From Sycon ciliatum (taxonomy: Eukaryota; Porifera; Calcarea; Leucosolenida; Sycettidae): a stretch of 64,000 nucleotides of DNA. Shown here in pieces: positions 1-64,000 of this stretch (the stretch's first letter is position 1; the number at the start of each line of letters is the position of its first letter). The notes under the pieces were generated by a model that was given only the letters and a program-made list of their open reading frames with translations, had not been told where the DNA came from and did no database searches. The position numbers and the translations under genes are program-made. The DNA lies in assembly GCF_964019385.1 (NCBI RefSeq), contig NC_088645.1, positions 6,111,921 through 6,175,920 on the forward strand, given 5' to 3'.

Positions 1-164
1 GAAGCACCAATATCATGGGAAAAGAGGAAATGGAGAAGGGCAGAAGAATGCTAGGTGGGACAAGCATGAATGAAAGCGAAACACAATGGCTTGTGTAAAA
101 ACTTACTAAATAGCACAAAGGTGAAATGACTCAATAGAGAGTTTTACTCTCCTCCTCACCCTAC

Positions 165-3100
165 CTGTATGATCCAGCAGTGTTTGTACAGCTAGCGACC
201 ATGTGACAGTTATGACTGCCTGACGCACACTCATCCACATCCACACAGTCCGTGCCATTACCCGCATAGCCGCTAGCGCAGCGACAATCGTAGCCGCCCG
301 CCGTGTTCAGGCAGGCAGCATTGGCATGGCAATCATGGCCGCCCTCCAAGCACTCGTCGTCGTCGACACACGATTGTCCATCCCCATTGTAACCACCAAT
401 GCAGGAACATGCATAGGAACCAGGGGTATTCATACAAATGGCATTGTTATGGCATGGGCTGCCACTGATGGGATTCAAACATTCGTTGACCTCCGTACAT
501 GATGTGCCATTGCCTGCAGAGAACGCACACATGGTGTGGTACCGGAGGCAAAGCCGAGTCAGAGCAAGCAATACTGGTAACCATGGCAGACAATTTGGCT
601 AGCGCCGGTGACCTAATAACTGCAGCATTTACATACCGGGTAGGCTAACAGCATCGTGAACACCTGATTATACGGGGCTTGAGCCAGCAACCATTTGTTT
701 ACAAAGCACCGCACACACATGTGGTACGGTGGTGCCCCAGCACTTGCCTGTGTATCTTCCACATCAGTACACTCACCAACATATCCACGCCCACAGCTGC
801 AGTCAAAGCCACCCGCAGTGTTGTTACACAGTGCGTTGCCATGACAATCATGGCCGCCCAACGCACACTCATCCAAATCCAGACACTCGGCGGCGGTTCC
901 GGAGCGCACGCTCTCCGCGAAGCCTTGCGCGCAGACGCACGTGAATCCGCCTTCGTAGTTTACGCACATTGCGTTCTCCTGGCATGCATCACCATCGGCG
1001 TTGCTGCTGCTACCACCACCATTGCCACTGATCAAACATTCGTCCACGTCGTCGCAATCCGTACCGTTACCGGCGTAGCCAGGGAGACAGGAGCACGTGT
1101 ACGCGCCCGGCTGGTTCTGGCAGGTGGCGTTGCTATGGCAATCATGGCCGCCGGTGGCACATTCGTCACGATCTTGGCACTGGACACCTAGAGTATAGGA
1201 CAAGAACGGCAAGTACACACACAGCAGAATGCTGCTAGACATGATTCATACGGTATATAAAGGGCAATGGTGGAGGAGTTGGTTGGGACATGAGTAGGGC
1301 GGTCTGTCAATGCACAGCGGCGGTGTATGCTGGACTGGAGAATATCAACAAAAATAGCACCAAGCCACGTTGGTAGATTGCAGTGCAAAATGTCCACAGG
1401 TGCTTGACAGTATTCGACAAGTCAGAGACCATACCTTTTAGTTCATTACTATCTCAGAGAAGACCTCTCCGACCATTCCTCTCCGACCATTCCTCTCCGA
1501 CCATTCCTCTCCGACCATTCCTCTCCGACCATACCTCTCCGACCATTCCTCTCCGACCATACCTCTCACACCATTCCTCTCCGACTATACCTCTCACACC
1601 ATTCCTCTCCGACCATACCTCTCCGACCATTCCTCTCTGATCATACGTTTTAAATTTCAGCATAATCGAGGCATTTTCTGTGACAGACCCTATGCACAAG
1701 CCATATACTAGTACACTGAGTCTTGTTCCCCTCGCTCCCTTGATATTGTGTTCTCCACTTACCATTTCCCATGTAGCCCTCATTGCACGCACACAGGAAA
1801 CCCGGCTCCGCGTCTGTACATGTAGCATTGTCATGGCAACCGTGCAGCATTTCCATGCACTCGTCAACGTTTGTGCAGTTGTCCTGGGCACTGTTGGCAC
1901 GGTAACCTGCAGGGAAGAACCAGAGGAAGACAATATGTTGTTACTGTAAGTCTACATATTTTCGGCCCATTCAAAGTTCGTCCTCCCAGGGCTTAAACAC
2001 ATTTCGGCCGCATAGTACTTCGAGTAGTAGTATTCTTTTATTTATAGTGGAGAAACCAAAACAGGGGATGCCTAATAACAATGGACCGACTGTCGCATCA
2101 AATGTTCGGCCTCCCCGGGCTAAAACACATTTCGGCCGCATCACATTTTCAGCCTGTACTGCTGCCACCTGCATACACTGCCACAGGGGACATTGGAAAA
2201 CAAATTTTCGGCCAAACATGACCAGGCCGAAAATAGCCGAAAATAAATATGCGCCGAATATTTGTAGACTTACGTAGTTGATTTGACTACCTTGTGAAGC
2301 ATGTAGGACTGGCATAGGTATTACATGCCAACCACCTCGATTTGGCCGCTACCGTCCCCGATATCGAGGGTGGTAATAGGCACCCTAAGTACATTTGCCG
2401 CACACCTCACGGCTACAATTGTATACATTTTCATACCTAGGTACAGTATGCCATTGTGCCGATCTCAGGTTTGCAAAGGTTGGCAGGCATGTTGGTTGCA
2501 AGGTCCAACTTGCAAATGTGATGCGACTTCCTGCTAAGACTACTGCACTATCGAAACAGTCACGGCGATTTCGCCGAGAAGCGGGCCAGCCAAGGCTTGA
2601 CCAGGCAAGCCAGGCAGATCAGCCAGTGCAGACAGACCAGATAGTGTCACCTGCAGAGCTTTATAGCACCTACACCCTCTTTGCAGTGTGCACTATGTTT
2701 TTGTTTTCGCTATTCTCTTCTATTCTGTGTAGGCATGTGCACTTTCATAAAAACAATTTAAAACAAAAACAGTCCGCACCTGCTTCACATGAGCAGAAGT
2801 AACTGCCGGGCATATTGTTACACAGTGCATTGACGGGGCACAGGGCGGTCGTGTCTGTACCACCACCACCACCGCCAGTACCAGTACCAGTATGTGCCTG
2901 CTGACACTCATCCACGTCCACACACTGCGTGACTCTGCCATCCCCACTGTACCCACTCCTGCACTGGCACGTGAAAGACCCGATGGTGTTCGTACAGTTG
3001 GCGTTCTGCTGACAGTCGTGCACGCCCACGGCACACTCATCCACATCTGCAGGTGTAGGAGGCATAAGACGGGTACAAGTACGTATGTAAGACCAGGACT

Positions 3101-4738
3101 GACGGAAGCAGTTTTTGATTGGTTCGGCCATACCCTATCCTTTCATACTTTGTGTACAATATGGCACCCCAGCCTTTCATACTGTGTGTACAATATGGCA
3201 GGTACATGTACACACATGACAGAGTTGGTCCGACCATGGCCTGACCAACCGGACCGGTTCCACCGGACCTGAAGACAGTGCTACACATTGGATAACATGC
3301 AGGTTGAGTAGTGAGCACCAGCATAACGGCACCACTCCTACTCCTACTAAGGTGAACAGTGAATCAACAGGCACATGCATGCCCACACCCTGCCGTGTCC
3401 AATATGCCCACACCCTGCCGTGTCCAATATGCCAACACCCTGCCGTGTCCAATATGCCAAGACTGGTTGCAGCGAAGTATCGGAAATTGAGACACTTTGA
3501 TTTCCAGCTAGCATGTTGTTACATTCCTGCTTACTGTGCTACACACCAGGTGATTCTGTGTTATGCTTGATTAGTGACCACGTTACTTTCACGTACATAC
3601 CACGCTAAAGATGAATGTGTGTACCAGGGTGTGCCAGGGGTGTACCCGGGGTGTACCAGGAGTGTACCAGGGGTGTACCAGGGGTGTACCAGGGTATACC
3701 AGGGGTGTACCAGGGGTGTGTCAGGGGTGTACCAGGGGTGCGTCAGGGGTGTACCCGGGGTGTACCCGAGGTGTACCAGGAGTGTACCCGGGGTGCACCC
3801 GGGGTAGAGTTCCTACAGCAAACCTCCACTATTGTATGAAGCGTGTACCTTGGCAGCAGCTTGAGCTGAACGAAATGTCGTCAATGGCAATGTCGTTTCC
3901 AGCTTGCAATGTGTTGGGTGCAATCACTGTGAACATCAGCTGTGTGCGTGTGCATGCAAACAAAGGGACAAACAAAAGAACAAACAAAATGACAGACGGA
4001 CAGACAGACAGACAGACAGGGGTGCCCATATGAATACGGAAAAGTCAGTCTTTTTCCCTACCCATCATCACACTTCTGTGCATACGGAGTTACTCAGTAC
4101 ATGTGCAATAAAACCTGCCCTAACCGAACGCCCCGCTTGGTGCAGCGGAAACTGTCCTGATATGACAAGACTCCGCTTGATCCAGGGATGCACGTTCGAT
4201 CCACTGCACCTTGGTGCACTGATGCAAATTTGTCTGATCAATACAGGATAGGATTCGGCTTGGTACAAGACCCGGCAAACACAAGTCATACTGTACCTGG
4301 AATGTCTGTCCGTTGAAAGCAGGCAAGGCCACTATTGCTGGCATCCACTGATCGCCCTGATGTCCCGTCTTGCTGAAGATAACACTGGTTGTCTGGTTCA
4401 GTGTGATACTGACGTTGAGTGTACCGATGTTGGAACCTTGCATGTGAAGGTAGAATATTAGACTGTAACGGAAAAAGGCAACAATGAGGGTAAGGAAAAA
4501 CAAGATAAGCAAGTGACTGTAAAAGGCTTTCAACACACGCCAAACAGAGTACAGGTAATACCGTATTTGGGAGCTACAGCCATTATATAGTTGCAGAGTG
4601 GTTCAGCCAGAGCCAGCGGTTCAGCTGCACTAACTGATACACCTGTGTGCCACCATCACAACCGTGACATTCTTGTCACGTCATGCAATGAGATATTGCT
4701 AGTGCATGCTAGGCGTACACACACATGCACACACACAT

Positions 4739-4785
<47 letters not shown>

Positions 4786-4814
4786 TACACACACGCACAC
4801 TCACGCACACACAC

Positions 4815-4867
<53 letters not shown>

Positions 4868-7800
4868 CACACACACACACATACACAAACAAACACACAC
4901 AAACACACACACACATTATAATTATCAAATACCTGCAAGGATTTGGTATATTGGCTGACGTTGTCATGTACATGGCTGACAGAAGACTGGCTTGTGTGTT
5001 GGCTGGCAAGTAATTACCCTCCGCATACATGAAGTGACCTACGGCAGAATCACAGTGCAAGAACATCACCATTGCAGTCATAAAATATCAACTCATCACC
5101 CATTGAGCTAAACAACAAAGAGGGGACGGGAGGGGAGTGGTATTGGATCTCTTTAGCCCGAGACGCGTAACTCATTGCCTAGGTCGTAGTCAGCATACTC
5201 CTGTCACCACACCAGCATATGGCCGGCAGAGGTACTACATAGTAAAAAAACCCTGTGAAGATGCGACTGGAGTTATGGTGGTATATGGTCACCACACAAT
5301 ATATGTGCGAGCTACACCCCTGAGCTCCAACTGTATCTACCATACAAAACAGGCAGATAGGCTGATGATTGCGGGTGTGGTTCACAAGCCAATCTCCACC
5401 TCAAACACATTGGACACTTCACCACAGATGTGTTCTTTATCATTCATCTCAACATTGTACCCGGCCCATTCACATCCTTGGCACACCTTCCCACAGTCGG
5501 GCCATCATGAACAGGGCGTACTCTGGACATCAGCAAGCCATTGGAAACGGAAATTCTGGCAACGAAGGAAACACAAGTCTTTTCACTTCACCTCCGATCC
5601 GCAATACACGATCCAAGCAATGGTTGTACGTGGTGTAGTCCAGGGCTGTTCGTGTGTCGCGGGTTGGAGGTGTAGTGAAAAGATGACAAAGCTGCAATGG
5701 AGCTTCAAAGTTCTTAAAAAGACGACACAAGTACAAGCGAAATTGATGACAAACTCACCAGCGCCAGTTTTCACCGTATTGTCAATGAGCGGTCCAGTCT
5801 GTGATGTCGGTGTGCTGCCGGACACACGGAACCAGTCGAACTGGTCGTTCTGCGACTGCGTGAAGTAGTTGTGATTCGCTTCAAATGTCTCCAGTCCGGC
5901 CAAGCACACTGTACATGTATGTGAACACAGGCATTCACAGAGTGAAGGTCCCCGGATTGAGGGAGAGAGAGAGTGAGAGAAAGCGGGCAGTTGTGAAGGA
6001 AAGCTGGAACCGGGACAGGGAGGGTTACCGATGTGAAGAGAAAAATCAATATTGTACAATGCGGCTGAGGAAGAGCTATAGGTAAAGTGCATGATTCAAT
6101 TCAGCTCAACGTGCCCTGCTCGAGGACATTGTGATCACAGACAACAGCGAGTAACATTCATATATCAACTGTCAATCCTTACCATGTTGCAAGACTGGTG
6201 GAGGAATGACAGTTTCTGCGCAGCATATCAGAGGAAGAACAAAACACGACACAGTATTGAGATTTGAGACCTCCGTACCCTCGTGACAAAGCCTGTCAAA
6301 TTTGAACATCCACGCCTGCCAGCAGTACGAGTCCACGCCTGCCAGCAGTACGAGTGTGTGAGCTGTGTATGGCCATGTACTAGAGGTGGAAGCTACTGGT
6401 GTGGACAGTGAAATTCGTTGAGAAGTCAAGCGGCCACGCCGGGTGCTGGCCTGGCAGCCGTGAGCACTGCTGGTCCATGTTTACAGTATGTACGTGAACT
6501 ACAGTGCATGTACGCGCTAAGGCAGTAAGGTCGCCGACCCTGTTCATCCTATCACATTTCAATGTGCACGACAGTCGACAGTACTACCGTAGTGAACTGG
6601 TCTGAGAGCTACCCAGGATGTGTACCCATCATGCATAGAACAAGGAAGCGCTCGCGCTCTGAATGGTGGCACGGTTATTGTTGAAAGGGGTGTGATCAAA
6701 AGGTTTTTGATTTTTTGATATTACTATATTTTCAAGCATTCTCCCTGAGAGGCAAATAGATGCCTATCGAAGGGAGTCTCCTGGGGAAAGGAAGTGAAGG
6801 TAGCTGTTATGACTCGGAGAGGGAGGAGGGGACATCACAAGGTGAAATAATAAAACAGGTGAAAGAGCGCACAGTGCCCCGCTACGTCCCTTTGGTTAGA
6901 ACCCTGCCGTGCATGCAATGCACTCAATGAACACAACTATCTGTTTATACGAATGACCTATGTTAACAGCAGCACTGCCGTTTCCTAAGAACTCTCCAAC
7001 TCCACTGCAGCTCTTTCTTTGCACTTGTAAACACCTTCATTCCCTGAACAGGCTCTCAGCTGCACAAAACGAATGTGAGGACTGCTAATATTTCACCCTT
7101 TGGGCATCATCAGGACATGGCGAAATACTGGCAGCTGTTTCATTCCTCTTGTGCAGCTGAAAGTCTGTTCGGGGGGGGGGGGGGATGGAGGTGTTTACAA
7201 GCACTGTATAGACCCACAACAGCATGGTGTTCATTACCCAAGCAGCACTCTGATGTGAAGTAGAAGTCGTCGATTGCAATGTCTCCAAACTTTCCACTGC
7301 CGACGACACCATCGAAAGCCAGCTGGAGTGCAAGTAAAGAACCAGACGACAGAGTAGCATGGTTATATAATGCTACCACAACTAGTAATGTGTCAGTGAC
7401 CAATGGATAAGACTCAGCAACTGTACAGTAGATACATGTGCATGCACAGCAGCCATGTTACCAATGACAGTGCATGTCTGGTGATGGTAGATCAGGGGGT
7501 TGCAAGACAGGAGGAGGAGGAGGAGGAGGAGGAGGAGGAGGAGGAGGGAGGAATAGGAGGAGGAGGGAGGAATAGGAGGAGGAGGGAGGAATAGGAGGAG
7601 GAGGAGGGAGGAGGAGGGAGGAGGAGGAGGAGGAGGAGGAGGAGGAGGAGGAGGGAGGGAGGGAAAGAGGGAGGAGGAGAAGAAGGAGGAGGGAGAAGGA
7701 GGAGAGAGAAGGAGGAGGGAGAGAAGGAGGAGTAGTAGTAGTAGGAGGAGGAGGAGGAGAAGGAGAAGGAAAAGGGAGAGAAGTATGAGGAAGAGGAAGA

Positions 7801-9225
7801 TGAGGGAAGGAGGAGCAGGAGGAGGAGGAACACGTTGAATGATCTGTGAGAAGCCTGACGTCTACAAGAAATTGTAATGTCAGTATCACATCACCATTCT
7901 CTACACTACAGCATGTCCTGTACCTGGAATGTGTTGTTTGTGCTCATGGGTATCCTTGCTTCCAACCAATCACTGCCTTGCATTCCCTGCCGTGTCCACA
8001 CTGTCTGTGATGTCATTGCTCCACTCGTCGATGACAGTTGTAGCAGACGCACGGTCAAGCTGCCAATCTACAAGCACCACAATCAGCAGACCCCTGTGAT
8101 GTTCACCACATGTGTGGTTATTTTACGAATAAGGTGGAACAAAATAAATAAACAATAATTGCAACTCCGAGTTTCACGCCTTGAGGACTAAACCGTCATT
8201 GTATGGCTATTTTATGTGGCTTCTCAGATATACACTGGGTAAGTTCAGTTATGGAGGTTATGCGAGTAACATCATCTTGGTGAGTCATCGGAACCGCATA
8301 TAGGCTCTATGTATACAGCGCGAGTCGGCGGTTTCCATGGTTTCGCTTGAGCTAGTGCATTTGCCAAAGCGTCTCAAATTGCATAACCGCTATACACTGA
8401 AGTAAGCCCAGTTACGCACTGGATTGGCTAAGCATTATTGTATGGTTGCGCTTGGTGAAATCCGATCCAAAGTGCAGAGCTGGCGCCTTGGACACGTTCT
8501 GATTACATTATTGTGTTTGTACATGTGTATGTCCGGCCGCATTCGTGCCACTTCCAGGCCGTCAGGGGCGTGCAAGTTGAGGACGATAAGTATGCGTGTT
8601 GGGTCGGATTTCACCAAGCACAACTGTACTTCAAGTATCACTAGTGCATGTATTCTTACCTCTGACCCAAACATGCTATACCAGAAGACTGCACTGCACA
8701 AGCCAGGACTGCTCGACGATGTCATGCGATATGACGGTGACATCATCGTTGCGCGATCACCAGGCTTCCGTGGCGATGATGACTCAATGTAGGCGAATAT
8801 GCCGCCCGCCGTCCCCGTGGTGTGGTCATGTTTGGGCCCAGTGACCAGAGTCGACGTCTCTTCATTGGTGAGAAGCCAGTCGAATGTATCCAGTGGTGGT
8901 TGAGCTTGCGTGAAGCTATGCCAGCCATTTTGAAACGTGACTATCCTGGGATTGGTACAGCCTGAAGATTGTACACGACGCAGAGCAAGAAACAATACAA
9001 CATAACCACTGATCGGGTTTACCTGCGCCTCCTGCGCCTCTCTTGTCCTGCTACCTCGTCAACTGATGGAAACCTGTGTTGAGCAGTTTTGAAGCCGACA
9101 CCATGGCGTACATTGTAATTGGTTGCCAGATATGACTAGTGTCTGCTTCCATCGCCTTATCCAGATTTCATCTACAAGAAGCAAACGTGTGTGTGTGTGT
9201 GTGTGCATGCATGCGTGCGTGCGTC

Positions 9226-9284
<59 letters not shown>

Positions 9285-9765
9285 GTGCGTGTGTGCGTGT
9301 GTGCGTGCATGTGGTGGAGGGTAGGAGGTGCATGGCGTTGTCATAGGTAGAGGCTAAGCCGTGGGGATAGAGGCTAAGCCGTGGGGATAGAGTTGCTGGA
9401 CATTCAGCACATGACTGCCACATGATGTCGGCCATGTGGGTTGCAACTCCACTCAACCTCATGTGTCTATGGGTTACATGCTGTCGGCCATGTTGGTTCC
9501 AACTCCACTCAATTCCTGCATCCATGGGTTACTTAACACAGTCTACATGTGAACAGACAGGAATTGTGTTCCACTGCGGGGACCTTACCATTCGGTATAT
9601 TATTGCAGACGCACAGACGTGTCGAAGTTCCCACCGGTGAAACGGTGCAGTTCGAACAACACACGTCTGTCCCACCTATCCGATGTACTGCCCCCGGCGA
9701 TGTGGACAATGCGCACCCTCCGCACACCGACCCTACTAGACACGGTGTTAGTGCAGCGTTCACTA
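165..9765 (-). CDS. MAM- and EGF-repeat extracellular protein, partial
   Basis: Twelve exons on the minus strand: 9765-9589, 8961-8660, 8067-7924, 7322-7238, 5908-5759, 5038-4933, 4462-4297, 3939-3849, 3046-2780, 1906-1763, 1187-777 and 513-165. All have AG/GT borders and compatible phases, giving about 797 codons. Order: a Cys-rich segment of about 59 codons (9765-9589), MAM domain A (8961-7238), MAM domain B (5908-3849), then EGF repeats. MAM marks include FDW, GP-DHT, FWY and the closing DIAIDD motif. The EGF part has nine repeats starting [15 protein letters not shown] and similar, with Asn in the calcium-binding pattern; the ninth is cut by the last visible intron (phase 2). MAM and cbEGF domains mediate extracellular adhesion or matrix contacts. 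Neither the start codon nor the stop is in view, so 5' exons lie upstream of 9765 and 3' exons lie beyond the left edge. The MAM/EGF assignment is firm; the Cys-rich first exon is the least certain. Confidence 0.93.
1455..1640. repeat. 14-bp minisatellite (CTCTCCGACCATTC)n
   Basis: About a dozen degenerate copies of a 14-bp pyrimidine-rich unit lie in the intron between the EGF exons 1906-1763 and 1187-777. Open frames across it are repeat artefacts. Confidence 0.9.
1943..2275. mobile_element. MITE with TACTGTAAGTCTACA-type ends
   Basis: Imperfect terminal inverted repeats: TGTAAGTCTACA at the left and TGTAGACTTACG at the right, each followed inward by TTTTCGG-type sequence. There is no coding capacity. 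The interior repeats a 'CGGCC..GGGCTaAAACACATTTCGGCCGCAT' theme twice, suggesting a composite. A related copy lies at 56551-56747. It sits in an EGF-gene intron. Confidence 0.7.
3618..3806. repeat. 10-bp minisatellite (GTACCAGGGGT)n
   Basis: Degenerate tandem units of about 10 bp (variants of accaggggtgt and acccggggtgt). It lies just 3' on the minus strand of the last exon of MAM domain B (3939-3849), in the following intron. Confidence 0.9.
4711..4916. repeat. (AC)n microsatellite
   Basis: Long (AC)n tract with occasional GC or AT interruptions. It lies in the intron between MAM-B exons 5038-4933 and 4462-4297, ending 17 bp from the donor of exon 5038-4933. Confidence 0.97.
6393..6577. mobile_element. 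MITE, family with GTCGTGGACATGGAAATCC ends
   Basis: Diverged copy of a family also seen at 27936-28176, 29668-29838 and in two halves around 42520-42979. The ends are inverted (left gtggacagtgaaatt, right aatgtgcacgacagt) and the interior carries the shared ggtgctggcctggcagccg-like block. It lies in the intron between MAM-A and MAM-B of the EGF/MAM gene. Confidence 0.65.
7509..7830. repeat. (GGA)n purine tract
   Basis: Over 300 bp of almost pure purine (GGA/GGGA/GAA) on the plus strand. It is the polypyrimidine-rich intron between MAM-A exons 8067-7924 and 7322-7238. Strong strand asymmetry makes it a candidate H-DNA former. Confidence 0.95.
8441..8627. mobile_element. MITE, TACAGTTGTGCTTGGTGAAATCC ends
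   Basis: Terminal inverted repeats of roughly 30 bp (left gttgcgcttggtgaaatcc, right ggatttcaccaagcacaac) ending in TA. A second copy lies at 25737-25920. It lies 33 bp from the donor of the MAM-A exon ending at 8660. Confidence 0.8.
9187..9309. repeat. (GT)n microsatellite
   Basis: A tract of TG dinucleotides with cg interruptions, in the intron upstream of MAM-A. Confidence 0.95.
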
Positions 9766-9769
9766 CTGC

Positions 9770-10060
9770 ACAACACAGCATGGACACAACACGCACACAA
9801 CACAGCATGCACACAACACGCACACAACACAGCATGGACACAACACGCACACAACACAGCATGGACACAACACGCACACAACACGCACACAACACGTACA
9901 CAATATGGACACGGTATGAACACAGCATGGGCACAGTATGAACACAGCATGGGCATAGCATCATGGGCATAGCATTGGCATAGCATGGACACAACATGGG
10001 CATAGCATCATGGGCACAACATGGACACAACATGGACACAACATGGACACAATGAATGAA
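9770..10060. repeat. Minisatellite of ACACAGCATGGACACAACACG type
   Basis: Degenerate tandem units of about 22 bp, then shorter ones, ending next to the acceptor of the Cys-rich exon at 9765. On the minus strand it supplies the pyrimidine- and GT-rich sequence before that acceptor. Confidence 0.85.
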
Positions 10061-10377
10061 ACAAAAACAGCAGAACAGATAACAAGAGTCAGAGCTTTGT
10101 AACATGGAAATTGTGGGCACAAGTTATGCGATCGAGTCCACCAACTAAACCAGATTTTGAACAGTCAGACATGCACAATCTAGCACAAAACTGACAAGGA
10201 GTACTGAGACATTCCACGGCAAGAAACCCCCATTCCATGCTACAATTTTTTTCCTTGGCTCACCATCTGAGTTCGTAAAGAGTCAGATCGTCCTTCTTTA
10301 CAGGAAAAGGGAGCTGAGAAAGTCAAATGTCAGGTAAAGCTGCATAGGATACTCAGGTCTCCCACCTTTTTTGCCAG

Positions 10378-10662
<285 letters not shown>

Positions 10663-10669
10663 CAGGCTA

Positions 10670-11599
10670 AAAATAGTGGCGGTCAATTCATCAGCCTTGC
10701 AAGCAGTTGAATGGTGTAATCCCAGCACAAGTTGCTATGTCTAACATAGCTGTTCAATATCCTCGCTTCCGCGATGGGCAGGTCTGAGGTCTGAGGTGTG
10801 TGTATTATTATTATTATTCTTATGAAATGACCCAAAGCCAGGCAATATGCCTATCGAGGGTATAATGTGTTCATGAGTGGTACCAGCTTCAGAATACTAG
10901 TATATGTACTGCTAGTGTTCTCTGTTGGCAGAGCATACAGTACGGTACTTATGCCAATACAAAATGAAGCCTGTCAGGGATGTCTCTGCGTGTCTTATGC
11001 AATCATGTTGTGTAGCCACCAACCTAAACACACACACATACCATGCATAGAGATTAGGTCGGTCAAAAACGGATCGAACAAAGGGAAGGTTGATCATCTC
11101 AGGGCGAGGAAATTGCATGAGTTGACGAACCATCCAGATTTTGCAGGAGCTTTCAAAACGTTATGTAGGAGCTCTTCGGAACATGCTAATGAGTATTGTC
11201 CTTCTGTAAAGTGTAATGATCATGTTCATCATACCCATACCTTGTTGAACGCTGAATAATACACCGACAAGTAACCAGATGTAGTTCAACGAGCCGCTGC
11301 GACGAGTAGCAGTGCTGTCCGCGTCCATTGCTTACTGCTCTGCGCTGCACTGTCTGTAGACTCTACCAGTCTCGATCCTCCTCGTGCTGGGTACAATCGC
11401 TAGAGAAACCCGATCCCGTCCCGACGAAAACTAAGCGCATAGCGCGCCTTTGACTCAAGCGAGCGCTAGCACGGATCAGCTATCCCGGTTCACTACGTAG
11501 TCCATGGACCAGATGGACCAGATGGACTTTGGACTCTCTGTAGCCTTCTGGTTCAAAGATTCATGAAGCAAGAAATTCGCCAACAAACTGGCAAAGAAG
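10670..11599. other. Intergenic or intronic stretch, no gene seen
   Basis: No recognisable exon. At 10803-10862 a (TTA)n run followed by a short conserved block resembles the 3' end of a LINE in minus orientation, similar to the tail at about 46980. The open frame at 10867-11259 has no recognisable motif. Whether this is intergenic or a 5' intron of the EGF/MAM gene cannot be told. Confidence 0.5.
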
Positions 11600-14449
11600 T
11601 AATAATTGAGCCCTGTGATGAGAAAAGGGACCAAATGGCTTTTTTTACTCAAACCGAGCTCTAAACATCAGAAGAAAGCTGGTTTCATGCAGAAAACGAT
11701 GCAAAAAACAGAGCTGAATTATCTCAATTTTTGACAAAGCTACGGTCAATCTTCTAAGTGTCTTTTCAGATATTTTGCAGCCATACGAAGAACAGGATCA
11801 TACAAAACTTTGAGGACTTATTGACACGAAATGTATGGGAATGTTTGAGCCTGCACACAGCCTGTAGTTACTGGCAATTGACACTGACATTTGACTGGGC
11901 CAAGAGGAAAAACTGTACAAGGTAATACTGGCATGCCACCACCATCAAACACACAAAGATGGAGCAAGTCCACGTCCCGAGACATTAAAAATACAGCAAG
12001 AAAATATACAACCAGCAGCAATTTGGCATTAAAAAAGTTTTGAAGTAGCCGTGAGGTAGCAGAGTCTGTTACATTACTCCTCCACCGGAGAAGCACTAGT
12101 AGCGGCACTAGCAGACACATGCACAGCTGGCTTCGGGCAGAGCTCATCCTGGAATTGGTCAGGCACATGCGGGCGGATCTGATTATAGAGGTATTGCTGT
12201 CGTTGTTCGGATAGTCCTGGTGCTTGAAGGACTGGGGGCATCCCTGCGGCAACAAGGGCGTCTTTAGACGTGGTGAGCACCTCCACATCGCTGTAGGTGT
12301 CTTCCAGGGATGCCTTGACACTGACAATACCGGGCTTAGCTGCGTCGAATACCATGTGCTGAACCTTGCGGATTCCTTTCACTGGCTTGAAATGTTGAGC
12401 CAGAAATGTATCCCAGGCTCTCCATTCCAAACCAGATCCAGGAATCAGCTGGGCCTTGTTGCAAGATGCGCTTTCATTGACCACTGCCACCAGCTGCCCC
12501 ATGGTGTAGCAGTCGCTACGCCGGAACTTTTGCTTCAGCAGGCCAAAGCAGCCATCGACAAGGCACCGGGTATGGCCAGTCAACATGAAGGACAGTTCAA
12601 TACGGTCATGCAGTCCCATAATCACCCTCCAGCAGAAATACGCTACGATAGTCCGATTCTTGTTCTGGCCTGCGCAATTATCACAGTGCAGGAGGCAGCC
12701 TTTCTCATGTAGTCCATAGAATGAAAAAAAATGGTGCAGCATGGAGGCCACCGCGTTCGGACCATGACTCGACTTGCCGTCTTGCCCGATGGTGTCTGAC
12801 TCGTCGATCAGGTAGTTGACCTGCTGAGGCACAGCTTCATTGTTCACACCGAATATTTGCACCTTACGAGGTGCCTTAAAGTACAGGGGGCCCTCCTGAC
12901 GTGCCGACTGCGGCAGTGCCACGTTCTGGGCAAAGTCGAACGTGTAGTGCGGGTGGTGCAGATCGCGTGAACATGGCTGGCTCAGCTGCTGCTGGATAGT
13001 CGTACATGCATCAAGCTCTGCCCGGGCCTGTAGTGTCGCTTGACGGTAGTAGTCACGCTCTGCTTGCGTTGCGTCGAGGTGTTGTTTGAATTCATCGCAT
13101 GCTGCACTCTTCTCGGGTTCCGTCCGTGCTTCCTGAATCCGTCGGCGGAAATTCTCACAGCGCGAGCATACGTCAGTGCGCGGCGTCATAATCTGAATGT
13201 TTGGCAAGCAGTCAAGCCAAACGGACCGAAATGTGTGGTAGCCCACAGCCCTGATGCCTGATTCCTCTAATGAGGTCACATAGCACTTGTGGATGGATTT
13301 AACCGTTGATGACGCTGGCAGATAAGTTGGCGGTGCTCCAGCTCGCCCTCGAGTCGGTGCTGGCTGTGGTATGCCGAAGCGCTCAGTGTAAGTTTTTAGA
13401 AATTGCACAACGGCAGACACAGTATCGTACGACAAAGCATGTTTAGGCTTCCTGCCGACATTGCCATGGGTCCGTGGCACCAGCCCATTCTCCTCCAAAT
13501 GTTTTTTCAGATTTTTTAGTTGCTTTGATCCGATGTTGTACAGCAATCGAAATCCACCGGCGCAAACCTCTTCGCCTTGGTAAGTATACCGATGCCATTG
13601 CTTCTTTCTCTTCTTCCCATGAGTCGTGGTGTCAGTAGAGTACTTGGATGACTCAAGAAGGCCCAAAATCACCAGCTCCTTCTCCCCTTTCTCCATTTCT
13701 GCGATGTTGAGCTGCAGCAGTCGAACATCTTCTGCATCAAACTTGTCCAAGCACTTTTTGCTGCACCCGCAGTTCACAGTTATTTCTTCCGCAGCTGCCG
13801 CCTCAGCAAGCGCTGGTTCTGCAGCCTGCGCTGGTTCTGCAGCCTGCGCTGACTCTTCGCCGAGGTATGATGCTGCAACTGCATCCACATCGAGTGACTC
13901 GTCCAAAAAGTGGTCTTCCCGATCATCGCCGTCTTCATCAGAGGAAGAGGATAGTTCTGACAACTCCAACGACAACTCCCTGTCAGAATCATCACTTGAC
14001 TCGGCAATCTCCACTTCGATGCCCAAAAACTCTCTATCTAGCTCTGTCAAAGCTTCCCTGAGACTCGCATCAACGGTAAATGTTGGGATCGACATGTTTG
14101 CAAACAAATTTCTAAGCAGAACGAGAAAGAAACATCTGAAGTGATGTTCAAAGATTTTCTCTTTGCAACGGCAGCTCGCGGACGCGTAGCCTGCATGTCA
14201 CGTACACCGTTCTCTGGCATGCGTGGGCCGATTGTGACGATCGAAATACGTACAGAAAGGCCACCAAAGCAGCTCTGCACTCGTTTTTACCGCATTGAAT
14301 CACACAAAACCCTTCTAAAGTTATTCCAAATCCAAGCGAATGCAGTCGAAAATCAGCGATTTTTCAAGTGCCCACTTTCAAACGCGTTGTACTCAACTGT
14401 CAGCTGACAGCCATTTGGTCCCTTTTCTCATCACAGGGCTCAATTATTA
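11600..14449 (-). mobile_element. DNA transposon with perfect 41-bp terminal inverted repeats
   Basis: The sequence at 11600-11640 is the exact reverse complement of 14409-14449 over 41 bp (outer end TAATAATTGAGCCCTGTGAT). The 2.85-kb unit encloses one long uninterrupted ORF (12074-14107, minus). Because the outermost bases are AT-palindromic, the target duplication is ambiguous; AATT (4 bp) or TA are possible. Perfect repeats plus an intact ORF point to recent insertion. Confidence 0.9.
12074..14107 (-). CDS. Putative transposase-like protein of the 2.85-kb element, 677 aa
   Basis: Single-exon ORF starting at ATG 14107, about 300 bp inside the right terminal repeat. The N-terminus (residues 1-110) is acidic and Ser-rich. 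A CGCSKKC cysteine motif follows near residue 112, then a basic stretch (GKKRKKQ), a VCSRC pair near residue 310, and a C-terminal block with HCDNCAGQNKN and GHT...DGCFGLLKQKFRR. The last two motifs recall the DUF7869-type proteins found in many marine invertebrates, which look transposon-derived; that family link is from memory. A catalytic Asp in HCDNC is inferred, not shown. It is intact with no frameshift or stop, and the 41-bp inverted repeats around it support a transposase role. Confidence 0.8.
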   Translation of the reverse strand: MFANMSIPTFTVDASLREALTELDREFLGIEVEIAESSDDSDRELSLELSELSSSSDEDGDDREDHFLDESLDVDAVAASYLGEESAQAAEPAQAAEPALAEAAAAEEITVNCGCSKKCLDKFDAEDVRLLQLNIAEMEKGEKELVILGLLESSKYSTDTTTHGKKRKKQWHRYTYQGEEVCAGGFRLLYNIGSKQLKNLKKHLEENGLVPRTHGNVGRKPKHALSYDTVSAVVQFLKTYTERFGIPQPAPTRGRAGAPPTYLPASSTVKSIHKCYVTSLEESGIRAVGYHTFRSVWLDCLPNIQIMTPRTDVCSRCENFRRRIQEARTEPEKSAACDEFKQHLDATQAERDYYRQATLQARAELDACTTIQQQLSQPCSRDLHHPHYTFDFAQNVALPQSARQEGPLYFKAPRKVQIFGVNNEAVPQQVNYLIDESDTIGQDGKSSHGPNAVASMLHHFFSFYGLHEKGCLLHCDNCAGQNKNRTIVAYFCWRVIMGLHDRIELSFMLTGHTRCLVDGCFGLLKQKFRRSDCYTMGQLVAVVNESASCNKAQLIPGSGLEWRAWDTFLAQHFKPVKGIRKVQHMVFDAAKPGIVSVKASLEDTYSDVEVLTTSKDALVAAGMPPVLQAPGLSEQRQQYLYNQIRPHVPDQFQDELCPKPAVHVSASAATSASPVEE

Positions 14450-17039
14450 GTTTGGAAATTTATACAGTAGTCTACAAGTTTGTTACGGTACTACAGGGTT
14501 CGTCGAAACTAGCCGTGGATTACAACGACACGCTGTGAACAGAAAGCGCCGGCAGCTTCATTTCGCTATGGCAGATGAAGGTTGGTTACCACAACGCTCA
14601 AGCAACCATTCGGAATAGTTTATTCCTCAGTTTCACAAATGAATGCTCATACTTGTCAGCATGCACGCTGGAGGTTGAAATTATCGGAAATGCCGAAAAA
14701 TTCCTTGCCGACTCGAAGCTTGAAATTGGAACTGACCTGCATGCCGTTATGCAGTGCGCATGGTGCTCATGGTGACGGGCGATCAGATGGCTGAGATTAT
14801 AGTATGTGTCATCTTTATCGGGGAGGATTGAAGGGGCGTCAAAATATCACCTCCACGTGCGTTCAACTGTAACAAATGCACACGATGTAGTCTTTTTGAC
14901 TTGTTGAACAAGCGGTCAACACCTTCGTGGCAGTAGTCCTCGCGAAGAGCAGATTCTGATTTCTGTAGCTTGTGCGAGTAAAAGTGTCAAAACCTGGCTG
15001 GATCGCATGTAATGTGGAGTAGTCCCGCAGTTCTGGAATGGTGTGTAGATCTATGTCATGTGTGTTTCGCTCAGTGAATACAGGGTAGAGTCTACCTGGA
15101 CTACCACTGTGTGAGATGACTGTTGGGTACTTGCTGTGGGCCGGGCTGGTGCAGATTACACCAACATAATTGTAGGTTGGTTGCCATAATTTTTTTATGA
15201 CGTGCCAAGATCACTTGACAAGCACCTGCCAATACTGGCACTTGAAGTGTCACTCACCTACATGGTGGCAACTGAAATCCGACCCCTGAGCGGTGCGTTC
15301 ACATTCTAGCGATCTCTATTTCGTAGTGTTACTTACAATCCCGTGTACGTGTTGGGTCTTTGCGATGTGAGCACACCGCTCAGGGGTTGGATTTCACGGT
15401 TACCAGCACTGCACATGTAGGTCACATGCACAGACACAGCGAATGGTACTTTACCAGACAGAGACAGAGAGGGAGAGCATACAGTGCTGCTCAATGAGAT
15501 CCAATCGAGTGAGTCAAATACTGGCGCTCAGGGCGCTCTGCAGCCATAGACCTGTGAGAGCTACATGGGCTGCGAAACAGTGCACGGCGGCAACCTAGCT
15601 TGACTTACGCAGTCGGATTTCCTCGAGCAGCACTGTGCAACCGACAGACCATAGAGACGCCAGGGCACACCACGGCAGAGCCCCCCCCCCCCCTCCCAGA
15701 ACAAGAATGTTTTGTAAAACTGAACAATGGCAGTCAGGAAATGAGGAAAAGTGGTCGTTAAAACCACGTGGTCTTTAGAACCAGGTCCCACAGTGTCGGT
15801 GTAGAACTGTCGGTGCATGGATCAACAGTCGTTAGGAGCAGGTGGTCGCTAAACCCAGAGGTCGCTTACACCAGGTTTTACGTATAGAATATAAGCTGGG
15901 TCCCGAGTGTTTACGGGAAATAAAAACCCTCGGCAAAAAACCGAGGCAAAGCCGAGGTTTTTTGCCGAAGCTAATATTCTATTTAAATTATAGCATAAAA
16001 AACCTCCAGTCATTTCCCTAAAAAGTGGTTTTTTTATAGCACCAGGTTTTTTATACAGTTTTTTTTACAGCACCAGGTTTTTTTATATTAGTGATTACCA
16101 GAAATATTACCTGCTTTTTAGAACACGCAAATGACTGGAGGTTTTTATACTATAATTTAATGTGCATTATTGGCTTGCACCGGGGCTGCCCTCAGGTTAC
16201 AGCACCACAACGCTTCGTGCAACAGAGAAGAACATTAAAAATTTTTTAATAATGTCACACATGTACGCGCATGTGATACCCGGGGCTGGTAAAAAAGAGA
16301 GAGAAAACTCAGGAGCACTGCCACATAACAGAAAGGGAAGGAAGATGATTGTGGTCTGCTGCGCAACGGACCTTTAATATGGTGATTCTCATTTTTCGGG
16401 GCTAGCAATAAGCAGTGTGGCTTGCTTGCATGATGCTGCCTTCAAAGGCTTCATTACATCCACACAGACTCGGATGGAGAGCCAATGATCAATATAGTAA
16501 AGAAAAGGACGAAGGAACTGCAAGTTATGCTATGATGTCCACTAACACCACCAGTTACTTGACAATCAGCTCATGCGATAGCATTGCACAAAATTGACCG
16601 AAGGTACTGATGTTCTACAACTGACTGGCTATAAGCTCTAGCAACTGCCAGTAATTTGTAGTTCCTTGGTCCTTTTCTTTACTATAAATACATCCACACA
16701 GTGCGCAATATCAAACACCACCCACACCAGCCCGCTGCCTGGAAACCAGCTACATTGCAATTCCATTCCGTGCTGAACTTCAGCTAGTGCATGCAACCAG
16801 AATTTAGAGATTGCGCTGGTACTCGAATGAAGTAAAGGCCCAAAGGGGGCAAGACTGGTTATGCTGATGACAGATCTGAGATACTGTAGTGAGTTGGATG
16901 GCAGGAGTACAGCTGGGGCGGGATGCAGGGAAATTGCATCCTGAAGTCTGTGCGCCACACATTCATCCATAGTCCCAGTTGCACATTTTTGCTTACGGAC
17001 TCCCGCTGTGAATTATATTGGCCGGGAATAGGAACCGCC
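14450..17039. other. Intergenic stretch with small inverted-repeat elements, no gene
   Basis: No exon recognised. 15265-15405 has inverted ends (gaaatccgacccctgagcgg and its near complement). 15755-15888 is an inverted, diverged copy of the pogo-like MITE at 29294-29469. 15928-15969 is a near-perfect hairpin (CTCGGCAAAAAACC arms). 15976-16161 is a MITE with ends AAATTATAG..AAAACCTCCAGTCATTT. The minus-strand open frame at 16638-16970 has no recognisable domain. Confidence 0.6.
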
Positions 17040-17156
17040 AGCTCTCGATTGGAAATAAACTGCATGTGCACACACATACACACACCAACTGCCCCCCTCC
17101 ACACGCACACACACACACATGCACACACACATGCACACACATATGCACACACATAT

Positions 17157-17247
<91 letters not shown>
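17040..17247. repeat. (AC)n microsatellite
   Basis: Pure and interrupted (AC)n tract. Confidence 0.97.
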
Positions 17248-17249
<2 letters not shown>

Positions 17250-19417
17250 CTTACTAATTCAGGCAGCCCAACATTACCGCTCCACACATAACATAACACC
17301 ACAGTTCAGAACATGGATGACCACAACACCCATACAAACAACCAAGGATGAATACGGCACGAGAACTAAACAATCAAAACAACCTATACCAGCAGGGTCC
17401 AAAACAGCGCGGTCATTCAAGACCGAAGAGATGTTTTTATAAGAAGAAAGCTAAATGTAGAAATCAAAAAGATGCCTAGAGTAGAGAAAAGGCTAGGAGA
17501 GGATCACTGAAAAAAATAGCTTTGATAAATAGTAGGAATTGTCATGGTGATGGCCAATCGGATGGGTCAAAGGTTGACGGACGGCTACAGGTCAGGGTCA
17601 CATGATGGGAGAAAATAAATAGCATGAGAAGAGACGGAAATAGCACGGCGATGTCCGCAAACCATGTCAAATATATACTACGTAGAAACACACACACACA
17701 CACGCACGCACACACAGGGGAGTGGCTGGACTAAGACCCTCTGAGCGTAAGGAAATGGTTAAATACTTAAACTTCCTAGGAGTATGATCTCGCACAGCAT
17801 TGCGATGTTCGCCTCGTACGGCCCTTGCCTGCCTCATACGGCAAACAAAAACAAAACACAGCCAAATGCGGTCTCAAACGGAGGTGAATATGTTCTACAC
17901 AACGGCAAAGAGCATTGCAATCGGCACCTGTGGATAATGTACGGATCCGGTGCACCTCATTATCAGCAATGGGGGGGGGGCAAAATACTATAGTGGGGTA
18001 CAAACATAGCATTACATCAGAGACCACCATACACTGGCTGCTACATCACACTTTACAAACATAGCATTACATCAGAGACCACCATACACTGGCTGCTACA
18101 TTACACTTTACAAACATAGCATTACATCAGAGACCACCATACACTGGCTGCTACATTACACTTTACTACTTTACCAAGTATGGCTATTATAATTACTACT
18201 AGTGTGAGTTCAGGTACTCGTACACACTGTTTTTGGTATCTAGCTGCATACAGCCTAGTAGGCCACAGATTGGCAGCTCCAACGACCGATGATGATGGCG
18301 GCTTGCAACAATGGTGTTGGTTTGGAACAACACGGATGGCATGGACAGCGCGGAGAGATACAGACGAAAACAGAGGCCCACAGTCAGCCATGGCAGGTAG
18401 TCGAGGACAGCATATCAATGACCGTCAGCATGAGCAGTGTCAGCAGTATCAGCAGCGGGTGAAAAATTAGCAAGTACCAGCCACGTACATGCAGCCAGTC
18501 AGGAACATCGGAGCAAACGGCCACGGTACGCCTCACTCGGTATCGCGACGAGGGTGCCCAACGAACACGAGGCCTGGCAGTCATGGTCCACGAAGGGTGG
18601 AGCAGCGCATTGGAGCAGCACAGTGAAGCAGTGCTGTGGAGCATCACAGCGAAGTAGTGAAGTGGCGCAGCAAACTAGAGCATCGCTATGGTGCAGGGCA
18701 CTGCAGCATCGCACTGTGGAACACCACAGTGTAGTGGAGCAGAGGAGCATCGCATTAGAACATCACACTGAAATAGTGCAGTGGAGGAGCGAACTGGAGC
18801 AGCGCAGTGATACATTTTAATTACATCTGCTCATTATCAGAGTAATTCTACAGGATGAGGAGGGTGAGTTCGCAGGCATGCTGTCAGAGGCAGGCTGGAG
18901 GTAAGACTACATACAGCGTTGTCGTCGCACCAGACAGTGCAAGATACATCACATCGGTAGCGCTGTTGACACACAGAGGCTACCATCGATGTGCATTTTC
19001 TACACGGGGGTAACGGCTGCTGTGGTTCTCGCGAGTGCAACTTTACAGATGTATATACGGACACGCGGACAATGCAGGCACGCGGTACGCGAAACAAACT
19101 ACGCTGGAGCATTAGACATGTACGGATGGAGCAGCTCCGGCATCAAGAATGTGTCCCTGTGTCTCACCAATAACTCTGACAAACTGTCTAGTGGAATACT
19201 GCTGTTGTAAGGCTGAAACATAGCCACACAGCGACACAGTAGCGCACAGCCACACAGTGACACAGAAGCGTACAGGCCAAGCCCTGGCAAAGTAGAAGCT
19301 GTATTGGTGCACGGAATGGAGTAGCGATGTACATACGTAGCGATGTAGTGAGAGAGATATTGGTACAAACGTACACACACGTACGCACACACATGCACAC
19401 TCCGATCACCAGCACCA
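17248..19417. other. Region 3' of PDPK1, no gene recognised
   Basis: It follows the PDPK1 stop on the minus strand, so the 3' UTR begins here. An ATTAAA on the minus strand near 18813-18820 is a possible polyadenylation signal (weak). It contains the 55-bp triplication at 18000-18165 and a degenerate gcatcgca/gtggagcag repeat at about 18590-18810. Confidence 0.5.
18000..18165. repeat. Three tandem copies of a 55-bp unit
   Basis: Units begin at about 18001, 18056 and 18111 (caaacatagcattacatcag start) and differ by one or two bases, so the duplication is recent. Confidence 0.95.
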
Positions 19418-35430
<16,013 letters not shown>

Positions 35431-35614
35431 GTACGCTGTCTGCTGTACACAGTAACACAGTAACAGACACAAACACAAACACACACACACACACACACAA
35501 GTACCAAGGTAAACACTCAGCAATTATCTACCATGCAAACCTGGGTAGGGGGGGGGGGGGGGGGCTGGGACAGGAGAGGGTTGAGTAGGTCCTGAACATA
35601 AGGGCTGATGACAA

Positions 35615-35943
35615 TAGACCTTATGCCAGTTGTACAGACCCACGAAATCCCGCAGAATCTCATAGACCCGGTTGGGTGTTCATTGTGTGCTATGCATGCG
35701 CATTTGACCAATTTTAGCCTCATAATGTAATGGCAAGCAATCGCTTTTCCAGCTTCTTCACTTTGGTTAGAACTAATGACTAGCTAGATCTTTGTCAGAA
35801 AAGGTTTTCGTATGAAATGCCTTCAGGGCCCATTTCTTAGTGGAAATAGCAGAAAGCACAATAGGGTCCTGCACATTTAACACCCAACCGGGTCTACGAG
35901 ATTCTACGGGATTTCGTGGATCTGTACGCTGGCATAAGGCTTA
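35615..35943. mobile_element. MITE with about 65-bp terminal inverted repeats
   Basis: 35615-35680 (agaccttatgccagttgtac start) pairs with 35879-35943 (ends gctggcataagg) with a few mismatches. No ORF. It lies about 185 bp upstream of the PDPK1 start codon, so it may sit in promoter or 5' UTR sequence. Confidence 0.85.
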
Positions 35944-35959
35944 TACAGGTTCAGGGGTT

Positions 35960-37285
35960 GCCTGAAACGTTTGCCACACGTTCATAAGCACGAAAAACAA
36001 ACTACAATCTTCTTGTGCTCTGGCAGAACCATTGTGTTCGAGATGTGAAACAATAATATAATTCTAGAAATTTTGTAGAGTTATTGTTTCACACCTTGAA
36101 CACACACACCCATGCGCGCACGCACACGCTCACGACTGCAACTGCATGACTGATCATACCAAACCCACAAACAGACACTAACGATGGAATGGTAAAATAA
36201 ATGAAACCCCAACAGTACGCTCCTCAACACAGAAATCAAAATTGAGAAGGCAAATTTAATGCTTCGCTTGGCGGCGCGCTGTCTTCATTCCATTCTTCAG
36301 GCAACCCCAAGTGATCGTTTAGTATCGTCTACTGTATCAGTGTATGCGCTCTTACGATACGAGTTGACAGCATGAACGAATTGACCCTGACAGTGCTGAC
36401 AGCCATAATTTTATGTGAGTACGAGCAGAAGATTAGGGAACTGAAATACCAACGTCAGGAACGAACGTCTTTCTCAACGCGGCCCCAAACTGCCACACCC
36501 GTCCGCAATAATTCTAACTCGTAAGAACTGCAGGAGCTCCTGGGGTTACTCGGGATGTGACTTCGTAGTCTTACAGCACTTCAACTTACCTGTGAGTGGA
36601 GAGGGGCTTCTCAAGACTCAGATTAGCAGCAAGATTCGATTTAGAACGCAACGCTTCACCAAACTTGGTCCCGAGAACTAAAATGCAACTGGTGTCGGGT
36701 ATTGACAGGGCCTCACACCACGAGCAAAGGCTCTGTAGAAACCTACAAAGCAGTCCTCAATCGATTCGTGACTCCTCACCTCAGGCTCTGCAACAAAACA
36801 ACTAAAAAGTTAGTTGTAGATTGTATGGGTAGATCTACCCCCGCCTGTGTAGGCCGTTCATCTTATCTCCCGCAGTCCCGGCCTGGAAAAACACAGAAGA
36901 GATCCAGATCTTGCAAGCTTGCAGAGCTAGCTAGTATAGAGTAGAGAGAGCATGCAAGCAGGGCACATGCTGCGCTCGTGCATACAGCTCAGCAGTTCAT
37001 GAATTCAGGCCGGGCCGGTAAATCTACATGTATGCGAATGCCACTTGTCAGTATGGTGGTCGGCCCAGGTCGGGTTTGTGCGTAAAGACAGTTCGGCGTC
37101 ATCCATGTCGACTGGGCATCCTTCGTAGGCCAATCAGACTTTTGCTCAGCTTTGCCTTTGGCTCACAGCAAGAGGGCCTAGGTGGGGGGTATGCTCGTGT
37201 ACTCTTGCTTGCTCATAGCAAAAGTACATAAACCTCTTGTTCATACTAGTAGCAGGAGTACATAACCAATGGCAATGATTATGTA
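35960..37285. other. Intergenic stretch, no gene recognised
   Basis: This lies upstream of PDPK1. An ATG at 36372 opens a short hydrophobic frame that meets a possible GTGAGT donor, but no following exon joins it. The plus-strand frame at 36596-36944 has no recognisable features. Confidence 0.5.
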
Positions 37286-37287
37286 CT

Positions 37288-37340
37288 CTTGCTAGCAGGG
37301 AGTAGTACAATATATTGTACTACTCCCTGCTTGCTAGTAG
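37288..37340. repeat. Perfect palindrome around GGGAGTAGTACAATATATTG
   Basis: 37297-37326 reads GGGAGTAGTACAATA and then its exact reverse complement; the flanking gctagca/tgcttgctag nearly continues the arms. It could extrude as a hairpin, and may be a collapsed inverted duplication. Confidence 0.85.
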
Positions 37341-37347
37341 CAAGAGT

Positions 37348-37525
37348 CAGGGGCGTAGCAGCCGCTCCGGCCGGACCACTTTTCGCCCGACCACGACCAC
37401 CATAGTAAAACAATGCCAAAAGTGCCGAGAATGCAGGATTTTGCACCCTAATTTCAAAAAAATTCCGCGGGGAGATCCCCCCCCCCCCTGGCCGGACCAC
37501 CGCCAACGGCGGTGCTACGCACCTG
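37348..37525. mobile_element. hAT-like MITE, CAGGGGCGTAGCA ends
   Basis: Ends CAGGGGCGTAGCA and TGCTACGCACCTG are inverted with one mismatch. A GC-rich interior carries mirrored ccggccggaccac blocks. AGAGT occurs at both flanks, a possible partial target duplication. Confidence 0.8.
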
Positions 37526-38392
37526 AGAGTACATAACCCCTCTTGCTAGTAGTCATAATGTTGCTGAGCGCTGCGAGGCACTGAGCCTGGTGGAGAGGGG
37601 GGGGTATATTTTGCCCGGGAATGACGGGGACAGTTTTATCCATTTGAATTTTCTCTTTAATACAGCTTTTCATAAGAATCACAGCCATGCCATGCCATGC
37701 CCAGTTTTGCCAGCACGGGTTTGCAAACAGCGATTTGCCCACAGCCAGTCAGGCTCGTCCAAGATCACGGTGATTCACGGTGATTCACGGTGAATCCCAG
37801 TGAACAGTGATACATGTACATGGAAATGGTGTCGGCCATCCTGCCTGATCCTGGCACTTATTCCTGGGCATTTTTTTTAAAGCGAATCATGTTGAACGGG
37901 CAAGTACACCGAAATCAAAGCATTAGAGGCTTCAAGTTAACCCGAAATCTCGATATTCAAATGCTCAGATTTTGCGGCCAATTTCTGCTTTGTTGATCTC
38001 CATATCTTACCGGGAGAATTGCCAGCGGAATGTATCGCCAGGCAACCATGCCCGCAGTGCATGCATATCAAGGGAGCTCTAGACCCAGCCGTGTGATACC
38101 TGCACATGTACATGTATGTGCAGGACTCCCTCAGATATGTAAGAGATTAGCAGCGGCTCCAAGTAGAATAAACGATGTTGCAGACGTTGACCCCTGGAAT
38201 GGTACATGCCGGCATGCTGTACAGCGCCAGTGTACAATGTACAATGTACAAGACCTCCCCCAGTGCCAGATACAGAGCATGCAACTCTCACCTCCTGTGG
38301 CCCTGCCCGCATGCAGTCCCGGGGGGGGGGGGGGGGGGGGGGGGCGACGACAGTGGGCGCCCATGGCTACCAGTATGATTGTACAGCTGTTC

Positions 38393-38675
38393 GTTCAAAC
38401 CAAGAGTACATGAAAACCAGAGTGTGCAGCTTGGGGCCTTCTCTGCCATGGGTGTCTGTCACGGCGGAATTCCGTGATTACATCATATTTGGTGCCGATC
38501 TGAGGCGGGAACTGGCGTAGTGCGTACAACTGAGCTGCAGTTGTGCAGAAAGAGACCGGCTTGAATCCTGCGTGTACGCACTACATAACTAAAAATGATG
38601 TAATCACGGAATTTCGCCGTGACAGCAACCCATCCGAGCTGCACACTCTGGTTTTCATGTACTCTTTGTTCAAAC
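38393..38675. mobile_element. MITE with about 95-bp terminal inverted repeats
   Basis: 38393-38490 (gttcaaaccaagagtacatg start) pairs with 38590-38675 (ends catgtactctttgttcaaac) with scattered mismatches. Inner arm ggaattccgtgattacatca. Confidence 0.88.
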
Positions 38676-38679
38676 TGAA

Positions 38680-39660
38680 TACTAGTACACTATTGAAATA
38701 AAACAAAAAAAGTGATGGCAGTGCAGAGTCCACAATAAGCGGCATACTGAGTACGCACATGTACATGCACAGAAGATAATGATAGGGAAGCCTTGTTTGA
38801 TACAGCCAACTTTGCGTATCACGACACTCGGCGGGGCATCAGAAAAGTGTCCTTATTCACGAAGTGTCCTTATACCCGAAGTCTCATTATAACTATTACA
38901 GTTAGATGGGACTTTGCTCTGGGCATGGAAATTCTGTCGTTATTCGCGAATTGTCATTATATCCGCAGTCGTTATTGGCGAAGTTGTATGCTACACGGCG
39001 GAGGACACATTGCGTTGAAAACAGTGCTCCTGACTAATGCGGAATGGTGGCAAGACCGGAGCCTTGCCACCCAATGATGGTTGTAGTAAGAGCACTGTTT
39101 TCCAAAACTGTGCGTCCTCCACCTTGTAACATGCTGTCAACCGATCAACATGTTGATTGTGCAGACGAGTGAGACGATTCGTTCTACAGTAAGAACACTG
39201 TTTTCCAAAACGGTGCGTCCTCCACCTTGTAACATGCTGTCAACCGATCAACATGTGCAGACGAGTGAGACGATTCATTCTGGTATTGAATAGTTTGTAA
39301 TTATTTGCCTTCACCAACAATCAACAGATGACTATTACTACATGTATGATATCACCACTCCACAGTGGTGATCACAAGATGATGTCATCATGCAAGAACG
39401 ATGACATCACGGCCTGAAGACACACGGTTGGGAGGGCTTTATGTACCTGCACTCTACTCTATGGTAGTATCTAAACAAAGACAAAGACATGCAGGGAGTA
39501 GTAAAATATCTACTCCTTGCACAAAGCAATACATGTGCTGTAACACTACCAACCATCAGTAAGTTCTAATACAGGACCTACACCGAGTATTGCCAGTATT
39601 TGAGATGAATGCGAGCAGCACAAAATACTCTCATTAGAGGACATTGAGCAAGCACACACC
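38680..39660. repeat. Intergenic stretch with duplicated element ends
   Basis: At 39075-39280 two tandem copies of a block (ccaaaactgtgcgtcctcca, then accttgtaacatgctgtcaa) about 100 bp apart; the reverse complement starts at about 38985. Related blocks occur at 29145-29265 and near 59365. This suggests a MITE family with GTTGACAGCATGTTACAAGG ends. No exon seen. Confidence 0.65.
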
Positions 39661-39664
39661 CTGC

Positions 39665-41589
39665 TCAGTTTCCTGTGCTGGGCAAGCGATGCATGGGGAA
39701 GTTGTTGCGCAGCTGTGTGTCGGGATGCGTCTTGTTCGTGCAACCGTGCATGATCTCCGATTCCCATTTCAGTGTTGTCACGCCCTGCGCAGTACGTGCA
39801 TACAGCGTGTGGCATGAGCGCACACAGTTAGACACACACACACAAACATGCATACACACGAAAGCACATGCGCAAACACACACACACACACATGCAGAAA
39901 AGCAGATGGAGTGATTCCCTGACGAGTAATGAGAAAGAACGAGACAAATGCACATAGTTGAACATGAATAACCTAATGATGCAAGCTGGCTACGGATCTC
40001 ACTTCTTTGGTGTGAAGCCTGGAGTTACGTCAAAATAGCTTGTTTCATATTTTCCACGTGGTGCAATCCAAGGAGTGGCGTGCATGAGCTGATCCTACTA
40101 CAGTACCGAAGAACGGGGGTGTGGGGAGGGGGGGGGGGGGTGTTCAGCCTCGTGTCCTAGGCTGTTCTTATTTTTAACTAGGGCTGCAACGGGTAGGGGT
40201 TTGGTCGGGTGACGAGTTCGGGTACTTCTATCCGGGTAGCATGGGTACCCTATCGGGTATTTTTTTGAATTTTTGACCCAGTTTGTACTATGAGCGTGCA
40301 CTGGCGCTACATAGGAAGTGTATAGTAAGCACGTAGCCATGCTGTTTACATGCACCGTTGCGAAAACACCGTACTCCAACTACCCGATCGGGTTCTCAGG
40401 AGCAAATTGCTACCCTACTACCCGATCGAATTACGGGTAGCACGGGTACCCTACTACTCGTTGACACCCCTGTTTTTAAGTACAGCAGTGTCTATGTGCA
40501 GTGGAGTCGCCGTGTGTATAACGGTATGCTGTGCTTGGTGAAATTCTAGCCTGTTCATTCTTCGACCCCGGACGGTACTGTGGCCGCACTGTCAGAGGTG
40601 CAGGCAGTGACTGGTTTATAGCCGTGCCAGGGAAGGAGGTACATGTGATTAACAGTTCTCCGTGACTGCAACGACACAACACCAGAGAGCCCAAGACTAA
40701 CTCAGGCCCGCCGGAGCCGGTCCGGCTCGTCAGGTTATCACCGGATCAACCGTTCGGCCACAAACACATGTTTCCTACTGTGGAGGGCATGTGTACCCGC
40801 CATAGCCTACACAAAGTACATGTATGAAAGGCCATGTTGCCAGACCCATACCTGCATGCCAACCATTCCGATTTGGCCGCCACCGTCCCGATATCGAGGG
40901 TGGTAATAGGCACCCAAAAGTGCATTTATCGCATGCCTCACGGCTAAATTTGTACACATTTTCGTACCAAGGTGATGTCACTGTCCCGATCTCAGGTTCG
41001 CATACTAGTAGGTTGGTAGGTGTGTGGACCAATCAAAACTGCGCCCGGCGGTCCTGTAACTTAGTAGAAAAACTTTTCGTTCTTAATTCCCTCCCCCACC
41101 TACCCACCCCACTGAACGAAAAAATATATATATAGACTTGACTGTTGACAGCTAGAATGGATTGATGTTTCAGCTATCAATATTTTTCATGAAGCTCTCC
41201 TTGACCCACCCACCCATGAACGAAACTTTTTCGTTTTGTGTATAAAAGATTGATAATTATGGACGGCCCCTTTACCTTGATAAATCCCACGACATTCTTG
41301 TAGTTCTGACCGTCGTCGCAGTACGCGCCGTAGATCTGTGAGATGCTGAATCCGCGCACCATCACATGACCCGACTCAGCGTGCTCGCCGATGGCAAAGT
41401 TCAGCGTGTCGTTGTAGTGGTGAACCTTGGTGCTGTGGATCGCCTGTAGACACACAGCAGTCAATTCACATAAATTCACATATATGTACACTTGTACACT
41501 TGTACAGTCACGTTGATAGCGATTATGTTAGGAGCTACTTGTACGTTTGTGTTTTCTTGTTTGTGTACATATACATGTATGTGTGTATG

Positions 41590-41636
<47 letters not shown>

Positions 41637-44600
41637 ATACATGTACGTGTTCATGCACACACGCACACACTCATACATGCACATACACCGTCACACACAC
41701 ACACATAGCCAAGGCCAAGCTGACATGCAGAGACTGACGCACGCAAGACGCACGCAAGACCCGGAGACCGCGGCAAAACAATGATCACTTCAGAAAACAA
41801 GCGGACAGAGAGGACCTGAACAAGTAGATGAGAACACAATACTAGTTCCAGCCTCAGGGGCGTCGGAAAGTATTTTAGCGTGGTACGGCCAACCATATGC
41901 TGTTGCTATTGAGCATTGAGAATGAGTGAGAATCGTTACCTTTGGTACACGTAAACCAGTCAATTTCGGGAAATCGTTATATTGCGCCTCGTTAGAATAG
42001 TGGCTTTTACAGTACTTGTTTGGGTTTGGGGTGGCTCCTCCGAAACATTTCTAAATATGGAGTCCAGATCAGTGGTTTTTATTGCTTCCAGGGAACCATG
42101 GGCATTGAGTGGAAGGGTCAATACCGCAGTGACCGTAGCGGGTCCGATGCCCCTCAGCCTAGATCAACCTACTTCAGCAGCCTACATCAGTACACGTGCA
42201 GTGTGAGCATACCTGGAGAAGGAACTGTGTGCCGTCGGGAATCTTGTACTGACGGAGGTCTTCATCCTGCAGGAACATGAAAACATGTAACATTACAAGA
42301 TAGGCACATTATAAGTCTACAATAGTAGCCATATATGGCAGCGCCGGCCGACTGTGCTGCCATAATATATGGCCCTTATTTCAAAAAGAGGAACAACCCT
42401 GGACTGTAGCGGACGTTGAAACTTAATTCCATTGAGAATTCAAGCAGCCACGGGGTGCTGGCCTTGCAGCCGCGAGCACTGTTGGCCTATTGTTTTACAG
42501 CGTGTACATGAACTACAATTAGGGGTGAAACGATTAGTTCGAATATTCGTGTATTCGTTCGAAAATTTCAAACTAGCGAGTATTCGAAATTTTGCACTCG
42601 ATCGTTTTTTTGGTTTTTTGTTTTGGTATTGGCATTCTATTTTTCAAAAACTTTCGTTGCATCGCTCGTCCACTGGTACATGGTATGCATGCGTTATGCA
42701 TGCCTTTGAGTCAGTATTTTATGACTTGGACGATGGGATCACCACGGCAAGTAACGTTAGTTATGAAAGTACTGATGAAAATCGTTACTTTTATTACACT
42801 TTGTACAAGACGTTGGCGACTTTTGTTCTATGTTCACAGATAATTTCTTCCCAATTGGTCGAGAACTCACAAATCTAGAGCTCTTGAATTTTGATAAAAT
42901 ACTCGAAATAATCGGATACTCGATCGAATATTATGAACGAGTGATCGATTGGTCAAAATAGATACTCGTTTCACCCCTAACTACAATGCATGTGCATGTA
43001 GGCGCTAAAAGCAGTTGAAGGGCGCCGGCCCCGGTCATCCCATCAGATTACAATCAGTCCAATGATATGACAGTAAGTGTGAGTTACAAAGTCTGAAGAA
43101 AAATGTTGAATGGTCTCTGCTGGGATGACGACTACACCATAGCTCAGTGGTTAGAGCATCGCTGGCTACAGGCGAGGGTCCCGGGTTCGAGTCCTGGTGG
43201 TGACAGTCAATTTTTTCCTTCAGACTTTTCCCGTTTGTGTCTTTCCCTCAAGCCAGTGAACACAACAGTAGGTAGAACTAAATGTAATGGTCAGACCCTG
43301 GAACAACCTCATCACCGTTGTTAGTACATGTGATGGTCAGACCCTGGAACAACCTATTACCGTTGTTGAACAGTGCCAGTCAGTGAAAGCAGGCGAATCA
43401 CCGAGGCACATTCAACGTGGATAGCGGCTGAGGGTATACATATGTAGGACTCAGTGACCAATCACGGTCCCCGTGACCAGTCAAACAGTCACAACCCCCC
43501 CCCCCCCCCCATGACCAGTCACAACTTAGTTTACCAGTCACAATGCCCCGTGACCAGACACAAGTCACCACACATGTACATGTGTAAAGTTAAATACGGA
43601 CAGCGGCCGAGGGGATAAACTATAAAGGGTCATTGGAACATGAGCCCATTCATCTGCACGGCTTAGCCCAACACAAGATAGATAGAGAGAGAGAGAGGGG
43701 AGGGGGGGGGGGGAGACTGAGCTGTGTTGCAACTCCAAGTTTCATGTTGTCACGATCATCTGGCTTACCCCAACAAACGTGTAGCGTCCGTCAGCACCTC
43801 CACTCTTCAGCGACGTCACAATTGCGTCATTGACTTGCGTCGACGTCATCTCACTGGTGATGCGAAAACCAACCTAAGACCACGCATGGACGTACCGAGG
43901 GTGCACAGCGATCAGTGGAGCAATGTCAGGGGCGTCGGATGGTATTGCACGATGTATGGTACGGCCATGAAGATGGGGGTCTGATGGCCGTCCCCCGGGG
44001 AAATGTTTTAGGAAAATTGGGCCCAAATAGCCAATATTTCATTGCTTCAGAAATCACAGGATAAACTTATTGGTGCGGCTTTGGGCGCACCTGCCGCACC
44101 GATTCGGACGCCCCCTGAATGGGTATTTTCTGGCAAAACAACTACAGTGCATTTTCGTTAAGAGGAACGCTGACAAGACAAACCATGATCCTCCTTAAAG
44201 CCATTCAGTTCAACCCCTTCGCCACCGGATGTGCTATCACATACTGCTAACAGCCATGGCTTTGAATAATAATAAGTACCGTATCTGCTGGAGTATAACG
44301 CGCACCTGAGTACAATGCGCACCCCCATTTTTAAGCAATGTTTTGGCAATTCAAGGTATATGCGGAGAATAATGCGCAGCCTTGATTTGAGTGCAGTATT
44401 AAACATAAAGACAGTACTATAGTGCGACCATTGTCATAAAAAGTGCATTCAGATGGCTTGCGCAGGGTCAGAGGTGGCACACTTCGTAACAGTTTGATGC
44501 ATTGCCCTACTTTTCGAAGTACTATACATGCTCATTTTTTAAATATTCGGAGCATGGTGCGCACCAGCGATTTGGGGCCAGAAGTAGTACCTCCAAAGTG

Positions 44601-45699
44601 TGCACTGTACTCCGGCAAATACGGTATGTTTGTGTGTGTGTGGGGGGGGGGGGGGGGGCATGAAAAAGATAAAAGTCAATCTTGTGAATAAGGACCTCGG
44701 GTATAACAACAACTTGCGAATAACGGCTCAATCTTCAGACCTAGTGGCAGATGGCACGTATTCATCTAAAATGGCGGACGCCCACGCTGCATATATGGTA
44801 TGGGCGCACGTGAGCCACGCTGTGGGGACACTTGTTCGATTCCGCATACAAATGTATACAAATGCGTGGAAAAGAAGTTTCTCTAATCGCTGGAACTTGT
44901 GAGTTTCTTTCGATATAGACTACTGGTCTTCAAGGTATACAATAGTAGTGACCCAACGAAGTGGAATTTGCGGAATACAACGTTCGATACGGCTCAACAA
45001 GTCAAGAGTAAAGTGCGAATTTACTATGTACGCAAATGAGAAAACCTACTTGTTTCCCCGCAGCGCTAGTCACGTGCGCCTTCAGTGAATACGTGCCATT
45101 GTCTACATAGATTCAATGTCACGAATAACAGCACCTCATGAATAACGACACTTTATGAATAACAGTACTGTCTTCACACACGATCCAACTTCAAGGGCGT
45201 TTTTCGCAAGGTTGACTGCCTATTGGTATGTTTCAGAAATTTACGGACACCGCTATTGATAGAGGTCATGGTGGTGGAGACGTTATGCGAATGATGTCAT
45301 GGTGGTGGAGAGGTAAGGTTATGCGAATGACGTCATGATGGTGGGCCAGTACGCATGCAGTGGAACCCGGCTCATGGGAGTCATGGGGTAAAACCTGTCC
45401 AGGCGACCACTCAGATGAGGCGACCACCTGTCCCAGAAGACCACTGCAACCATGTACTAGGACTGGCAAGAATCAGGACCATGACTAATGCCCTTTTCTC
45501 TGGTAAACTGCGCTGAAGTTTACCCTAAATCCTAGGCTGTCCCATTCGGCTTGCTGCTAACACAACAGTTGCCTACTCTTACCAGGCAGCATGCGTTGCC
45601 GCATCCTCCGCACGAGTTGTGATCGCAGTCCGGAGGCACACAGCTCTGGACGGCGGCAAGCACGACCGCTAAGACCAGCACACTCAGCACACGAATCAT
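39665..45699 (-). CDS. Small secreted Cys-containing protein, complete, 5 exons, 187 aa
   Basis: Exons 45699-45583, 43873-43769, 42266-42213, 41443-41276 and 39784-39665 (TGA). Every intron is phase 0 with AG/GT borders, and lengths are 39, 35, 18, 56 and 39 codons plus stop. Residues 1-19 form a clear signal peptide (MIRVLSVLVLAVVLAAVQS), then a Cys cluster (CVPPDC..CGGCGNACCL, Cys 20-38). The middle contains a ADGRYTFVG-type strand, VHHYNDTLNFAI, and the block FSISQIYGAYCDDGQNY (124-140); the end has MHGC and RNNFP. There are eight Cys in all (20, 25, 30, 33, 37, 38, 134, 163), an even number that suits disulfides. No transmembrane segment follows the signal, so it is probably exported. I vaguely associate the GAYCD-GQNY block with small secreted proteins scattered in marine protists and basal animals, but cannot name the family or its role. 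Introns hold MITEs. Confidence 0.85.
40179..40472. mobile_element. hAT-like MITE with 8-bp target duplication
   Basis: Left TAGGGCTGCAACG, right CGTTGACACCCCTG. It is flanked by TTTTTAAC (40171-40178) and TTTTTAAG (40473-40480), a 7/8 match in length and position for a hAT duplication. The interior carries repeated cgggtaccctatcgggta motifs. It lies in intron 4 of the secreted-protein gene. Confidence 0.82.
41576..41704. repeat. (TG)n/(AC)n microsatellite
   Basis: A (TG)n run followed by (AC)n, which could fold back on itself. Intron 3 of the secreted-protein gene. Confidence 0.93.
41855..42154. mobile_element. hAT-like MITE carrying an inserted second MITE
   Basis: Outer ends CAGGGGCGTCGGA and TCCGATGCCCCT; CAGCCT occurs at both flanks. 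Inside, 41899-42014 is a 5'-truncated copy of the TACTGTAAAAGCCAT family (its end GGCTTTTACAGTA is intact), so that element landed inside the older one. It ends 59 bp from exon 42266-42213. Confidence 0.78.
42412..43068. mobile_element. MITE of the GTCGTGGACATGG family, split by a hAT MITE
   Basis: 42412-42519 and 42988-43068 together match the 29668-29838 and 6393-6577 copies (ggtgctggcc..gcagccg, then gcgccggccccggtcat). The two halves are separated by the 460-bp element at 42520-42979. Confidence 0.8.
42520..42979. mobile_element. hAT-type non-autonomous element, 460 bp
   Basis: Ends TAGGGGTGAAACGA and TCGTTTCACCCCTA are inverted. It is flanked by an exact 8-bp direct repeat ACTACAAT (42512-42519 and 42980-42987), the hAT signature. 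The interior is AT-rich with ttcgaatattcg-like inverted motifs. The ORF at 42432-42878 crosses its border and is not a gene. Confidence 0.9.
43133..43204 (+). tRNA. tRNA-like sequence, probably a SINE head or tRNA pseudogene
   Basis: A canonical A box (TAGCTCAGTGG, 43140-43150) and B box (GGTTCGAGTCC, 43184-43194) are present. The D stem (GCTC/GAGC), anticodon stem (TCGCT/GGCGA) and T stem (CCGGG/CCTGG) all pair. The acceptor stem has only five pairs and the anticodon loop GGCTACA lacks U33, so a working tRNA is unlikely. Downstream, tggtcagaccctggaacaac is duplicated at about 43291 and 43333. It lies in intron 1 of the secreted-protein gene. Confidence 0.7.
43927..44117. mobile_element. hAT-like MITE, CAGGGGCGTCGGA ends
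   Basis: Left CAGGGGCGTCGGATGG, right TTCGGACGCCCCCTG. It lies 54 bp upstream (coding sense) of exon 43873-43769. Confidence 0.82.
44277..44626. mobile_element. MITE with TACCGTATYTGCYGGAGTA ends
   Basis: Left TACCGTATCTGCTGGAGTAT, right TACTCCGGCAAATACGGTA. The interior has repeated aatgcgcac motifs on both arms. Similar in style to 54415-54605. Confidence 0.82.
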
Positions 45700-46240
45700 G
45701 ATTCAAATCAAGAATAATAATTATTATTGATCCAACAGTACTACTACTAGTCCACTAGTAGCTGTAGACAATAAATGGCCAGTGAAAGGACAGTGAAAGG
45801 TCTCCCAAGCAGATGATTTATGGTGACTGGAACGAAACGGAACGAAAACGGGCTGTACTGGCCTTGAATTGTTTTCAAACCGTTTACTGTACCAGGTTTA
45901 CACGAGAACCGCAAAGCGGCAAATCGTTTTGAACGGAAAACGGAAAACGGGCGATCAGGCTGGAGCACGTGCTGGCTTTTGTTTTTTTGTACGTGCTGGT
46001 GCATGTTTTTTTTGTTTTTTTTAATATTACAGGTACCCGGCCGGACCCGGTAGGTTCGAGAAGGACGTCGACTGGCGGACTGCCAACTGGTCGACGGCAA
46101 ATAACTATACATGATGTACGGTATGTATCGTAGTGTGATTATGCCGCCGTATGCCTACGTACGCCGGGGTACGTACGCCGTAGTCTTAGTGCCCGGTGTG
46201 GTACGTCCCTGGTTCTGTCACACTCGCTGCTAGAAGTTGA

Positions 46241-46271
<31 letters not shown>

Positions 46272-46979
46272 CGGTATCAAAACAAAACTTAGCAGCTAAT
46301 ACATGTAACCATGATCAACTGTAGTAATACTTTGTGACGACGTCAGCTCTCCTTCAGGTCGACGAGACGACATCTATCTGCTGACATGTCGACACACTGC
46401 ATGCACTGTGTGATGACACCAGCACCCGCCGCAGCTGATGGTCCCATGATCTTGGCAAGCGCGCATCGTGAATCAGCTGATTTGGCTGACATAATTATTG
46501 TTTTGCGCATCATGCACCCACGTCTTTTATCGTTTGCTCACGACAGCAGTGAACATTCTAGCACAAAGATTGACATGCATCATCCTGATATGATACATCA
46601 CCGGACTAGCACTCGCAGCTCTACTTATAAAAGTACTTTGAGTTTAAACCAGTTTGGTGAAAGGTGAAGGAGGACCCACCATGACTCTCAGGAGCAGTGC
46701 TCCAGCAGGCTCTAATCCAGAGACCAGACGGATTGGAAACCCTGCCCATACGCACCCTCTAAAATGATCTAATCAGACAGTCAACCTGTTCAGCACAGCC
46801 ACTTCCAGTCCGCCCATAATCATAAGTATGCAGAGTGCGAACACAATCATAGTCATTGCTGCGTTCAGCCTGAATCGTGGGCACAGCCAAATCTGAGAGG
46901 TACTACAAGTAAAGTAGTGCATGTATAGCATAGAAAATGCATGGACCGGACTACCGGTGCATGTACAAGTGAGAAACTA
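45700..46979. other. Intergenic stretch, no gene recognised
   Basis: This is upstream of the secreted-protein start codon, so its promoter should lie here. A short (CTT)n run lies near 46239-46272. The 93-codon plus frame at 46386 has no recognisable motif. Confidence 0.45.
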
Positions 46980-48471
46980 TTTATTATTATTATTAAATTT
47001 TTGATAGGGCAATCCCCACAGGCCTAAGGCCTTTTGACAGGGTACCCTAAAAAATGAAGAACAGAATTACGGAAGGTATGCAAGGAAGAACTAGAGCGGA
47101 CCTCCGCTGGGAGGGCATTCCAGCGGTCAGAGCCAAGGAAAGTGACAGAAAATAAACCATAGCGACGTTTGGCTGTCGGAAGAGCAAGGGAAGAGGACAC
47201 TTGAGAGCGGGTGTCTACCTCTATCATTCCCCACCCATTTCACCCAAAGAACATCCAAAAGTTCAAGACAGCAGCTTATCACCATCTCCTCAGAACGAAC
47301 TGGCACTGGGCCACTCATAGCATACGCGAGTAAGAGGGTACAGTGTCCTACCCTGCTTGGACATACATGTAATCTCTCCTCACGGGCAGCCTCCTCTTGA
47401 ATTTAAAAGTCTAACAGCGTTCACATCAATACTCAACTTATTCTTTTGCTCACTGAGCAATACAATCTTTCCATTTTCTTTCTTCTGTTTTCTTTTTCAA
47501 TTTAATCCTCCCCACCCAATATCCCTTTGGTGCGTCCATGGAGCTATGAAGCCGAGACCTCTGGTCGGCGGAGCTTAATGGGCCCCACCACCACACTCCA
47601 TCATTCACCCCAGTGTCTGGAGATATGTGGATTTTGTAGAGAAAAAAAAAAAAAAAACTAGTGCAGGTAGAATTAGAGCGGAGACAGAAACAGTTAGCAA
47701 CAAAGACACTAGCCAGATCATGAAGCGCACGGTACGTTAGAACGTACAGCTTGAATTGGTACCTAACAGACAAGGGAATGATATGGTAGCGGGCAAGAAC
47801 AAGGGAGACATCAGATAGGCGGGGCATGCAAAATACAATACGCAGCGCTCTATTGCTAAGTCGGACAACACGGTCATGGAGGGAGGCAGAAAGGCAGTGA
47901 GCAAAGGAATTAGACCCATACTCAAGTATGGACTGAATGGAACAGATGTAGAAAGCCCTCTTAGCATCGATCGTTAAATGGTCTCGGACCTTTCTAAACA
48001 TTCCTAACTTACAGCCTATTTTACGTTCTAATTGTGCAATGTGAACCCCAAAGGAGAGATGTTCGTCAAGAACTATACCGAGGTATTTCACGTGTGCACT
48101 AGGGGTGATGGTGACATCTTCAATCTGTACGTTGACATCGGGGTCAAGAGGTTTCGACTTTGGCCTGAACACAACAAGCTGGGTTTTCGAGGAGTTCAAC
48201 ATAAGACCTCTCGTTGCCAAGAATTCCTTTACTTTGATGATGTCCTCTGTGAGGTCTTTGCATAAGTTCTGGACATTCTTCCCCGCCCTGTATAAAGACA
48301 CATCATCTGCGTATTGACGGGCTTTGCAGTGTTTGGGCACAGCGGGGAGTTTCCTCACGGACAAGTTAAATAGAAACGGCCCTAAAACAGAGCCTTGTGG
48401 AACGCCTCTGTTGCTTGTGTATGGTTGCCCTTGTTGAGTCTTAGTGACCACGCACTGCTGTCTGTTTGTAA
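46980..48471 (-). pseudogene. LINE Y, 3' half: RT catalytic core to tail
   Basis: A minus-strand reading from 48471 contains RGVPQGSVLGPFLF and the catalytic QYADDVSLY, then HVKYLGIVLD and ILEYGSN, all from a non-LTR reverse transcriptase. The C-terminal end at 47227-47024 (RRYGLFSVTF..SDRWNALP) is shifted in frame, and a (TAA)n tail lies at about 46982-46996. The coding sequence is interrupted by a poly-A insertion (47400-47657). Its N-terminal half is at 53016-54345, beyond insertion X. The CR1/Jockey-like clade assignment is tentative. Confidence 0.88.
47400..47657 (+). mobile_element. Poly-A-tailed insertion in LINE Y
   Basis: A sequence of about 260 bp ends in A16 on the plus strand, with pyrimidine-rich ttcttttgctc and ttttctttcttctg sections. 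It breaks the LINE Y frame right after its RSNSTCT residues. No target duplication found, so the left border is approximate. Confidence 0.5.
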
Positions 48472-48613
48472 TAATAATAATAATAATAAAACAGGTCGCG
48501 TAATGAAGCAGCATAACGATAGATGTGCAAAGTCATGATGCCTGGTCCGCTTCTGTCCTGGGTTCACTACCCCGTGCGTTGCAGCCGCGAGCAAAACCAG
48601 CTCAGGCTGAGAG

Positions 48614-50305
48614 TCACCTCCATGATTGCTTGTCCAAAGCGCGCATTCTGAGCCCACTCAGATCAGTCATGGTCTTCAGTGGCATGTCTCTGGCAGCTGT
48701 GCTTGCCTTGACTGCCGTGGCCAGGTTCGATTTCGGGCGTCCACGCACACCGGTGACATCTCGACGGAAGTAGTTGTCCATTGCCTGCTGTGGCGGGGCA
48801 TCTGAGGGCATCCTCAGAACATGACCCAACATCCGGAAACGGCGGACAGCAACGGTGTGCGAAAGTGGCTGTGTGTGTGCTCTGGAATATAGGTCTTTGT
48901 TGGAGATGATGGCGGGATACCTAATTCCGAACAAGTTCCGTAGTTGACGTCTATGGAAGGCGTTCAGCTTCTCCAGTGCAGCCTCTGTCAGTCCCCAGGT
49001 TTCGCAGTTGTATAACAGTGTTGGTAGGACGATGGCATTGTAGAGACGAAGCCTGGTTTCCTCGGATACAAGTTGACGTCGTATCCAGAGCGAATACATG
49101 CGGCCATACGATGTTGATGCTTGGTCCATTCGTCGGCTCAAGTCCTCCTCTTCCCCCAAGAGAGAGCCAAGTTGCTTCGATCTTCGCCATTCGGTGGTGG
49201 AGGCAGAGATGTGAAGCCACTCTGTTTTGCTGCTGTTAACGTTGAGTGACCAGTCACCCAGGCCGTCAGCTATCACGGGTAGGGAGTTGGCAAGCCATTG
49301 TCGCTCAGTCGAATAGAAGGAAATGTCATCGGCATATCCTGTTTCCTGTGGTATTGCTGCATCAGTGTCTGGCCGTGGTGGTAGTTTGCTTCGAGTCTCC
49401 CTCAGTGCTGCTTCCAGGTAGCAAACAAACAGAACCGGGCTCAGCCCATCACCCTGTGGTGTACCTAGCGTGCTAACAAACGCCTCCGCTGAAGTGGCAC
49501 CCACTTTCACAGAGAGTGTTGTACCATACAGCAAATGGTGAATCAGGCAAGCCTCGTCAGGTCCGGTAATCTCTGACATAACAGCAAGGAGCTTTGTGCG
49601 GCTAATGGTGTCGAATGCTTTCGACATGTCGAGGCCAAGGACGTGGCAATCCCACACGAAGTGGGTGGCCTTAGCCGAAATCCAGCGCTGTGTCCACACC
49701 ACATCGGCAGTGCCACGGCCAGGCCTGAAACCAGACGAAGTGGATCCAAGATAATGCGACACACGTGGTGTGATACGTTTGAGCACAACGAGTGAAATGA
49801 CCTTGCGCAGGGTGTTCAGCAATACAATCGGTCTCAGGTTTGCAACTGGTCCCCGCGCCTTGTTAGGTTTTGGTAACGGTATCAATATGCCTGGACCAAT
49901 AACACTACACAGGTGGTCGCCCCTGGTGATGCTGTTGTTGATCATGGTGGTGATGATCGGGGAGATGTACTCAGCACCGTATTCATGGTATTTGAGGAGT
50001 TCTGCGCATACACCATCCGGCCCACATGCTTTCTGATTTCGCAGTCGTCTCAAAGCCGCCTCTACTTCTTCGGTGGAAACGGGCGTCTCCAGTGTGTGCG
50101 GAGCTGGCGGTGGCAGCAGGTCATCAGAAGTGTTGAACTGCCCCTGATAGTGATCACGTATGCGAGATGCCTTTTCCTCATCGCGCATGAGGATGTGACC
50201 ATCAGCCGACTCGACGAAGAGCTGCTGCGGCTTGCCACGTTTGAGCTGGGAGGCTGCTATAAACATTTGCGCGGAGGTTGGAGCGCTCTCAACCGCCTCG
50301 GCAAT
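48614..50305 (-). pseudogene. LINE X reverse transcriptase
   Basis: A long minus frame from the right border of Z to the stop at 48614. It has ALRRLRNQKACGPDG, LRPIVLLNTLRKV, LDMSKAFDTI, TPQGDGLSPVLF, the catalytic ETGYADDISFY, then NCETWGLTE and RFRMLGHVLRMP. It covers a complete non-LTR RT domain with no stops. The preceding coding part continues at 51927-51634 beyond insertion Z, so the ORF is broken. Confidence 0.92.
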
Positions 50306-51633
50306 AGACCAATCCCGAAAAGATTGTCTGGGTTCGTGAAAGGGGGCACGCGTGCAAGCCAGCACGTGTGAAGTGCATCGTTTTGTATTCAGTTTGTGTG
50401 TGTCAGCTCATGGCGGAGGAGAGAGAGACTTTTGCTCGCCGAGCTGAAGCTAAAGGATTTGATGGAGTCCTGCCAGCAGCTAGTCAAAGGACCTTCGGTA
50501 CCTTAGGCAGACCCTGACGGAGTTTGGAGGCCAGCAAGCTCTCGGTGAGGAGAGAAACATTCGCGTGGCGATGGACTCTCCGTAAAAAATGCAAGCTACA
50601 TAGCGCCGACATACTGCAACAGGCCACGATTTCAGCTAACTAACTCGATCTGCCGCTTCACAAAGTTCAACTATTTACAAGTCCTGACTGTTGTAGTCTG
50701 AAGCTGGACTCTCATCGCCCACCTACAGGTAGCTTTTGGAGCTGATGGATTTCCCGACTTGGACTCCTTCCGCAAACTCTCGCAATATTACTACAGTGTA
50801 TGCTGTGTTTCCGCACGCTCGTGTCGACATGTCACCTATACTGTACATGTACCGGGTCGCGGAGGAGCTTGACGACCTCCGCTGACTCCAGGTTTCCGAA
50901 ATACTGCCGTCGTCTTCGTTGATGTTGCTGGTGACATTCTCCCCTTGCAGGACGTGCGCATAGTTGTCGTCTCGGGGGTAAAGACTATGTTGTCTTTCGA
51001 AATAGTTCTTCATCACGCTCGCGCGAATGATGTTTCTCATCATGAACTCGTTCCGACGGTGTGACACGGCGATGGTCTTTGGCGGGGCACTGGCTTGGCG
51101 AAAAAGATATCTTCTTGTACAATATAACACTGATCGGCTGCAGATGAGTACAGTCACTTCGTGGTTGGTCCTATAGGAGGGCAGCTGCCAGGAAAGAGGC
51201 AGAACTCATCGAAGACGAAGCGCTCGCAACAAACAATAGCACTCGAAATATCTCGTAAGATTTAGGGCCTATCGCTTTGAGCCACAGCGCTCACAGCCTT
51301 ACCTACTTCATCAAAGTGAGCTCTACATGTTCGTTGACCTCTTCACACTACACAGAAGAGCGAAACAAGGATTATGTCTTAGCATTTCAACTCCAACAGC
51401 AGACCATTACCAGTGCGAGAGAGAAATCTACAAAGGGCTTTGCTTTCTGTCGCATCGTCTCTCTTGCATGCAACTGACGAGAAAACCGTGTACTTACCCT
51501 CGCATTCACACGCGAACTATCAAACACGTCCTGTGCCGCATGCTGATCAGGTAGTGCCATGTATGTATTGTATAGTGTACTCTCAGTTGACATGCCCCCT
51601 TTCGAACCCAGACAATCTTTTCGGGATTGGTCT
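50306..51633. mobile_element. Element Z, 1.33 kb with about 43-bp inverted repeats
   Basis: The left end AGACCAATCCCGAAAAGATT (50306) matches the reverse complement of the right end (51633) for about 43 bp with a 2-bp indel. Removing it restores the LINE X frame across LDR-I-AEAV if a 2-bp AT duplication is removed, or if insertion was between A and T with no duplication. Internal frames (minus 50723-51157, plus 51277-51477) match nothing I know, so it is probably non-autonomous. Confidence 0.85.
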
Positions 51634-51927
51634 ATTCTGTCCAGGCGAGAGTTGGCTTCGGTCCGTTGGATATTACGGATTTCATGCATAACACAATTGC
51701 GCTCCTTCTTCAGCTGCGCAGCATCATGGTGTCCGGACTCAGCTAATATTCGCAGTTCCCGTTGCCGCAGTGAAAGCCGAGCAACCTGTGCGTTTGGTTG
51801 AACGAAACGGTTCCTAGCCTCGGATCGGTGCAGATGACCAATGGCGGTGTCTGCTGCAGACTTGATCGCAGATGTGGCAGCTGACCAGACATCAGCGGGA
51901 GCATCACTTGCCGGAGTTACTTGAAGG
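51634..51927 (-). pseudogene. LINE X, segment between endonuclease and RT
   Basis: The minus-strand frame reads ASDAPADVWSAA, then QVARLSLRQREL, and RNIQRTEANSRLDRI up to the border of Z. This is the linker region found between the endonuclease and RT in this type of LINE; it joins the RT at 50305. Confidence 0.85.
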
Positions 51928-52077
51928 AGTTAGTGTTGGGCTGACTGCTCAGCAAACTTTCTCTCTCCCACTCTATTGCTCTAAATCTTTACTATCTCCC
52001 AACCTTTCTCCCAACCTTTCTGTCACAGCCTGTCAGGCTACCCGTGCTTTGTTTCCGCGTGACGAGCCTTCCCGTAT

Positions 52078-53015
52078 GGCTTTGAGAAACGCTCGTATCG
52101 CGACGTTCAATGTTCGTGGACTGTGTTCGAACTCAAAACAGCAACAACTCGCTCGTGATTTACAAACGTATCGCGTCGACTTCTGTGGACTTCAGGAGCT
52201 GAGAGCAAAGGACCCGTTCGACAGAAGCATTAGTAAAACTCACAGGCTAGTGAGCTTTGGCCTGACAGACGACAGCCATGGCGGAATTGGCTTCGCTGTT
52301 TCAAAAAAATTCGAACCGTGCATTTCAAAAATCAAAAAACTGTCGGATCGAGTGGGCTATGTTGACCTATCGTTTCCGCAAGCCAAGAACTCATCACTGC
52401 CAGTTCGGTTTGTTGTGGCACATGGACCCACGAACCCAAGGTCGAAGGAACAGCCTGAGCTCAGAGACCAGTTCTACGACGCACTATCTTCCGCATGGAA
52501 TGGGACAAGCAAACGAACGCTTGTCATCGGAGTGGGGGACTTCAACAGCAAAGTTGGCAGCGCTGTCACCTCGTGTGTCGGAAATTACAGCAAAGGGGCC
52601 CGCAACGAAAACGGCCAGGCGCTCGTGGACTGGGCAAACTCTCACCAGTTGTTGCTAGCCAACACAGTATTCCGCTATTCAATGCGCTACCGAACAACAT
52701 GGACTGGACAGGTTAGAGACAGCAATACGAATCGTACTAAAAAAATCTACAACATGATCGACTATGTGGTGGTTCCATCGCATTGTAAGCCCATCATTAA
52801 CAAGGCCCGATCGTATGCTGGTACAGAGGTGTTCAGCGACCACAAGCTAGTGATCGCTGACATGCTTTTCTGTGAGCTATTCAAAATCTTCCAAACAAAA
52901 TCAAAAAAGGAGTCGCCGTATGCTGTCCATGGATTAATAGATGGCTCCCGTAGACCGGAATATCGCTCGGCTCTTCGGGCACACCTTCAAGTAACTCCGG
53001 CAAGTGATGCTCCCG
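52078..53015 (+). pseudogene. LINE X APE-type endonuclease, inverted
   Basis: A plus-strand frame from ATG 52078: IATFNVRGLCSNSKQ, FCGLQELRA, GGIGFAVS, VVAHGPTNP, VIGVGDFNSKVG, YNMIDYVVV and FSDHKLVIADM. These are the N-to-C motifs of an apurinic-type endonuclease, which nicks target DNA. The catalytic Glu (QEL), Asp/Asn (GDFN) and SDH are present. The frame is intact but faces away from its RT because of the inversion. A T/C-rich 5' UTR lies between 51930 and 52078. Confidence 0.92.
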
Positions 53016-54345
53016 CTGTCTGTTTGTAAGGTAGCTGTGAAACCATTGCAGAGCGACTCCGCCAATACCAATCTCAAGTAGTTCTTGAAGTAACATGTTG
53101 TGGTTGACAGTGTCAAAGGCCTTTGACATATGAAGGAAGGCAGCCACTACGTAGTCACCCTTGTCCAAGGCGAGCATCCAATCGTTGGTAACACAAGTCA
53201 GCAAGTCTTCGCAGGACTGGCCTCTGCGGTAGGCGAATTGCTCTGCAGGGAGATGTTGCAGTGGGGGTGGTGCATTCTGGATGTAGCGTATGAGTTGATC
53301 ATGCACTATGTGCTCAAGTAACTTTGACATATGGGGGAGCAGTGATATTGGTCTGTAGTTGGAGGAGACCGACTTATCACCGCGCTTGTGGATGGGGCGA
53401 ACATGGGCTGACTTGTACAGAGCTGGGAATTCACCAGACGTCAGAGATTCAGATAACAACTTGGATAGTGAGGGAGCGATCTCATCGTTGATTAACTTGT
53501 AAGCAGCAACTGGAACATTGTCTGGTCCGGTGGCTTTACGGCTTTTCATGCGTTGGATGTAGTATTGCACTTCCGGAACACTGACTGATGAAAACTGAGC
53601 TAATGAGTATTCAGGTAGGGGGCCGTGAGGCATGCAATGTGCACTATCAGAAATCGAGGGATCGTTCACGACTTTCGCAAATGTCTTTGAGATGTCGGAG
53701 ACATTAGCAGCAGGTTCCTGATTTGCTTTAGCTCTGCCAAGTAGATTGTTTATAATACCCCACTGTTCTCTTGGGTGGCCTCTGTGGCAGACAAGTTGTT
53801 CTTGGAAGTATGTCGACCGTGCTCTAAACTGTTGTACGAGATCTGACTGGTCTGGGTGTCTGAGCATTGCACGGTGCGCCCGTTTGCGCTTAAACAATAG
53901 AAGGCGGAGTTCATCATCCATCCATGGGGCTGGAGCGTATGCTTTCTTGATATTCACACGTTTAACAGGGCAATGCTCGTCTAGTGCACCCTGAACTGCA
54001 GTCTGCCAATGTACAATGCGTGTGTTTAGAGACTCTGGCGATGAGGCACTAGCGTGGTGAGACAGGTTGAACATTTTCTCAGCGGCTGTTTCTTGGAAAT
54101 CTATGATATTCAGAGACCGAACTGATGGCTTACGTATCTGTATTTGTCTACTCGTCTGGTGTGGCTGAGCATCAGAATGGACGGTGAAATGAACATGAAC
54201 CAGATTATGGTCTGAAATATCACACGCAATTACAGTCGAACTACTGAAGACTATATCAGTCCCGCTGAGTACTGCAGGTGGTGTGGTGAAAGTGGAGTTG
54301 GGTACTAATACTAGATCTATCGTTGTTCCGCTTGGATATCTGGTT
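53016..54345 (-). pseudogene. LINE Y, 5' half: endonuclease end and RT N-terminus
   Basis: The minus-strand frame starts with PSGTTIDLVLVPN and CDISDHNLVHVHF (the C-terminal end of an APE-type endonuclease, 5'-truncated at about 54345). RT motifs KSRKATGPDNVPVAA, NYRPISLLPHMSKLLE and AFLHMSKAFDTVNH follow. It stops at YLTNRQ, where LINE X entered; the RT resumes at 48471. Confidence 0.9.
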
Positions 54346-54414
54346 GGTGCGGTACTAGCCTGCTGGATGGCCCATGTATTATGTCATACATTATGTCATG
54401 CATTACGTCATGCA

Positions 54415-54605
54415 CTGCCGTATTTCCCCGGCGATTATAAGTCGCACTTGATTATAAGTCGCGCCCCATTTTCAGGTTTGAGCCATGTTGTTTTGATATC
54501 AGCGGCTTCAGTTGTAAGTCATGCTCGATTATAAAAGTCGCATCCCCTTTTTTACTCTTGAAGTTTAGTGTAAAAGGTGCGACTTCTATTCGGGGATATA
54601 CAGTA
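54415..54605. mobile_element. MITE with CACTGCCGTATTTCCCCGG ends
   Basis: Left ctgccgtatttccccggcga followed by ttataagtcgcac; right gtgcgacttctattcgggga ending cagta. Inverted ends of about 30 bp with mismatches, and an internal ataagtcgc motif repeated. Confidence 0.82.
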
Positions 54606-54855
54606 CATCATGCACAGCCGGGCACTACAATGATTACATCTAGTCTACCCTAGGCACTAGTACATTAGCAATATTCATAACTCTGTTTGATAGTCACGAA
54701 GTATTTGGAAACTAATATAGTAATTATATATCAAGGGATAGACGAAAAACAAAACTGGAAAAACAAAAATCCACTCCAAAGTTTGAATACAGAGACGGTC
54801 ACCGCAATATTTTACAACCGTTCATTGCCAAATATGGAAGGTATAACTAATGTCT

Positions 54856-55082
54856 GTGAGTACGCTGGGATCAGCAATGCACTGTTCAACACCGCACACG
54901 ACCATGCCCAGGTGGCTGTGTGGGGTGTTATGTGAGTACGCTGGGATCAGCAATGCACTGTTCAACAGCGCGCACGACCATGCCCAGGTGGCTGTGTGGG
55001 GTGTTATGTGAGTACACTGGGATCAGCAATGCACTGTTCAACACCCCTGACGACCATGCCTAGGTGGCTGTGTGGGGTGTTT
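54856..55082. repeat. Three tandem copies of a 76-bp unit
   Basis: Copies start at 54856, 54932 and 55008 (gtgagtacgctgggatcagc), with few differences. It lies just downstream of the CARD gene stop (55112). Confidence 0.95.
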
Positions 55083-55111
55083 ACGGTAGAAATTACGTCA
55101 TTGCGCAATTT

Positions 55112-55537
55112 CTACCCACTCCCGCATTCCTCCTCGGGGTCCGTAGTGCAGCCATCCCCGCTGACACGTTTACCGCCCTCTGAGAAGCTCTGGCCGTGCT
55201 CCTGCTCCGCACTAGCGGTGACATCGGCATCGGCATCTACTGGGTCGGCAGCAGTTGCACCGCCACCACCAACAGAGGCTCGCTGAGGTGCCGCAGCTCC
55301 GCCGGTGGGTCTAGCAGGCCTGGCTGAAGCGGCAGGGGTCTTCTTGAGTTCCTGCCGAAGTAGCAGAGCGAGCTCTTGGTGTGACAAAATCTGCATCGGG
55401 TCCTCCATAGCCTCGACTAGTTCGAAAAAGGCATTTTGACCGCCACCTTGTATGTGGTCTAATAATTTGTCCGCCTACATCGGAGCAGCACAGACACAAA
55501 ACACATGCGTATGCGTACACATGCACATAAACAGACA

Positions 55538-55595
<58 letters not shown>

Positions 55596-55597
55596 TA

Positions 55598-55663
<66 letters not shown>

Positions 55664-56992
55664 GTATTCAGAAGAAATTTCGGAAAGATGACTTAAACAG
55701 CTAATGAACCGTTCAACGACGGAGGCAAACACACCTCAAAACCCCAGTAAAGGTGCACGATACTTGATACTACAGTCCATTCAGAAAAAGATGGACTTCT
55801 AGCTTTTGGCCATAAATGGGTCAAACGTTGAGTTTTTTTAGAATTTTTTTCTGGAATCCCCTATGGAATCCTCTTCCAATTATGTTTCTGAAGTCTATTT
55901 GTCCAAAAAGCAAGCCATAGCAAGAATAGGATTTCGGCCAGGTTTTGCCCCAAGAGCACTGAATTGGGAAAATCCATCAAAATCCAGCCCGTTTGACCCT
56001 GCTTGCAACAGTGCATTGTACGGTTCGAATCCCAGTTCAGGTACCCTTTTTGGACCCTTTTCAAATTTCAAATTTCGCAGTACTGCACTGTGTACGATAA
56101 AATCTTGAAAAATCGCCTAATACGGGAGCTCGCCAGAGCCAGGGCCCATCTTTTTGTGAATGGACTGTAGTGTGATATGCTGAATCAGTGAGAATCCGAT
56201 AGAGGCCCCACTAGCACTACTGATCTCACAAGAACTAATCATACACCGATGCACGCACATAGTCTGGCAAAGAGACAGGACCAATTGCAGGCAGGGAGAT
56301 AGACAGACAGATAGACAGGACACATGCAAAGGGGCCACAGACAGACACACAGACAGACACACAGACAGACACACAGACAGACACACAGACAGAACGAAAC
56401 AGACACACACACACACACACGGAGGATGCAGGCAAGCACATTAGCAGGCCAGGCGACAGACCAGCACGCCTTTCTAAGGGCAAACATAGTCAAAGAGCAT
56501 CAAAAGAACTGCTACAGGGGTCGGTGTTGCTATGTGGGCTGAAGCAAGACTACTGCAAGTCAACAATTTTCGGCCCGGGCATTATCGGCCTAAAATGCGT
56601 TGCGGCCGAAATTTCGTTTCGCAAGGTTCAGTGTGACAGTGTATAGGGGCAGCAGCAGTACAGGCAGAAATTTATATCAGGCCAAAATGTCCTTTAGCCC
56701 TGGGAGGCCGATATTTAAGCGCGCCTAAAATGTGTAGACTTGCAGTAAGCCAACACCAACCCAACACCAACCCAACACTCAGCCAGCCAATCAAAACTCG
56801 TGAATGACCTTGTCTCCTCACCTGCTGCATAGAAGTACGTTTGGTATTCATCTCCGTGTGCTGTATGTCATGTTTGACTTCGTCGTCGATCACGAAACGC
56901 GAATACAAGACAGGTAGCAGTGATGCAGCGCTGATGCCCGTACGCAACTTGTCCCGGTTTGCTATAAGTACACGCTTTGTCCGGTCATCCAT
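55112..56992 (-). CDS. CARD-like death-fold protein, 2 coding exons, 177 aa
   Basis: Exon 1 is 56992-56822 (57 codons from ATG) and exon 2 is 55474-55112 (TAG); the join is phase 0. The first 100 residues fit a CARD: helix-1 pattern RVLIANRDKLRTGI, then SLLPVLYSRFVIDDEVKHDI, ADKLLDHIQGGGQNAFFEL and VEAMED, followed by a Gln/Leu-rich helix. Known family role: CARDs pair with CARDs in apoptosis and innate-immune signalling. Residues about 110-177 are low-complexity, Ala/Pro/Gly-rich then acidic, ending EEECGSG, with no enzyme domain, so an adaptor or decoy role is possible (inference). The minus-strand sequence GACTCACAG just upstream of the ATG may be an acceptor for a 5' UTR exon. It is divergent to the CARD exon at 63574. 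Confidence 0.8.
55538..55661. repeat. (AC)n microsatellite
   Basis: In the intron of the CARD gene, close to the acceptor at 55475. Confidence 0.97.
55768..56172. mobile_element. MITE, 405 bp, with TACTACAGTCCATTCA ends
   Basis: Left tactacagtccattcagaa, right tgaatggactgtagtg, inverted over about 27 bp and TA-bounded. It lies within the CARD-gene intron and shares the TACAGTCCATT terminus with 30657-30914. Confidence 0.87.
56551..56747. mobile_element. MITE, TACTGCAAGTCAACA ends
   Basis: Left TACTGCAAGTCAACAATTTT, right TGTAGACTTGCAGTA. Related to 1943-2275 by ends and by ttcggcc motifs. CARD-gene intron, 75 bp from the donor of exon 1. Confidence 0.78.
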
Positions 56993-57660
56993 ATCCGTGT
57001 GGCACTGTGAGTCACCCAGATAATATCAACACAAGCGAGGAGTTGCACCGCTTGGACACAAACACATATCTGCAAGGTCGACGGTGTACACACACGCACA
57101 CACACACACACACACACACTTGTACTTGTTGCTCACTGCTAAAACGGGTCACGTGGGTCTCCCCAGGAGAGGGGAGAGAGACTCAAAAGGAATCTTGGAA
57201 AGATGACTCAACTGGCTATTGAACCGCCCAACGGCCGACACCCCCTGAAATCCCCAAAACTCTGGGTGGACTTGAAAATGATCCCACTTATGGGCTCACC
57301 ACACCTCAGTAAGTGGGTGAGGACAAGATGCAGAAAAAGGATTGACGGCATCAGGGTATCCGGCCTGGGATCCAACTGCAGTTACCCCTAACCCCAGTGA
57401 AGGTAATACTTGCTCCTAGTGTGGGTGGCTAAATCAGAGTGGATCTGATCTAAGCGTCACAAGCACCATTGATTACACAAGAGTTAATCTAGCCCGAAGC
57501 AGTCCATGGTTAGCAGGTATGTATACTTCAAATAGAAAGTATATGAACCCTGAAACCAACACAGGTGGAAGAGACAACAATACACCTTCAAACAGCCGAG
57601 CCTGTTGGCAACAGACCCAACACAATCAGGCATACGTGTTCCCAGCAACCGAACTAGCTG

Positions 57661-57706
<46 letters not shown>

Positions 57707-57763
57707 GCGCGTGCCCCCCCCCCCCCCACACACACACGCGCACACACACACACACACACATGT

Positions 57764-57797
<34 letters not shown>

Positions 57798-60700
57798 CAC
57801 AGCCAATTTCAAACAACAAGACTGCAGGAAGATACAGTGGGAATTGGTCACACGGAAATGCAGTGATGACTTTGACACGCACTCAAACTACATGTAAAGT
57901 GCTGCTCAATGAAATGTGGCCCAGTATCAGCGAGAATCGACCTTCGGGTGAAAATCATTTTTTTCAGAATAAGTCATTTTCTGCAACGGCAAAAAACTCT
58001 TGCTTCGCGCTCTGCACATTCAAACAAAAAATTAGTTCATCGTAACAATGAATGCTTTTGATCGTCCTAGTAGAAGGAGAGTTCGTTCACGATGGCCAAA
58101 TAGCTGCCGTCCGGCTCTGCCAGAAGTCATTGGATTTCTTAGGCAGGAATCGTCGCGTCTGATAGAGAACAACCACAGTTTCCAGAAGATGTTTTTGTCG
58201 ACGCCCAATTCCTATTTAGCGACCAGAATTTCAACTTGATTTAGGCGCACCGCCAAAGGAGCTCTCTGCTGGCAAAAGTACTTTCTGACATCTGAAAATC
58301 CTTGTTGGGCCCTTCTGAATTTAGTACAGCTCTGCTCAGGAGAAATACTCAACGAGGAGAAACTAGTGAGGCGACGGCAACAGAGGTAGACGAACTGAAA
58401 TGTCCTGGATCAACTCGAGTCAGGACGAAAGAGCGCTGCCGCTAGTGACATGATCTGAAATTTCCCAGGCTCCCACCCTGAACTCTGTGGTGAACACCAA
58501 ACCCCTTGGACGGGGCAAGACGCCAAGAGCTGAACATTGATTGATGAGCTACGAACTCTCTGCGCTCAGTGCTGGAATCATGGCGCACTGACGCGCATGC
58601 AGCCAGTTCCCACAGAGCTCAAATTTCACAGAGGTGCAGCAGTGATGGACTACCTCTAAATCGTGTATGAGATGAAGTGTAGGGTGTTAGAATGTTGTGC
58701 CTGTGTCGTATTCCCTGTGGGATGCACAGACTGGGACCCCAGGTGTAGTTGTAGCCACCCTCCCTCCTGTTCTGCATTTCTCTGGATTTTCAGCAGACTT
58801 GGGATGGCGTTCAAACAGTTTTCATTGGTATGCAGATATGAGGATCAAGGCCATCCATACTCTATGCCAGAGGTTGCCCAAGACTCGCAAGAGTTGTTTT
58901 ACAACAAAAACTGGATGGATGATTTATTACACTGTCTATTTTTTATTTATTTCACTGTAACACATAGTATTCCGATATGGAAAACACTGTGATAAATTGT
59001 TGTATTTCCTGATATGTACCTATGCTTGTTTGAGAAGCTTCTCGGTCATCAATATTGCTTTGTTTGGTCTAATACTTTGCCATGTGATCACTAGATACCT
59101 ATAGATGACAACAGCAGAAAAAAGTCATTTTGTGAAAAATCACCCTAAGGTCCATTTTCGCAGATACTGGGCCATGTGATTGAGCGAGTGAATGCCAGGC
59201 TGGGCGCTGTGCAGCCCCAATCAAGCAAACACTGGGATGTGAACTGGTGCAGGGCTACGCAAACTTGATATTCACGCAATCAGAATTCAGTGAATATCAC
59301 TGTATTTTCCCTGGAAACGACTTTACACATGTACACGTGTACCTGTTTAATCCGTGGACAGCATGTTACAAGGCGGAGAACGCACTGTGTCGAGAACAGT
59401 CTGTCCCTCCAGGAAATCGCGATTCCACGGATGCAACAAATTTCGTGATTTTGGCCAAAACCCGCGATTTTCCGCGTCTTTTGTTGTTTTCTGCACTTCT
59501 TTCTTTACATTTCTATGCAATTTTCACGCAGTATACAGTGTTTTCCATGATCCTGTACGTAGGTTATTTCCACAGTACGCAAATAGCGATTCTAAGTACG
59601 CAACACATTTTGTGATTTGGCCCAAATCCGCTATTATCTGCCAATAATTCCGCGAGTTACTGGCAAGTTCCGCTTTTCTCGCCGCATTTTTTGTTGTTTT
59701 CTGCCGCAATTTCTTGCGCAAGTTTTCGAGGATTTTTTCCGCGAATTCCCGCAGGGACAGAACCGAGTGCTCCCGACTACAATCATCATCGGTTGGCAGA
59801 GCCCCGGCCCGGCCTTGCCACCCTTTGAACCGTATGGGGTCTGGCCCCAGGTTCGCAGCCTCATTTATCATACTAGGGAGTCATTCTAAGGTATTTCTTC
59901 TTTGTACTCAAAGTCCAGCCGTGTTGCTTTGCACTTCCTCAGCCCAGCACTACTACTACTAGCCTATTTAGAAGCACGTGCAGTACAGTGATTTGTGTGT
60001 TCAGTTGCGCTCAAAATTCCACCATGCCACTCACCACAACAGCCGGTAGGTAAGGATCGTCCGCTTCACACCGTTTGCGCGCCTATCCTCCAGCTAGCGC
60101 AGGGAAAGAAACCTTTCACCGATTCCTATAGGAGTTGTGCTATCCTATCGATCCTGTGCTTCTTGCGAACTCGGTTGCGATCCTCGCGATGTATGAATGT
60201 TGGCCAGTGACTGATCACAAACAGCGTCCGCACTCCGCAGTGTGCAACTGAGACTACCGTGGCCCACGGCCACACGAAGAACACGGTCGCTGGTATTTGT
60301 CTCTCTCTTTCTCTCTCTGCAACTGCACGCTACTGGACAATAGAACACACAAGACGGAAAAAGGGGTTGCTTTGAACTAATACTACTGTACTGTACTTGT
60401 TTGCACCTCAAAACCAAACTGGGCATACTACTACTAGTACTAGTACTAGATCATGGGAATCGTTCTAGTGGCTCTGGATTTCCCCTCCTCGGATCACGCT
60501 CTCATCCATGCACAACACTGGCCCTGGGTTTTCATGGTTTTCCCTCGCAATAAAACAGTAGCACAATCATCACGTACAAGCACTGCCAAGTGGACTGTCT
60601 GATCGACGACACTGACACTGCACTGTACCACTACCACTACTGCTTTTACTACTGGCAGTACTAGCATGACCAGGGCTAGGGACTCGTAAAAGCTTTTACT

Positions 60701-61199
60701 TTTTTAGGAGACTCATGCTATATGCACTGACTGTGCATGTGCCTCGTGTGCGGCCACCACTACCGATACCACTACATACTGTAGAGGCAGAAAATTTCGT
60801 CGGTCAATAATTTCGTCCAACTCCAAAGAAAAGGAGTTCGTCCGGTTGAAAATTTCGTCCATGGATCATAAGAGTGTATAGAAAAGCTGGACGAATCGAT
60901 ATTCGTCCTACATTTAATTTAGTCCAAAAGCTCCATGGACGAAAAAGACGAAATTAAATTCCAGACGAATATTTCTGCTTGTACAGTAGTCATTGTACTA
61001 TCCGATCCACCACACAGTACCAGCGCAGCATGCAGGTATCTACCAGGTAAGTCAGTGAGCTCATGCCATGGGCATGATGATACATTGATATTATGATAGT
61101 AGTGGCACAACTGAGAGAGTGTGAGTCGATGGTGAGTGCTAGTACTAGATCTAGTAGACTACTACTAGTGGCAGTGCTAGCACTAGCACTCATGCATGC
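56993..61199. other. Intergenic stretch between divergent CARD-like genes
   Basis: (AC)n tracts lie at 57090-57118 and 57661-57797. From 58029 to 58990 short plus frames (for example from 58048 and 58663) are broken by stops, perhaps a decayed gene or transposon that I cannot name. Near 59365-59400 is the end of the GCATGTTACAAGGCGGA repeat family. At 59430-59760 an A/T-rich section repeats cgcgattttccgcg-like motifs. Nothing here supports a gene. Confidence 0.5.
57661..57797. repeat. (AC)n microsatellite with a C run
   Basis: (AC)n with GCGCGCGTG and a 14-base C tract in the middle. Confidence 0.95.
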
Positions 61200-61500
61200 G
61201 GCTAGGCTGGGGCCAGTGGCGCAGTGGGGGCTCGCTGTGTTTCGATTTCGGAAAGGTAGGTGAGCTGTGAAGAGTGAAGTGAAGGCGCTCACATTGCTCG
61301 GACTCCTCGCAGCTCTGCTTCAAAAATCACAATCCGGAGTCTGGTGTTGCTGCAGACTTTGATGTAGATATCTAGGCGACGCTGCTGACACGAGGCGGCC
61401 TGTGAACTCTAGCCTGTGCGGGTACAAGAAGCACCGACCTTCACCGCCTGCAACACAGGAACGCTAGCAATCCGCTGACTACTTGATTCTTGACACGTAA
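61200..61500 (+). promoter_or_regulatory. Possible promoter and 5' UTR exon for the 63574 gene
   Basis: A locally GC-richer stretch ends in a strong donor (TTGACAC then GTAAGTGAGC at 61498). The first acceptor in the right direction with a coding exon behind it is CTGCAG before 63540. This pairing is an inference; there is no expression evidence. Confidence 0.3.
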
Positions 61501-62045
61501 GTGAGCTTGGTATATGCTCACTCAATTTGTTTTGTCCATTTCGTTTTGCTTGTTCTTGGGAACACAGCCCCATGCTGTGTGATCAGTCGTGTTGAGTGAA
61601 AATTAGCGACGCGCCTCACTAGTAAGATCATTCATCGCTATAATTTTGCAGAGAACTACAATGCACAAGGCTAGTAGAATAATAATAAATAATTATTTGT
61701 AATAGTTGCAGGCTCGGCCTCATTTTCTCTGTGCTGCGCTGATGAGTCCATAAAGGACGAAACAGTTCTGTCCGCAGATTGAGTAATACTTGCAACTGTG
61801 AGTTTCATGCTAGCAATCAGCAGGCAACAAAGCTGGAATAAAACCGATCGTTGACTGTTATAATTATAAACATGCTGCCAGTCACTCCGGTGTTCAAATC
61901 CACACCACACTATCATCCGTACGATTACACAGAGGTTTGCCCTGTTGCCTTGGCGATGTGCCGAATCATGCCGGGGTGAATATTTCATTTTTTTGTTAAC
62001 TCAGGATCTAGGAGTTCATTGGTGTAGAGCATGCCGGATGCTGTC

Positions 62046-62490
62046 TAGACCTATTCCAGCCACTGTGGATGGTACCGTTAACTGTAGATGGTCCAGCCAC
62101 TGTCTGTAGATGGCCCAGTCAACTGTAGCCGGTACAGCCACTGTAGATGACCCAGTCAGCCACTGTAGATGGTCCAGCCACTGTAGATGGTCCAGCCACT
62201 GTAGATGGTCCAACCACTGTAGATGGTCCAGCCACTGTAGATGGTCCAGCCACTGTAGATGGCCCAGGCACTGTAGATGGTCCAGCCACTGTGGATGGCA
62301 TAGCCACTGTAGATGGTCCAGCCACTGTAGATGGCCCAGTCAGCCACTGTAGATGGTCCAGCCACTGTAAATGGCCCAGGCACTGTAGATGGTCCAGCCA
62401 CTGTGGATGGCATAGCCACTGTAGATGGTCCAGCCACTGTAGATGGTCGAGCCACTGTAGATGGTCCAGCTTCTGTAGTGTAGATGGTCC
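62046..62490. repeat. 18-bp minisatellite (GCCACTGTAGATGGTCCA)n
   Basis: About 22 copies with variants (ggcccaggcactg, ggcatagccactg). A higher-order block of several units is repeated at about 62225-62350 and 62340-62450. The unit is a multiple of three, giving artefact frames (DGPATVDGP or AGPSTVAGP) on both strands. It would be in the proposed first intron of the 63574 gene. Confidence 0.97.
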
Positions 62491-63539
62491 AGTCAACTGG
62501 TCCGGTTCAGCGAACTGAGGATCGCCCAGCAAACTGTGGGATGGTCCGATCCAGCGAAATGAGAGTGGTCAGTGGCCAACTATGGATGCTACTGCTAGCC
62601 GAGAACCGTCCGGTCGGCCGACTGAGGGTTGATCTATCATACGTTGGTGCCTGTTGGAGATTTTTTGGCGGGTATTTTTACTAAAAAATGTCACCTTTCA
62701 CTTGAGACTCCGATAGAGTTTTCACAACTTTTCAGCATCCGTAGGAACGCCGCCACCCTGCAGAGATCAAAGGCGTAGATGCAGCTCCTGAAGCGGTGGG
62801 AGGTGAGTAGATAAGCCCACCAGCAAAGTGGTCGAAAACCGAAAGTCCCTTTGGCTGCATCCATGTTTCCCTCGTGCCACGCCACGTGTTCCCAATTATC
62901 CATGGGTCGCAGCACTCAAATGACGTGGTTTAACTTTTTAGAGCAGACGTGCTCTTTGCCATTCACCTTGCAACAATATCAAGCTCGCTTATCAATCAGT
63001 TATTGCAACGTTTCGGCAAAATTGCCGAAACGTTGTGATAACTGGTTGATAAACGAGTTTGATGTTGTTGCAGGGTGAATGGCAAAGAGCGGGTGTCCTT
63101 TAAGAAATTTTTCCTATGAATGAATCTGCAGGAAGCCTCGCCACTGCTACGTTTTACTCACGATAAATTCAGATAAAACCGAGAGATAAGTTGATGTAGA
63201 AAGGAAAAGGACATTATGGATACGAGTTAAGGGTAACTCTCCACCTCTGTACCATGATATACAGTCAGACAGTGCAACAACTACTATGTAGGCAGAAAAC
63301 TGAAAGAGTACTGAAACATTCGACGTCCTGACACGTAGCTTCAACACATCTCCTTTCTACATTTATTATTGGCTCAACATCCGCCTGCTGAGTTTCAGAT
63401 AATTTGATGTGCAGTTTTAGGCACCTGTTTTCCTCTCTCAACCTTGCTTTTGTGAAGTCACTCATGTTTGCATTCATTTCGCGGTGGTGTTCTTCTCATA
63501 TGCCACTCGTTACTGTGTGAATGCGATGGTTCTCTGCAG

Positions 63540-63744
63540 GAATCTGCAGTCATCTACTGTGGTTGTTAGTACAATGGACCCGGTGGAAGCAAAAGTCCTG
63601 AAGGGCAAGCACATGGATTTGCAGAAAAGCCTGCATGTGAAAGGAACTATCCTCGACTACTTGCAGTCTAAATCAATCGTAGGGGAGACACAGTATGAGG
63701 ATATCATGAAGAATGGAGGTGTGGAGAGAAGTCCTCGTGACATG
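63540..63744 (+). CDS. CARD-like protein, first coding exon, partial
   Basis: The exon starts after the CTGCAG acceptor (63540), ATG at 63574, and ends at the GTACGT donor after 63744: 57 codons, phase 0. The sequence pattern (MDPVEAKVLKGKHMDLQKSL, then GTILDYLQSKSIV..TQYEDIM) has the helix spacing of the first half of a CARD, aligns without gaps to exon 1 of the gene at 56992, and has the same length and phase. The rest lies beyond the right edge. Known role of the family: homotypic death-fold signalling. A death-effector or other death-fold domain is the main alternative. Confidence 0.72.
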
Positions 63745-63751
63745 GTACGTC

Positions 63752-63884
63752 TCTGCTGCTGCTGCTGCTGCTGTTGCTACTGCTGCTGGTGCTGCTGTTG
63801 CTGGTGCTGCTGCTGCTGCTGCTGTTGCTACTGCTGCTGGTGCTGCTGCTACTGCTGCTACTGCTGCTACTCCTGTTGCTGTTG
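63752..63884. repeat. (CTG)n / (CTA) trinucleotide array after a splice donor
   Basis: About 130 bp of ctgctgttgctactgctg units starting within 10 bp of the donor at 63744. Frames through it (poly-Cys, poly-Ala, poly-Ser) are not coding. Confidence 0.93.
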
Positions 63885-64000
63885 AACAGGTCTAGACAGC
63901 ATTCGGCATGCTCTACACTGATTTTCACTGCTGTGCTGTGGCTTATACTCCAGTGTGGCTTATACAGTCAGACCTCGCTTAGCCGCACACATCTGTTTTC

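Follow-up and report, generated by a model that had tools for sequence, protein, structure and literature searches.

The 64,000-nucleotide stretch of Sycon ciliatum DNA analysed here (the window; C3:6111921-6175920, NC_088645.1) carries, with a probability that we place at about 0.83, an intact, recently mobile, autonomous Sola2-type DNA transposon with terminal inverted repeats (TIRs), in which the DUF7869 protein encoded by the single long gene is the transposase. At least in this genome, DUF7869 very probably serves as the transposase domain in TIR transposons whose target-site duplications (TSDs) have the form AWWT. These 4-bp duplications agree with those described for the Sola2 group, so the element is probably a transposon of a known kind, its transposase domain bearing an uninformative Pfam name. 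The newness implied by the initial annotation is therefore doubtful, a Sola2-like, known kind being probable, but its proposal that DUF7869 can be assigned to transposition is retained.

The complete element occupies positions 11608 to 14441 of the window (2,834 bp; its gene lies on the minus strand) and is bounded by a perfect pair of 33-bp TIRs, at 11608-11640 (plus strand, GAGCCCTGTGATGAGAAAAGGGACCAAATGGCT) and 14409-14441 (minus strand). The same 4 bp, AATT, adjoin the left end (11604-11607) and the right end (14442-14445) as the TSD, which is identified on the right from the sequence and the comparison with other copies and whose length is corroborated both by further copies of the element and by empty sites. 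The 31-base core of the TIR occurs at only two sites in the window when up to three mismatches are allowed, and at a mean of 0.00 sites in 100 shuffles. Perfect inverted repeats of 41 bp had originally been described; the pair is present, but the TIR proper is 33 bp long. The outermost 8 bp at either end (TAATAATT and AATTATTA) consist of the palindromic AATT duplication and 4 bp of symmetrical flank, and they are assigned to TSD and flank rather than to the TIR because the bases at these positions differ in other copies.

The predicted transposase gene (12074-14095, minus strand) comprises 673 codons from the ATG plus the stop codon. The frame is open as first reported, but the reported length of 677 aa counts from a TTG, and translation from the ATG yields 673 aa (14095-12077, minus strand). 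The start MS...FTxD is common to five of the six aligned proteins; the sixth, L021, starts beside an N run. The next longest frame in the element reaches 172 aa from a start codon. Both motifs that had been pointed out in the protein, CxCxxxC (as CGCSKKC) and HCDNCAGQNKN, are found, and the supposed likeness to a family of unknown function is borne out by the profile search, which returns Pfam DUF7869 (PF25273) at residues 443-591 (12323-12769, minus strand; E about 3.5e-18, 66.3 bits against a curated cut-off of 26). The domain is detected in all ten representatives of the lineage, with E values down to 5.7e-27. Its Pfam label is without function; the match spans D472 and D514 of the window protein and begins downstream of D387.

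Conservation in the ten representatives outlines a candidate catalytic stretch from D387 (TFDF) to D514 (GHTRCLVD), at 12554-12937 on the minus strand. D472 (DNCxGQN) and D514 (GHTRCxVD) are invariant in all ten, and D387 is present in nine, with a glycine in L038. E326, D308, E432 and D562 are likewise invariant, and the triad D387-D472-D514 is therefore one reading of the conserved acidic residues. In our own reading of the sequence, the strand-like segments TFDFAQ, KVQIFGV, QVNYLI, CLLHCDN and IELSFML, with D514 at the opening of the stretch that follows, would fit the order of an RNase-H fold with a DDD triad whose members are about 84 and 41 residues apart. Single-sequence AlphaFold predictions of protein parts of 280 and 158 residues gave mean pLDDT values of 35 and 33, and averaged Chou-Fasman propensities gave no information. 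Searches of the PDB by sequence or profile produced nothing credible: one gave no match, another a single row at E 2.9, and a third a row at E 0.95 and one at E 2.3, both to unrelated proteins.

The N-terminal part of the protein contains the CGCSKKC motif (residues 109-115; 13751-13771, minus strand), a candidate zinc site in which C109 and C111 are invariant in the ten representatives. A weak match to the bacterial ISNCY model hints at a DNA-binding part, possibly a helix-turn-helix (HTH), at residues 187-241 (13373-13537, minus strand). These residues resemble model positions 21-75 with an E value of 0.0029, whereas the score of 16.8 bits lies far below the cut-off of 250 and the candidate catalytic part has no match to this model; the ISNCY match recurs in three of the ten members at E up to 1. 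The protein shows no convincing match to a named transposase or to a curated profile of one, and the PHROGs search yielded no match. Relatives beyond this genome were found neither in viral contigs (queried with the protein and alignment A1) nor in prokaryotic genome contigs or phage records. A match to the RAG1 importin binding model in two of ten members (best E 0.0054) and five other weak Pfam rows were dismissed as chance. In all 15 pairs compared among six families, pN (0.30-0.37) is far lower than pS (0.75-0.87, saturated); the protein is under purifying selection, as expected for the enzyme of an element.

A DNA search of the 538-Mb genome returned at least 68 matches (40 of 68 candidates scored), of which at least 12, the window copy included, extend over 1.2-2.85 kb at 99-100% identity on C1, C2, C3, C4, C12 and C14. 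Eight near full-length copies on these same contigs (L039-L046) are separated by 0-25 substitutions and at most 17 gap positions. The copy on C4 shows zero differences from the window copy over 2,834 bp, whereas 24 substitutions separate the window copy from the most divergent one, which lies on C2. Residues 1-673 are covered without a stop at eight places, one of which has a two-codon deletion. These places overlap the eight near full-length copies; the two sets differ because L042 is frame-shifted and because, at one place where the frame is intact, an end is missing. The element thus displays the TIRs, TSDs, dispersed near-identical copies and intact frame of an autonomous DNA transposon, and copies with the same ends, anticipated elsewhere in the genome, are numerous. 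Near 77643075-77645849 of C1 (L017/L048), a window-family copy is enclosed by the arms of a different inverted repeat, whose pieces measure 46 and 34 bp; here one mobile element was apparently inserted in another.

Both ends are recognisable in eight window-family copies, and in six of these the 4-bp flanks are equal (AATT, AAAT, ATAT, ATAT, AATT and ATTT) and all fit AWWT. One TIR of the ATTT-flanked copy is slightly rearranged; in the two copies with unequal flanks, L046 and L048, the terminal bases of one end are changed as well. When eight families are considered together, 18 of the 25 elements with two placed ends show equal 4-bp flanks (ATAT 10, AATT 3, AAAT 2, ATGT 2, ATTT 1), whereas 20,000 shuffles of the right flanks among these elements averaged 4.8 and did not exceed 11. 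AWWT describes 16 of the 18; the other two are ATGT. Flanks are unequal in L046, L048, L033, L020, L023, L037 and L059. At least one equal pair is present in five of the eight families, and none in the other three among the 25 elements. The count takes in L045, L046 and L048 (one equal, two unequal), without which 17 of 22 are equal. Outside it stand L021, L022, L024, L032, L034, L038, L056, L057 and L053-L055, together with the window-family pieces L044, L047 and L049-L052, in which two ends could not be placed or whose family was already represented by another copy.

The genome was also queried with 12 of 14 joined flanks, the best 40 of 6,204 candidates being scored. Matches spanning the junction were obtained for at least four of the 12 insertions, namely one from the window family (L040) and three (L026, L029 and L030) from a family whose protein is about 50% identical. 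All seven empty sites that were aligned are continuous across the junction and contain the 4 bp once, compared with twice in the filled site. The target duplication is real and is 4 bp long. For the window copy and seven other queried insertions no empty site is present among the best 40 of 6,204 candidates, and because scoring was confined to these, the lack of a match is not evidence of absence. The empty site sought to fix the duplication was thus supplied by sister insertions, at least four of the 12 queried, and not by the window copy. Near-identical copies, TSDs, empty sites and purifying selection together lend good support to the original view of a recently active autonomous transposon and to the assignment of DUF7869 to transposition.

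The element belongs to a wider DUF7869 lineage in this genome. A protein search gave 67 matches, many at 39-67% identity, from several families with near-identical copies of their own. The PF25273 model finds at least 150 places (150 scored of 177 candidates, the element's own copies and fragments included), and it has zero matches in 14 control genomes. Even families whose proteins are 36% identical to that of the window element (alignment A2) have GAGCC, GGGCC or GGCCC ends and ATAT or ATGT duplications, and in seven of the eight families one end or both have GAAAA at positions 15-19. The relatives that were examined, a part of the total, have inverted termini and differing flanks, and do not correspond to the homologues in conserved loci lacking inverted repeats that the initial annotation had named as evidence against transposition.

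A 2,280-aa open frame around the relative at C1:25968561 was considered as a host fusion and rejected, since its upstream part reads as N; in L069, from 1 to about 4900 (C1 from 25963600), an N run beside a DUF7869 copy produces a false frame of more than 2,000 aa. A DUF7869 match at C10:15824688-15825131 lies inside a 2,115-aa open frame, which may be an N-run artefact like that of L069, or a fusion.

Comparison with described systems places the element closest to Sola2 in its ends and duplications. The available excerpts of the Sola2 description report AT-rich 4-bp TSDs of the form AWWT, such as ATAT, AAAT and ATTT (PMC3627910), and those on the Sola superfamily report a DDD transposase, 4-bp TSDs, TIRs of 11-1124 bp and lengths of mostly 2-9 kb (PMC10741241). 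With a 33-bp TIR and 2,834 bp the window element falls within these sizes, and it shares with Sola2, as far as those excerpts go, the 4-bp AWWT duplications, the TIRs, a transposase-like gene and a length in the Sola range; its conserved aspartates are candidates for a DDD triad. It differs in that the DFa-2 Sola2 transposase has 888 aa, compared with 673 aa here, and in that the amoebozoan elements described in the same excerpts have 12-21-bp TIRs and Fanzor1, whereas the TIR here is 33 bp long (PMC3627910). The link is drawn from ends and duplications, set beside the published description of Sola2, and the element is termed Sola2-like here. The piggyBac and Kolobok elements are likewise DNA transposons with 4-bp duplications, but they duplicate TTAA, according to the parts of the respective reports available (piggyBac, PMC5199201; Kolobok, PMC9587614), and TTAA is found in none of the 18 equal flanks, so both were rejected.

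The DUF7869 transposons might instead form a superfamily of their own, with a DDE/D transposase that lacks protein homology to Sola2, GAGCC/GGGCC-type ends and an AWWT preference shared with Sola2 by chance; such a superfamily would have been active recently and have diversified strongly in this genome. In its favour, none of the libraries searched ties the protein to a named transposase at the protein level, and the GAGCC, GGGCC or GGCCC termini with GAAAA at 15-19 make a coherent set of their own. The length and AWWT form of the TSDs, the element size, the TIR range and the candidate DDD pattern nevertheless agree with Sola and Sola2 as portrayed in the available excerpts, and we regard a separate superfamily as unlikely. 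A different doubt concerns the protein itself, which could be a passenger or accessory of an element moved in trans by another transposase; its catalytic activity is a predicted one and it carries no transposase annotation. This alternative appears decidedly improbable, because the DUF7869 gene is the sole frame longer than 200 aa in the element, and because families whose DNA has diverged have the DUF7869 protein and the end structure in common.

The position of the cysteine motif ahead of the candidate catalytic region is also compatible with a Kyakuja-Dileera-Zisupton (KDZ) element. CxC-type cysteine motifs are linked to KDZ. No KDZ-named Pfam model is among the matches, however, and the 4-bp duplications differ from the 8-bp duplications of Zisupton and the 7-bp duplications of Kyakuja given in the accessible part of PMC12730594, which leaves this assignment with very little probability. 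On C12, three equally scoring relatives are spaced at intervals of 80-84 kb (2400795, 2485137 and 2565145), which looks like a repeated chromosomal segment and is the one observation in favour of segmental duplication, or an assembly artefact, instead of transposition. Extended to the window family, such an origin is hardly credible, given that the flanks of its copies differ, the ends are exact, 4-bp duplications are present and empty sites exist for four insertions.

For the preferred reading, a Sola2-type transposon mobilized by its DUF7869 protein, a tentative mechanism can be outlined. The N-terminal cysteine and HTH-like parts of the protein would bind the 33-bp TIRs, and the DDD triad, with D387, D472 and D514 as candidates, would cut the element out; the data do not separate a cut-and-paste from a replicative route. 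Joining to the target DNA with a 4-bp stagger, followed by gap repair, would then generate the duplication.

If this reading is right, proteins whose sole label is DUF7869 should first be read as transposases or their derivatives, and false host genes could be removed from annotations. The family also provides candidates for an active Sola2-type transposon; since several frames are intact and two copies of 2,834 bp are identical, a laboratory test is possible. Were the DUF7869 transposons a superfamily of their own, DUF7869 proteins elsewhere would belong to an undescribed superfamily, either as its transposases or as domesticated derivatives of them. DUF7869 is named in no paper of the literature searched, which excludes most subscription journals and bioRxiv; in the same incomplete set, no paper was retrieved for six spelled variants of the DNC-GQNK motif, nor by broader searches that combined Sola with novel superfamilies and unknown-function domains.

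Several other features were observed in the window. Reverse transcriptase frames at 47450-48532, 48614-50407 and 52881-54383 (minus strand) and a frame with an endonuclease/exonuclease/phosphatase domain at 51866-53029 (plus strand) look like fragments of non-LTR retrotransposons. An exon-like frame at 613-1245 (minus strand) contains calcium-binding EGF domains (PF07645, E 7.1e-27), which would suit an animal host. A tRNA-like sequence with the anticodon CTA at 43133-43205 (plus strand), called tRNA-Pyl by ARAGORN and matched by the Rfam tRNA model at 38.7 bits, may be a repeat that derives from a tRNA, or else a suppressor tRNA.
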